A DNA stretch of 54,133 bases, taken from the NCBI GenBank assembly GCA_003670925.1, contig QWQG01000248.1, forward strand, positions 1 to 54,133, given 5' to 3'. The translations under genes were made by a program, and so were the position numbers. The notes below the pieces were generated by a model, which worked only from the letters and a program-made list of their open reading frames with translations, searched no databases and was not told the DNA's origin. The DNA is from Planctomycetota bacterium (GTDB lineage Bacteria > Planctomycetota > Planctomycetia > Planctomycetales > Planctomycetaceae). Positions 1 through 54,133 of the stretch are shown piece after piece. Numbering within the stretch: position 1 is the first letter of the stretch; every line of letters begins with the position of its first letter.

Positions 1-177
1 CCGAAGGAAGTCCTGCTCGCCTTCGATAAGCAAGTGACGCCGCTGTTCCAGCAAGTCCACGCCAACCTCCACCAATCCCGCACCCTCGCCACCCTGCGGG
101 ACACGCTGCTGCCGAAGCTGCTCAGCGGGGAATTGAGCGTGGCGGGGGTGGAACGCACCGTGGAGCCCAGCACATGA
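1..177 (+). CDS. hsdS: Type I restriction enzyme specificity subunit HsdS, 3' end only
   Basis: The window opens inside this gene; 58 codons in frame 1 remain before TGA at 175-177. The residues LRDTLLPKLLSGEL near the end are the typical C-terminus of HsdS subunits, following the coiled-coil spacer that holds the two target-recognition domains apart. HsdS gives the methylase/nuclease complex its DNA sequence specificity. hsdR lies downstream at 3600 on the same strand, and the genes between are accessory. hsdM is expected just upstream, outside the window. Family call is firm although only the tail is visible. Confidence 0.88.
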   Translation, partial: PKEVLLAFDKQVTPLFQQVHANLHQSRTLATLRDTLLPKLLSGELSVAGVERTVEPST

Positions 178-325
178 TGTTGTCGCCGTTTACTCATGCA
201 AAGACGCCAAGCAATTTGTGCGCTCTCGACCCTTGCGTCTCCGCGCCTTTGCGTGATCCGCATCCCTGCAACTCCAATGGCAGCGCAAATAAAACGTTGT
301 TTCAACACCGCATCGGTTCCTAGCA

Positions 326-766
326 ATGAGCAACACATTCAATTTCTACTGCGACGAGAGTTGTCATCTGCTGAATGATCGGCAGGAAGTGATGACCGTC
401 GGCACTGTCTGGTGTCCGGCTGAGAAACGTCGTGAAATCTGCGTACGACTCCGAGAAATCAAAGCACGTCACAAACTGTCGCCTCAGTTCGAAGTGAAAT
501 GGGGAAAGATTTCGCCCGCGAAAGCTGAGTTTTATCTGGATTGGCTGGACCTGTTTCTGGATGACGACGACCTTCGTTTTCGAGCGGTTGTCGTGCCACA
601 AAAATCAAAACTGCACCATGATCGAGGATTTCCCTGGCGACGATTTCCTGACTCGGTGGCGAACGTTCATCGAACATGTCTATCAGCGTTATTTGAAGAC
701 GGTCGCTTTCGGAAACCTCAGGTTCCGGGGACTGAACGTGAGTTGCCAATTTCGTCCAGAGACTGA
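326..766 (+). pseudogene. DUF3800-domain protein, N-terminal fragment
   Basis: The first ~95 residues match the start of DUF3800 proteins: FNFYCDESCHL (an RNase H-like fold Asp near the N-terminus), GTVWCP, EVKWGKIS and FRAVVVPQKSKLHH. Family members are usually 200-280 residues and continue after this point with an Asp/His/Trp-rich segment. Here the resemblance stops at about nucleotide 613 and the remaining ~50 residues look like out-of-frame reading of the next gene. DUF3800 proteins often accompany restriction loci and phages, and a nuclease role is suspected but unproven. The fragment lacks the later conserved acidic residues, so it is probably inactive. Reading: a deletion or recombination joined it to the gene starting at 618. 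Confidence 0.6.
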
Positions 767-1100
767 TGGGAAGCACTTTGCATTCTGGCACATGATGCAG
801 GAAGGCAGCGGAGGACGTTCCGAAGATGATCGCACACCAGATCCCGATCGGTGCCGACGAGTAGAATGGATCTCATCAGTTATTAAAAACGCAGAGATCG
901 GAGAGGCGATTCGTGTTTTCAGGCAAGCACCACGAACGAGTGAGAAGCCTTGGGCTCTTTGGCTACACGAGTTCGAGTACGCGGTCATCTTGTGGGAGAG
1001 AAATGGATACTTTCTTCTTAAGACAGCATTTGTGGTAAAGCCGCACAAGAAGAACGAGTTAGAACGGGACTGGAAAGCACATCAGGCCCGAAATGGCTGA
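618..1100 (+). CDS. Small phage/mobile-element type protein, possible RelE/barnase-like nuclease
   Basis: 160 residues from ATG 618; an in-frame upstream ATG at 561 would add 19 residues that do not look like the family. Recognisable pattern: a short N-terminal helix, then FRGLNV, FAFWHMMQEG, a charged DRTPDPDRCRRVEW segment, and near the C-terminus LWLHEFEYAVILWERNGYFLLKT. This resembles a family of small proteins common in prophages and resembling PBECR-type (barnase-EndoU-ColicinE5-RelE-like) nucleases; that fold assignment is tentative. Its start codon falls exactly where similarity in the overlapping DUF3800 fragment stops, so it is intact while its neighbour is broken. A strong hairpin includes its stop codon. 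Confidence 0.55.
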   Translation: MIEDFPGDDFLTRWRTFIEHVYQRYLKTVAFGNLRFRGLNVSCQFRPETDGKHFAFWHMMQEGSGGRSEDDRTPDPDRCRRVEWISSVIKNAEIGEAIRVFRQAPRTSEKPWALWLHEFEYAVILWERNGYFLLKTAFVVKPHKKNELERDWKAHQARNG

Positions 1101-1136
1101 GGCCGCCCTTTGTGGGGCGGCCTCGAAAGCTCTTTT
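1099..1136 (+). terminator. Hairpin terminator after the nuclease-like gene
   Basis: Perfect 10-bp stem GAGGCCGCCC (1099-1108) with GGGCGGCCTC (1115-1124) and a 6-nt loop, beginning in the TGA stop codon. The following tract is only TCTTTT at 1131-1136, so intrinsic termination is likely but less ideal than a long U-run. Confidence 0.6.
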
Positions 1137-1433
1137 CACACATGGTGAATGAGACTGATGGAACTATCGACTAATTCGGAGTGGAAGTCAATTTGAATAA
1201 CGCTTGCGTATTCAAATCCTGTGATTTTTCCGCTAGCCATGTTGGCCTGATGCGTGACGGCGTGTTGACGATGACGGATTTGCGGTCAATCACAATACAA
1301 GTCAAGGCGGATTCTCGTCCAAATTGAGACAGAATCAGGACATTGACTGCAATGTTGAGGAAGACGAATGGTGTAAGTTCATTTTCAGAAATGAGTTACG
1401 GAAAAATGTGATTTGATGAAAACGAGACATTCA
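1137..1433. other. Gene-free gap with one inverted repeat
   Basis: About 300 bp between the nuclease-like gene and the truncated DCD gene. No convincing reading frame on either strand. It is visibly more AT-rich than hsdR. It contains a 12-bp inverted repeat at 1191-1216 and the promoter of the following genes may lie here, but no clear -35/-10 pair can be assigned. Confidence 0.5.
1191..1216. repeat. Inverted repeat (hairpin)
   Basis: ATTTGAATA-A-CGC followed by TT and GCGTATTCAAAT: 12-bp arms with a single bulged A and a 2-nt loop. There is no T-run after it. It could be an operator, a mobile-element end or a transcript-stabilising hairpin; nothing in the sequence decides. Confidence 0.5.
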
Positions 1434-1592
1434 ATGACATCGCAAACCTTCATCTTCGAATGCAGCAGTTCCACGTATCTGGACTGTGTGGAAAAGAATC
1501 TTTTCGGTTCGAACAAACTCTGGCCGCTGGAGATCAAGGCCGGTGATTACTGCCTGCTGCATCACTACAAGGTCGGCGAGTTGAATTGTTGA
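1434..1592 (+). pseudogene. Truncated DCD-domain gene (upstream copy)
   Basis: 52 codons starting [18 protein letters not shown] and ending in TGA after VGELNC. The first 49 codons align without gaps to the intact gene at 3206, about 125 of 147 bases identical by eye, and most differences are at synonymous third positions. The second half of the domain (the [10 protein letters not shown]...FPYQVKVKL part) is missing, cut 38 bp before the start of the TIGR04255 gene. The synonymous pattern implies that both copies evolved as functional genes before this one was cut, so it is probably a relic of recombination between two related loci and not a fresh tandem duplication. Confidence 0.75.
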
Positions 1593-1629
1593 GTGGCTGT
1601 TCGGTTTCAATTGTCATAGACTCAACCAG

Positions 1630-2373
1630 ATGGACCAACGACGCATCTATTCCCAAGCTCCGATTACCGAGGCAATTATCGACCTCCGGATCGCCGCGCG
1701 TACGGAAATCGACCTGGACATGTTGCGTCGATTATCGGAAGCAACTCAGGACCGGTTTCCACGTATTGATCCAATCTATGAAGCGACTGGAAAAATGCAG
1801 GTTAAGCCGGGCATTTCCGCATCAGCGTCAGCTCATCAGATTCAGTTGGGGTTCCGGGCAATTTCATCTGATGCCAAAATCGTTTGCCAGCGGCAACTCA
1901 CAGGATTTACCGTAAGCCGGTTGGCACCGTATGAAAGCTGGGAGCCGTTCCGTGATCTTGCCAGAGAATTGTGGGATCAGTACCGTACCGCAGTTGGCTG
2001 CGACGTGGTCACACGAATTGCAGTGCGATACGTAAATCGGATTGATCTCCCCGAATCACCTGTGGAGTTGAAACATTACTTTCGGACGTCGCCGGAAGTT
2101 TCAGCCGATCTTCCGCAACTTATGGAAGGTTTCTTTATGCAGATTCGGTTGCCTCAGGCGGATATTGGATCTACGGCAGTCCTGAATCAGACAATTGTTC
2201 CATCGCTTCAATCTGATTGCACGTCTGTAGTTCTGGATATTGATTTGTTTCGTGATCACGCACTGCCGGGCGATGAGTGTGCCCTTTGGGAGTGCTTCGA
2301 AGTGCTTCATGATCGCAAGAATGAAATCTTTGAGGCTTGCATCACCGATGCGGCTCGGGAGTTGTTTGACTGA
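1630..2373 (+). CDS. TIGR04255 family protein
   Basis: 247 residues. It carries the family pattern: YSQAPITEAIIDLRI at the start, FTVSRLAPYESWEPF in the middle, TRIAVRYVNRIDLP, then SVVLDIDLF and a C-terminal DRKNEIFEACITDAARELF. TIGR04255 is a sporadically distributed family of unknown function, often in genomic islands and defence neighbourhoods; no catalytic motif is evident. Its stop overlaps the next start (TGATG, 1 bp), and the third gene overlaps the second by 4 bp, so all three are probably translated together. The cassette sits between hsdS and hsdR, which suggests but does not prove a defence-related job. Confidence 0.82.
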   Translation: MDQRRIYSQAPITEAIIDLRIAARTEIDLDMLRRLSEATQDRFPRIDPIYEATGKMQVKPGISASASAHQIQLGFRAISSDAKIVCQRQLTGFTVSRLAPYESWEPFRDLARELWDQYRTAVGCDVVTRIAVRYVNRIDLPESPVELKHYFRTSPEVSADLPQLMEGFFMQIRLPQADIGSTAVLNQTIVPSLQSDCTSVVLDIDLFRDHALPGDECALWECFEVLHDRKNEIFEACITDAARELFD

Positions 2374-2654
2374 TGGCTGTTGCTGACTTACCACCACGCA
2401 CTTCTTCAACCTTTCAGGATGTCTGCCCTTACTATGAATTTGAGGGCGACAGTAGCCGGATTCTGCTGGAACAGTTTGGTGCTGCAATACGACAATGGCA
2501 GAATCGTCCGAGCGTCGTCGTTAATTCTATTGAAGACACTGAATCGATTTTGCATTTGCCGTTCGCGAAAGCAGGGACGATGAAAGTCCGATTCAAAATG
2601 ACCGGAGCGATGACGCCTCGCGTCATCGATATGGAAGAGGCTGTCGAAGAATGA
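2373..2654 (+). CDS. Small protein of unknown function, middle gene of TIGR04255 cassette
   Basis: 93 residues, soluble, mixed alpha/beta in appearance, with no signal peptide, TM segment or Cys-ligand cluster. Notable segments are CPYYEFEGDSSRILLEQF and a basic strand MKVRFKMTGAMTPRV followed by an acidic tail. I do not recognise a family. Start is fixed by overlap with the stop of the TIGR04255 gene and it ends overlapping the next gene by 4 bp, strong evidence that it is real and stoichiometrically linked to its neighbours. It could be an adaptor or an antitoxin-like partner; that is speculation from size and position. Confidence 0.7.
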   Translation: MAVADLPPRTSSTFQDVCPYYEFEGDSSRILLEQFGAAIRQWQNRPSVVVNSIEDTESILHLPFAKAGTMKVRFKMTGAMTPRVIDMEEAVEE

Positions 2655-3178
2655 GCGATCTTTGGTGGCAGTCCGTGAGTGGCAGAAATCTGGCTCAGGG
2701 GGACCTGCTGCCGAATTGCCTACTGCCAGTATTTGTCGCCCCAACTGCCAGCCAGTCATCAGACGACTCGCAGGAAGTTTCTGTACTGACTGCGCGATTG
2801 ATCGTTGTCACGCAGAGTTGCGACCTGGAGAACAAGAAAGTTCAGTTTGGAGCGCTGTGCCCAATTCATACGCTTGAAGAGTTTGCAGGACAGAATCCTC
2901 ACTTTCAGAAGACAAAGAACTGGGAGGCAGTTCGAAAGGGGCAAGTGCAAGCTCTTCACATGATCGCTTCGCCTGAATACCCGGAAATCAACACGCAGTC
3001 GATGGTTGTTGACTTTGGCCATATCGTCAGCCTGCCGATTGCCTATCTTGAGGATCACGCTGCGGCAATTGGTGACCGCTGGAGACTGGAGTCTCCGTTT
3101 CTTGAACACTACTCTCAGGCATTCGCACGCTTCTTTATGCGTGTTGGCCTTCCATCTGGAATCGCTCAATTCAGCTAA
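2651..3178 (+). CDS. Protein with TQSCDLEN motif, third gene of TIGR04255 cassette
   Basis: 175 residues starting at the ATGA overlap with the preceding gene. N-terminal WWQSVSGRNLAQGDLLPNCLLPVF is followed by a hydrophobic strand LTARLIVVTQSCDLENKKV and then CPIHTLEEF, NWEAVRKGQ, LHMIASPEYP and DFGHIVSLPI. The strand-then-QSCDL arrangement recurs in hypothetical proteins of accessory islands that I recall but cannot name; the Cys is a candidate functional residue. No membrane segment. The C-terminal YSQAFARFFMRVGLP looks helical. Function unknown; the tight coupling suggests it works with the TIGR04255 protein. Confidence 0.72.
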   Translation: MSDLWWQSVSGRNLAQGDLLPNCLLPVFVAPTASQSSDDSQEVSVLTARLIVVTQSCDLENKKVQFGALCPIHTLEEFAGQNPHFQKTKNWEAVRKGQVQALHMIASPEYPEINTQSMVVDFGHIVSLPIAYLEDHAAAIGDRWRLESPFLEHYSQAFARFFMRVGLPSGIAQFS

Positions 3179-3205
3179 TTCGAGCGACATTGAGACGACC
3201 GGATA

Positions 3206-3589
3206 ATGACATCACAAACCTTCATCTTCGAATGCAGCAGTTCAACTTACCTAGACTGCGTCGAAAAGAATCTTTTCGGCTCGAACAAGCCGTGGCCGCT
3301 GGAGATCAAAACCGGTGACTACTTGCTCCTGCATCACTACGAAATCGGCGGTCTGCTGGGGCTTTGGCAGGCGACGTCCAATGGCGGCAAGAACCTGGTG
3401 CCGAAGGTCTGGGGCGGGAAGTTTCCGTATCAGGTCAAAGTCAAACTGGTGATTCCCAAGGTGACCGATGTGCCGAAGTCGGTTCTGAAGAAACTGGGCA
3501 TCGATGCGGCCATCGGACGGTTCGACAATTGTGTGGATGAAGATACGGCGGAAGATCTGATTCGTTCCTTACTCGGTGCAGCATCCTGA
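3206..3589 (+). CDS. DCD-like (PUA/EVE-related) domain protein in a type I RM locus
   Basis: 127 residues. The pattern [20 protein letters not shown], then [34 protein letters not shown] and FPYQVKVKL follows the Development-and-Cell-Death (DCD) domain consensus: LFG, a hydrophobic strand pair, G-x-W/F-x-A, N-x-x-P-x-A/V-W and FPxQVxV. DCD is related to EVE/PUA-like folds proposed to bind modified bases, and in prokaryotes such domains recur beside restriction systems. A ~45-residue C-terminal extension ([10 protein letters not shown]...[14 protein letters not shown]) may be helical. hsdR starts 10 bp downstream with its ribosome site GAAGG at 3588-3592 overlapping this stop codon, so they are co-transcribed. 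A proposed role is sensing methylation or DNA modification for HsdR. Confidence 0.72.
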
Positions 3590-3599
3590 AGGCCTCTCA

Positions 3600-6500
3600 A
3601 TGTCACTCAACGAAGCGATCGTCGAAGATGCAGCCCGGAGTTGGTTCGGAGAACTGGGCTACGCTGTGGGCCACGGGCCGAACATCGCGCCGGGGGAATC
3701 GGGCGCTGAACGGTCGTCGTTTGGTGATGTGGTGCTGGTGGCTCGGCTGCGAAACGCGATTCAACGACTGAACCCGTTGATTCCCGAGGAAGCCCAGGAC
3801 GAGGCCCTGCGGAAGGTCCTGCGGCCTGACACGCCGTCGGTCACGCGCACGAACCGGGCGTTTCACAAAATGCTGCGGGACGGGGTCGAGGTCGAATACC
3901 GCCGGCCGGATGGCTCCATCGCTGGCGATCGCGTGCGGCTGCTGGATTTTTTAGACCCTGCCGGTAATGACTGGTTTGTCGTCAATCAGTTCACGGTCAT
4001 CGAAACGCATCACAACCGCCGCCCGGATCTGGTGGTCTTCGTCAACGGACTGCCGCTGGCGTTGATCGAACTCAAAAATGCCGCCGATGAAGATGCGACG
4101 ATCTGGTCGGCGTATGCTCAGTTGCAGACGTACAAGGCGGAAATTCCGTCCTTGTTGCAATACAACGAACTGCTGATTGTGTCGGACGGCCTCCAGGCGC
4201 GCATCGGATCGCTCACCGCGAATCAGGAATGGTTCAAGGTCTGGCGAAGTATCGACGGCGAAGGAGAAGCCCCGCGGACCGCTTTGGAACTGGAGGTGCT
4301 GATTCGCGGGGTCTTTGAGAAGCGACGGTTCCTGGATCTGCTGCAACACTTCATCGTGTTCGAAGAAGACACGGACAGCGACCGGCTGCACAAGATCATT
4401 GCCGGGTATCACCAGTTCCATGCGGTGAATGCGGCGGTCGAAGAAACCGTCCGGGCCAGTGGCATGGCGGCTGACCTCGAAACAGCCGAACTTCCGGAAG
4501 GTCAGTATTGGGCGGGCCGGATGCATGGCGGTAAATCAGGCGACCGCAGGGCGGGCGTGGTCTGGCATACTCAGGGATCCGGGAAAAGTTTCTCGATGCT
4601 GTTTTATGCGGCTCGGGTTGTCCGTGAACCAGCCATGCGAAATCCGACGATCGTGGTTCTGACGGATCGCAACGATCTGGACGATCAGCTGTTCGGCCAG
4701 TTTCAGCGATGTTACGAGCAACTGAACCAGATGCCCGTTCAGGCTAGGGATCGTGAGCATCTGCGGGAACTGCTGAAGGTGTCCAGCGGCGGAGTGATCT
4801 TCACGACGATCCAGAAGTTCATGCCGGACAAGGGCGAACGGATGTTTTCGCTGAGCGACCGTCGGAACATCATCGTGATCGCTGATGAAGCTCACCGAAG
4901 TCAGTACGACTTGATCGACGGGCTGGCTCGCAACCTGCGGGATGCGTTGCCGAATGCGTCGTTCATTGGGTTTACGGGAACGCCGATCGAACAAAACGAC
5001 GCCAACACACGGGCCATCTTCGGGGATTACATCTCGATCTACGACATTCAGCGAGCGGTCGCCGATGGTTCTACGGTTCCGATTTACTATGAAAGCCGGA
5101 TTGCCAAGCTCGCTCTGAACATCGCGGCACTGCCACGGCTGGATCAGGAATTCGATGAAATCACCGAGGGCGAGGAACAGACCAGCCGGGAGAAGTTGAA
5201 ATCGAAATGGGCGGCGTTGGAAGCACTGGTCGGCGACCCGAAACGTATCAAGCTGATTGCGGCAGATCTGATTCAGCACTTTGAAAAACGCCTGGAAGCG
5301 ATGAACGGAAAAGCCATCGTGGTCTGCATGAGCCGCCGCATCTGCGTCGACCTGCACAACGCAATCATTGCTTTGCGACCGGATTGGGGCAGTGCTGAAA
5401 ACGACGATGCGGAAGCCGAGAAGTCGAAGGACACGGTCGTGAAAATTATCATGACGGGCAGCGCGGACGACGGACCGGACTGGCAATCTCACATCCGCAA
5501 CAAGGACAAGCGCCGCAAGCTAGCGAACCGATTCAAGGACGCCAAAGATCCCTTCAAGATCGTGATTGTGCGGGACATGTGGCTGACGGGTTTTGATGCG
5601 CCGTGTCTACACACGATGTACGCTGACAAACCGATGCGTGGCCACGGGCTGATGCAGGCCATCGCCCGCGTCAATCGGGTATTCCGGGACAAACCGGGCG
5701 GGCTAGTCGTCGATTATCTTGGTCTGGCCGACCAGTTGCGGGACGCTCTGGCCACGTACACCGAGAGCGGCGGCACGGGTGCGCCCAGCATCGATACGGC
5801 TCAGGCGATTGCGATCATGCTGGAGAAATACGAAGTCGCCTGCGACATCCTGCATGGCTTCGACGGGGGCCTGTGGACGACGGGAACTGGTGTGCAACGG
5901 TTATCGCTGATCCCGGCCGCTCAGGAACATGTCCTGGAACAGGAAGACGGCAAGCAACGCTTCATCAAAGTGGTGACGGACTTGTCACGGGCGTTTGCCC
6001 TCTGTGCCGCCAGCGACGAAGCGACCGACATTCGCGACGACGTGGCATTCATGCAGGCTATTCAGGCAGCATTGAACAAGCAAACGACGGGCGGCCAAAG
6101 ATCACCGGAGGATCTGGAGGCCGCCATCCGCCAGCTCGTGTCGCAAGCGATTGTCGCCGATGGCCAGATCATTGATGTGTTCACCGCGGCCGGGCTGAAG
6201 AAACCGGACATCAGCATCCTGTCCGATCAGTTTCTCGCCGAGGTCCGCGGTCTGAAGCACAGAAACGTCGCCGCCGAGCTGCTGGAAAAGCTCCTGAAAG
6301 ATGAGATTAAAGTCCGCTCCAAACGCAACTTGGTACAGGCCCAACTGTTCTCGGACAAGCTGAAGCAAACTCTGAATGCGTATCACAACCGGGCGATCGC
6401 GACGCATGAAGTGATTGAGGAGCTAATTCGCCTCGCAAAGGAAATGGAGGCCGCACAGAAGCGTGGCGAAGAACTGGGGCTGACAGACGACGAAATTGCG

Positions 6501-6773
6501 TTCTACGATGCTCTTGCCACGAATGGATCGGCCGTCACGGCGATGGGGGACGAGAAGCTGAAGGTAATCGCGGCCGAGTTGATCAAGATGGTCCGCAAGA
6601 GTGTCACGATTGATTGGAATCTCCGCGACGGGGCCCGGGCAAAGATTCGGGTGATCGTGAAACGCATCCTGAACAAATGGGGCTACCCGCCGGACCTGCA
6701 GGAAGAGGCGGTCAAGACGGTGTTGCAACAGGCGGAGTTGTTATGCGCGGACTGGTCGGAAGGTGCAGTTTGA
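3600..6773 (+). CDS. hsdR: Type I restriction endonuclease subunit HsdR
   Basis: 1057 residues from ATG 3600 (ribosome site GAAGG 7 nt upstream); an earlier in-frame start at 3576 lies inside the DCD gene and is less likely. N-terminal PD-(D/E)xK nuclease: [10 protein letters not shown] with D143, then ALIELKN with E157 and K159. Helicase motor: Walker A TQGSGKS with K329, DEAH box D429-E-A-H432, and motif III FTGTPIE; a motif VI-like AIARVNR follows. Length and domain order are normal for the family and no motif is broken, so the subunit should be functional. It cleaves unmodified DNA after ATP-driven translocation, in complex with HsdM and HsdS. Confidence 0.96.
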
Positions 6774-6822
6774 CCCGCTAGTACCTTCAGCACAGAACTA
6801 GTCGCCGTTGGCCAATTCCGGC

Positions 6823-7725
6823 TTATCGCACCAGCACGCACAGACTTGCGGGTTCGATGACGACGTGGACAGGCAGTGCCGCACAGGGATCACCATCGGC
6901 CTGCACACCTAAAATTTCAGCATCATTCACCGCTTCTAGCGTGACCCGAGTCGCCGTGAATTTTTTGAATTCCGCGGCATCAATCGGCAGCCCGAGCTTC
7001 AATCGAATGGCGTGCCGGAAAATCTGCCAGCGGGTCGCGCCATGATAAACACGAACGTTAAGAAATCCGTCGTCCGGAATTGCTTCGGGAGCAAACGGAA
7101 GTTCAAAACCGTATCGCGGAATATTTGTGACGATAATATGGGTCCCGGTCGCAGTCTGACTTGCGTCAGGTGTTGATGCACGAATAAGTTGGGGACGCGA
7201 CGAAAAGAATGCACGCAGCGTTGGCACAACATAGCCCATGCGGTAGATGGTTCCTGTGCGCGCCTGATGAACCGCATGGACGATGTCGCCATCAACCCCA
7301 ACACTCAACATTAGTAGGAAGCGGCGTCCGTTCGCTGTCGCGGAATCCAACCTTCGAATTCGACCGGATTTAATCACGGCTGCGAGCGTGCGACCACAGC
7401 CTGACAAACCTAAATACTTCGCGATGAGATTTTCTGTCCCGAGGGGCAACACGGCGATCGGGCAACCGGGATGACGCTGGGCAACATCCGCAACTGTCCC
7501 GTCCCCGCCGGCCGCGACAATGCAACGCAGTTTCTTGGCGTTTGCTGGCATTAACAGAAAAGCATCCAGTGCCTCGCGAGATCCAAACATGCGGACATGA
7601 TAACCCGCTGCGCGAAGTTCGCGGATTAAGACAAGCAATTCGTTTCGCCCAGCCCCTGAACCAGAACGAGGATTACGCTGGATGACAACCAATCGATTGT
7701 CGGCAGAAATGGTTGTCAGATCCAC
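6823..7725 (-). CDS. Diacylglycerol/sphingosine kinase family lipid kinase
   Basis: 300 residues, convergent with hsdR. The nucleotide-binding region shows RNPRSGSG near the N-terminus, VAAGGDGTVADVA (the GGDGT signature) and PLGTENLIAKYLG. The canonical GTGND motif is here GTENL, so the usual Asp is absent, a variant I associate with planctomycete members. The C-terminal half has the beta-sandwich strands and the G-V-Q-A-D-G-D-P element that normally binds lipid head group or metal. Likely a cytosolic or membrane-surface kinase of diacylglycerol or a related lipid; the substrate is not decided by sequence. It lies 26 bp downstream of the SecA-like gene and may be co-transcribed with it. Confidence 0.85.
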   Translation of the reverse strand: MDLTTISADNRLVVIQRNPRSGSGAGRNELLVLIRELRAAGYHVRMFGSREALDAFLLMPANAKKLRCIVAAGGDGTVADVAQRHPGCPIAVLPLGTENLIAKYLGLSGCGRTLAAVIKSGRIRRLDSATANGRRFLLMLSVGVDGDIVHAVHQARTGTIYRMGYVVPTLRAFFSSRPQLIRASTPDASQTATGTHIIVTNIPRYGFELPFAPEAIPDDGFLNVRVYHGATRWQIFRHAIRLKLGLPIDAAEFKKFTATRVTLEAVNDAEILGVQADGDPCAALPVHVVIEPASLCVLVR

Positions 7726-7751
7726 AGGGAAAAGGCTTTGCTGCTACGCGC

Positions 7752-9719
7752 TCACGATTCTGTGAGTTCCAGGTATGGATCAAGCCCCATGTTTTCGTAC
7801 TGATCCAGCCGCATGCGTTCCTGTTTCAGCAGATGCTTGCGCTGCTTGCGGTGAGTCTTCTCGAGAAACCGCTGGACTTTGACAAAATATCGGTTCCATG
7901 ACCGGCCGAGTTCGCCATACCGATTAGCAATCCCCATGCGCTGCTTTCGCAGGCGTTCCTTGGGTTCACGACATCGCAGCAGCTCATCTTCAAGACTGAG
8001 GAAAAATTGGTAAGACCCAGGATCGCCCTGACGTGCGGAACGGCCGACTAATTGGCGATCGATGCGTTTTGAACTATGAATTTCCGTAGCAATCACATGC
8101 AGTCCGCCAGCCTTGCGAACGTCTTCATCCAAAATAATGTCTGTTCCCCGGCCAGCCATGTTGGTCGCAATTGTGACACTTCCCGCCTCCCCAGCTCTGG
8201 AAATGATTTGTGCTTCCTGTTCGTGATAGCGGGCATTGAGGATTTGAAAGGGAATGCGTTTATCTTTTAACAATAATCCCAGAGCTTCTGATGCTTCTAC
8301 GGACGGTGTGCCCACCAACATGGATCGTCCCGCTTTAATCAAGCGTTGAATCTGTTCCACAATGGCATCGCGTTTCGCGTCTTGTGTCTTGAAAACTCGC
8401 GTCGTTAGTCCCTTGCGGATACACAATTTGTTGGTTGGGATTTTTGTGACTTTTAGGCGATATGTTTTTTTAAGCTCTCCCCGGGCGGGCAATGCGGTCC
8501 CAGTCATACCGGCCAGATGGGAGTACTGTCGGAAGTAACTCTGGACGGTCACACGTGCGGCTTCACCGGTCGCTGCTGTGATTGGAATTAATTCCTTGGC
8601 TTCGATCGCCTGATGCAGTCCGTCCTGCCACTTACGCCCGTCCATGATGCGTCCCGTACCCTCATCTACGATCACAACTTTGTTTTCCACAATCACGTAG
8701 TCGCGGTCAAGTTCAAAGGCGTGTCGAGCCGTCAATGCTTTTTCCACTTGGGCATAGATGCGTTCGGTATCCATCGAACTCAACAGCGATGGTTTGGACA
8801 TCAGCACCACTTTTCGGCAACCCGCATCGGTGAGCCATGCCGTCCGGCGTTCCGGTTCGTAAACATAGTCTCGTTTCGGTTCCAATTGAAAGGTCGCGCG
8901 GTTGCTCCAGCGAAACAGGTTAACTGTTGCCGGTTCATTGGGCTGCGTTAGACCAATAATGAGCGGCGTTCTGGCTTCATCGATCAGAATACTGTCTGCT
9001 TCGTCGATCAATGCAAAATAGTGACCGCGTTGCACTGGTTCTTCGGCACTCTGCAACGTCCGAATATAACGCCGTATCTGCGATCCACCTTCGTCCGACA
9101 TCGCGCCTTTCCGCAGGCGATCGCGGAGAAAGTCGAATCCCATTTCCTTGCTGGTCCCGTACGTGATATCGCAGGCATAATTTTTGCGTCGTTCGTCGGG
9201 TTCCATCGAATCTAGAATCTTGCCGACGGTGACTCCCAACTTAACATGCACCGGGCCCATCGTGTCAGCGTCACGATTCGCGAGATAATCGTTGACCGTG
9301 ACCACATGACAACCCTGGCCTCGCAAGGCTCGCAGAAATGAGGGCATTGTGGCAGTGAGTGTCTTTCCTTCGCCGGTCTGCATTTCGGCAATATGACCTT
9401 CGAAAAGCGCAATGGCCCCCATAATCTGCACTTCGAAGTGCTGCATGCCAAGGACACGCCGCGCAGATTCACGGATCAACGCATAAGCTTCGGGCAACAG
9501 CTTATCTAACGCCACGCCTGCCTGTGCCTCCCAGCGTACTTTGCGGCCTCGCGTTAGTAACTCTTCGTCAGACAGTCCCTGCAGCGCATCGCCCATTCGC
9601 ATGATATGGCGTGCCATCGCACGCCATCGGGAACGCCGAGCGGCAGAAGGAATGAAGCCTGTCTTCAGACCGTGAAATAGCTTACTGGGAAGACTCATTC
9701 CCGGATTGTACCATTTCAC
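7752..9719 (-). CDS. Short SecA-like preprotein translocase ATPase
   Basis: 655 residues from ATG 9719, which has GGGGA about 7 nt upstream; ATG 9698 (MSLPSKLFHG) is an alternative. SecA motor motifs are present: MQTGEGKTLTA (Walker A), VNDYLANRDAD, IDEADSILIDEARTPLII, ATNMAGRGTDI and GRSARQGDPGS. The last is GRSGRQGDPGS in ordinary SecA. Ordinary SecA has 830-950+ residues; this protein ends soon after motor domain 2, in a basic segment (KTHRKQRKHLLKQERMRLDQYE) and lacks most of the scaffold/wing region and the zinc-binding tail. It is therefore more likely an accessory SecA paralogue than the housekeeping protein. Start lies head-to-head with the cytochrome gene at 9916. Confidence 0.85.
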   Translation of the reverse strand: MKWYNPGMSLPSKLFHGLKTGFIPSAARRSRWRAMARHIMRMGDALQGLSDEELLTRGRKVRWEAQAGVALDKLLPEAYALIRESARRVLGMQHFEVQIMGAIALFEGHIAEMQTGEGKTLTATMPSFLRALRGQGCHVVTVNDYLANRDADTMGPVHVKLGVTVGKILDSMEPDERRKNYACDITYGTSKEMGFDFLRDRLRKGAMSDEGGSQIRRYIRTLQSAEEPVQRGHYFALIDEADSILIDEARTPLIIGLTQPNEPATVNLFRWSNRATFQLEPKRDYVYEPERRTAWLTDAGCRKVVLMSKPSLLSSMDTERIYAQVEKALTARHAFELDRDYVIVENKVVIVDEGTGRIMDGRKWQDGLHQAIEAKELIPITAATGEAARVTVQSYFRQYSHLAGMTGTALPARGELKKTYRLKVTKIPTNKLCIRKGLTTRVFKTQDAKRDAIVEQIQRLIKAGRSMLVGTPSVEASEALGLLLKDKRIPFQILNARYHEQEAQIISRAGEAGSVTIATNMAGRGTDIILDEDVRKAGGLHVIATEIHSSKRIDRQLVGRSARQGDPGSYQFFLSLEDELLRCREPKERLRKQRMGIANRYGELGRSWNRYFVKVQRFLEKTHRKQRKHLLKQERMRLDQYENMGLDPYLELTES

Positions 9720-9915
9720 TTTCCCCAGAAAAAGACCTTGTTTTCAAGGGTGCTTGAAATCGACTCGACCTAGAAGAATCCAGCCACAAAGATTCAGAAA
9801 TCTAGGGGCAACTTGCACGGTTGGGGTTTGGAAGCGACAATCTGGCGACAACTTGCTTCCAGACCAGATATCTTGCCCGCCCCGCCGCACAGCAGCAGCA
9901 CTGAAACACAAAATT

Positions 9916-11766
9916 ATGCAACGCCTTCAAATCTTCCTGATCCTCGCCGCGTCGATCTTTGGTTTTTCGGCTTCAGTCCAAGCTCAGACGCGCTCGGCTA
10001 GCCTGATGAACTTCAGCAGCGACGGTCAATTCGTGGCCTGTTCCAACCGTGACAGCGGTACAGTGTCGATTGTAAGTTGGCCGAAACTAGAAGTGCAGCA
10101 TGAGATTGCCGTCGGGTTGCATCCAGAAGGCGTCGCGTGGATCGGAACATCGCATAAAATCGCCTGTTGCGTCTATGGAGATGATGCAATCGCTATCCTC
10201 GATGCCGACAGTGGCAAGATCGACCGACGAATCGATGTGTTCGACGAGCCGTATGGTGTCGTCAGCACACAGGATGGACACAAACTGTATGCGACGCTGG
10301 AATTCCCAGGCAACGTGGTTCAGCTCGATCCAGCAGCGGGCGCTGTGACTGCAACGTGGCAGGTTGGTCAAATGCCGCGCGGCGTGTCTATCAGTCGCGA
10401 TGGCCGTTTTTTAATGGTGACCGAATACCTGACTTCGAAAGTTTTGCAGATTTCCACAGTTGATGGCAAGGTGCTGCAGACATGGGAAGGGGCTTCAACT
10501 GATAATCTGGCTCGTCAGGTCGTTCTGGCGCCCAACGACCAGAAGGCATACTTCACGCATATTCGGTCGCGGATCACATCCTCCCACGGCAACGGTTCTA
10601 TCTTTCCGTATGTGTCGGTCGCGAGACTGACAGGCGAGAAGGCCGGCACCCGCATGCGGGTGCCGATGGATTCGCTGCTCGGCGCTCGAGTGACTGCGAA
10701 TCCGTGGGACTGTGATGTGTCTGCCGACGGAAAACGTCTGGGTGTCGTCTTCGCGGGCACGAATGACCTGTATCTCTGCCGCATTCTGCCTGATGACTAT
10801 GTCGAACTGGAATACGAACAAGGCATGAGACTTGGAAATAACCCCCGGGCGATTCGATTTTCCCCGGACGACAAAGCCCTGCTCATCTACAATGCGTTGG
10901 ACTTTGAAATTGTCGTATTGCAGGTGCCGAACGGGGTAGAAATCGCCCGCGCCGCTGTCACCAAAAACCCAATGAGTGAAGAATTGCTGCTGGGTAAACA
11001 ACTCTTCTATACGGCTCTGCAACCAATGTCTGCCCGCAGTTGGATTTCCTGCGCGAGTTGTCATCCAGACGGCGATGCAGACGGACGCACATGGCAGCAG
11101 CCTGAAGGCTTAAGAAATACCCAGCCGCTGGCAGGTCTGTCGTGGACGCATCCCGTGCACTGGTCGGCGGATCGTGACGAAGTGCAAGACTTTGAACACA
11201 CGATTCAAGGACTGCTGATGCAGGGCCAAGGTTTTGTAAAACGACCGCTTCCTGATGCCCTGGGTGAATCCTTCAGCGGCAAGAGCAAATCGCTCGATGC
11301 CTTGGCCGCTTATACAAATTCCCATAAGTCTTCCCTGAGTCCCTTCGCCAAAAACGGGCTCAGTAAATCGGCTCAGCGCGGACAAATGCTGTTTTTCTCC
11401 GCCAGTACAAAATGTGCGACTTGCCATTCAGGTCCGATGTTGACCGATTCTCAGCCGCGTGCCGTGTCTGACTTGATGCGACATGACGTAGGGACCGGCA
11501 AGGATGACCCTTCGGAACTCATGGAACCGAAATACGACACGCCGACGCTGCTGGGACTTTATCGTTCCGCACCTTATCTGCATCACGGGAAAGCGGCGAC
11601 ACTGAAAGATGTCCTGACGCAGTGCAACCCGCAAGATGAACACGGTGTCACAAGTCATTTGACCGCATCCCAGCTTGATGATCTGGTTGAATTCCTGCTT
11701 GCTCTACCTTTTGAAGACCCAGAGCCAGCTGCCAAAGCCACCGGATTGAAACAGGTCATTAAGTAA
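9916..11766 (+). CDS. Secreted YVTN-type beta-propeller with di-haem cytochrome c domain
   Basis: 616 residues from ATG 9916; the upstream in-frame stretch from 9706 is non-coding in character. Signal peptide MQRLQIFLILAASIFGFSASVQAQ, then ~340 residues of beta-propeller repeats (SSDGQFVACSNRDSGTVSIV, TQDGHKLYATLE, SRDGRFLMVTEY, SPDDKALLIY). The C-terminal part has two haem motifs, C379-A-S-C-H and C500-A-T-C-H, with the spacing and the PTLLGLYRSAPYLHHGK element of di-haem peroxidase/MauG-like proteins. Probably a periplasmic oxidoreductase; substrate unknown. larB follows after 2 bp. A perfect 22-bp palindrome (10644-10665) sits in frame inside the propeller region. Confidence 0.87.
   Translation: MQRLQIFLILAASIFGFSASVQAQTRSASLMNFSSDGQFVACSNRDSGTVSIVSWPKLEVQHEIAVGLHPEGVAWIGTSHKIACCVYGDDAIAILDADSGKIDRRIDVFDEPYGVVSTQDGHKLYATLEFPGNVVQLDPAAGAVTATWQVGQMPRGVSISRDGRFLMVTEYLTSKVLQISTVDGKVLQTWEGASTDNLARQVVLAPNDQKAYFTHIRSRITSSHGNGSIFPYVSVARLTGEKAGTRMRVPMDSLLGARVTANPWDCDVSADGKRLGVVFAGTNDLYLCRILPDDYVELEYEQGMRLGNNPRAIRFSPDDKALLIYNALDFEIVVLQVPNGVEIARAAVTKNPMSEELLLGKQLFYTALQPMSARSWISCASCHPDGDADGRTWQQPEGLRNTQPLAGLSWTHPVHWSADRDEVQDFEHTIQGLLMQGQGFVKRPLPDALGESFSGKSKSLDALAAYTNSHKSSLSPFAKNGLSKSAQRGQMLFFSASTKCATCHSGPMLTDSQPRAVSDLMRHDVGTGKDDPSELMEPKYDTPTLLGLYRSAPYLHHGKAATLKDVLTQCNPQDEHGVTSHLTASQLDDLVEFLLALPFEDPEPAAKATGLKQVIK
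10644..10665. repeat. 22-bp perfect palindrome inside the cytochrome gene
   Basis: CGGCACCCGCA followed directly by its reverse complement. It is read in frame as part of AGTRMRVP, between propeller blades. GC-rich palindromes of this kind are REP-like; whether it was inserted cannot be decided from one sequence. Confidence 0.7.
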
Positions 11767-11768
11767 TC

Positions 11769-12560
11769 ATGTCCCATTCAGGCCCATCTCTCGCCGACCT
11801 TCGCGTCGCCCTCGCCGCACTTTACCCCGACATAAACCGCATGGAGCAGGCAATCCAGCAACTTGCCGGCGCCACACGAACTGACGCACCGCAAATCGAT
11901 GGCGTCGATGTGGATCTGCAACGCCAAAGTCGCTGCGGATTTCCTGAAGTCATTTTTGGCGAGGGCAAATCAACAGAGATGATTGTGAGAATTCTGCAGG
12001 CTCAACGGCAGGCAGGACAGGACAGTCTCGTGACACGCATTCGCCCGGATCAGGTGGAAATTATTCAGGCTGAGTTTGACCATATCATTCGTAACGACGT
12101 CGCCCGCACAATTCGCCTGCACCAACCATGCGAACATCCACCCTCCAAAGGCGGACCGGTGATTGTGATTACCGCCGGGAGCAGTGATCGACACGTCGCT
12201 GAAGAAGCCCTGGAAACGCTCCGCTGGATGCGAATTGACTGTGAATTTATTGCAGACGCTGGCGTCGCTGGGCCTCAGCGATTACTGCGGCATCTTCCAA
12301 AACTTCAGCAAGCAGCTGCCATTGTCTGCGTCGCAGGCATGGAAGCCGCACTCCCATCGGTCGTCGGCGGTTACGTCCCGTGTCCTGTGATCGGCGTCCC
12401 AACATCCGTCGGCTACGGGGCTTCCCTAAACGGCATCACAGCCATGCTGTCCATGCTCACTTGCTGCGCATCCAACGTCGTGGCCGTCAATATCGACGCA
12501 GGCTTCAAAGGCGGCTACGTCGCCGGCTTGATCGCATCCCGCGCGGCACGGTCAATTTAA
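11769..12560 (+). CDS. larB: Nickel-pincer cofactor biosynthesis protein LarB
   Basis: 263 residues, start 2 bp after the stop of the cytochrome gene, so probably co-transcribed. LarB carboxylates and hydrolyses nicotinic acid adenine dinucleotide to the biscarboxylated mononucleotide, the first step to the nickel-pincer nucleotide. The N-terminal 110 residues (DLQRQSRCGFPEVIFGEGKS) and the C-terminal PurE-like domain (VIVITAGSSDRHVAEEAL, VCVAGMEAALPSVVGGYVPCPVIGVPTSVGYGA split by TM-free loops) both match the family. larC and larE are not in the window. Length is typical. Confidence 0.93.
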   Translation: MSHSGPSLADLRVALAALYPDINRMEQAIQQLAGATRTDAPQIDGVDVDLQRQSRCGFPEVIFGEGKSTEMIVRILQAQRQAGQDSLVTRIRPDQVEIIQAEFDHIIRNDVARTIRLHQPCEHPPSKGGPVIVITAGSSDRHVAEEALETLRWMRIDCEFIADAGVAGPQRLLRHLPKLQQAAAIVCVAGMEAALPSVVGGYVPCPVIGVPTSVGYGASLNGITAMLSMLTCCASNVVAVNIDAGFKGGYVAGLIASRAARSI

Positions 12561-12741
12561 GTCACTTAGACAATTTGCGAATTGAAACCGAGACAAATTG
12601 TGCGTTGCCGAAGAAAGCACTGCGCGGGGGATAAACGTCAACCGTCCCCATGTTCAATCATCGAATCGTGAGGGTTCCTTGCGACTCAAATCCCCTCGGC
12701 CGGTTTCTTACTTGCGCAGGCAATCAGCATGTCGTAGGTCA
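12561..12741. other. Convergent intergenic gap with weak inverted repeat
   Basis: Between larB and the end of gltB. An 8-bp inverted repeat, ACAATTTG with CAAATTGT, lies around 12569-12601 with a long loop. It is a weak candidate for a shared terminator; nothing else is recognisable. Confidence 0.3.
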
Positions 12742-15700
12742 TTACGCCTTCACCAATTGCTCAGCAGCCAACTCCTTTAAGGCGCGTTTGTAGTCAACCG
12801 GCATGATCTTATGGAATTGCGAGAGTGATTTTTCCCAGTGGTCGAGCACGAGTTTGGCGATCGCCGAACCGGTGTATTGATGATGGTTCGTGATCAGAGT
12901 TCGCAGCTCGTTAACGTCAGCTTCGTCGGTCATTTCTTCCAGTTCCACCATTTCCAGATTGCAGTTCACAAGAAACTTTCCATCCGGATCGTAGACGTAC
13001 GCTACCCCTCCCGACATTCCCGCTGCGAAGTTGCGACCTGTGGGCCCCAGCACGACAGCTCGACCACCAGTCATGTATTCCAGCCCGTGATCGCCGCAGC
13101 CTTCAATCACGGCAGTAGCTCCTGAATTTCTGACGCAGAAGCGTTCGGCCGCGATGCCACGGAAGTAGGCTTCGCCCGAGGTTGCTCCGTATAACGCCAC
13201 GTTGCCAATAATAATGTTCTGTTCCGCGACAAAATCGGCTTGCTTGGGTGGGTAGACGATCAAGCGACCGCCAGACAATCCCTTGCCGGCATAGTCATTG
13301 GCGTCGCCCTCAATTTCGATCGTCACACCATGTGCTAGCCAAGCACCGACACTCTGTCCGGCAGAACCATGTGCCTTGATATGAATCGTGTCCGACGGCA
13401 ACCCGTGGGCTCCATGCGCACGGCTAACCTCGTTGCTCAGGATCGTCCCGAACGCGCGGTCCGTATTCTGAATTGTCGTCTCAATCCGAACCTGCTTTTT
13501 CTCTTTCAATGCGGGTTCACATGTTTGCAGCAATTCCATATCACGCACGGCACCAAGAGCATGATCTTGAGTGATCGTACAATACGTCTGCACATCAGCA
13601 TGAGGCTTCTTGGCCGGCGTCAAAATTGGCGACAGATCGAGTTGCTGCGCCTTCCAGTGAGTCACAGTGCTATCCAGTTCCAGCATATCCACACGCCCGA
13701 CCATTTCATTGATCGTGCGGAAACCCAGTTCCGCCATAATCTCTCGAGTTTCCTCAGCCACCATGAACAGATAATTCACGACATGCTCGGGCTTCCCTTG
13801 GAACTTCTTCCGAAGCGCGGGATCTTGAGTGGCAATACCAACTGGACACGTATTCAAGTGACATTTTCGCATCATGATGCAGCCAAGCGTGATCAGCGGC
13901 GCAGTGGCGAAACCGAACTCCTCCGCTCCGAGCATCGCTGCGACCACGACATCGCGGCCGGTCTTGAGTTGTCCATCTGTCTGCAGTCGCACGCGGCTGC
14001 GCAGGTCGTTCATCACAAGGGTCTGATGCGTCTCGGCAATGCCGAGTTCCCAAGGGAGACCGGCATGCTTGATGCTGGTTAACGGCGATGCTCCCGTGCC
14101 ACCCTCGAAGCCCGAAATCAGAATATTGTCGGCATGCCCTTTGGCAACTCCAGACGCAACCGTACCAACGCCGACTTCTGACACCAATTTGACACTGATT
14201 CGTGCGCGACGATTGGCATTTTTTAAGTCAAAGATGAGTTGTGACAGATCTTCGATCGAATAAATATCGTGATGTGGCGGTGGACTGATCAGACCCACGC
14301 CAGGTGTTGACAGGCGAGTCGATGCAATTGTTTTATCAACTTTATAACCCGGCAATTCGCCGCCTTCTCCCGGCTTCGCCCCCTGCGCAATTTTGATTTG
14401 CAGTTCGTCAGCGTTCGTGAGATACCAAGAGGTCACACCGAAGCGCCCTGAAGCAACCTGCTTGATGGCTGAACGTCGGGAATCACCGTTTTCCATTGGT
14501 TCAAAACGATCGTAGCGTTCGCCGCCTTCCCCTGTGTTGCTTTTGCCCCCCATGCGATTCATCGCAATCGCCAGTGTTTCATGGGCTTCGGCGGAGATTG
14601 AACCGTAGCTCATCGCGCCCGTGCAGAATCGCTTGACGATCTCAGCGACGGAATCCACTTCAGCCAATGGAACAGGCACGCCTTTCCGAAACTTCAACAG
14701 TCCCCGCAGATGACACGCACGGGTTGTCTCAGCGTTGACAAGTTTTGAAAAGTCCTTGTATGCAGTTTTATCCCCGGTGCGGGCTGCCTGCTGAATACGG
14801 CCGATTGTGTGCGGGTTCCAAGCGTGCTTTTCACCCTGACGACGCCATGCAAACAGACCGGCATTCGGCAGTTCGTGCGAAATACTGTCGGGGTTATCCG
14901 GGAAGCCAATGTGATGCCGCATCAATGCTTCCTGAGCCAACACGTCGAAGTTCACGCCTTTTATTCGGCTAGACGTCCCCGCAAAACACAGGTCGACAAC
15001 GGTATCAGCTAAGCCAAGGGCCTCAAAAATCTGTGCCCCCTTGTAGCTTTGCAGCGTGGAGATCCCCATCTTCGCCATGACTTTTAACACCCCGTTGGCC
15101 ACGCCGGAACGATATGCGGCGACGATCCGATCGTCGTCCCAATCATCCGTCAATTTGCCATCAAGTCGCGCCTGTCGCAAGGCATATAACGCGAGGTACG
15201 GATTGACAGCGTCAGCTCCGAATCCTATCAGGAGACAGAAGTGATGCACTTCGCGCGCCTCGCCTGATTCGACAAGCAGCCCAATCTGTGTTCGTTCTTC
15301 GTGCCGCACCAAATGATGATGCACAGCACCTGTCGCCATTAATGAACTCACAGGAACCCGATCGGCACTGATTTTGCGATCAGAGAGCACGATCAGACTA
15401 AACCCGTTACGAATGGCATCCCGCGCCTCTTTGCAGATGCGATCTAAGGCCGTTCTTAGCCCGCCAATCCCTTCCGACTTAGGGTAGGTAATGTCGATGA
15501 CCTCGGCCTTCCAACCACGATGCTTAATTCCCTTCAGATTGGCCATCTGATGGTTTGTGAGAATCGGATGCGGCACGGCAAGCCGGTGACAGCTTTCCTG
15601 TTTCGTATCCAAGAGGTTGCCTTCCGGACCGATGTAACATTCCAGCGACATAATGACTTCTTCACGGATCGAATCGATCGGCGGATTTGTCACTTGGGCG

Positions 15701-17319
15701 AAGAGTTGATGAAAGTAATCGTAAAGCATGCGTGGCTGATCACTCAGACACGCCAATGCGGCATCGTTGCCCATCGATCCGATAGGATCCTTGTCGGCTT
15801 TAATCAGGGGCAGCAGCATGAAGTTCATTGTTTCGGATGTGTATCCAAACGCCTGCATTCGATTTAGCAAGTCTTGCCCCGTGAGCCGTTCGGGGGGCGT
15901 CTTCTTTGGCAGCTCTTCTAATCGAATTTGCTGCTCCTGAACCCACTGTTGATATGGGCGTCGCGACGCAACGTCGGCCTTGAGTTCCTCGTCATCGATA
16001 ATCCGGCCCTGTTCAAAGTCCACGAGAAACATGCGGCCTGGCTGCAGCCGTCCTTTGTAGGCAACGTTGGATGGCTCAATGTCCAAAACGCCAACTTCGC
16101 TGGCCATAACGACTTTATCATCCTTCGTCACGTAGTACCGACATGGACGCAACCCATTTCGATCCAGCGTGGCACCGATGAAGCGGCCGTCAGTGAAGGA
16201 GATCGAGGCTGGCCCGTCCCACGGTTCCTGCAATGCCGAATAGTATTCGTAAAACGCCCGCTTCTGCTCAGGCATTGTTTCGTGATTCTGCCAAGCTTCC
16301 GGCACCATCATCATGACCACTTCTTGGAGCGTGCGTCCCGAGTGATACAGCATTTCTAGCGCGTTGTCGAAACAGCCTGAATCGGAGGTGTGAGGCTCAA
16401 CAATTGGAAACAGCTTTTCAATCTCGTCCCCGAACAGTTCGCTCTTCATCATGCCCTGCCGCGCAAACATCCAGTTCGAATTACCTTTCACGGTGTTGAT
16501 TTCACCATTGTGCGACATGAAGCGGAGCGGCTGAGCGCGGTCCCAGCTGGGGAACGTATTTGTGGCAAATCGCGAGTGCACCATTGCTAAATGCGTGTCG
16601 TAATCAGCCGCCTGCAGGTCTTTAAAAAACGGCACCACCTGATGCGATGTGAGCATCCCCTTGTAAATAATCAACTTGGTCGACAATGAACAAACATAGA
16701 ACAGTAATGCCTGCGACATCTCACTGTTACGCAGTTTGTGACTGGACAATTTCCGAATGATGAATAATTGACGTTCCAAGGCGTCTTGGTCCAGTCCGGC
16801 TGCACCGGCGACAAACAGCATCTCCATCTGGGGCGCACAGGCTCGCGCCGCCTTGCCAATGTCTGCGGTGTCGTAGTCAACTGGGAGTGGCCGCCAACCG
16901 AGCAGTGATTGTCCCTGTTGCGCTATAAATTCTTCCACCGTCTTTTTACATGTGGCGCGCTGCTCTGCATCCTGCGGCAGAAAGACGATCCCTGCGCCGT
17001 AACGACCGACTTCCGGAAGCAGCACTTGAATCTCTTGATTGGCAATTCGTGCCAAAAAGTTGTGCGGCAATGAGGTCAACATTCCAGCACCGTCGCCAGT
17101 ATTGGATTCGCACCCGCAGGCACCTCGATGATCCATGTGACGCAGAATTTTGTCGGCGTCATCTACGATCTGGCGACTTCGGACACCCTTAATGTGCGCG
17201 ACAAAGCCGACCCCACAATTGTCGTGCTCGTTGCGAGGATCATACAACCCGCTCGCTTCCGGAGCCCCATACGATGGTCGAAACGGAGCTGGATACTGAT
17301 TGCCGCGGATGTCTTCCAT
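12742..17319 (-). CDS. gltB: Glutamate synthase, large subunit
   Basis: 1525 residues from ATG 17319 (MEDIRGNQYP), which puts the amidotransferase nucleophile Cys at residue 35 (EHDNCGVGFV) after a 34-residue propeptide, normal for the family. An in-frame ATG at 17406 would add 29 residues of unlike composition. The order is class II amidotransferase, central domain, FMN-binding synthase domain (SGFEGGTGASPLTSIKHAG) and 3Fe-4S ligands in CIMMRKCHLNTCPVG, then the C-terminal beta-helix GXGXG repeats (GGDHGLEYMTGG, MSGGVAYVY). Converts glutamine and 2-oxoglutarate to two glutamates; the electron-donor small subunit GltD is not adjacent. A complete gene. Confidence 0.96.
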   Translation of the reverse strand: MEDIRGNQYPAPFRPSYGAPEASGLYDPRNEHDNCGVGFVAHIKGVRSRQIVDDADKILRHMDHRGACGCESNTGDGAGMLTSLPHNFLARIANQEIQVLLPEVGRYGAGIVFLPQDAEQRATCKKTVEEFIAQQGQSLLGWRPLPVDYDTADIGKAARACAPQMEMLFVAGAAGLDQDALERQLFIIRKLSSHKLRNSEMSQALLFYVCSLSTKLIIYKGMLTSHQVVPFFKDLQAADYDTHLAMVHSRFATNTFPSWDRAQPLRFMSHNGEINTVKGNSNWMFARQGMMKSELFGDEIEKLFPIVEPHTSDSGCFDNALEMLYHSGRTLQEVVMMMVPEAWQNHETMPEQKRAFYEYYSALQEPWDGPASISFTDGRFIGATLDRNGLRPCRYYVTKDDKVVMASEVGVLDIEPSNVAYKGRLQPGRMFLVDFEQGRIIDDEELKADVASRRPYQQWVQEQQIRLEELPKKTPPERLTGQDLLNRMQAFGYTSETMNFMLLPLIKADKDPIGSMGNDAALACLSDQPRMLYDYFHQLFAQVTNPPIDSIREEVIMSLECYIGPEGNLLDTKQESCHRLAVPHPILTNHQMANLKGIKHRGWKAEVIDITYPKSEGIGGLRTALDRICKEARDAIRNGFSLIVLSDRKISADRVPVSSLMATGAVHHHLVRHEERTQIGLLVESGEAREVHHFCLLIGFGADAVNPYLALYALRQARLDGKLTDDWDDDRIVAAYRSGVANGVLKVMAKMGISTLQSYKGAQIFEALGLADTVVDLCFAGTSSRIKGVNFDVLAQEALMRHHIGFPDNPDSISHELPNAGLFAWRRQGEKHAWNPHTIGRIQQAARTGDKTAYKDFSKLVNAETTRACHLRGLLKFRKGVPVPLAEVDSVAEIVKRFCTGAMSYGSISAEAHETLAIAMNRMGGKSNTGEGGERYDRFEPMENGDSRRSAIKQVASGRFGVTSWYLTNADELQIKIAQGAKPGEGGELPGYKVDKTIASTRLSTPGVGLISPPPHHDIYSIEDLSQLIFDLKNANRRARISVKLVSEVGVGTVASGVAKGHADNILISGFEGGTGASPLTSIKHAGLPWELGIAETHQTLVMNDLRSRVRLQTDGQLKTGRDVVVAAMLGAEEFGFATAPLITLGCIMMRKCHLNTCPVGIATQDPALRKKFQGKPEHVVNYLFMVAEETREIMAELGFRTINEMVGRVDMLELDSTVTHWKAQQLDLSPILTPAKKPHADVQTYCTITQDHALGAVRDMELLQTCEPALKEKKQVRIETTIQNTDRAFGTILSNEVSRAHGAHGLPSDTIHIKAHGSAGQSVGAWLAHGVTIEIEGDANDYAGKGLSGGRLIVYPPKQADFVAEQNIIIGNVALYGATSGEAYFRGIAAERFCVRNSGATAVIEGCGDHGLEYMTGGRAVVLGPTGRNFAAGMSGGVAYVYDPDGKFLVNCNLEMVELEEMTDEADVNELRTLITNHHQYTGSAIAKLVLDHWEKSLSQFHKIMPVDYKRALKELAAEQLVKA

Positions 17320-17996
17320 GGATTCGTGCCTTATGTTGTATTTCGGATGACCAGAGCTAACGCGAGGGGAAATTTCTGGGAACCCTCGCTGCCGGCTCGG
17401 ATTCAACGAGTCGAAAAGCCTTCAAAATTGTTTCCGACAAACCGGTCGGAGCCGAGTGCGCATCGAGTTCGCCACCAAGAATTCGCTGACACACAGATTG
17501 GCAACCAGTTCAGCGTGGTGGACAAATGACCCGTTTGGATGCGGCCGCACAATTCATTCCCAAATTGATCCTTGGTCTGAACACTCCGGCCCAGCCATCC
17601 GTCGCGAATCGCAAGCAATCGACGACAGCGTCCAAGATTTCCGCGGTTGTTGCCCGGGAGGCTGCACTAGTCTGGGGTCGAAGCAAATTCAACATGATTT
17701 GGGACAGACCTGTATCCGTCATTCTGTTTCGTGGTGTTACCAAGGACATTCCAGCAAGAGCCTTTCCAAAGAACACTCCAGCGGGGCAAGACTTTTCGCC
17801 CGATTCATGATCATTGTCTCGGCACTAAGGCACTGTTTCAATCCGTTTTTGGCCTTGAAAGTGTGTCAGGCTTTGGTCCGAAAAACAAGCTATTGCCCGC
17901 ATCTTCTGCCGGATCAGAGAAAACCACGGCTCGCTTCTGCTAGACTTGACCTGAGCCTCTCAGAAGTTCAGCCCATTTCCACATTTGCATCCCCCG
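17320..17996. other. Long intergenic stretch between gltB and a membrane-protein gene
   Basis: About 680 bp between divergent genes, so it should hold the promoters of gltB (leftward) and of the gene at 17997. No recognisable protein. One open frame at 17526-17810 (+, 94 codons) has a codon pattern not unlike real genes but no family, ribosome site or domain; I leave it as an unlikely gene. A clear sigma-54 or NtrC-type site was looked for and not found. Confidence 0.4.
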
Positions 17997-18332
17997 ATGA
18001 ATACCCCTGATCTATCACTCTTCGATCGCCGCCGCCGAGTCGGATGGACTGCCTTCATCTGTGTTGGCATGGCTGTTGTCGGATTTGCGACCGAAGGAAA
18101 AGATTGTGTCTGGGGGGCAGCGGCGATGCGGATCGGATTTGTACTGGGATCACTCTGGCTTTGCTTTCCCACAAAAACACGTCCTGCCGCTTGGGCCGTA
18201 TTGACTCAGGGAAGATTAGTCTTCCTCGTAATCGGCGCTCTGTTCTGGGGCCGAATCAAATTGGCGCTGCCCTTCTTGGCCATCGCAGGGATTGTGCTCT
18301 GGTTCATTCGACCGCGGGGGAAGCGGGGATGA
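17997..18332 (+). CDS. Small membrane protein, unknown function
   Basis: 111 residues from ATG 17997, with three hydrophobic stretches: WTAFICVGMAVVGFA, MRIGFVLGSLWLCF and LVFLVIGALFW-G-RIKLALPFLAIAGIVLWFI at the C-terminus, which ends in basic RPRGKRG. Probably an inner-membrane protein. No family recognised. Its last 29 bp overlap the 3' end of nusB on the other strand, which is unusual for housekeeping genes but common for small compact genes. Confidence 0.65.
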   Translation: MNTPDLSLFDRRRRVGWTAFICVGMAVVGFATEGKDCVWGAAAMRIGFVLGSLWLCFPTKTRPAAWAVLTQGRLVFLVIGALFWGRIKLALPFLAIAGIVLWFIRPRGKRG

Positions 18333-18714
18333 GTTTATCCAGAATTCCGTTGACGAAGCTGCTCGAGTGCTCTGTCCCGAACTCGCGGGCGATTTCAATC
18401 GACTCGTCAATGACAACAGCCACGGGTGTGCCCATGCGTGTCATTTCGTAAAGACCCATCCGAAGCACGTTGCGATCTGTCGGAGCCATTCGATCTAGCC
18501 GCCAATTCGTCGCGGTGCGGCAGATTCCTGCATCCAGTTCTTCCCGTGCTGCGATGACTCCGGAGATCAGGGACCAAGTAAATTCCCGCAACGCAGCGTC
18601 GATGAATTGCTTGCGGAGTTCCATCTGCATCCGATCCTGATCAGCCTCCGGATTCTGGTCAAACAGATAAAGCATTTGCAACGCAAAACGACGAGCTTCA
18701 GAACGTCCGGCCAT
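18304..18714 (-). CDS. nusB: Transcription antitermination factor NusB
   Basis: 136 residues. The all-helical NusB pattern is clear: RSEARRFALQMLYLFDQNPEA at the start, then WRLDRMAPTDRNVLRMGLYEM and PVAVVIDESIEIAREFGTEHSSSFVNGILDKL. NusB binds boxA RNA with NusE to allow rRNA antitermination. It lies downstream of ribH in the same direction, the widespread ribH-nusB pairing, with ~95 bp between them. Complete and typical in length. Confidence 0.95.
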   Translation of the reverse strand: MAGRSEARRFALQMLYLFDQNPEADQDRMQMELRKQFIDAALREFTWSLISGVIAAREELDAGICRTATNWRLDRMAPTDRNVLRMGLYEMTRMGTPVAVVIDESIEIAREFGTEHSSSFVNGILDKLIPASPAVE

Positions 18715-18809
18715 GAGTAGTTTGAATCAATAGAAGTTGGGTTGGTGAAAATTTTGGAACATGAAACTAGGTGGGGCCAGATCTCGATAGGGCGTGCATC
18801 GCCCGGCAG

Positions 18810-19280
18810 TCACATCTGCTTCAGCAGGTTCAGCATTTCGATTGCGGCCAAGGTGGCTTCTTGGCCTTTGTTGCCGACTTTACCGCCAGCCCGATCGAGA
18901 GCCTGATCCATTGATTCGCAAGTGATCACACCGAAAGTCACCGGAATCCCCGTTTCGCGAGTAAGACTCATGATGCCGGACGCAACTTGGCTGTTGATGT
19001 ATTCGTGATGCGTTGTTGAACCCTGAATCACAGCGCCCAGACAAATCACCGCAGCGTACTTACCTGACTTTGCCAACTTGGATGCGGCGAGCGGGATTTC
19101 AAAAGAACCTGGCACCCACGCAATCGTGATTCTGTCCGCACTTCCACCATGACGCACGATCGTCTCAATTGCGCCTTCCAGTAAGCGTTTTGTGATGAGA
19201 TCATTGAATCGCGACACCACAATTGCAAACGATGCGTCACCAGCGGCGAGTTGTCCGTGAAGTTCGGTCGGCATAGACAT
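18810..19280 (-). CDS. ribH: 6,7-dimethyl-8-ribityllumazine synthase
   Basis: 156 residues. Conserved segments: [50 protein letters not shown] (the catalytic His pair), and [20 protein letters not shown]. Penultimate step of riboflavin synthesis; forms icosahedral or pentameric assemblies. Precedes nusB and follows rho at a distance of 140 bp that contains a repeat element. Complete. Confidence 0.96.
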
Positions 19281-19302
19281 TCCAGTAAAAGAAGCGGATT
19301 TT

Positions 19303-19413
19303 CAGGGTGACGCCCGTTGTTGGGTGCGTCCCACGTGCAGCGCAAACGCCGGGCCACCACAATGCAACTTCGATTCCGGTGGGAAGGCGAGGCTCCGCGC
19401 CGCAGTTCCCACC
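19303..19413. repeat. REP-like hairpin element between rho and ribH
   Basis: The strongest part is an 8-bp perfect stem GGTGGGAA (19378-19385) with TTCCCACC (19406-19413), with GGCG/CGCC nested inside (19386-19389, 19398-19401). The upstream half (GGGTGACGC ... GCGTCCCAC) contains further imperfect self-complementary stretches. The block is GC-rich and does not code. It resembles REP/BIME-type dispersed elements mobilised by RAYT transposases, one of which begins at 53768. Copy number cannot be seen here. Confidence 0.5.
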
Positions 19414-19420
19414 CAATTCA

Positions 19421-20821
19421 CTATCCAAGATTCATCGAAAGCAAAAATTCTTCGTTCGACTTTGTACGCTTCAAACGGTTCACGAGTAGTTCAATCGCAT
19501 CAACCGGATTCATGTCATTTAGGACGCGTCGCAAGACCCAGACAAGTTTCAGTTCTTCTTCATTCATCAGCAGTTCTTCACGTCGAGTTCCGGAACGGTT
19601 CACGTCGATTGCCGGCCAAATACGTTTTTCAACCATGCGGCGATCCAAATGCAACTCCGTATTCCCAGTCCCCTTGAACTCTTCAAAAATGACTTCATCC
19701 ATCCGGCTTCCAGTATCCACCAATGCGGTCGCAATGATGGTCAGACTGCCACCCTCTTCCACGCAGCGCGCTGCCCCGAAAAATCGCTTCGGGTGCTGTA
19801 ACGCATTCGCATCAATGCCGCCAGAAAGTGTCTTTCCGGAATTGGGGATTTCGGTGTTCCATGCGCGAGCAAGGCGGGTGATGCTGTCCAAGAAGATAAT
19901 GACATCCTGCCCGTATTCCACCATTCGCTTGGCTTTTTCAATCACCATTTCGGCCACTTGAATGTGCCGAGATGTCGGTTCGTCAAAAGTACTGCTGACA
20001 ACTTCACAATTGGGGCCCTTCAACTTTCGCTCCATGTCCGTCACTTCTTCCGGACGTTCGTCAATCAAAAGCACGATTACATAAGCATCGGGATGATTCT
20101 GCTGGGTTGCTTTCGCTAACTGCTGCAGCAAAATCGTCTTTCCAGCGCGCGGCGGTGACACAATCAGACCACGCTGACCAAGCCCGATCGGTGCAATCAG
20201 ATCGACAATCCGCGTGCTGAGAAATTCGGCATTGTCGGCAAGCCGCAAGCGACGTTCCGGATGCAGCGGCGTTAGGTCGTCAAAGAACACCTTATTAGTC
20301 AACTCATTCGGGTCTTCCCCATTAATAGCCTCGACACGCAACAACGCAAAGTAACGTTCGTTTTCTTTGGGTGGACGAATCTGACCAGCTACTGTCGCCC
20401 CCGTCCGCAGCCCAAAACGACGAATCTGGCTTGGGCTGACGTAGATGTCGTCCGGACATGGCAGATAGTGATAGTCCGGACTACGCAGAAATCCGAATCC
20501 ATCGGGCAAGATTTCTAATGTCCCTTCACCGAACATGAGTCCGTTAATACGCGTCCGCTCTTTGAGGATTTTGAAAATCAAATCCTGCTTTTTCAGACCG
20601 TGGTATTCGGTCAGTGCCTCCTGCTCTGCAATGCCAATGAGCTCTTTCATGGACATCCGCTGCAGTTCAGCGATATTAATTTCGCTGCCCGCAGGAGGCG
20701 CGAAAGTATCTTCGACGGATTTTTCGTTGTCGCCTGCCTCATGGCGCGAATCGGATCGACGGAGCAGACGTGCGCTTCCAGTCGGGCGAGGATCATCAGG
20801 ACGTGGATTACGGGTTGACAT
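19421..20821 (-). CDS. rho: Transcription termination factor Rho
   Basis: 466 residues from ATG 20821 (MSTRNPRP), with GGAGG 12 nt upstream; the in-frame ATG at 20884 would add 21 residues resembling nothing. N-terminal disordered basic region (~45 residues), then the Rho N-terminal helices ([17 protein letters not shown]), RNA-binding cold-shock fold ([22 protein letters not shown]), Walker [12 protein letters not shown], Walker [13 protein letters not shown], and Q- and R-loops ([28 protein letters not shown]). A hexameric RNA helicase ending transcripts. Follows coaE in the same direction. Confidence 0.96.
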
Positions 20822-20967
20822 GGCCGCGTCGGGCCTCCAGAAAGGAATTTGAGGAAAGGTTGAGCAGCAAAACAAGACAGGCATTTGTCACGAGCCGAAC
20901 GCGGGTGCAATCCGACCAAAGAATTTGTTTCAGAGTGGCCAGCGGTCTTTTGATTTCATTTGACATT

Positions 20968-21627
20968 TTACGTGGGGCAAGCACCGTGTCGCTCAATGAT
21001 TTCTCCCAAAACGAATTTCATCTGCTCCGCCGCCACTGCCACTGAACGAGAATTATCGACGGCAAACTGAGCGTGCTGACGCTTCTTCAACAGACTCCAT
21101 TGCGATGCTTCGCGACGTTGTAAATCTTCCGCAGACCAGCCTCGGTCTGCCGCAGCACGCTGCTGCCGCAATTCAAGCGGAGTATCAATAAAGATCACCG
21201 CGTCACATTCGTCCGCCCAGCCAGCTTCCAGCAGGAGGGCAGCATCAAGAATAATCGCGTCCGCGTCCTGCGGAGCCTGTTTAATTGAAAGCAGAATCTC
21301 ATTTCGAATAGCAGGATGCAGGATTTCATTCAACCGGTTTCGATTGTTTGTCTGTTCCGGTGAATCACCAAAAACTTTTTCCCCCAAGCGATGACGCAAC
21401 ACGAATCCAGCGTGATCGAAAATGTCATCTCCAAATCGGCTCTTCAGTTTCTTTCGAATGTCGTTTGTTAGCAGCAATTCATGCCCCATGAGATCAGCAT
21501 CACATACGCACAATTGGAGGTCTAAAATATTTCGCACAACCGAACTCTTGCCCGCGCTAACACCCCCGACAATGCCGACAACAGGAATGTTCGCAAAATG
21601 TTTAGAAACTGATATCACTGAAGTCAA
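20968..21627 (-). CDS. coaE: Dephospho-CoA kinase
   Basis: 219 residues; start is a TTG at 21627 or a GTG at 21618, both without an obvious ribosome site. The P-loop GGVSAGKSSVVR, the CDADLMGHELL metal/CoA region, HPAIRNEI, and AIILDAALLLEAGWADECD with FIDTPLELRQQRAAADRGWS are all as in CoaE. Catalyses the last step of coenzyme A synthesis. The first 26 nt overlap the end of a small reading frame at 21602-21835, suggesting translational coupling. rho follows 147 bp downstream. Confidence 0.93.
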   Translation of the reverse strand: MTSVISVSKHFANIPVVGIVGGVSAGKSSVVRNILDLQLCVCDADLMGHELLLTNDIRKKLKSRFGDDIFDHAGFVLRHRLGEKVFGDSPEQTNNRNRLNEILHPAIRNEILLSIKQAPQDADAIILDAALLLEAGWADECDAVIFIDTPLELRQQRAAADRGWSAEDLQRREASQWSLLKKRQHAQFAVDNSRSVAVAAEQMKFVLGEIIERHGACPT

Positions 21628-21835
21628 CGGAGGAAATCGATGAGAATGGTGTGACTTGCGGATGCAAGCGATTGTAGACAGGGTCGTTCAGCCGGAAGTG
21701 TGGCGTTCCATTGCCCTCCACAAACCGGTTCGGGAAGTTGCGAATGCTGTTTTCGCGGAGCTTGCCGCGCCAACACATTTCGGCTGATCGGAGCAAACTC
21801 AGATGCGCTTTCTCCTGCGAGGCTAAATTTGCCAT
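21602..21835 (-). CDS. Possible small conserved protein upstream of coaE
   Basis: 77 codons from ATG 21835. Codon choice is like real genes of the window (GC-biased third positions), and the sequence has a mixed composition with QEKAHLSLLRSAEMCWRGKLRENS and NFPNRFVEGNGTPHFRLND. It overlaps the start of coaE by 26 nt in a different frame, which would explain the weak coaE start by coupling. No family is recognised and no ribosome site is clear. Confidence 0.45.
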   Translation of the reverse strand: MANLASQEKAHLSLLRSAEMCWRGKLRENSIRNFPNRFVEGNGTPHFRLNDPVYNRLHPQVTPFSSISSVDFSDISF

Positions 21836-22141
21836 GTTATGTTGCTCGAACGGGTGTGCGATGTCAAATGATAGTCCAACGTCTCCGCCGCTTTTTCATC
21901 ACTTCTGTTCGCGGGAAATCCGTTCCGGAAGTTGCGGTTTTAAGCCGCCTGACTAGTTCAGGACCGGGGACCGTGCGAGCATTCGCCTTTCGAGGCCGCT
22001 TGCCTGTGGCAAAAACCGGGGAGCCAGATTGGTAATCTTGCGATTTTTATCATCCGGGTACCCACTGCAGATGCTGTTGGCAAAAAAGCTGAAACAGCGG
22101 GCATCGCAAACCATTTCTTTGATTCACAGGAACTTTTGCGA
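21836..22141. other. Divergent intergenic region before the phosphohexomutase gene
   Basis: About 300 bp holding the promoters of coaE (leftward) and the mutase (rightward). A motif CCGGAAGTTGCGG at 21917-21929 recurs at 27544-27556 before the DUF58 gene; it may be a short dispersed element or a regulator site. Nothing else is recognisable. Confidence 0.35.
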
Positions 22142-23974
22142 ATGAACAGCGACATGCTGACCCTGATCGATCAGGCTGCGAAAGATGGGCATTTAACGGG
22201 GGATTCTCCCGCAAATCTGCGATCTTGGCTCACTCGAGAATGTGTTTCCGAGTATCAACTACGAATTACTGAGCTCATTCGAGCGGGCAACTGGCAAAAG
22301 CTGGACGCGATGTTCTGGACAGCCATCCCATTCGGCACTGGTGGTCGTCGCGGCCCGATGGGCGAGATGGGGCCAGCCACGATCAACGATCGCACGATCG
22401 CCGAATCCGCACACGGGATGGTTGTTTATCTGCGGACGACGGGATGCAAAACGGGCGGTTCCGCCGTCATCGCGCATGATACACGCCACAATTCAGCACA
22501 CTTCGCAAGGATTACCGCTTGCACAATGGCTGCGCATGGCCTGAAAGTGTTTTTATTTGACGGACATCGTTCAACGCCCGAGCTTTCCTATGCTGTCCGC
22601 AAACTCGGCTGCAACATTGGTGTGGTGATATCCGCTTCGCACAATCCTCCTGCCGACAATGGCTTTAAGGCGTATTGGGATAATGGCGCGCAAGTGATTC
22701 CTCCGCACGACAAAGGCATTGTGCGCGAAGTCGAAAAAGCGGATGTGATTCCCACGGTGGACTTCGCTTTGGCCGTTGCAGACGGATCGATTCAAATTGT
22801 GGGTTCGGACATCGACAACGACTATGTGGCGGAGGTTGTCAAGCTCTCTGAATCTCCGGCACGATCCATCAGTGCGGTGTACACACCTCTGCATGGTGTC
22901 GGCGAAACAAACGTTTACGCGGTGATTACAGCGGCTGGATTTCAGAATGTCTCGATCTTTGAGCCACATCGCACGGCGGATGGAAATTTCCCGAACGTGC
23001 CAAATCATTTCCCGAACCCAGAGAACCTTGAAGTCTTCAGTCCCGTCGTAGATTGGATAGCAGCAACGGGTAACTCGGCGGAACTAATTCTTGCGTCCGA
23101 CCCGGATGCCGATCGACTCGGCGTAATGGTCCGCAATCGGACTGGCGGATTCACGGCACTGAGTGGCAATCAAGTGGGGGCCTTGATTACCGACTTTTTG
23201 TTTCGCAAACGAAAAGCCTCGGGGAGATTTTCACCTCAGGATTACGTGGTCGAAACATTGGTGACCACGCCGTTGACAAGAGCGGTCGCGGCACATCACG
23301 GTGCCCGCTGTTTTTTCGAACTGCTCGTAGGGTTTAAGTATATCGCGCAGACCATGGAAGAACAGGGCACCGCTCATTTTGTCTTCGGTACAGAAGAATC
23401 GATTGGCTTCCTGGCGGGGGCATACTGTCGCGACAAAGATGCGAGTGTTGCGGCGTTGTACATTTTAGAGTTGGCGGGGGAACTTGCAGCGGAGGGAAAA
23501 TCACTCCTCACGCAACTCGATCAACTGTACAAAGATTGCGGCTATCACAGCGAAGGCCAGAAGTCCATCTACTGCGAAGGACCGACGGGCAAGGCAAAAA
23601 TCGATGGTTTAATGCAGACACTGCGTCAGACGCCGCCAGCCCAATTTGGATCCGTCCGATTCACGGAAGCCTGCGATTACAGCACAGGGCGATGTATTTC
23701 TATCCCGGCCGGTAGTCCCCTGCCTGAGATCACTCATCCGCGCGGCGATCTGCTGATCTATAAATCGGATGCGTCGCAGTCGGTCAGAGTTCAGATTGCG
23801 GGGCGCCCCTCGGGAACCGAACCGAAGATTAAGTTCTATCTCTTCTGCCAGTCTGATGTAATCAATGGAAATCTCACCGCAGCACGCGTTGCCGGCGATC
23901 AGGCAATGATGGAAGTGCAGCAGGGACTTGGTGATTGGGCTCAGCAACAGTTGAAAGGTTCAACAGCACCATGA
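22142..23974 (+). CDS. Phosphoglucomutase/phosphomannomutase family protein
   Basis: 610 residues from ATG 22142; AGGAA about 9 nt upstream supports this start. Motifs of the alpha-D-phosphohexomutase family: substrate-side FGTGGRRG (residues ~63-70), phosphoserine loop [19 protein letters not shown], metal loop [11 protein letters not shown], sugar loop FGTEESIGF, and phosphate loop [14 protein letters not shown]. The length is that of the larger bacterial PGM group. Interconverts hexose 1- and 6-phosphates; glucose vs mannose preference is not decided. The stop overlaps the start of the dihydroorotase by 4 bp (ATGA). Confidence 0.94.
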
Positions 23975-25281
23975 AGACGCTCATTCGAAACGCCATGGTG
24001 GTGTTGCCTGACGCGGTTGAACGCATCAACGTCCTGATCGAGGGTGGCCGCATCGCCTCGATCGGCGCACCAGATTTTGCCACGGCGGATGATGTGATTG
24101 ACGCGGACGGACTGCATTTGCTGCCGGGCTTAATCGACGATCAGGTTCATTTTCGGGAACCAGGGCTGACACACAAGGAAGATCTCCACTCTGCCACGCG
24201 GGCCTGTGCCAAGGGTGGCGTTACTTCGTTTCTGGAAATGCCAAACACGAAACCGACAACGACGACGCTGCAGGCACTGGAAGAAAAGTTGGTGCTGGCA
24301 GCCCAAAAGTGCCATGTAAATTTCGGTTTCTACATCGGAGCGACGCCCCATAATCTGATCGAGCTTCAAACCGCCACGCGCACGCCAGGCATTAAGATTT
24401 TCATAGGTTCCAGCACGGGGGACCTGTTAGTTGATGACCAAGCGGCTCTAGAGCGAATCTTCGCCGAAACGACACTGCCGATTTGTGCTCATTGTGAAGA
24501 CGAAGCCACGGTCAAAGCAAATGCCGCACGTCTCAATGGTGGCCGCGATGTCGCTGATCACAGTCTGATCCGCGATCATCAGGCCGCATTGATCGCCACG
24601 AAACGCGCGGTCGAATTGGCTGAACGGCACCGACATCGGTTCCATGTTCTGCATGTGTCGACCGCCGCAGAAGTCGAGTTTCTGCGCGGGACGAGTGATC
24701 TGATCACTGCTGAAGCTTGTCCCCATCACTTGTTCTTCAACGTCAATGACTACGCCAGACTTGGCACGCTCATTCAGATGAATCCATCCATTAAGTCATC
24801 CGCCGACAATGAAGCCGTTTGGCGAGGATTGCTCGATGGGACACTGGAAGTCGTCGCTACCGATCACGCGCCACATACGCGGGAAGAAAAGCAGCAGCCG
24901 TATCCAAAATCGCCCAGCGGCCTGCCAGCGGTTGAAAACTATCTGGCACTCCTTTTAAACGAAGTAAATCGGGGACGCTGTACGCTCAGCCAAATCGCTT
25001 CGTGGACATCGGCGGCCCCAGCACGGATCTGGAATATTCAGGGAAAAGGCCACATCCGCGAAGGCTATGACGCGGATCTTGTCCTTGTCGATCTCAATCA
25101 AACGCAGACGATTCTGGATGAGAACCAACTGACAAAATGTGGTTGGTCGCCATGGCATGGAGAATCGCTCACCGGCTGGCCCATTCGCACGTGGGTGATG
25201 GGGCGGACCGTATTCGTCGACGGTAAAGTGGTCGACGGCGTCCGCGGCGAAGAGATCAAATTTCGCCATGAGCATCTGTGA
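23971..25281 (+). CDS. pyrC: Dihydroorotase (class I, amidohydrolase superfamily)
   Basis: 436 residues from ATG 23971, overlapping the mutase by 4 bp; AAAGG precedes. Motifs: [35 protein letters not shown] (carboxylated Lys), [15 protein letters not shown], and [14 protein letters not shown] with the catalytic Asp. The first metal site reads D-D-Q-V-H, so one His of the usual HxH is Gln; this variant occurs in the Bacteroidetes/planctomycete-type dihydroorotases that carry the same [10 protein letters not shown] motif. Third step of pyrimidine synthesis. An allantoinase-like activity is the less likely alternative. Confidence 0.9.
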
Positions 25282-25642
25282 AACGGTAATTCCCGGAGTT
25301 TGAAACTGCTCGTGATGAGCCGCCACAGTTTTGAGGCCATGGAGTCCAACTTCGCACCAAATAGGCGACTTTCGCGGACACACCAAGCAATTCGCACAGT
25401 TGCAGATTCTGCCGAAATCGTGTTTCAAGGAATCGTTTCGCCCGGCAACGGCAATGGACTGCATGACCTGCGGGATCGATACGTTCGATTCTTACAACTT
25501 GATCCGTAAAATCGAAACATTTTCACAAGTCAGTGGAAAGGATCGTTCGATACCAAGAAAGACGCCTTAGTTTTGGCGTGCAGTCTTTGGGTATGCCAGT
25601 CGCAGATTAGCGGCAGCAAGTCCGCAAGCCAGGATTTGATTC
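25282..25642. other. Gene-free gap after pyrC
   Basis: 360 bp with no convincing gene. A hairpin-capable segment, AAGACGCC ... GGCGTGCAGTCTT (25558-25587), lies near its right end but has no T-run, so it could be an attenuator-like structure or a 3' end processing hairpin. Confidence 0.35.
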
Positions 25643-26254
25643 ATGAACTCGCCTACGATGAAAACCGGGGAAAAACCCATGCAGACGCTTGGCAGTAAAT
25701 TGCGACGCAACGTAGTGGTAGCAGTCATTTGTCTGTCAACCATGACGAACAGCGGTTGTCTGCTGACGGGCGGATTTATCAACGTCATCTGGACCGGGAT
25801 GATGTTCTGGAAAACGTTGCCACCCGTTCCTGTTTCGGCTTACAAAAGTCAACTCCTTGAGGACAAGCTGTGGACTCAGGAACGCTACGATCGCACGCCC
25901 GTGCTTGATCCCGTTGAGGGCGACGTTTTCTGCGTCGATCCTCCAAGTGAAGATCAGGTGATGCGTGCGATGCCCAATTCACCAGCAGGAGGATTCGCGT
26001 TCCTCGAGGAAACTCAATTCAATAACGTCCGGATCGTCGTCGAACCAATGGTAGACCGCTTGGATGAATGCAAAGTCTATCCTTTGGTTGGCCCCTGCCG
26101 GCTACATCACTGTCACTACAAGTGTACGGTGTACTACGACAAGACGATTCGAGCCTACTGGCCGGTTCCGTTTAGCCATACAGATCAGTCTGTGGAAGTC
26201 CTGTATATCGACAAAGACCATCTGATTCGCTGTGCTGGCCCGACCGTGCAGTAA
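25643..26254 (+). CDS. Probable envelope protein or lipoprotein, unknown function
   Basis: 203 residues. Start ATG 25643 has CAGGA 8 nt upstream; ATG 25679 with GGGGA 7 nt upstream is equally plausible. A basic N-terminus is followed by VVVAVICLSTMTNSGC, a signal peptide ending in SGC, so lipid attachment at the Cys is possible although the lipobox lacks a Leu. The mature part is short, contains LTGGFINVIWTGMMFW and several Cys/His (PCRLHHCHYKCTVYYD) that could bind metal or form disulfides. No family recognised. A strong terminator follows. Confidence 0.72.
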   Translation: MNSPTMKTGEKPMQTLGSKLRRNVVVAVICLSTMTNSGCLLTGGFINVIWTGMMFWKTLPPVPVSAYKSQLLEDKLWTQERYDRTPVLDPVEGDVFCVDPPSEDQVMRAMPNSPAGGFAFLEETQFNNVRIVVEPMVDRLDECKVYPLVGPCRLHHCHYKCTVYYDKTIRAYWPVPFSHTDQSVEVLYIDKDHLIRCAGPTVQ

Positions 26255-26281
26255 AAATTTGAAACCGTTTCAATCAAATTC

Positions 26282-26311
26282 AAGCCCAACCAGCGATGGT
26301 TGGGCTTTTTT
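26282..26311 (+). terminator. Rho-independent terminator
   Basis: Perfect 10-bp stem AGCCCAACCA (26283-26292) with TGGTTGGGCT (26297-26306), 4-nt GCGA loop, followed by TTTTT. The clearest intrinsic terminator in the window; it ends the transcript of the gene at 25643. Confidence 0.88.
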
Positions 26312-26537
26312 CGTGTGACAATTTGCCGCAAGACGTCACACTTATAGCTAGACTTGCGATGTTTTGTGGTTGCCGGATTTGGCAGAATTCGATCAGGAAT
26401 AAGGCATAGCTCCGAATTCTTGCGAATCCGGTTACACTCTCCTCGTGCCCGCGCGGGGTATGAGCACGTTGTGATTGATCTGAATCCTAATTACTCAATG
26501 GGCGAGCCTAAAAATCGTGCGGCTCGAAGATATTTTC

Positions 26538-27518
26538 ATGCCGGAATCTGCTGCACAGCAGAATTCACAGCAGGCTGGCAAACAGTTTGTGTTGCCACCT
26601 CCGCTACCGCTGCGCGCGGAGCATGAGACCATTGTCGTTGTTCCGGTATTTGTTGATCCACCTGAACTCCAAGGGGAAGAATCACCAAAGACCATGTCGG
26701 GACGCGTCGCAGTCGCGTTAACTACGCTGGCGTCGATGAGTTTTTTTTCGTCGGCCATGTTTCACTTGCTTGCGTGGGGAACCGCGCTGATTCTGTTGCC
26801 GCTCTTCGGGGTCGACTGGATGGAACTCATCCAGACCCCACAAGAGCCGCTGACCGCTTCGCTCGGCGATGAAGACATTCTCGACGATTTGCCGCAATTT
26901 GAGGTCGTCGGAAGTGTTGATGTCGAAATGGCACAGCAGCAGAGCAGTCAGGAACAATTAGCTCAGCACCTGCAAGAATCCGATGCCGCATGGTTGAAGT
27001 CGGCCAGCGAAGAAGGCCTAAATCCATCGTCAGCGGATTCTCAAGGTGATGCCGATGCTGGTGGCGGGATTCTGCTGAAAATGCCCGCGGCAGGCTTTGC
27101 GGTGACTAAAGGGAGTTTTACCGCCTTCACAATTCCCGCCACACCGGAACCATTAAAGCCCTATCGGATTGTGATCGAAGTGCGATTGCCAGGTGATGTG
27201 AATAAGTATCGCGTGAGTGATCTCAAGGGCGAAGTCGTCGGGACAGATGGCTACAAACAGTTGTTGCCTTACGACAAAGCGATGCCATCCGCCGCCCGGG
27301 CTCCAGCGGCAAACGGCAGGGAAGTCATCCTTACAGCTTCCAGCAGCATCGATGTGATTCAACACCGCGTTCAGATCATTATCCTCGTGCCAGGGGCCAA
27401 GAATCTGGTTAAGGACCGGATCAAGATTCGTTCCCGCCGTCTCCACGAAGAACAGGAACTGACACTGACGTTCGGCAAAGCAAGAACGCCGGAAAGAGAT
27501 GAGCCAGAAAAGCCATGA
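26538..27518 (+). CDS. Single-TM protein of unknown function upstream of the DUF58 gene
   Basis: 326 residues from ATG 26538 (MPESAAQQN); an upstream GTG at 26517 is possible. A Gln/Pro-rich cytoplasmic N-terminus (~70 residues), a hydrophobic stretch (SSAMFHLLAWGTALILLPLFGVDW, about residues 72-95), then an acidic, Gln-rich linker and a C-terminal globular part (~100 residues) with PYRIVIEVRLPGDVNKYRVSDLKGEVV and VQIIILVPGAKNLVKD. I do not recognise a family. It precedes the DUF58/BatA genes and may belong to that envelope module, but a gap of 155 bp separates them. Confidence 0.65.
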   Translation: MPESAAQQNSQQAGKQFVLPPPLPLRAEHETIVVVPVFVDPPELQGEESPKTMSGRVAVALTTLASMSFFSSAMFHLLAWGTALILLPLFGVDWMELIQTPQEPLTASLGDEDILDDLPQFEVVGSVDVEMAQQQSSQEQLAQHLQESDAAWLKSASEEGLNPSSADSQGDADAGGGILLKMPAAGFAVTKGSFTAFTIPATPEPLKPYRIVIEVRLPGDVNKYRVSDLKGEVVGTDGYKQLLPYDKAMPSAARAPAANGREVILTASSSIDVIQHRVQIIILVPGAKNLVKDRIKIRSRRLHEEQELTLTFGKARTPERDEPEKP

Positions 27519-27673
27519 CACCACCATGCTGATATTTGTCCTGCCGGAAGTTGCGGCACGAACTTTCGCGTGTATCGTACGTCAGTTCTAGGACGAAATC
27601 TCGAGACTCAAACATCTCCCCTCAGCCATGGCTCTTGGCATACGTGCCCAGCCTGCGATTCTAAGATCCCTCA

Positions 27674-28543
27674 ATGCTGTTTCCTGCTGACTTTTTGACA
27701 CGCCTAGAATATCTGTCGATCATCTCCAAACGCGTCTTCCGTGGACAGCTGCTGGCACAGCGGAGGACGATGCAGATGGGGGCAGGGATTGAGTTTTCGG
27801 ATCACCGTGAATACAACAGCGGCGACGATCTCAGATATCTGGACTGGAACATCTACGCTCGTCACGGCGATTTGCTGCTCAAACGATTTCAGGAAGAACA
27901 AGATCTTCACGTCTATCTGATGCTCGACTGTTCACGCAGTATGTCGTTTGGTACGCCGTCAAAGTTTGATCTAGCGCGGCAACTTGTGGCCGCGTTGGCG
28001 TATATCGCCCTCGCCGATCTAGATCGCGTCGCCGTCATCGCGTATGCCAACGGCGTTTGTGCCGAATTACCCATCACGCGGGGCAAGGCCCGCATTCTTC
28101 CGTTCATGAAGTTTCTGGAAGAACTGCCGACCTCCGGCGACGAGACGAACCTTGAAAAGGCCGTTCAGGGATTGCTGCATCGAGGTGCGCGGACCGGACT
28201 TGCTGTCGTCGTCAGTGATCTCTTTGATGAACACGGCTTTCAGAAGGGACTCGACCAACTTCGTCACCGTCGCTTCGACGCGCATGTTATCCAGTTGCAT
28301 GATCCCAAAGAAGCGGACCCCGCATTGTTGGGTGACGCAGAACTTATCGATATCGAATCCGAATCTGTGCGCAGGGTGACCATTACTGAACGCAATCTGA
28401 AATTATACAAACAGCTGTTCACAGATCACCAAGCCGCAGTCCGCGCGTACTGCTGCACCTATAATCTGGGCTGTACGCAGGCGCCTTCAGTCGTGCGTTT
28501 TGATGACTTAATCATGAAGATGATGCGCGAATCCGGCGGCTGA
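27674..28543 (+). CDS. DUF58-domain (vWA-like) protein
   Basis: 289 residues. Shows the DUF58 signature GIEFSDHREYNSGDDLRYLDWNIYAR, split here over about residues 38-63, then YLMLDCSRSMSFG with the DxSxS metal site of vWA folds, and VVVSDLFDEHGF. DUF58 proteins usually act with a MoxR-family ATPase and BatA/BatB-like membrane proteins, and such clusters are linked to envelope assembly or metal/chaperone functions, though no unified role is established. Here the MoxR gene is not adjacent, and the BatA-like gene starts 1.7 kb downstream beyond two unrelated genes. Complete. Confidence 0.88.
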   Translation: MLFPADFLTRLEYLSIISKRVFRGQLLAQRRTMQMGAGIEFSDHREYNSGDDLRYLDWNIYARHGDLLLKRFQEEQDLHVYLMLDCSRSMSFGTPSKFDLARQLVAALAYIALADLDRVAVIAYANGVCAELPITRGKARILPFMKFLEELPTSGDETNLEKAVQGLLHRGARTGLAVVVSDLFDEHGFQKGLDQLRHRRFDAHVIQLHDPKEADPALLGDAELIDIESESVRRVTITERNLKLYKQLFTDHQAAVRAYCCTYNLGCTQAPSVVRFDDLIMKMMRESGG

Positions 28544-28567
28544 GATAGCAGATTCGCCACACATCAC

Positions 28568-29041
28568 TTAACGAGCAAGAGCAAGCATCCCCGCAATCAG
28601 ATCCTCTGCCAAATCTTCATCAACACAATTGTCGCATCTCCCCACAGCAGGATTCACTCCCAGTTCCGCCAAGATTTTCTTGGGGACTTCTGTCACTGTG
28701 GGAAGCACAAGTTTCACTTTCACCTGAAAAGGAAACTTCCCGCTGTTCCCAGCGCGGTTCTGCGAGAAATCGAGCGCAGGATTTTCGGAGATGGCGATGA
28801 GGTTGCCGAGCTTCTCGACCTTCTGCGCGCCGTCACCGAGTTTGTTCGAGTCGTTGAAGTCGGGGAAGTCGGGGAAGTCGCTGCGGGCGAGGCGGGAGTT
28901 GGCGTCGTACTTGTCGGAGACATATTTGATGAACAGCATGAACAGGACGTAGTCCTTGTACTGGCTGGCATCCATGCCGCCACGCAGTTCGTCGCACGAG
29001 GCCCAGAGGGAGGAGTAGAGGTCGGATTTCTTGATGGCCAT
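28568..29041 (-). pseudogene. HsdM N-terminus fused to a DCD-domain C-terminus
   Basis: 157 residues in one open frame. Residues 1-~97 (MAIKKSDLYSSLWASCDEL, GGMDASQYKDYVLFMLFIKY, DFSQNRAG) are the N-terminal helical domain of the type I methylase HsdM; part is missing, replaced by a short repeat (DFPDFPDF). From NSGKFPFQVKVKLVLPTV on, the last ~60 residues match the C-terminal half of the DCD protein at 3206-3589, including RCDNCVDEDLAEDLI. The whole HsdM catalytic domain and all of hsdS lie between these points in an intact locus, so a deletion joined them in frame. A relic of a second type I RM locus; no activity is expected. Confidence 0.8.
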
Positions 29042-29423
29042 GAAGGTTGGAGGTTCGTTGAGAATCTGGTCTTGGTGTCTTAATGTATGTCCCCCGAGCG
29101 ACGCGTTCTGCCTCCGGCGATTGAAGGAAGGTCGATATCAGAAAACGGCGTGATTCGACAGTCACGCACGTTGGCTCCCCACGGCGTGCGGCGCCAACGA
29201 TTTCTTCTCTTGCCACGCCCATCACGACCAGCCCGGAAATTGCGGTGGAATAATTGCGCATCCGCTGGATGACAACCCCGCGATGGCACACTTGCTTATT
29301 TTATGATGTTGGCCAAAATGTGGGCACAATGTGAGCCAGAAAACTCGATAGCAAAATTTCGTCCGGAAAACACAACACAAAAACTGGCCCACGAAGCATT
29401 GATCAAGATCGGGGAGCGATGAA
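29042..29423. other. Gap upstream of the HsdM-DCD relic
   Basis: About 380 bp between the relic (leftward) and the 2H phosphoesterase gene (rightward). Likely contains the ancestral hsdM promoter and the start of the neighbouring gene's control region. Includes a GC-rich CCCCACGGCGTGCGGCGCC stretch near 29177-29195 similar in character to repeats elsewhere. No gene seen. Confidence 0.35.
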
Positions 29424-30167
29424 ATGGCGATGACGGTTTTTATGTTAGCGGCGGCTCTTGGCATGGGGGCAGTGGGCGGACTGCCTCTAGGTGATCCAGA
29501 CAAGAGTCACCAAGCCGAAACGGTAGTGGCGATTGATGTGCTGCTCCATCCTGATGCGACGATGCTCGCGGCAGCGGCAGCGGCAAATTTGTCGTTGCGG
29601 CAAGACTACCCGGCTGGGTTCGCGCTGGACACGTTGCACACGCCCCATGTTTCGATGATCCAACGGTTCGTGCGACGAACCGACTTGGAAAAACTGAAAA
29701 AGTCTCTGGAGAAAGTGTTTGCGGCGCACGATGTTACGAAATTGAAGCTCCGGGCCGTCGGCTATTATTCGTTGCCAGTGGGCGAACTAGGGCTGGCTGG
29801 GATTGTGGTGGAACCCACGGCCGAATTGCGCGAGCTACAGGCGCAGATTATCGCGGCAGTAGAACCTTTTGCCGTCAAAGGGACGGACGCGGCATTCGTG
29901 CCCTCGCCGGATGGATCAGTGACGGCGCCGTCGATCGTGGAGTATGTGAACACCTACGTCCCTCAGCGGAGCGGGAAGAATTTTAATCCGCATGTCACGG
30001 TAGGACTTGGCAACACGCCGTTTGTAAAGCAGATGATTGCGGCGCCGTTTGCGACGTTTGATTTTAAGGTGAAGGGGGCGAGTCTTTTTCACCTAGGAAA
30101 TTACGGGACTGCCGCGGTGGAACTCTGGCCAAAGTCACCATCGGAACTCGAAAAATCGAAGAAGTGA
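29424..30167 (+). CDS. Secreted 2H phosphoesterase superfamily protein
   Basis: 247 residues from ATG 29424, preceded by GGGGAG 7 nt upstream. N-terminal hydrophobic signal-like segment MAMTVFMLAAALGMGAVGG suggests export. The two catalytic motifs of the 2H family are present, H75-V-S and H190-V-T (FNPHVTVGLG), with typical ~115-residue spacing. Relatives include 2'-5' RNA ligases and cyclic phosphodiesterases acting on 2',3'-cyclic ends. A signal peptide is unusual for an RNA-processing enzyme, so a periplasmic or extracellular substrate is likely; identity unknown. It sits inside the BatA/DUF58 cluster, between the RM relic and the BatA-like gene. Confidence 0.78.
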   Translation: MAMTVFMLAAALGMGAVGGLPLGDPDKSHQAETVVAIDVLLHPDATMLAAAAAANLSLRQDYPAGFALDTLHTPHVSMIQRFVRRTDLEKLKKSLEKVFAAHDVTKLKLRAVGYYSLPVGELGLAGIVVEPTAELRELQAQIIAAVEPFAVKGTDAAFVPSPDGSVTAPSIVEYVNTYVPQRSGKNFNPHVTVGLGNTPFVKQMIAAPFATFDFKVKGASLFHLGNYGTAAVELWPKSPSELEKSKK

Positions 30168-30281
30168 ACTTCCGCCGTTCATCCATCTCACCACCCGATC
30201 TTCGAACCCGACGTTAGCTCAATTCTGCGAAGAAAACTGTACCATACGCAGAATGGACACACGCTCAATGATCTGTAACTG

Positions 30282-32315
30282 ATGTCCTTTGCACTCCCAA
30301 TCGCATTCACGCTCGCCGCTCTCGCAGTGCCGATCATGGGGTTGTACGTCCTGAAAGTCAGGCTGCGGCGAGTGCCGGTCTCGACAAATCTATTTTGGAA
30401 GCAAATCTACGACGAGAAACCTCCTCGCTCGATCTGGCAGCATTTTCGGCATTTTGTTTCGCTGCTGCTGCAATTGCTGTTGTTGCTGTTGATCGTGCTC
30501 GCGCTTAGTGATCCCTATTTTTCGTGGCAATTATTAGAATCTCGACGGTTGGTCGTAGTGTTTGACAATTCGGCGAGCATGCGGGCAACTGATATTGGGC
30601 CGTCGCGACTTGCTGCCGCGAAGTCAGCCGCTTTAGAAATCATCGATGGCATGCGATTTCGCGACGAAGTTGCGATTGTGCTTGCAGGGAGCACACCGGA
30701 AGTGATCGTCGGCATGTCTGGCCACGCACCAACGCTGCGCGACGCGATTAACACGCTCTCTTTTTCTGACAATCCAACGCACTTAGTCGCAGCCATTGAG
30801 TTGGGACATCAGTTGCTCGATCAGCATCCGCACGGTCAGATTTTTGTTATGACGGACGGTGCCATAGACAGCCAAGATCTGCCGTTGCCGTCTGCGCTTG
30901 AGAGCAACGCTTCTCTCGATCCAACGTCTGTCGCACCACACAAAACGCAGCGCATGGCTTCGGTGGTTGAGTATCATCTGTTTGCCACTGCCGCTGCAAA
31001 CGTCGGCATTACTCAATTGCAAGTGCGTCGAAGTTTGATTGATCCGTTGGGTTATGAGATTTTGGCATCCGTTCGCAATGCATCCGCAAATCAGGTGGCA
31101 TGTCGTCTCGAGTTTCTACTCAACGATGTCCCGGTGGATGTGATTCCACTGATCCTGAAACCAGAAGAAATTTGGAGTCGTGCCATCGAAAAAACGTCAC
31201 TGGAAGGCGGACGACTCGAAGGCGTGCTGACGCAGATTCACGGCATTGAGACGAAAGATGTGTCGGAGAAAACAAATGCGACAAAGTTGGACACGCTGGA
31301 TTTTCTGTCCACGGACAATAACGCGTGGGCCTTGTTGCCGTCTCGGAAGACGCAACGCGTGCTGCTTGTATCACCGGGAAATTTATTTTTGCAGAAGGTG
31401 TTTGAAGCCAATCCCCTCGCTGAAGTATCAATTCGGAGAGATTTTCCAGCACAATGGCCGGTTGATTCGATCATTGTGTTGCACGGCAACGTGCCGAGTA
31501 TTCTGCCGCCGGGAAACGTGTTTGTCATTGATCCGATGGGCAGTTGCGATCAATGGGAGCAAGGCGTTGCAATCGAAACTCCGATCGTGACGGAGCAGAA
31601 CAAATCGTCGCCCCTGATGAATCACATTCGTCTCGACAATGTGCTGATTCCAGACGCAAAGCAGTTGCTTTTTAGGACACCACCGCAGGCCCTAGCAAAA
31701 ACGCTGTCTGGGGAATCCGTGTATGCCGAAGTGCAACGACCTGAGGGGAAATGTCTGGTGCTGAGCGTCAATTTGGAGACTAGCGACCTTGCGTTTCGCA
31801 CGGCGTTCCCGATCCTGGTGGCAAATTCGCTTGGATGGTTTTCCGGATCTACGGGAGAACTTCAGCAATCGCTGCCAACCGGTGCCGTGACGACAGTCAC
31901 GATCAATAGGGCAACCCGTGTCTCCGATGATGTGGTGCTCAACTCGCCCCACGGAGAAACAACGGTGCTTTTTGTTGCAGGGCCGGATTCCGTGAACATA
32001 CCTTTAACGGCCGTAGGTTCATCACAGTCCGCCACGATTGGCCCGCTGCATGAGGTCGGAGTCTGGTCAGTCAGGCACGGCAGAAAAGAGACAACGGCGG
32101 ACATTCCTGCCAACATTCTCGCTGAAGTCGCTGTGAATCTCGCCAGCAATCGGGAATCCGACTTGCGGCCAGCTAAGGAACTTGTCGAATCACGGCAGAC
32201 CCATTTTCCGGCTGCGGGGTGGCTCCGTCGTCCGTTCTGGTATTATTTGGTTCTCGTGGCCTGCAGCCTGACAATATTGGAGTGGTTTCTGTATCAAAGG
32301 AGGCTGATTTCATAA
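30282..32315 (+). CDS. BatA-like membrane protein with vWA domain
   Basis: 677 residues. N-terminal BatA pattern: IAFTLAALAVPIMGLYVLKVRLRR (TM 1), FVSLLLQLLLLLLIVLALSDPYF (TM 2), then a vWA domain with VVVFDNSASM (MIDAS DxSxS), RDEVAIVLAG and VMTDGAID. The middle and C-terminal parts are exported beta-rich regions, and WYYLVLVACSLTILEWFLY is the C-terminal TM. Such proteins act with DUF58 and MoxR members at the inner membrane. It ends overlapping the next gene by 1 bp (TAATG). Confidence 0.87.
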   Translation: MSFALPIAFTLAALAVPIMGLYVLKVRLRRVPVSTNLFWKQIYDEKPPRSIWQHFRHFVSLLLQLLLLLLIVLALSDPYFSWQLLESRRLVVVFDNSASMRATDIGPSRLAAAKSAALEIIDGMRFRDEVAIVLAGSTPEVIVGMSGHAPTLRDAINTLSFSDNPTHLVAAIELGHQLLDQHPHGQIFVMTDGAIDSQDLPLPSALESNASLDPTSVAPHKTQRMASVVEYHLFATAAANVGITQLQVRRSLIDPLGYEILASVRNASANQVACRLEFLLNDVPVDVIPLILKPEEIWSRAIEKTSLEGGRLEGVLTQIHGIETKDVSEKTNATKLDTLDFLSTDNNAWALLPSRKTQRVLLVSPGNLFLQKVFEANPLAEVSIRRDFPAQWPVDSIIVLHGNVPSILPPGNVFVIDPMGSCDQWEQGVAIETPIVTEQNKSSPLMNHIRLDNVLIPDAKQLLFRTPPQALAKTLSGESVYAEVQRPEGKCLVLSVNLETSDLAFRTAFPILVANSLGWFSGSTGELQQSLPTGAVTTVTINRATRVSDDVVLNSPHGETTVLFVAGPDSVNIPLTAVGSSQSATIGPLHEVGVWSVRHGRKETTADIPANILAEVAVNLASNRESDLRPAKELVESRQTHFPAAGWLRRPFWYYLVLVACSLTILEWFLYQRRLIS

Positions 32316-34945
32316 TGCTTCCAGTTGAATTCACGCAACCAACATGGCTAACCCTGATCGTCCCGATGGGGGTGGCGTTGGCGTTTTGGTTTGTTCGCAG
32401 TTTGAGCGACTTTCCGAGGCGGCAGCGGATCATGTCGCTCGTGACGCGTTCGGTCATCTGCCTGCTTTTGGTGCTAGCACTCTCAGGTTTGACGTGGCTC
32501 CACCGCACGCACGAGCAGTTTGTACTATTCGTCGTCGACCAAAGTTTGAGCATTGGAGCGCGTGCTGAAATCAGGGCGACCGAGTTTCTGGAAATTGCCG
32601 CGAATCAGAAGGGATCGCACAGGGTCGCCTACCTTCCGTTTGCCGCCACGATCGGCAAGGTGCAGGAAGAACGGGTGGTCTATGGTGCGACCCCGTCGAT
32701 TCTGGCGCAGCCCACGTATCCCGGGGAGCGTGTTCCGCCTTCAAGGGACGCGGTGGCAGATCAACACGACACACGCGACGGCACGAATTTAGCCGCTGCC
32801 ATCGAAGCTGCAGTAGGCTATCTGCCTCCGGGTTATGTGCCGCAGATTGTCGTCTTGACGGATGGCAATCAGACCGACGGCAATGCTCTTGCGGCGGCGG
32901 CGCGGAGCCGAGTCCCCGTGAGCACAATTCCGCTGCCAGCGCGGTCGGAACCGGAAGTGCAGGTTTCTGCCGTTGAGGTGCCAATTGAAGTTCGCGAAGG
33001 GGAGCCGTTCTTTGTCGATGTTACGATTCATGCAAATCACGACGATGAAGGTTTGGTGGAAGTATTTCGCGGCGATTACAAAGTACTCAGCGAAACCCGT
33101 CCGCTCAAAACGGGAGAAAATAAATTCCGTTTTCAACAGTCGATCGAGCATGATCGGATGGTGGCTTTTAAAGTGCGTCTTTCGGGACTGCAGGGTGATA
33201 CGCTGCTCGCCAACAACACAGATTCGGGGCTCGTCTATGCGACTGGAAAACCGCGAGTCCTGATCATCGAGAGCGATCCAAATCTGATTCGGGAACTCGC
33301 CTTCGCCTTGGAAGACGAAGGTATTCAGGTCGATGTGCGACCGCCCCAGGGTCTGCCGGCGACCCTTGCCGGACTTCAGAACTATGAACTGTTGATGCTG
33401 TCCAATGTCCCGGCAACCGCGTTGACTCAGCAACAAATGGAAATCACGCGGACTTGGGTTCAGGATTTCGGAGGCGGCTTTATCATGCTCGGTGGGGAAC
33501 AGTCATTCGGCCTTGGCGGTTATTACAAGAGTCCGCTCGAAGAAATCCTCCCTGTCCGCAGCGACTTCGAAAAGGAAAAAGAGAAACCGTCGTTGGGGAT
33601 GGTATTGGTGATTGACCGCTCAGGCTCCATGGACGGTGATCCGCTTGAAATGGCAAAGACGGCTGCGCGCTCGGCGGTGGAACTGCTCGGCAATCGAGAT
33701 CAGATCGCGGTGTTAGCGTTTGATGATCAAACGCACGTGATCAGTGAAATGCAGTCTGCCAGCAACAAGGGCAAGATAAGTGATGAAATTTCGCGAATTG
33801 AATCTGGCGGCGGAACAAGCATGTATCCGGCGATGGAAATGTCTTTTGAAATTCTTAGTGCAACATCAGCGAAGTTGAAGCATGTGATCATGCTAACAGA
33901 CGGCGTTTCCAACGCCGGCGATTTTGAAGCGATGGCACAGCAGATGGTCTCCGCAAAGATCACAGTCTCCACAGTGGCCTTGGGGGGTGCGGCCACAGAA
34001 CTGCTTGAATCCATCGCCCGCATCGGCAAGGGACGTTATTACCTCGCAGAAGATGCATCGCAGGTACCGCAAATATTTGCCAAGGAAACAGTAACCGCCA
34101 GTAAGTCGGCAATCGACGAAGAGCCATTTGTACCGCAGGTGGTTCGCGCAACGCATGCGTTGCGGGAGCTTGATATGGAAGCGGCGCCGTTCCTTTTGGG
34201 CTACGTCATGACGCGGCCAAAGCCGACGAGTGAAGTGATCTTGGCGACCGAAAAAGGTGACCCGCTCTTAGTGTGGTGGCGGTACGGCCTCGGGATGACA
34301 GCCGCTTTTACGTCAGATGCGAAAAGTCGCTGGGCAGCAGAATGGCTAACATGGCCTGGCTACGGAAAATTCTGGACTCAGGTTGTGCGGCAGACGATGC
34401 GGAAGAGCGACACGCGTGGAATTCAGTTGACGGTATCGCAGAAGGGCAGGCGGGCAGAAGTCACCGTTGATGCGGTGAACGAAATCGGCCAGTTTCTGAA
34501 TCACTCAGAAGTGGAACTCACGGTGATCAATCCGCAGTTGAGGCGTGAAAAATCGCGGCTAAAACAAACGGCACCTGGTCGTTACGCGACCGATTTCACC
34601 ACGTTGGAGCCAGGCGCATACCATCTTGAGGTCGCCTTGAAGCAAGGTGACATCGTCGCCTATCGCCAATCGCGTGGGCTGATTGTGGGATACAGCGACG
34701 AACTCCGCATTCAGCCGCCAAATGAAGCATTGCTGAAAGAAATCGCCGGCATTTCCGGTGGCCAGTTCAATCCAGAACCTGCACGAATCTTCGACCGCCC
34801 AAAGGCCTGGGCGACGCGTCCACGACCGCTTTGGTCATGGATGTTGGCGGTTGCCGCATTTCTACTCGTCTTGGACGTCGCCCTGCGGAGAATTGAATGG
34901 CCCTTGCATTTGCGAGGCCGGATAGAGGCGTCACCCTTCAATTAA
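32315..34945 (+). CDS. Membrane protein with two vWA domains and a glutamine-amidotransferase-like domain
   Basis: 876 residues from ATG 32315, which has AGGAGG about 11 nt upstream; longer starts run back into the BatA gene. Two N-terminal TMs (LIVPMGVALAFWFV and ICLLLVLALSGLTWL), a first vWA-like fold (FVVDQSLSIG, VVLTDGNQTD), a GATase1-like domain (VLIIESDPNLI ... GGGFIMLGGEQSFGLGG), a second vWA with full MIDAS (LVIDRSGSMDGD, MLTDGVSNAG), and a C-terminal TM. This domain order is a known planctomycete/PVC and Bat-associated architecture. The first vWA lacks the canonical DxSxS Ser pattern (DQSLS). Function unknown. Confidence 0.86.
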   Translation: MLPVEFTQPTWLTLIVPMGVALAFWFVRSLSDFPRRQRIMSLVTRSVICLLLVLALSGLTWLHRTHEQFVLFVVDQSLSIGARAEIRATEFLEIAANQKGSHRVAYLPFAATIGKVQEERVVYGATPSILAQPTYPGERVPPSRDAVADQHDTRDGTNLAAAIEAAVGYLPPGYVPQIVVLTDGNQTDGNALAAAARSRVPVSTIPLPARSEPEVQVSAVEVPIEVREGEPFFVDVTIHANHDDEGLVEVFRGDYKVLSETRPLKTGENKFRFQQSIEHDRMVAFKVRLSGLQGDTLLANNTDSGLVYATGKPRVLIIESDPNLIRELAFALEDEGIQVDVRPPQGLPATLAGLQNYELLMLSNVPATALTQQQMEITRTWVQDFGGGFIMLGGEQSFGLGGYYKSPLEEILPVRSDFEKEKEKPSLGMVLVIDRSGSMDGDPLEMAKTAARSAVELLGNRDQIAVLAFDDQTHVISEMQSASNKGKISDEISRIESGGGTSMYPAMEMSFEILSATSAKLKHVIMLTDGVSNAGDFEAMAQQMVSAKITVSTVALGGAATELLESIARIGKGRYYLAEDASQVPQIFAKETVTASKSAIDEEPFVPQVVRATHALRELDMEAAPFLLGYVMTRPKPTSEVILATEKGDPLLVWWRYGLGMTAAFTSDAKSRWAAEWLTWPGYGKFWTQVVRQTMRKSDTRGIQLTVSQKGRRAEVTVDAVNEIGQFLNHSEVELTVINPQLRREKSRLKQTAPGRYATDFTTLEPGAYHLEVALKQGDIVAYRQSRGLIVGYSDELRIQPPNEALLKEIAGISGGQFNPEPARIFDRPKAWATRPRPLWSWMLAVAAFLLVLDVALRRIEWPLHLRGRIEASPFN

Positions 34946-35158
34946 AGAAAAGGCGCGCATCTGGCGATCGGCAGGAGCGTGCAGAGACGAATTCGAGAAA
35001 GAGATGGCTCGTCGGTGGCTAGAATTGCACTGTTCGAGTTTTTACAGTTTCTCCACAACTGACGGCGTCAATGTTACAAACTGGGCGATCTAATTTTCCA
35101 AAGCATTTTGATTATCCAAGATTTGTGCTGCGATCTGAGTCAGGCAAGGAATAATTTT

Positions 35159-36256
35159 GTGAGTCACAATATCGCATTATCTGAAACCGATCGGGACCTG
35201 CCAAAGCACGTGAAAAATGGCTTCATGCGGTACCGCGATTTTCAACCATTGACCCAAGGTGGTGAAGCCATCCTGCGCACCTGCGTGGATGAGAATCTCG
35301 GCCGCGTCGTTGTGATGAAGACGCTGCAACCACAGTTTCAGAATCTGCAAACGTATCAGAAACGTTTTCTCCGTGAAGCCCGCGTGACTGCTCAAATCCC
35401 GCATCCCGCCACGATACCTGTTTACGAACTCAGTCGGGATGCGGACGGCAACGCCTACTTCACAATGAAGAAACTTGGTGGTCGAGATCTGAGCGATATC
35501 CTCGATCAACAGTCAGCCAAACATCAGCCCACAGTGGATCAATATCCGCGGGAAACGCTGCTGAATGTGCTCATTCACGCTGGCCAGTGTCTGGCGTTTG
35601 CACATGACCATGGTGTTGTGCATCGGGATATGAAACCTGCCAATATTATGATCGGTGACTACGGCGAAGTGATGGTTTTGGACTGGGGGCTGGCCAAAGT
35701 TTGGGACATGGATGACAACGATGATGTCGACCAACTGATCCGCAGTGGCAAACAAGTGATGTCGGGACGACTCACGGGGCGTGGTGATGTCCAAGGGACT
35801 CCGTTTTATATGTCGCCAGAACAGGCTGTTGAAACAGGTGATGTTGACGGACGTTCGGACATCTACAGTATGGGCATCATTTTGTTTGAAGTGCTGACTG
35901 GCGAAAGTTATATGTCAGGGAAGAATTTCAAAGAAATCAAACGCAAACTGCTTGAAGATCCCGTTCGTCAACCCATTCGTGTTGCACCGAAGAAGCACAT
36001 CTCTGCTGAACTGAATGCCATTTGTTCCAAGGCGTTACAGCGGCAACCGGTGGATCGCTACCAAAATATGTCACTGCTGATCGATGATCTGCGTGCGGCA
36101 ATGCTGGGGAACCCGGTGTCGGCTTATAAGGAACCGTTGCTGGCTAAGATCCTCAAATGGCGCAACCGAAAGATTTTCAGTGTCGCTTCCGTTGTGTGGA
36201 TGCTGGCCGGTGCAGGAATTGTGGTCGTGGTGGAAGTCTTGTTGAAACTGATCTAA
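35159..36256 (+). CDS. Membrane-anchored Ser/Thr protein kinase, DWG type
   Basis: 365 residues. GTG 35159 is chosen because AAGGA sits 8 nt upstream; TTG 35108 and ATG 35225 are other options. Kinase fold with a weak G-loop (LTQGGEAILR), invariant Lys VVMK54, H155-R-D157-MKPANIM catalytic loop, D175-W-G instead of DFG, GTPFYMSPEQA (APE loop) and a conserved ARG in KALQRQPVDRYQ. One C-terminal TM (VASVVWMLAGAGIVVVVEVLLKL) with almost nothing outside, so signal input must come from partners or the membrane. Planctomycete genomes carry many of these; the substrate is unknown. Confidence 0.88.
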   Translation: MSHNIALSETDRDLPKHVKNGFMRYRDFQPLTQGGEAILRTCVDENLGRVVVMKTLQPQFQNLQTYQKRFLREARVTAQIPHPATIPVYELSRDADGNAYFTMKKLGGRDLSDILDQQSAKHQPTVDQYPRETLLNVLIHAGQCLAFAHDHGVVHRDMKPANIMIGDYGEVMVLDWGLAKVWDMDDNDDVDQLIRSGKQVMSGRLTGRGDVQGTPFYMSPEQAVETGDVDGRSDIYSMGIILFEVLTGESYMSGKNFKEIKRKLLEDPVRQPIRVAPKKHISAELNAICSKALQRQPVDRYQNMSLLIDDLRAAMLGNPVSAYKEPLLAKILKWRNRKIFSVASVVWMLAGAGIVVVVEVLLKLI

Positions 36257-36397
36257 ACTTGAAAGTGGTAAAGTGCGTGCACGCTGCGGGGATCATTGGG
36301 GTGTCGATACTCCGCTGCTGATATTCCGATGTCGAACCAACTGCCGTATTTCGTTACTGGTTTAACCCGCAATCACCGAGAGCGATGGAGATCTGAG

Positions 36398-37759
36398 ATG
36401 CGCGTAATTGTCATAATACTCATCAGTATGAGTGGGCTAAATTTCGTGTGTGGACAGGTCGACGCAGACGAGACTTGGCTAGCTGGCTTCGCAAAAACTG
36501 TCATCACGCCGCCGTCACCGATGTGGATGTCGGGGTACGCGTCCCGCAACAAACCTGCCGAAGGAAAGATTCATGACCTCTGTGCTAAGGCCTTAGTCTT
36601 GCGGGATCCGGACGGTCACAATGTGCTGTTGGTCACATTGGATCTTGTAGGTCTTGACCGCGTCACGTCGCAGGCGATCTGTGAACGACTAGCACAGAAT
36701 CATGGTTTGCAACGATCGGAAATCACACTTGCGACATCGCATACGCATTCCGGCCCGGTAGTCGGCCGAAATTTAATTTCGATGTATGCGCTCGATGACG
36801 AAAACCTCATGCGGATTTCTGAGTACACAAAATTCCTGAGCGATTCCATTGTCCGGATCGCTCAGGAAGCTTTTGCAAACTTGGCTCCAGCTGTTGTGCA
36901 GTATGGTTCGGGACAGGCGACATTTGCTGTGAACCGTCGCAATAACCGCGAGCCTGACGTACCTCTGCTTCGCGAAGCCGGTCATTTAGTCGGGCCTGTG
37001 GATCACGACGTGCCGTTGTTGATTGTGCGAAGTCCTGAAGGTCAACTTCGAATCGTGCTGTTCGGGTACGCCTGTCATGCAACTGTCCTAAGCGGAATGG
37101 ATTGGTGCGGAGACTGGCCGGGATTCGCGCAATTAGAAATTGAACACCGACATCCGGACGCGAGTGCCATGTTCATGGCTGGATGCGGCGCCGATCAGAA
37201 TCCGCTTCCGCGGAAGACTGTAGAATTTGCAGCTGAATATGGCAAACAAATCGCTGACAGCGTTGATCGCGCACTCGCTGGGACGTGGACGCCTGTGAAA
37301 GGGTCGTTAAAAACGGCATATCGCGAGATCGAGTTGGCGTTTGACGAACTGCCGTCAAAGGAGAAACTCGAAGCCGATCTGAAGTCAGACAACGTCTACC
37401 TTTCTCGGCGAGCTGCGCATCTGCTTGAAACGTTAGCTCGCGAGGAAAAATTATCGCCGGCGTATCCTTATCCCGTGCAGATGTGGCGATTAGGAGACCT
37501 TCAGATCACAGCCCTAGGTGGAGAAGTTGTGGTCGATTACGCCTTGCGTTTGAAAAGCGAACTGACAGGAACAACCAACTGGATCGGTGGCTATTGCAAC
37601 GATGTGATGGCCTACATTCCTTCGGCCCGAGTCCTTAAAGAAGGTGGTTACGAGGGCGAATCCGCGATGATCTATTATGGCCTTCCCACAAAATGGTCGG
37701 CCGACGTGGAAGAACACATCGTGAGGACCGTGAAAGAACTGGCGGAAGAAGTCCGGTAA
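36398..37759 (+). CDS. Neutral/alkaline ceramidase-like hydrolase, secreted
   Basis: 453 residues from ATG 36398 (GGAG 7 nt upstream). Signal peptide MRVIVIILISMSGLNFVCG. Family pattern: WLAGFAKTVITPP at the mature N-terminus, GKIHDLCAKALVL, TLATSHTHSGPVV (metal-binding His pair), LFGYACHATVL and a conserved CGADQNP, NDVMAYIPS near the end. Homologues occur in many planctomycetes; eukaryotic members hydrolyse ceramide, while the bacterial substrates are mostly unknown and may be other amides. Exported, so acts in the periplasm or outside. Confidence 0.86.
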   Translation: MRVIVIILISMSGLNFVCGQVDADETWLAGFAKTVITPPSPMWMSGYASRNKPAEGKIHDLCAKALVLRDPDGHNVLLVTLDLVGLDRVTSQAICERLAQNHGLQRSEITLATSHTHSGPVVGRNLISMYALDDENLMRISEYTKFLSDSIVRIAQEAFANLAPAVVQYGSGQATFAVNRRNNREPDVPLLREAGHLVGPVDHDVPLLIVRSPEGQLRIVLFGYACHATVLSGMDWCGDWPGFAQLEIEHRHPDASAMFMAGCGADQNPLPRKTVEFAAEYGKQIADSVDRALAGTWTPVKGSLKTAYREIELAFDELPSKEKLEADLKSDNVYLSRRAAHLLETLAREEKLSPAYPYPVQMWRLGDLQITALGGEVVVDYALRLKSELTGTTNWIGGYCNDVMAYIPSARVLKEGGYEGESAMIYYGLPTKWSADVEEHIVRTVKELAEEVR

Positions 37760-38247
37760 CATCGAAGGCTAGACACACCGTCAACGCTTTTTGCTGACGC
37801 TAGTCTGCCTCAAAGAATAGGATCGACACGTCAACAATCCACGGGCATCCATCGCCCCACGGCGTGCCCCCCAATCTCATCCTGTGAGCAGCAAGGCGTT
37901 ACCTTCGATTTTCAAGAATCTTACGGGATAGTTTCCGGGTGGCTAATGCCATTCTGGTCTCAGTCCACCGCCTTGCGTCCTTTCCCACCAAAAACACGCC
38001 ACGGACGGCCCCGGCAGTTATTACCGGAATCAGCGTGCGTGGATTCACTCAGCGGAGCATGTATCTGCTGTCAACACGAGTTTTCTACTGCTGCGCCTTG
38101 CAGGATTCCTCACGCAACCATTCGCGACTATCGTCACACTTTGCCTAACCGGTAAATCCACTGTCCCTTCCCTGCACAATAGACGATGGAACCAAGACGC
38201 GACGTTTTGTTTAGCTTCCACCATTTGAAATTCCTGCGAGTGTGCCC
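37760..38247. other. Gene-free gap before the flagellar cluster
   Basis: About 490 bp. A hairpin-capable segment AGAC-acacCGTCA ... TGACG-ctaGTCT with a central GCTTTTTGC lies at 37772-37803 and may terminate the ceramidase-like transcript. GC-rich CCCCACGGCGTG occurs near 37856. Short open frames exist on both strands but show no protein-like composition. Presumably includes the promoter of the flagellar genes. Confidence 0.4.
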
Positions 38248-38853
38248 ATGTCGGATCATTCAAAACAAGAAACCGGGAGTGACTCCCCAGGGAAATCTAC
38301 GGGCGGGAGCATTGTGCCATGGATTGCAGTCGGGGTACTCAGCGCGAGTCTCGGCAGCGCAGTTCCATTTGTCCTATCAGGACAGCAACCCCACGGAGCG
38401 GGAAATAGCGGCGAACCAGACGGACAACAATCCACAACAGAATCTCACGGTAACGGCGGCGCGGCGAAATCGGCTCCGAAGAATCCAAAAACCTTTACGA
38501 TGCCAACGCAGGAAGAAACTATCATTCTGCCGTTTGGCGAGCCGGGTAAAGATCAAGCCGTGGTGGTCAATTTGGATGAAGGTCGGATGTCACGGTATCT
38601 GAGGATCTCCATCTCGCTGCAGATTTCGAAATCGAAGGAAGATCATTTGAAGAAACAGATTGAAGCCAAAAAGATCATCCTCAGAAACTGGTTGCTCAGC
38701 AAGATTTCGGACCTTGATCTGGATGACATTCGGGGTGGTGCCGGACAAAATCGCCTGCGACGTGAGATTCGTGAACAATTCAACGCTGTGCTTTGTCCCG
38801 ATGGTTACGACGAGATTCATGACGTGCTTTTCGAAGAATTTAACGTTCAATGA
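38248..38853 (+). CDS. fliL: Flagellar basal body protein FliL
   Basis: 201 residues from ATG 38248. A short cytoplasmic N-terminus, one TM (IVPWIAVGVLSASLGSAVPFVLSG), a Gly/Ser/Asn-rich linker, then the FliL domain: MSRYLRISISLQIS, ILRNWLLSKISDLDLDDIRGGAGQNRLRREIREQFNAVL (interrupted by short loops) and DVLFEEFNVQ at the C-terminus. FliL surrounds stator complexes and affects motor torque. Overlaps fliM by 4 bp (ATGA), so the cluster is translationally coupled. Confidence 0.92.
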   Translation: MSDHSKQETGSDSPGKSTGGSIVPWIAVGVLSASLGSAVPFVLSGQQPHGAGNSGEPDGQQSTTESHGNGGAAKSAPKNPKTFTMPTQEETIILPFGEPGKDQAVVVNLDEGRMSRYLRISISLQISKSKEDHLKKQIEAKKIILRNWLLSKISDLDLDDIRGGAGQNRLRREIREQFNAVLCPDGYDEIHDVLFEEFNVQ

Positions 38854-39722
38854 CCAGCAGTGAAACGGCTACCAGTATTGACTTTACGGCACCTCGTCGT
38901 CTAACGGGGAATGCCACGCGTGCGCTTGCGCAATGGAATGGCACGGCCACGACTGTCCTGCAGGAATTCTGGCAGTCCCTGCTGGGAAATCGAATTACAC
39001 TTGCCGTTGCACGCACAGATTCATCGGTCGCGCAAAAAGCTCAGCAGGCATTGCCTGATCCTGGTTACGCGGCGTTGCTCAAGATTGGTCCGACCCGGTT
39101 TGACGGCATGGTTGCCTTTTCCAGTCGCATCGTACTGACTCTTGTGAGTGAGATGCTTGGCACGTTGGGCGAAGAATGGCCAACTCCCCGCGACCTGACA
39201 CCGGCCGAATTGTCCCTGATCGAATTGCTGTTTGGCGAGATCGCGCGGGCGTTCAGTCAGGGCTGGCCGGAAGTTGAGACATTGCCAGTCGAACTGAATG
39301 ACATCCTTGTCCGACCACTCCGCAGTCGCATATTTCAACCTCGTGAAAACCTAATTCGCAGCATCGTGGTAGTGCAAACCCCTGTTGGCGAAGAAGCATT
39401 CGTCATTCTGATGCCTCAGGCTGGGTTGGCCTCCATTGGAATTGACGACACGTCCGCGACCTCCGTTCCCCATCAATCTGCGTCGCCCCAAATGCGGGCT
39501 TTGACAGAAACGCTGCCCGTCACCATGTCGGTCAGTCTTGGACGCGCGTCGCTGTCGCTTGGTGAAATGCATCAACTGACTGTTGGTGATGTGCTGATCC
39601 TTGACCAGCCGATCGGCAATCCGCTTGAAGCGCAGATCTCAGGACGTCTCCATTTTCTAGGCCATGCCTGTCGGCTTGGACAGAGGCAGGGTTTTCGCAT
39701 ATTGGCATCCCACAAAGATTAG
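38850..39722 (+). CDS. fliM: Flagellar motor switch protein FliM
   Basis: 290 residues. Starts with SIDFTAPRRLTGNATRAL, matching the start of the FliM middle domain, and ends with a SpoA/FliN-like domain (TMSVSLGRASLSLGEMHQLTVGDVLILDQPIG). The usual N-terminal peptide with LSQ-EIDALL, which binds phosphorylated CheY, is absent, and the protein is ~40 residues shorter than canonical FliM. No GGxG element is seen in the middle domain. The cluster context, between fliL and fliN, supports the call. Possible loss of direct CheY control is an inference. Confidence 0.87.
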   Translation: MTSSETATSIDFTAPRRLTGNATRALAQWNGTATTVLQEFWQSLLGNRITLAVARTDSSVAQKAQQALPDPGYAALLKIGPTRFDGMVAFSSRIVLTLVSEMLGTLGEEWPTPRDLTPAELSLIELLFGEIARAFSQGWPEVETLPVELNDILVRPLRSRIFQPRENLIRSIVVVQTPVGEEAFVILMPQAGLASIGIDDTSATSVPHQSASPQMRALTETLPVTMSVSLGRASLSLGEMHQLTVGDVLILDQPIGNPLEAQISGRLHFLGHACRLGQRQGFRILASHKD

Positions 39723-39738
39723 AAAGTATGACTTGAAC

Positions 39739-40125
39739 ATGGCCACAACTGACACGACCGCTGCCGCTGCAACATCTAACTCAGCACTCAATGAGATTAT
39801 GCCGCAAGGAGAATCTCAAGTGCCTGAAGCACATCCTGTCGAGTTTCCACAGGTTTCGCGTTCCCGCGCTAATGCGGCAATGCCGCTGGAGCGATTTGCG
39901 GAAGTAAGTATTGAAATCTCGGTTGAAATTGGCAGGGTCACGATGCCGATTGGTGAGCTGCTTAAACTGGGGGAGGGTGCTGTGGTCGAATTAAACAGAG
40001 CCGTGTCTGAACCGGTGGATGTGATGGCCCAAGGTGTGCGGATTGCCAGCGGTGAAGTCGTTGTTGTGGACGACCGGTTCGCCGTCAGGATTACGGAAAT
40101 AGTGAATGCCGACGACAAGCGATGA
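39739..40125 (+). CDS. fliN: Flagellar motor switch protein FliN
   Basis: 128 residues from ATG 39739 (other upstream in-frame starts fall inside fliM). Long Ala/Thr/Ser-rich N-terminus (~65 residues), then the SpoA domain RFAEVSIEISVEIGRVTMPIGELLKLGEGAVVELNR (in short pieces), SEPVDVMAQGVRIASGEVVVVDDRFAVRITEI. This is the C-ring/export cargo docking protein. Starts 16 bp after fliM. Confidence 0.93.
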   Translation: MATTDTTAAAATSNSALNEIMPQGESQVPEAHPVEFPQVSRSRANAAMPLERFAEVSIEISVEIGRVTMPIGELLKLGEGAVVELNRAVSEPVDVMAQGVRIASGEVVVVDDRFAVRITEIVNADDKR

Positions 40126-40199
40126 TGAATTGGCTGATGTAGGAAGATGAATGTCCGGGCTAGCCGCTCGGCCGATTGAATGACAAATGGCGACCAGAT

Positions 40200-40865
40200 A
40201 TGAAACCTAATCACAACAACAGACAAAGACATGGCGATTCGAACTCGCGCGCAGGTCGCGGCGTGCTAGTTGCCGGCCTATCGATGGCCGGCCTATGGAT
40301 GGCACTTGTGTTGGGGACTTCGAGCAGTGCCGTAGCTCAAAACGGTGTGAATCAACGACCGCAGCCACAAACTGTTTCGACAAAGGAACAAGTTGTGCGT
40401 GGACTGCAAGCCCTCCGGGCGATCGATGCCGCACCTGTCATCGATGCCGCGCCTGTCGTCCAGCAAGAACTCTTCCTTGACCTTACGACTGCGTCATCGA
40501 CTGCTGATCCCGATCCTGAATCTTCTCAGGCGATCGCCGCAACACTCAACGTCTCCATGACGTCCAACCCGATGCAGGTTGTAATGCGTGCTGTAGCATG
40601 GATCTCTATCGTACTCTGCGTCTGTAGTCTTGTGATTCTGGCTGGCCGCCGTTGGCAACGTGAACGCGGCCTGTTGCCAACCACAACGTCTACCTCGAGG
40701 GTACTCGAAACCTTGTCGCTTGGTCCCAGTCGCACTGTGTCACTGATCGAAATGCATGGATATCGCGCCCTTGTTGCTACTGACGCCGGCGGTATCCGAG
40801 CGTTAGTACTCGCTCCTTCAACATTTGAAGAGAGCTTGATTCAGGAAGCGGAAAATGACCGATGA
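40200..40865 (+). CDS. fliO: Flagellar biosynthesis protein FliO
   Basis: 221 residues from ATG 40200. An N-terminal signal-like region (VLVAGLSMAGLWMALVLGTSSSAVAQ), a linker with an 18-bp tandem repeat (40422-40457, encoding AAPVID twice), a single TM (VVMRAVAWISIVLCVCSLVILAGRRWQRERG), and the FliO C-terminal domain SRVLETLSLGPSRTVSLIEMHGYRALVATDAGGI in short segments. FliO assists FliP assembly. The position between fliN and fliP supports this. Confidence 0.82.
   Translation: MKPNHNNRQRHGDSNSRAGRGVLVAGLSMAGLWMALVLGTSSSAVAQNGVNQRPQPQTVSTKEQVVRGLQALRAIDAAPVIDAAPVVQQELFLDLTTASSTADPDPESSQAIAATLNVSMTSNPMQVVMRAVAWISIVLCVCSLVILAGRRWQRERGLLPTTTSTSRVLETLSLGPSRTVSLIEMHGYRALVATDAGGIRALVLAPSTFEESLIQEAENDR
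40422..40457 (+). repeat. 18-bp tandem duplication in fliO
   Basis: ATCGATGCCGCACCTGTC followed by a copy differing at one base, giving a doubled IDAAPV in the linker between signal and TM. In frame and probably harmless. Confidence 0.8.
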
Positions 40866-40968
40866 ATTTTAATGACTCATGAATGGCCACTGATTGGACT
40901 GGGGCTGTTCCATGCTGAATTGCTGAAAAACTGTTTACAAATTACCCGATCCTTACTTAGGTGCAGGA

Positions 40969-41646
40969 ATGGATTCCGCACAAACAATTCAGAGAATCGT
41001 TGAATCCGAGGGATTCCAAACGCTTTCGCCGCAGGTCAAGGTTGCCTTGTTTCTGGGTGGAATGGCGCTGATTTCTGCTGCGCTCGTCACCATGACGGCC
41101 TTCACGCGAATTGTGATCGTGCTGTCCTTCGTGCGTCGCGCATTGTCAACTCAAGAAATCCCGCCCACGCAGGTTATTCTCGGACTGTCCTTGTTTCTGA
41201 CGTTGTTCGTGATGGGGCCGACATTGACTAGCATCGAAGGCGACGCCGTGCATCCGTATTTGGAGGGCACAATCGACGGGCAAACAGCATGGTTACGCGG
41301 GTCCTCGGCGTTGCACGAATTCATGATCCGCCAGACGCGAAAAGCAGACATCGCGTTGTTTGCGGGAATGGCCAATGTCAAACAGATTACGACACCTGCT
41401 GAAACGCCCATGCATGTGCTGATCCCAGCCTACGTGATCAGCGAACTTAAGACAGCATTCATCATGGGGTTCTGTCTGTACATTCCTTTTATCCTCATTG
41501 ACCTCGTTGTTTCCGTCATCCTCATGTCCCTCGGAATGATGATGATGCCACCGATGGTCATATCGACTCCGTTCAAGATCCTCCTGTTCATCCTTGTTGA
41601 TGGCTGGCAGCTCATTGCTCGTGTGCTGAGTATGAGCTTTCATTGA
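40969..41646 (+). CDS. fliP: Flagellar type III export protein FliP
   Basis: 225 residues. Export-gate pattern: MALISAALVTMTAFTRIVIVLSFVRRAL, IPPTQVILGLSLFLTLFVMGP, ALFAGM, LIPAYVISELKTAFIMGFCLYIPFILIDLVVSVILMSLGMMMMPPMV in shorter units, PFKILLFILVDGW. FliP forms the periplasmic-side pore with FliQ and FliR. In most genomes fliQ and fliR follow directly; here the next gene is flhA, 61 bp downstream. There is no signal-cleavage region, and the length is slightly shorter than the Salmonella form. Confidence 0.93.
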   Translation: MDSAQTIQRIVESEGFQTLSPQVKVALFLGGMALISAALVTMTAFTRIVIVLSFVRRALSTQEIPPTQVILGLSLFLTLFVMGPTLTSIEGDAVHPYLEGTIDGQTAWLRGSSALHEFMIRQTRKADIALFAGMANVKQITTPAETPMHVLIPAYVISELKTAFIMGFCLYIPFILIDLVVSVILMSLGMMMMPPMVISTPFKILLFILVDGWQLIARVLSMSFH

Positions 41647-41707
41647 TGACTAAAACCTGCGTCTCATTTCAAACCAACAATTTCAAAATTGCCATTTAAA
41701 ATTCCAA

Positions 41708-43822
41708 ATGTCAACGACTCCCGTCACATCTAAACCCGTCATCGGCTCATGGATACAGCAGAGTGAGACTCTGCTGTCATTCGGCATGCTGTTGGGTTTG
41801 ATCGTAATGCTGGTGCCCATTCCTGAATGGTTGCTGGATGTGTTGTTAGCATCAAACCTTGCGGCGACTACCCTGCTCCTGTTAGTCACACTCAGTGCAC
41901 GGCGTGCTCTAGAACTGACAGTCTTCCCGTCGCTGTTACTGCTGCTCACGCTCTATCGACTGTCACTCAACGTGGCCACCACGCGTCTGATTTTGCTCGA
42001 CGGTAATGCTGGACAAATCGTCACGGCATTCGGAAATTATGTTGTTGGCGGACAACTGGTCGTCGGATTGGTCATTTTCCTGATCCTCGTCATCATTCAA
42101 TTCATGGTGATCACAAAGGGTGCTGGACGCATCGCGGAAGTCGCCGCCAGATTCACATTGGACGCCATGCCCGGAAAGCAGATGGCGATTGATGCTGAAC
42201 TCAACGCTGGTAGTATCAACGACAAGGAAGCCCGCCGTCGCCGCGAGGAACTCTCACGTGAGACGGAATTTTATGGAGCAATGGACGGAGCTAGTAAGTT
42301 CGTCCGCGGCGATGCGATCGCCGGGTTGATCATCACCGGGGTCAATCTGATTGGCGGCGTCCTGATGGGAGTAACCCATGGCATGTCTTTCGCTGATTCC
42401 GTCCGCACATACTCTATTTTGTCAGTCGGCGACGGACTAGTTTCGCAAATTCCAGCACTCGTGATTGCCACCACAGCTGGTGTGCTGGTGACAAAAACAA
42501 CGTCTGAAGACAGCCTTGGCGACGAAATCAGCGGTCAACTTTTTCGTTCCAATCGCCCCATCTACATTGGAGCTGGAATCCTGTCGGTGATTGCCCTCAT
42601 GCCAGGGCTTCCGAAGCTCCCATTTCTCGGTGTCGCGGGCGGACTGATGCTGTTGAGCACTCGCCGCAAAGCTGTTGAGCAGCCAGCGGAGACCCCCGAA
42701 GGTTCCGAACCAACCCCACCGCTGAAACCAGATGACGACCGTCATCTGGATGAGTTCCTGCTCACCGATCGCGCGGTTGTCGAAGTGGGGGCGAGGCTGG
42801 TGCCATTTATCCAAAGTAAAAGAGTGAAGGGACTCTCCGAACGCATCACCGCGTTACGTCGTGAATTTTCGCGTACGAGTGGACTGTGGGTGCCACCGAT
42901 TCGCGTCAACAGCAACCTGTTGTTGCAACCAGAGGAGTACCGCATTCTGATCGCTGGCCGCCGCGTGGCGGGCGGCGAATTACGCACGGAGCAATTCCTG
43001 GCAATACTTCCCGAGGGTCGGCAGGTGTCAATCACTGGGGAAGCGGCGATCGAACCGGCATTTGGTTTATCTGCGCGTTGGATCAATTCTGATAGTGTGC
43101 GATTAGCAGAAATTCAGGGCTGCACAGTTGTGGATCCATTGAGTGTCATGATTACTCATCTAGGGGAAATCCTGAATCGTTTTGCGCACGAACTTCTGAC
43201 TCGCGAATCACTTAAGCAGATGCTGGATCGCGCCCGCGAGTTTTGTCCGACAATTATTGATGAAATAAAACCGGAGCTAATTCGCATGGGATCATTACAT
43301 CAAGTTTTCGTTCAACTGGCTGAAGATCGAATCCCGCTGTCTGATATCGCGCTGATTCTGGAATCCATCGTAAACCACGCTCCCGATTCGAAGAACAGTG
43401 AAGACCTCACGGACTGTGTGCGTCGCGATCTTGGCCGCCTCGTCTGTGAACGCTTCCGTGGAACTGACGGACGTCTCCGTGTGATCTCGATGGAGCCTCG
43501 TCTGGACGTCCGTCTGCGGCAATCAATTCAGAAGGATCAGGTTGCTCTAGAAGTCGGTTCGGCGACACGGATGATCGAAGCAATTCATAAGGCATGGAAG
43601 GAGTCGGAACGGAAACAGATGCCGCTGGCGCTGCTGGTAGATCAAAAGATTCGCCGACCATTAAGACGACTGATTGCCCGCACAACGCCTGACATCGGGG
43701 TGATTGCCTATCAGGAGATTCCGAATGACTTGGTGATAGATTCCGTCGTCATGCTGGAGTTCGACGACATCATTGGAATTGAAACAACTCCCGAAAACCG
43801 CCAGTTTCGGGACGCCGCGTAA
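41708..43822 (+). CDS. flhA: Flagellar type III export protein FlhA
   Basis: 704 residues. The FHIPEP signature LYRLSLNVATTRLILL, plus FMVITKGAGRIAEVAARFTLDAMPGKQMAIDAELNAG and GASKFVRGDAIAGLIIT (all split here) identify it; about eight TMs, then a Pro-rich linker and the large cytoplasmic domain with the conserved MITHLGEIL, ELLTRESLKQML and SLHQVFVQLAEDRIPLSDI segments. Forms the nonameric ring that receives export substrates. Starts 61 bp after fliP. Confidence 0.95.
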   Translation: MSTTPVTSKPVIGSWIQQSETLLSFGMLLGLIVMLVPIPEWLLDVLLASNLAATTLLLLVTLSARRALELTVFPSLLLLLTLYRLSLNVATTRLILLDGNAGQIVTAFGNYVVGGQLVVGLVIFLILVIIQFMVITKGAGRIAEVAARFTLDAMPGKQMAIDAELNAGSINDKEARRRREELSRETEFYGAMDGASKFVRGDAIAGLIITGVNLIGGVLMGVTHGMSFADSVRTYSILSVGDGLVSQIPALVIATTAGVLVTKTTSEDSLGDEISGQLFRSNRPIYIGAGILSVIALMPGLPKLPFLGVAGGLMLLSTRRKAVEQPAETPEGSEPTPPLKPDDDRHLDEFLLTDRAVVEVGARLVPFIQSKRVKGLSERITALRREFSRTSGLWVPPIRVNSNLLLQPEEYRILIAGRRVAGGELRTEQFLAILPEGRQVSITGEAAIEPAFGLSARWINSDSVRLAEIQGCTVVDPLSVMITHLGEILNRFAHELLTRESLKQMLDRAREFCPTIIDEIKPELIRMGSLHQVFVQLAEDRIPLSDIALILESIVNHAPDSKNSEDLTDCVRRDLGRLVCERFRGTDGRLRVISMEPRLDVRLRQSIQKDQVALEVGSATRMIEAIHKAWKESERKQMPLALLVDQKIRRPLRRLIARTTPDIGVIAYQEIPNDLVIDSVVMLEFDDIIGIETTPENRQFRDAA

Positions 43823-43828
43823 CGAACC

Positions 43829-44092
43829 ATGCACAACACTGCCACCAATGGCCGAACTAGATCCAATATGAACGCTTCCGAAATCATTCTTGATCAACGT
43901 CCCTGGGGACGTGCCTGCGGTTTGCTAATCTGCAGCGCCGTGATGCTGATTGGCATTGCCCGTCAGGTGGCTCCTGCGGAAATCGTCCTCCGCTCAGTCA
44001 CAGCATCGCTTATTTCCGCAGTCTGCGTGCGCGGACTGGTGTTGGTGTTGCAGTCAATGGCTGATACAGAATCAGATGAAGATCCTAGCTGA
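43829..44092 (+). CDS. Small membrane protein between flhA and the sigma factor gene
   Basis: 87 residues from ATG 43829, or 74 from ATG 43868. Two hydrophobic stretches (ACGLLICSAVMLIGIA and IVLRSVTASLISAVCVRGLVLVL), acidic C-terminus SMADTESDEDPS. No family recognised; it occupies the place that flhF/flhG often take in other planctomycete or Pseudomonas-like orders. Flagellar function is an inference from position. Confidence 0.6.
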   Translation: MHNTATNGRTRSNMNASEIILDQRPWGRACGLLICSAVMLIGIARQVAPAEIVLRSVTASLISAVCVRGLVLVLQSMADTESDEDPS

Positions 44093-44157
44093 ATTTTAAA
44101 CTCTGAATTTAAGTCCGTCGGTTGTAATTGAAAAAACTAGCAACGCGAACAAACGAC

Positions 44158-44886
44158 ATGAGTACTCGCATGCATTCCGCTGTCAAAGCATATCATAAAG
44201 TGTGCAAAATGGATCTTCGGGATCGTCTGATCTTGGAGCATCTTTATTATGTGCGCCATATTCTGGGGAAAATGTTAGGTGGCTTGCCAGACTCCGTGGA
44301 CCAAGACAATTTAGAGTCTGCGGGAATTCTGGGATTGGTTGAGGCTGCTGGTCAATTTGATCCGGCGCGAGACATCGCATTTACAACATTCGCCTATCAA
44401 CGAATTCGCGGAGCCATTCTCGATGAACTGAGACGCAATTGCCCTGTACCACAGGCCATGCTTCAAAACTGGACTTTGATTCGTAAAGCCTCCGTTCACA
44501 TGCCGCCGCCGCTGACCCCCGAGAAACTGGCCGCTCAGACGGGACTGACCGTTGAAGAGGTAGATGACTGCATCGCTGCGATGCGTTTGACGCGGCCCAC
44601 AAACTGGGCGGACGAATTGGGCGAACTCCCAGTGGCCGGCAATCGTGATGACAGTGTGGATGCCGATTCTTGCCGCATTGAAGAAAAGAAATTATTGGCA
44701 GATGCCATCGAACAACTGCCTGAACGAATGCGACTCGCAGTCACGATGTACTATCTGGAGGACATGCGGATGAAAGAAATTGGCGAAGTGCTAAATCTGT
44801 CGGAATCTCGCGTGTCCAGATTAGTCTCAGCAGCAGAACTACAACTGAAGTCGATCGTCAAACGACAGCGTGGAGAACAAGCATGA
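44158..44886 (+). CDS. fliA: FliA/WhiG-type RNA polymerase sigma factor
   Basis: 242 residues from ATG 44158 (TTG 44128 possible). Region 2 helices: KMDLRDRLILEHLYYVRHILGKML, DNLESAGILGLVEAAGQFDPARDIAFTTFAYQRIRGAILDELR (split), a region 3 with LTPEKLAAQTGLTVEEVDDCI, and region 4 with ERMRLAVTMYYLEDMRMKEIGEVLNLSESRVSRLVSAAEL. Sigma-28 type, normally driving flagellar and chemotaxis genes. An anti-sigma factor FlgM is not adjacent. Stop overlaps the next start by 4 bp. Confidence 0.9.
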   Translation: MSTRMHSAVKAYHKVCKMDLRDRLILEHLYYVRHILGKMLGGLPDSVDQDNLESAGILGLVEAAGQFDPARDIAFTTFAYQRIRGAILDELRRNCPVPQAMLQNWTLIRKASVHMPPPLTPEKLAAQTGLTVEEVDDCIAAMRLTRPTNWADELGELPVAGNRDDSVDADSCRIEEKKLLADAIEQLPERMRLAVTMYYLEDMRMKEIGEVLNLSESRVSRLVSAAELQLKSIVKRQRGEQA

Positions 44887-45104
44887 GTGCCGTGATCAGT
44901 GCCAAAGGAAGAGTTCTTTCCGGTGAACAAATTCGATTCAGCGATGCTCCCATTCGTTTGGCAAATCACACGCAGTGTGTGACAACGGCAGAGCGGGTTT
45001 CTGTAAAAACCGACCCTACGACGGGCAACGTGACCTCGATTGTCATACGCTGCGAGTGTGGGGAAGTGATTACAGTCGAGTGTGGGTATGGTGGCACAAA
45101 TTGA
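44883..45104 (+). CDS. Small Cys-containing protein coupled to fliA
   Basis: 73 residues, starting at an ATGA overlap with fliA. N-terminal SAVISAKGRVLSGEQIRFSD, C-terminal IVIRCECGEVITVECGYGG with three Cys that could form part of a zinc knuckle. No family recognised. The tight overlap with fliA suggests it is co-expressed and may modulate the sigma factor (an FlgM-like role is conceivable but not supported by sequence). Confidence 0.6.
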   Translation: MSAVISAKGRVLSGEQIRFSDAPIRLANHTQCVTTAERVSVKTDPTTGNVTSIVIRCECGEVITVECGYGGTN

Positions 45105-45155
45105 GCCATTTGTTCGGTTTTTATGCACAATTCTAGACTACGGAGTTCGTAAGCC

Positions 45156-46127
45156 ATGTATGGCTTTCACCCACAAAAACAGTTTCGGCAAGGCCGTTTG
45201 ATTGGAAAGCAATCGACTGCCGTGACGCTGACCTGCATGGCTGTCTGTCTCAGTCTGTGCCTCTCGTCCGGCTGCGCGATGACGCGTAAAGCATGGACCG
45301 GCCTGTCTCTGGCCACAGGCGGTGAACCCACCGCGGGATGTGGGTGTGCCTGTGGTGAAGGCCTCGCAGACAAGCCGGCCGCACACGCAGCAGGGCACCA
45401 CGCGGTGACCTCTGATCCTGCGCGGGTTGACTCTCAGGCGTATGCCGCAACTCCGTCGCCTCCCGAAGGCTCTCGTCCGATTGAGCATGGCATTCGGCCT
45501 CAGGCAGCAACGATGAACGGCATACCGGGAACTTTTACTCCCTCACCTCCAGCAACAAAGCAGTTTGAATTTCAAGACCAGAATACGGCAAATTTGAACA
45601 GTCTGACGACCAGTTCGCCAGAGGCTCAGTACGTCGATGCTAACCCACAGTCCATGAGGCAATCCCCGGGCACCGCAGAGCAGACTCCTTTGTCCCAGAT
45701 GCGGCCAGAGCCCATGCATATCCCGGACGTGGTAGAAGAGCATCATGACCTGAAAGATTGCCGAACCCAGTTACAGATTCTGGCAGAACAGCTCTCACAG
45801 ATGAAGACGACGCAGGAATCCATGAAGGCCAGTCAGGACACACTCCAACAATCGCATACACTTCAAATCCTTGAACTCAAGCTGCAGCAGACAACAACTG
45901 ATCGTGATCGTCTGCAAAGAGAGCATGATCTGGAACAGCAACTTTATAAACAGAGGCAACGCGAACTGGAGACAATTGATTCGCTATCAGACTTTATCGA
46001 AGATGTCGCTCCGGATGCTGCAGTACCAAACACAGCACCGCGGCAAGTTCCTCGTCCGACAACTCAATCCGGACAGGTCCGGTCGCAGCAGCCTCAGAAT
46101 TTACCGACTGTAGATGAGAGCCTCTGA
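45156..46127 (+). CDS. Coiled-coil lipoprotein downstream of fliA
   Basis: 323 residues. Signal peptide VTLTCMAVCLSLCLSSGC with lipobox-like LSSGC, a Gly/Ala/Cys-rich mature start (GCGCACGEG), a disordered Pro/Thr-rich region, and a long coiled coil from about residue 190 to 265 (QLQILAEQLSQMKTTQESMKAS ... LQREHDLEQQLYKQRQRELE, in short pieces). No family recognised. Its stop overlaps the next gene by 1 bp (TGATG). Could be a flagellar-associated envelope component. Confidence 0.7.
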   Translation: MYGFHPQKQFRQGRLIGKQSTAVTLTCMAVCLSLCLSSGCAMTRKAWTGLSLATGGEPTAGCGCACGEGLADKPAAHAAGHHAVTSDPARVDSQAYAATPSPPEGSRPIEHGIRPQAATMNGIPGTFTPSPPATKQFEFQDQNTANLNSLTTSSPEAQYVDANPQSMRQSPGTAEQTPLSQMRPEPMHIPDVVEEHHDLKDCRTQLQILAEQLSQMKTTQESMKASQDTLQQSHTLQILELKLQQTTTDRDRLQREHDLEQQLYKQRQRELETIDSLSDFIEDVAPDAAVPNTAPRQVPRPTTQSGQVRSQQPQNLPTVDESL

Positions 46128-46927
46128 TGAAATCGACGCCGCTTGCCTGCACACTGCTAGCCACAGCTACGTCGTCACTGCTGTTGCTCTGCGGATGTCA
46201 ATGGTCTCTGCTGGAACGACCAGCACCGCTACGCGTTCCTGCTGTGGCGACGCGATTCACATCCAATCCTCTGCCAGCCCGATTGGGCTGTCCGCCAGAT
46301 GTGGTATGGACTGCTGAATTGCCAAGTCTGAAAGTCGGACTGGCAATGCAAAGTATCGACAGTCCCATCCATCTGGCGTTTGCCTCGGAACTAGGAACAG
46401 TCCTCATTCGTGAACTCCAGTTGTCTCGCGGTTCTATGCAGGTTCAGCCAGTCACAATGGACCCGCAGCCTGCGGCGACCGACGAATTTCATGGGGCATC
46501 ACCGTCAGATGTCATCTCTGTCAGCTTCCAAGAACCAACAAACGTTCTGCCGTCTGAGATGCCCCCTTTACCGCTGGGCAATGTGGCTGGCCGGCCCCCT
46601 GTGGATCAAATTCTGGTGATTCGTGTGTTAGAGTATCGTCCCTATTACCCGATGCGTACCACGCTGGAAATAAAGGTACTCCACGGTGAATCCGAGGCAC
46701 CAATTTTTGCCACAACGGCTATTTGGAACGCAGCCGACTATGGTCTCGTCGAACCAAAACCAAAACGCAAGAGACGCCACTTCTGGTTCGGTGAAGCACA
46801 GTCTTGGGATCCGTCGCCTGGCCACAATAGTCCCGATGCGCTGATGCACGAAATTGCCGGTGACCTTACGCTCTGGTACACGACGGCTTTGTGTCCGCTA
46901 CCAAGTGAGGGCAAATCGCGACGATAA
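46127..46927 (+). CDS. Lipoprotein, unknown function
   Basis: 266 residues, start coupled to the previous stop. Signal peptide ATATSSLLLLCGC with lipobox LLCGC. A globular beta-rich mature region: VVWTAELPSLKVGLAMQSIDS, QILVIRVLEYRPYYPMRTTLEIKVLHG (split) and DALMHEIAGDLTLWYTTALCPLP at the end. No known fold assigned. Partners the preceding lipoprotein, so both probably act at the outer membrane or periplasm. Confidence 0.7.
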   Translation: MKSTPLACTLLATATSSLLLLCGCQWSLLERPAPLRVPAVATRFTSNPLPARLGCPPDVVWTAELPSLKVGLAMQSIDSPIHLAFASELGTVLIRELQLSRGSMQVQPVTMDPQPAATDEFHGASPSDVISVSFQEPTNVLPSEMPPLPLGNVAGRPPVDQILVIRVLEYRPYYPMRTTLEIKVLHGESEAPIFATTAIWNAADYGLVEPKPKRKRRHFWFGEAQSWDPSPGHNSPDALMHEIAGDLTLWYTTALCPLPSEGKSRR

Positions 46928-47190
46928 ACGCCGCGTGGGACAACACACAGTCTGGTTGCTGCTCAATGAGGCTCGCGATAAGCCATTTTTGGCGGGCTTT
47001 CCGCACAAAACTGACTGCCATTGCTGCATTTTCGGGAGTGAAATACCCTGCGGTTCGCTCAAACGATATTTTTGGCGGCTGTTCGACTCGAAATTTGCCG
47101 TCGATTTGCGGGATTTATGATGTTTGCCCAGGGAAGTTGCAACTTTTTGTCGCCCGAGGTGCATTGTGCTGGACTCATGGAGATCAGCCG

Positions 47191-48369
47191 ATGAAACTTT
47201 TGCAGCGTTACATTCTGGGCGAACTTGTCCGCGTCTTTTTATTGCTCGTGATCGCGCTCACCGTGATGCTAGTTTTCCTCGGAATGTTCCAGGAAGCGAC
47301 GGCACGCGGATTGGGGCCGGCTCAAATTTTGCAAATCATGCCCTTTGTGGTTCCGAGCATGTTGCCATTCACAATTCCAGCGACGCTGCTGTTGAGCGTG
47401 TGTGTGGTGTATGGACGAATTTCCGGCGATTTGGAGGTCATCGCCGCTAAGTCTGCCGGGATCAGTGCTATGCAATTGCTCCTGCCGGCGTTTCTGTTGG
47501 GCACCGTCTTGGCAATCGGATCTTTCGGGCTGCTAAATTATGCCATTCCGTGGGGTGTCTCAAACATCGAACGCATCGTGACACAAGCGTTGGAAGAAAT
47601 TTTCTTTGACGTCCTATCGACGCAACACTATTTCAGCAATCCAAATGAAGGATATACGATCACCGTCCGCGATGTGAAGAATCGCACCCTGCTGGATGCC
47701 ACGATTCGCTATCGTCGCAATCATCAGCAGATTACGGTCTGCGCTGAAGCGGCGAGGATCCATTTTGACTTGGAAGCGAAGCACATTCTCGTGCATCTAA
47801 AAAACGTGAGCGGCGGCGGAGGAGATTCAGATTTTTCCGGTGAAATGAAAAACTCGGAACTCCGCTTTCCCTTGGAATTGCAGCTCGAAAATGTCGCATC
47901 ACGCAATTTGACCATGGACACGCTTCGACGGGAGATTATGCGTGCTGAGATCGATCAGAAACGACTGGCTACCGAGAAAAACATGAAGGCCGCGATGATC
48001 TTATTCACCGGGGACTTTCAACAACTAGCCGGTGACCAAGTTTCCTCGTTGGATAAACAACAGAAACGCGTTGTCAAAGACAAACTTCAGTACCAAGCTG
48101 AAATTCATAGCCGATTTTCCATGTCCGCCAGTTGTTGGTTCTTCGCATTTCTTGGTGGACCATTCGCTATGCTTCAGGCACGACGGCAGTTTATTACAAG
48201 CTTCATCATCTGCTTTATGCCGATTCTTGTGATCTACTATCCCGTAATGTTCCTGATGATGAATCTCTGCAAGACGGGCACCCTAGACCCGTGGTGGGCG
48301 ATGTGGGTTCCCAACCTGATCATCGGTGTCGCTGGGTTTCTCGTCCTGCGAAAAGTTGTGCAGCATTGA
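47191..48369 (+). CDS. LptF/LptG-family permease
   Basis: 392 residues from ATG 47191 (GGAG 8 nt upstream). Six-TM pattern of the family: LGELVRVFLLLVIALTVMLVFLGM, PFVVPSMLPFTIPATLLLSVCVVYG, LLGTVLAIGSFGLLNYAIPW, then a beta-jellyroll periplasmic part, and C-terminal TMs (FFAFLGGPFAMLQ, FITSFIICFMPILVIYYPVMFLMM, LIIGVAGFLVL). In LPS export LptF and LptG pair with LptB ATPase; a lone gene here suggests the partner is elsewhere or that the family is used as a homodimer. Convergent with the Hsp70 gene. Confidence 0.82.
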   Translation: MKLLQRYILGELVRVFLLLVIALTVMLVFLGMFQEATARGLGPAQILQIMPFVVPSMLPFTIPATLLLSVCVVYGRISGDLEVIAAKSAGISAMQLLLPAFLLGTVLAIGSFGLLNYAIPWGVSNIERIVTQALEEIFFDVLSTQHYFSNPNEGYTITVRDVKNRTLLDATIRYRRNHQQITVCAEAARIHFDLEAKHILVHLKNVSGGGGDSDFSGEMKNSELRFPLELQLENVASRNLTMDTLRREIMRAEIDQKRLATEKNMKAAMILFTGDFQQLAGDQVSSLDKQQKRVVKDKLQYQAEIHSRFSMSASCWFFAFLGGPFAMLQARRQFITSFIICFMPILVIYYPVMFLMMNLCKTGTLDPWWAMWVPNLIIGVAGFLVLRKVVQH

Positions 48370-48400
48370 TTGACGACGGTGACGCGTGTCTCTTCCTACA

Positions 48401-48437
48401 TAAAACAGCCGGCGGATTCAGGTGAATCCGACGGCTG
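48401..48437 (-). terminator. Strong hairpin terminator between lptF-like and Hsp70 genes
   Basis: 14-bp stem, 13 paired: CAGCCGGCGGATTC (48406-48419) with GAATCCGACGGCTG (48424-48437), loop AGGT. On the minus strand it is followed by TTTT (plus AAAA at 48402-48405), so it should terminate the Hsp70 transcript; it may also stop the plus-strand transcript. Confidence 0.78.
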
Positions 48438-48467
48438 CTGTCTGTCCTCCATTCGCGTGATAGCGAA

Positions 48468-50045
<1,578 letters not shown>

Positions 50046-50672
50046 TGCGGCCCTCGGACTTCTCAGAATGGAAAAATAAGACTCTCACCCACAGCGGTAC
50101 AGAGTTTCAGTCGCGTCTGGCTGGCAAACATCGCAAAAGCAACAAGGCCATCCGTTCGCATCTGCATCAATCCCCCCCAGAATACCATTCACGTTCATAG
50201 AACGCATCCGCAGGAGACCTGAATTCTGTCAACCGCTCACATTCGATTCAAGCGCGGAGACACGTTAAATATGCCTTAAAGTCGGACCATCTGCCTGCAT
50301 CCGCCACATTCGGAACCCCAAAATTCGTTCTGGAGGAAAGTGGGGGTCGCGTTTTCGAACAGCAACTAAAACGCGAGACGCGATCCCTGCCACGCCATGC
50401 ACAACATTATTTCAGCCTTACGATTGGTTGAAAGGCACTACCGCGTCGCGTGCGAATCGACGGCAGGGCCACGAATTGCCGAAAACATTCTGCCGCTAGC
50501 CCGGAGCGGAATTCGTCGAAATCGAGCGGCTCCCTGAATTCGTGCGAAGCAGCCACGCGAGATTCTTTTCGGCTGTGCATGAAACCGTGTACAATCCGCT
50601 TCAGCCGCGACGTATCATTTGAGCCTCGCGCATCCCACCCCATTGTTAATGTTGTCCTTTCGGAGCCCTCCG
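50046..50672. other. Long intergenic region before the PVC dehydrogenase
   Basis: About 630 bp between divergent genes. No convincing reading frame; the Hsp70 promoter should lie at the left and the dehydrogenase promoter at the right. No terminator, tRNA or repeat recognised. Confidence 0.4.
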
Positions 50673-53639
50673 ATGATTGTTGCCATATTGAGCGTCCTCG
50701 GCACCTGCTTGCTTCAACCACCGGCAGATCCGAGTGACCTGATCAAGTCTATCGAACGCCAGCAAGGCGGGCGGCATTGGATCGATCAGCCCACGGAACC
50801 ACCAAAGTCGCCAGAAGAATCCCTGACTTGCTTGCAGATAGAACCCGGTTACCGAATTGAACTTGCCGCGGCTGAACCGCTCATCACAGATCCCGTGGCG
50901 ATCGACTTTGATCATTTGGGACGCATGTTTGTCGTTGAGTACACCGATTACCCGGTCGGCCCGAAAGATCCCGCTGCCCTGCCGTTGTCGCAGGTCGTGC
51001 TGCTGGAAGATGTTGACCACGACGGCCGTATGGACAAACGCACGGTATTTGCTCCTCACCTAAAATTCTGTCACAGCCTGATGGCATTCCGTGATGGCAT
51101 TCTCGCGTGCACCGAGACGCAAATTATGTATCTGCGGGACATGGATGGTGACAACGTGGCCGATGTCCGCGAGATCTGGTTCGATGGATTTACGCCAGCT
51201 CATCCGCAAATGCAGATTGGTTGTCCGCGCTGGGGGTTCGACAACTGGATTTATCTGACGTACGGCCACGGAAAGGTGAAATGCCTGCGACCGGGATTTG
51301 AATCGAAGGAAGCGATAGAAATCCCGCGCGTCGATTTTCGATTCCATCCCGAAACCATGCAGTTTGAAGCAATCTCCGGCGCAGGGCAGTTTGGGAATAC
51401 GATTGATAACTTCGGGCATCGGTTTTTCAGCTCCAATCGCAACCCCATCATGACCGACATATTGTCATTGGATCTTGTGAGCCGCAATCCATTTGCAGGT
51501 ATTTCCGTGGGACACACCGATGTGGGGCCGTCCGGCGAAAAGACGCGCGTGTTTCCGGTGATCACGATGAAAAGCAATTATCTGTCGCACGCGGGGACAC
51601 ATACGTCGGCCTGCGGTGTGACGGCGTACCGCGGCGGTCAGTTCGGTGAAGAATCCGATCGCAGCGTTTTTGTCTGTGAACCGGTTGGGCACCTGATCAC
51701 GCGATCCGTGATCGAACCACAGGGTGGCACCGTGACTGCACGCCGGGCTCGGGAGAATGCGGATTTTCTAGCGTCCACCGATACATGGTTCCGCCCAGCG
51801 AGTCTAGCCACTGGCCCTGACGGAGCGTTGTATGTCGCGGATATGTATCGACTGTGGGTGGAGCATCCTAAATTTGTGCCTGACGACGTCGCCGCCAAGA
51901 TGGATTGGCGTGCCGGCGAAGATCGTGGTCGCGTCTGGCGGATCGTCCGGGAAGATGCGGCAGCAGTGATGCCGTTTTCGCCTCCAGTCTTCACGGACGA
52001 CCTTGTCAAGTTACTACAGGATGGCAACGGCTGGCGGCGAATGCTCGGGCAACGCCTGATCGTAGAAAATCATCGTGTGGAGGCTGCATCTGAGTTGCGG
52101 ACGCTCTTGGATAATGTCCAATCCACTGGTTTCGCTCGGCTGCATGCACTCTGGACGCTTGATGGCCTGAAATTACTGACACTTGCCGATCTGATTGTCG
52201 CTTCCCAAGATCTCGACGCTACCGTCCGCCGGGATGTTGCAAAGCTGATCCGCGCGCAAGACTCTGGTGCTGCAGAACTGCAACAAGTCGCGGCTATGTT
52301 ATGTAATGATACGGATGGCGAAGTCCGGATGCAGGCAATTTTGTCGCTCGACGCAACCACTGCCGAAGCAAAATCAGCGGTGCTGAAATCTGTCCCGGGT
52401 TGTCTCGATGATCTCTGGCTGCAACGCGCGCTGCTGATCGCCGCGCCGAATCTTGCGGCAGACATCGCAGACATCGTTGTGCTGCAGAGTGGCGAAGCGA
52501 CCGATATTGTCGGGCGGGCTGAATTTCTGAAGAGCCTCGCACTGAACGTCGCCGCGCGGGGTGAGATCGAACAGCTTCAAAAGGCTGCCATGCTGATCGG
52601 TGACAGCCAAGAATCCGGTCTGTGGTGGCAGACGGCGCTGGTAATCGGACTGGCCGACGGATTGCCACGTTGTCTGAACGCGGATGTTCCGAAGAATCTC
52701 GCGGCGTTGCTGCAGTCGCCGCCTGAACCCCTGAAGGAATCCATGCAATCCGTAGCGAATGTCGTGCAACTGGCAGCGGCAACCGCCATCGATCTCAAAC
52801 ACAGCGATGCTGATCGCATCACCGCCATGGGACTGATGTCGCATCTGCCTCCACAGGCACTCACCGATGCCTTGCAAACGTTGCTTCAGCCCGCTGAATC
52901 CACCGATTGCCAACAGGCCGCCATCGAAGCTGCCCGCCGCAGCGGGCGGGCGGAGTTGTCGGAGATTGTGCTGTCGCATTGGGATCAACTGAAGCCTCAG
53001 ACTCGTTCCGCCGCGCTCGACCTGCTGTTGCTGCGAAAAGAAAGCGTGACATCGCTTCTGCAGCAAATGGCCGCAGGCGTGATCTCATCGTCAGTTGTAT
53101 CCATCGATCAGCGAGTGATCCTGCTCAAGCATCCCGATGAAGTCATTCGCACGTCAGCGATTCAGCTCTTCGGTGGCACCGTATCGGCCAATCGGAAAGA
53201 GGTGGCAGATCAGTACGCAAAGGCACTCGACATGAAAGGCGACGTGGCGCGCGGCGCGGCCGTGTACGAAAAAACGTGCAGCAAGTGTCACCGCATTGGC
53301 GGCCTCGGCCACAACGTCGGCCCAGACATCAGCGACACCCGCGCACGGGCGCGCGATGCGTTACTGTATGACATTCTCGACCCGAATCGCCGAGTCGATC
53401 CACAGTTCACAGAATACATCGTGGTCACCGTCGATGGTCGTCTGTTCAACGGCCTGTTGGTCGCCGAGTCGATGGATTCCGTTACTCTGCGTCAACCTGA
53501 AGGCCGCGAACAAATCATTCTTCGCACCGACATCGAAGAGCTCAAAACGACCAACAAATCCCTGATGCCCGAGGGCGTCGAACGTGATGTCACGGTCGAG
53601 CAGATGGCCGACGTGTTGGAGTTTCTGAAAGGGCGATAG
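50673..53639 (+). CDS. PVC-type membrane-bound dehydrogenase with HEAT repeats and haem-binding domain
   Basis: 988 residues from ATG 50673, with GGAG about 9 nt upstream; in-frame ATG at 50619 and 50649 are alternatives. Order: signal-like MIVAILSVLGTCLL, beta-propeller of the TIGR02604 type (AIDFDHLGRMFVVEYTDYP, PRWGFDNWIYLTYG, NYLSHAGTHTSACG, ATGPDGALYVADMYRLWVEHP), a long helical HEAT-repeat middle (about residues 450-850), then the TIGR02603 haem domain with one CxxCH (C-S-K-C-H, RGAAVYEKTCSKCHRIGG) and C-terminal EQMADVLEFLKGR. Family typical of planctomycetes, suspected to oxidise sugars; substrate unknown. Confidence 0.92.
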   Translation: MIVAILSVLGTCLLQPPADPSDLIKSIERQQGGRHWIDQPTEPPKSPEESLTCLQIEPGYRIELAAAEPLITDPVAIDFDHLGRMFVVEYTDYPVGPKDPAALPLSQVVLLEDVDHDGRMDKRTVFAPHLKFCHSLMAFRDGILACTETQIMYLRDMDGDNVADVREIWFDGFTPAHPQMQIGCPRWGFDNWIYLTYGHGKVKCLRPGFESKEAIEIPRVDFRFHPETMQFEAISGAGQFGNTIDNFGHRFFSSNRNPIMTDILSLDLVSRNPFAGISVGHTDVGPSGEKTRVFPVITMKSNYLSHAGTHTSACGVTAYRGGQFGEESDRSVFVCEPVGHLITRSVIEPQGGTVTARRARENADFLASTDTWFRPASLATGPDGALYVADMYRLWVEHPKFVPDDVAAKMDWRAGEDRGRVWRIVREDAAAVMPFSPPVFTDDLVKLLQDGNGWRRMLGQRLIVENHRVEAASELRTLLDNVQSTGFARLHALWTLDGLKLLTLADLIVASQDLDATVRRDVAKLIRAQDSGAAELQQVAAMLCNDTDGEVRMQAILSLDATTAEAKSAVLKSVPGCLDDLWLQRALLIAAPNLAADIADIVVLQSGEATDIVGRAEFLKSLALNVAARGEIEQLQKAAMLIGDSQESGLWWQTALVIGLADGLPRCLNADVPKNLAALLQSPPEPLKESMQSVANVVQLAAATAIDLKHSDADRITAMGLMSHLPPQALTDALQTLLQPAESTDCQQAAIEAARRSGRAELSEIVLSHWDQLKPQTRSAALDLLLLRKESVTSLLQQMAAGVISSSVVSIDQRVILLKHPDEVIRTSAIQLFGGTVSANRKEVADQYAKALDMKGDVARGAAVYEKTCSKCHRIGGLGHNVGPDISDTRARARDALLYDILDPNRRVDPQFTEYIVVTVDGRLFNGLLVAESMDSVTLRQPEGREQIILRTDIEELKTTNKSLMPEGVERDVTVEQMADVLEFLKGR

Positions 53640-53767
53640 ATGCCTGCACGCGATGAAAATCCGGATGCAGCTCCGAATGTTGCAGAATTGCCGACGCCCC
53701 CGGAGTGCACAAAAGGTGTCAGGAACCGTTTATTGACAAGTGTGGGAGATTTAGGTATTGTTGAGTT

Positions 53768-54133
53768 ATGGGAAGACCAAAACGATCAGTTCCGGGTGGT
53801 TGGATTTATCATGTACTGAACCGGGCGAACGCGCGGATGCCGATCTTTACGAAGGATGAAGACTTCGCCGCATTTGAGCAGGTGCTGGAGGAAGCCGTGG
53901 CTCGAACCGGCACGCGGCTGCTTTCGTATTGTCTCATGGGAAATCACTGGCACCTGGTGGTGTGGCCTCGGGAAGATGATGAGTTGTCTCGGTTTACTGG
54001 CTGGCTGACACTGACTCACACGCAACGTTGGCACGCTCATCGCAAATCGACGGGGTCGGGGCATCTGTATCAGGGTCGATTTAAGTCCTTTCCCGTTCAG
54101 GACGATGACCACTTTCTGACTTTGTGCCGGTAC
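53768..54133 (+). CDS. REP-associated tyrosine transposase (RAYT), 5' part
   Basis: 122 residues from ATG 53768, open to the right edge of the window. Y1-type transposase fold with HUH pair in GNHWHLVVWP, N-terminal VPGGWIYHVLNRANAR, and basic HLYQGRFKSFPVQDD. The Tyr at the window edge (LCRY) is probably the catalytic one, judged from the family pattern CRYxExNP. Just upstream is AAAGGTGTCAGGAACCG (53715-53731), resembling a conserved motif seen before planctomycete RAYT genes. RAYTs mobilise REP hairpins rather than themselves. Confidence 0.87.
   Translation, partial: MGRPKRSVPGGWIYHVLNRANARMPIFTKDEDFAAFEQVLEEAVARTGTRLLSYCLMGNHWHLVVWPREDDELSRFTGWLTLTHTQRWHAHRKSTGSGHLYQGRFKSFPVQDDDHFLTLCRY

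Follow-up and report, generated by a model that had tools for sequence, protein, structure and literature searches.

A TIGR04255 protein, a candidate antitoxin and a predicted MazF-fold protein: a proposed tripartite toxin-antitoxin module in a planctomycete Type I restriction locus

Three overlapping genes, here called A, B and C, lie between hsdS and hsdR of a planctomycete Type I restriction-modification (R-M) locus, and probably form a type II toxin-antitoxin module with three components. This reading is favored because C is predicted to have a toxin fold, the gene order recurs, B appears to be modular, and other genes of the TIGR04255 family, to which A belongs, also precede toxin-type genes. 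On the refined reading, the toxin-antitoxin hallmarks of the unit are the predicted MazF fold of C, the antitoxin-like B, and the occurrence of B and C without A in 37 of 75 loci. The NCBIfam entry for TIGR04255 (sporadTIGR04255) gives no function, and the open-licence literature searched gave no match to the name.

Layout of the locus

The window analyzed is a whole contig of 54,133 nt; hsdM and most of hsdS lie outside the visible sequence (Table 1). An earlier note on this DNA had described three overlapping genes flanked by two DCD genes, one truncated and one intact, and in turn by hsdS and hsdR. The coordinates agree with that description: the three open reading frames (ORFs) are present, A and B overlapping by 1 bp and B and C by 4 bp. 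At E ≤ 1 no PADLOC model matches any of the three proteins, and neither Pfam nor NCBIfam has a match for B or C.

The interval that holds the cassette also carries a feature absent from the earlier note: a broken PDC-M04A/PDC-M04B pair, in which positions 1-98 of the 232 of the M04A profile are followed, in a different frame, by 13-158 of the 162 of M04B. In two other loci (L228 and L240) an apparently intact M04A+M04B pair stands upstream of hsdR. The cassette shares this kind of site in R-M loci with the PADLOC PDC candidates, which lie between hsdS and hsdR in the window and upstream of hsdR in the other two loci. The restriction-locus position of the cassette, beside the broken pair, would fit a possible defense neighborhood.

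Table 1. Features of the restriction locus and the embedded cassette (positions in the window)
Feature	Positions	Strand	Basis
hsdS 3' end (Type I R-M specificity subunit), cut by the contig end	1..177	+	PADLOC Specificity_I, E 3.7e-16
PDC-M04A (DUF3800) + PDC-M04B pair, broken, in two frames	326..1100	+	PADLOC profiles
DCD gene copy, truncated; about 49 codons related to D, then stop	1434..1592	+	repeat of D
Gene A, TIGR04255 protein, 247 aa, predicted tandem TBP-like fold; proposed antitoxin partner	1630..2373	+	TIGR04255 match, model, Foldseek
Gene B, proposed antitoxin, 93 aa	2373..2654	+	N-terminal part goes with A, C-terminal ~50 aa with C
Gene C, predicted MazF/Kid/CcdB-fold protein, 175 aa; proposed toxin	2651..3178	+	model, Foldseek, conserved columns
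Gene D, intact DCD-domain gene, R-M-locus companion, outside the cassette	3206..3589	+	PF10539; adjoins hsdR or hsdR-like genes in relatives
hsdR, Type I restriction subunit	3600..6773	+	TIGR00348, E 5.2e-174; PADLOC REase_I

The DCD genes are companions of the restriction locus rather than components of the cassette. Gene D matches Dev_Cell_Death (PF10539) at E 1.9e-12 and 47.5 bits, above the gathering cut-off of 27.8. When 99 relatives were searched, D was matched in 6 genomes, this one included: it lies between hsdS and hsdR in one (G313), upstream of hsdR pieces in another (G305), and directly 3' of an hsdR-like gene (30% identity) in a third (G299). The stretches fetched around DCD in genomes of the same genus or family gave no match to A or C. 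It is this combination, DCD beside hsdR or hsdR-like genes in relatives and A and C without a match there, that assigns DCD to the restriction locus.

From 1434 the upstream copy repeats 3205-3350 directly over 146 nt (86% identity), and its frame is stopped at 1590-1592. Twelve of the 18 codons that differ between the copies are synonymous, and 16 of the 22 differing bases fall at third positions; it therefore appears that both were functional while they diverged, and that they were brought together later; the repeat is not a fresh tandem duplication. We read the brackets as traces left by recombination between related restriction loci. Two further arrangements were seen. In G305 a partial copy of D (37 aa matched) stands upstream of the full gene, with another ORF in between; and at 28568-29041 of the window, on the minus strand, an hsdM-like start (the likeness judged by eye) is fused to a DCD end.

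Recurrence of the trio

Searching with C brought up 80 loci, in records named Planctomycetota, Acidobacteria, Cyanobacteria, Chloroflexi, Firmicutes, Methanosarcinales, Asgard archaea and others; the nearest relatives lie on planctomycete contigs. A was counted as upstream only in the 75 loci with at least 1200 nt of upstream DNA. By profiles grown from the C loci, it lies directly upstream of C in 38 of them; in the remaining 37, C is preceded by a B-like ORF without A, and some of these C genes stand behind housekeeping genes. The order A-B-C is retained in relatives among both bacteria and archaea. Among the 77 loci whose upstream DNA reaches 400 nt or more, the B profile has a match adjoining C in 54, and elsewhere in 0.9 Mb it has only two; in loci missed by the profile, an ORF (deliberately looked for) still ends near the C start. 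Only L027, L063 and L087, on contigs that start within or just before C, have no ORF ahead of it. A small antitoxin-type gene stands beside the toxin-type gene, overlaps it by 4 bp in the window, and is conserved with it.

Among the 294 planctomycete genomes sampled, C occurs in 10 and A in 51, and A adjoins C in 7 of the 10; TIGR04255 is also present in 21 of 194 genomes from the phylum to which the Oscillatoria locus, L065, belongs. The A and C distances over the 38 loci correlate with r 0.92, a value reached in 0 of 2000 permutations. This correlation upholds the suggestion of the earlier note that A, B and C are inherited together as one unit. Chance-level co-occurrence, or partners lacking homologues, would have spoken against the note; instead the same-order trio was found in dozens of loci over many phyla, beyond chance, and both B and C have homologues.

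The association is a changeable one. Of 77 C proteins placed on a tree, 74 have a known A state and 40 have A; accounting for where A is present takes 14 changes, against a shuffled mean of 24.8, and the starred branches force four or more of them. A has therefore been gained or lost repeatedly. Matches to A were found in three plasmid records and on no phage; tblastn with C gave no match on plasmids or phages.

A predicted toxin fold for C

Modeled from 77 sequences, C has a pLDDT of 92.2, and nearly all of the 50 PDB matches listed by Foldseek are MazF, Kid or CcdB. Probabilities run up to 1.00 and target TM-scores up to 0.69, at 8-14% identity; E values start at 1.1e-3, none of the matches listed reaching 0.001. 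The model points to the MazF/Kid/CcdB toxin fold.

Calling C a MazF on sequence alone was rejected, the hhalign similarity being too weak: against 30 PemK proteins it amounts to a trace, with probability 9% and E 0.0035 over 26 columns. No Pfam family, PF02452 (MazF/PemK) included, matched C at E ≤ 1, and PDB sequence searches with A, with C, with the alignments of both, and with two B proteins from loci without A yielded nothing of use. The invariant residues of C include Q55, C57 and D58 (Q-x-C-D) and a C-terminal QAFARFFMR; a helix at the C-terminus is also conserved. MazF and PemK conserve a catalytic arginine before strand 2 and a threonine after strand 3; in C, compared without superposition, no arginine stands in invariant or nearly invariant columns before residue 55.

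The resemblance to MazEF, PemIK and CcdAB lies in the common fold, as predicted, and in a small antitoxin-type gene that overlaps the toxin-type gene. C differs from the toxins of those systems in its length (175 aa), in lacking a match to PF02452, and in its invariant Q-x-C-D and conserved C-terminal helix. If the prediction is right, C adds a MazF-fold protein family that is unnamed in Pfam, NCBIfam and PADLOC.

B as a candidate modular antitoxin

Beside C, B has a variable N-terminus and a conserved C-terminal tail, the layout of a type II antitoxin; on its sequence it looks like a modular antitoxin. Each locus was compared with its nearest A-bearing relative, chosen by C identity, with z > 4 (our threshold) taken as a match; the comparison covered 72 of 74 loci, two B proteins shorter than 70 aa being left out, with start codons of our choice. 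The N-terminus of B matched in 20 of 40 loci with A and in 1 of 32 without (Fisher p 6e-6, for loci that are kin by descent). The C-terminal 50 residues matched in 37 of 40 and 18 of 32, respectively. Among pairs at C identities of 0.6-0.7, all of them kin by descent, the N-terminal z has a median of 5.6 where both members carry A and of 0.1 where only one does; the C-terminal values are 13 and 14. The clearest case sets L060, with A, against L076 and L077, without it: tails at z 31-33, N-termini at z 1.3-1.9. The exception is L051, which has an A-type N-terminus and no A; it may have lost A recently.

The segment of the antitoxin that goes with the third gene would then have its analogue at the N-terminus of B, a region that diverges fast in general. 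Fast divergence may explain part of the contrast, since N-termini differ also between pairs that both lack A (median z 0.3-0.5 at C identities of 0.5-0.7) and 20 of the 40 loci with A are likewise unmatched.

Some of the N-termini found without A resemble those of known antitoxins. In L065 this part of B is RelB-like (PF18506, E 1.3e-9) and in L032 weakly VapB-like (E 0.021); the 38 B proteins without A were judged by the first 25 of 57 families listed, and 10 of the 38 were then scanned singly. Those of L029-L031, L066 and L071 resemble, by eye, ribbon-helix-helix or similar antitoxin domains, a likeness that finds no support in the Pfam scan. The 45 B proteins with A, that of the window included, match no antitoxin family at E ≤ 0.1.

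Two candidate signals in the N-terminus of B were set aside. A hydrophobic addiction segment, which the analogy with TAC (toxin-antitoxin-chaperone) modules would predict, finds no echo in the medians (1.01 with A, 1.09 without; p 0.90). Of six short patterns tried, the strongest was the dipeptide YP within 25 aa, seen in 13 of 44 B proteins from loci with A and in none of 38 from loci lacking it, as well as in 6 of 43 other partners and 9 of 445 control ORFs. With several patterns tried and many of the archaeal sequences close kin, no claim is made for a short N-terminal motif common to TIGR04255 partners.

A and the company kept by TIGR04255 genes

A is a clear member of its family (E 1.2e-32, 113.8 bits against a curated cut-off of 30 bits, covering positions 2-251 of the 252 in the profile); the present analysis adds the family's place ahead of toxin-type genes. 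The model, at pLDDT 93.8, suggests a duplicated fold of two TBP-like halves, by our reading of the order of strands and helices. The best solved match is the TATA-binding protein (TBP), with Foldseek probability 0.98 and E 2.5e-3 and a low TM-score (0.29/0.37); none of the PDB matches listed for A reaches E 0.001. Among viral models the best match is an unnamed protein (E 2.2e-6, TM 0.52/0.61). A SecB fold was looked for and is not among the best 50 of 972 Foldseek matches, where TBP-like folds appear instead. Of 39 A sequences, 35 have a negative net charge, evidence in favor of a protein partner over DNA.

Sixty of 67 planctomycete TIGR04255 rows were fetched, the window's own and six others being left out. 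Forty-six of these loci have a same-strand ORF within 135 nt downstream, and 40 have a second ORF abutting it, the ORFs being chosen heuristically. With 43 further rows (5 + 25 + 13) these make 103 rows, or 100 genes, since three genes or remnants are doubled (L282/L284, L293/L296 and L294/L297). Downstream genes were labeled by local profiles at E ≤ 1e-3.

In 40 of the 103 rows TIGR04255 is followed by a toxin-type gene, a recurrent arrangement; in more than half of the rows its partners are not known toxins. C or a larger relative of C follows in 31 rows (30 of 100 genes, L293/L296 having been counted twice), a PIN-type gene in 7, and a PemK-type gene in 2, one of them weak (2e-4). The remaining rows have uncharacterized proteins of the WDGY or KPxAFMP type (28, both types in 17), an M48 peptidase (4), DUF7689 with its partner (4), or nothing recognized (27). 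Among the 40 second partners Pfam finds PIN in 3 and PemK in 1; among the 46 first partners it finds PIN in 1. In seven rows the C relatives are open frames of about 280-310 aa behind an HTH-type protein; Pfam HTH_3 matches 2 of the 46 first partners. On a Vibrio plasmid the annotated order is TIGR04255, hypothetical protein, zeta toxin family protein. The first partner in L261 was not counted as zeta: the profile made from the Vibrio zeta-family protein had drifted.

How the module might work, and its relation to TAC systems

In the proposed scheme C, with its predicted MazF/Kid/CcdB fold, would be the toxin, and B the antitoxin whose conserved C-terminal tail binds and blocks it, as its position and conservation suggest. 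A would bind the N-terminal part of B and be needed for the stability or activity of B; loss or capture of A would then release C, a step suggested by the fact that B has another N-terminus where A is missing. The weakest step concerns the location: set between hsdS and hsdR, the cassette might make loss of the R-M locus costly, or add an abortive-infection layer.

TAC systems are likewise made of three genes (a SecB-like chaperone, with HigBA, HicAB or MqsRA, and CmdTAC); there too a third protein accompanies several unrelated toxin-antitoxin families, as TIGR04255 appears to do; and the antitoxin has an extra segment tied to the third gene, for which the N-terminal part of B is the candidate counterpart. 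In TAC modules the SecB-like protein binds a C-terminal antitoxin segment absent from chaperone-independent antitoxins, and this ChAD segment is transferable, working also at the N-terminus of unrelated proteins (PMC5105189). By analogy, A-B-C may work like TAC chaperone addiction. It is not itself a member of TAC, since the segment would be N-terminal rather than C-terminal, the helper is a TIGR04255 protein of TBP-like predicted fold rather than a SecB homologue, and the order third protein, antitoxin, toxin is the reverse.

Alternative explanations

The main competing explanation is a two-gene B-C pair in which A has replaced the DNA-binding N-terminus of the antitoxin: A would be the operon repressor, and B its link to the toxin. 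Such an exchange would agree with the different N-terminus of B where A is present, with the RelB-like and VapB-like N-termini of some B proteins without A, and with TBP as the best solved match to A. The similarity to TBP is low, however, the charge of A is mostly negative, and in seven rows A precedes an HTH-profile partner, so that a DNA-binding partner is not lacking in every case; on balance we consider a repressor role for A unlikely.

Another explanation makes the trio an anti-phage system, A sensing a phage product and C acting as effector enzyme, with no toxin held by an antitoxin. Its attraction is the setting, inside an R-M locus and beside a broken PDC-M04 pair, together with some neighbors of relatives that match PADLOC models (mad3, mad8, HmaC, Cas9, IetA and others). 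Of 225 ORFs chosen from 59 loci, the scan took the first 112 within the size limit, which come from 32 loci. At E ≤ 1e-10 it gave matches to 25 PADLOC models, none in more than two proteins; several of these matches are apparently to one protein (five Cas9 models, for example), and the count has no control set beside it. The HsdR of the window was matched in only 2 of 91 C loci, many of them short-flanked, and both come from this window. C also occurs without A in so many loci, at times behind housekeeping genes, and tblastn found it in no plasmid or phage record; we give this explanation little credence. That the genes are hitchhikers, inserted by recombination between the DCD copies and without functional tie to one another, would suit an interval that is evidently a turnover site (broken PDC-M04, truncated DCD, varied cargo in relatives). 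It is very improbable given that the A-B-C order recurs across bacteria and archaea and that the A and C distances are so closely correlated.

Implications

A wider and more tentative proposal, possible in our view though we would not call it probable, extends the toxin-antitoxin reading to the family as a whole. TIGR04255 would be a transferable helper, of a fold unrelated to SecB, acquired independently by several toxin-antitoxin families (MazF-fold, PIN, PemK, perhaps zeta) in bacteria and archaea, the N-terminal domain of the antitoxin being swapped each time for a helper-dependent one. This would be a second invention of chaperone addiction, placed here in an R-M locus as a sensor-armed safeguard.

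If the toxin-antitoxin reading is right, it would provide a function for TIGR04255 and a third kind of protein serving antitoxins. It would also make testable how one small protein comes to be adopted by unrelated toxin-antitoxin pairs, and what switches it off.

Gene order behind TIGR04255 proteins

The family of C, the proposed toxin, has a second branch, made up of the larger C relatives that stand behind TIGR04255 proteins. They are open frames of about 280–310 aa with a motif like VVVSQTCDV, and the order TIGR04255, HTH-type protein, larger C relative recurs in seven loci (L132, L134, L138, L150, L262, L263 and L265). L149 likewise has a larger C relative behind TIGR04255 and a first partner; that partner gave no match to the HTH profile. 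An uncharacterised pair often follows TIGR04255, a WDGY-type and then a KPxAFMP-type protein (L142, L154, L175 and others): with local profiles (E ≤ 1e-3), at least one member was found in 28 of 103 TIGR04255 rows, and both in 17.

The proposed antitoxin, B, or an ORF like it also occurs outside the standard layout (Table). In L051, B shares part of its open frame with a VanW-family ORF; possibly A, the TIGR04255 gene, was lost there recently.

DCD genes and the restriction loci

L250 is a further case, beyond the window, of a fragment of D (the DCD-domain gene) and a full D enclosing another gene; two ORFs follow on the side towards the hsdR pieces, resembling a HipA-like protein and DUF3037. 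The DCD gene of L251 lies on the opposite side of the hsdR-like gene. Within the window, the DCD end of a fusion between an hsdM-like start and DCD has 65% identity to D residues 70–126, and the fusion may be a scar left when a second type I RM locus, one with DCD, was deleted.

Table. Features of the window and of related loci (PDC-M04, PADLOC candidate defence pair)
Feature	Locus (genome:contig)	Position	Strand	Remark
D fragment, 445-aa ORF, full D	L250 (G305:C362)	2860-4695	minus	same-genus genome
hsdS-like end, SEFIR/TIR-looking protein, hsdR-like gene, DCD	L251 (G299:C324)	716-5848		SEFIR/TIR by eye
hsdM-like N-terminus in frame with DCD C-terminal half	window	28568-29041	minus	hsdM likeness by eye
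PDC-M04A/PDC-M04B	window	326-1100		broken
PDC-M04A/PDC-M04B	L228	115-1352		long open frames, upstream of hsdR
PDC-M04A/PDC-M04B	L240	2402-3753	minus	long open frames, upstream of hsdR
Second B-like ORF	L060	9020-9352		ends 1.35 kb downstream of C start
Second B-like ORF	L077	5952-6323		ends 3.4 kb downstream of C start
B with A-type N-terminus	L051	7453-7977		without A upstream
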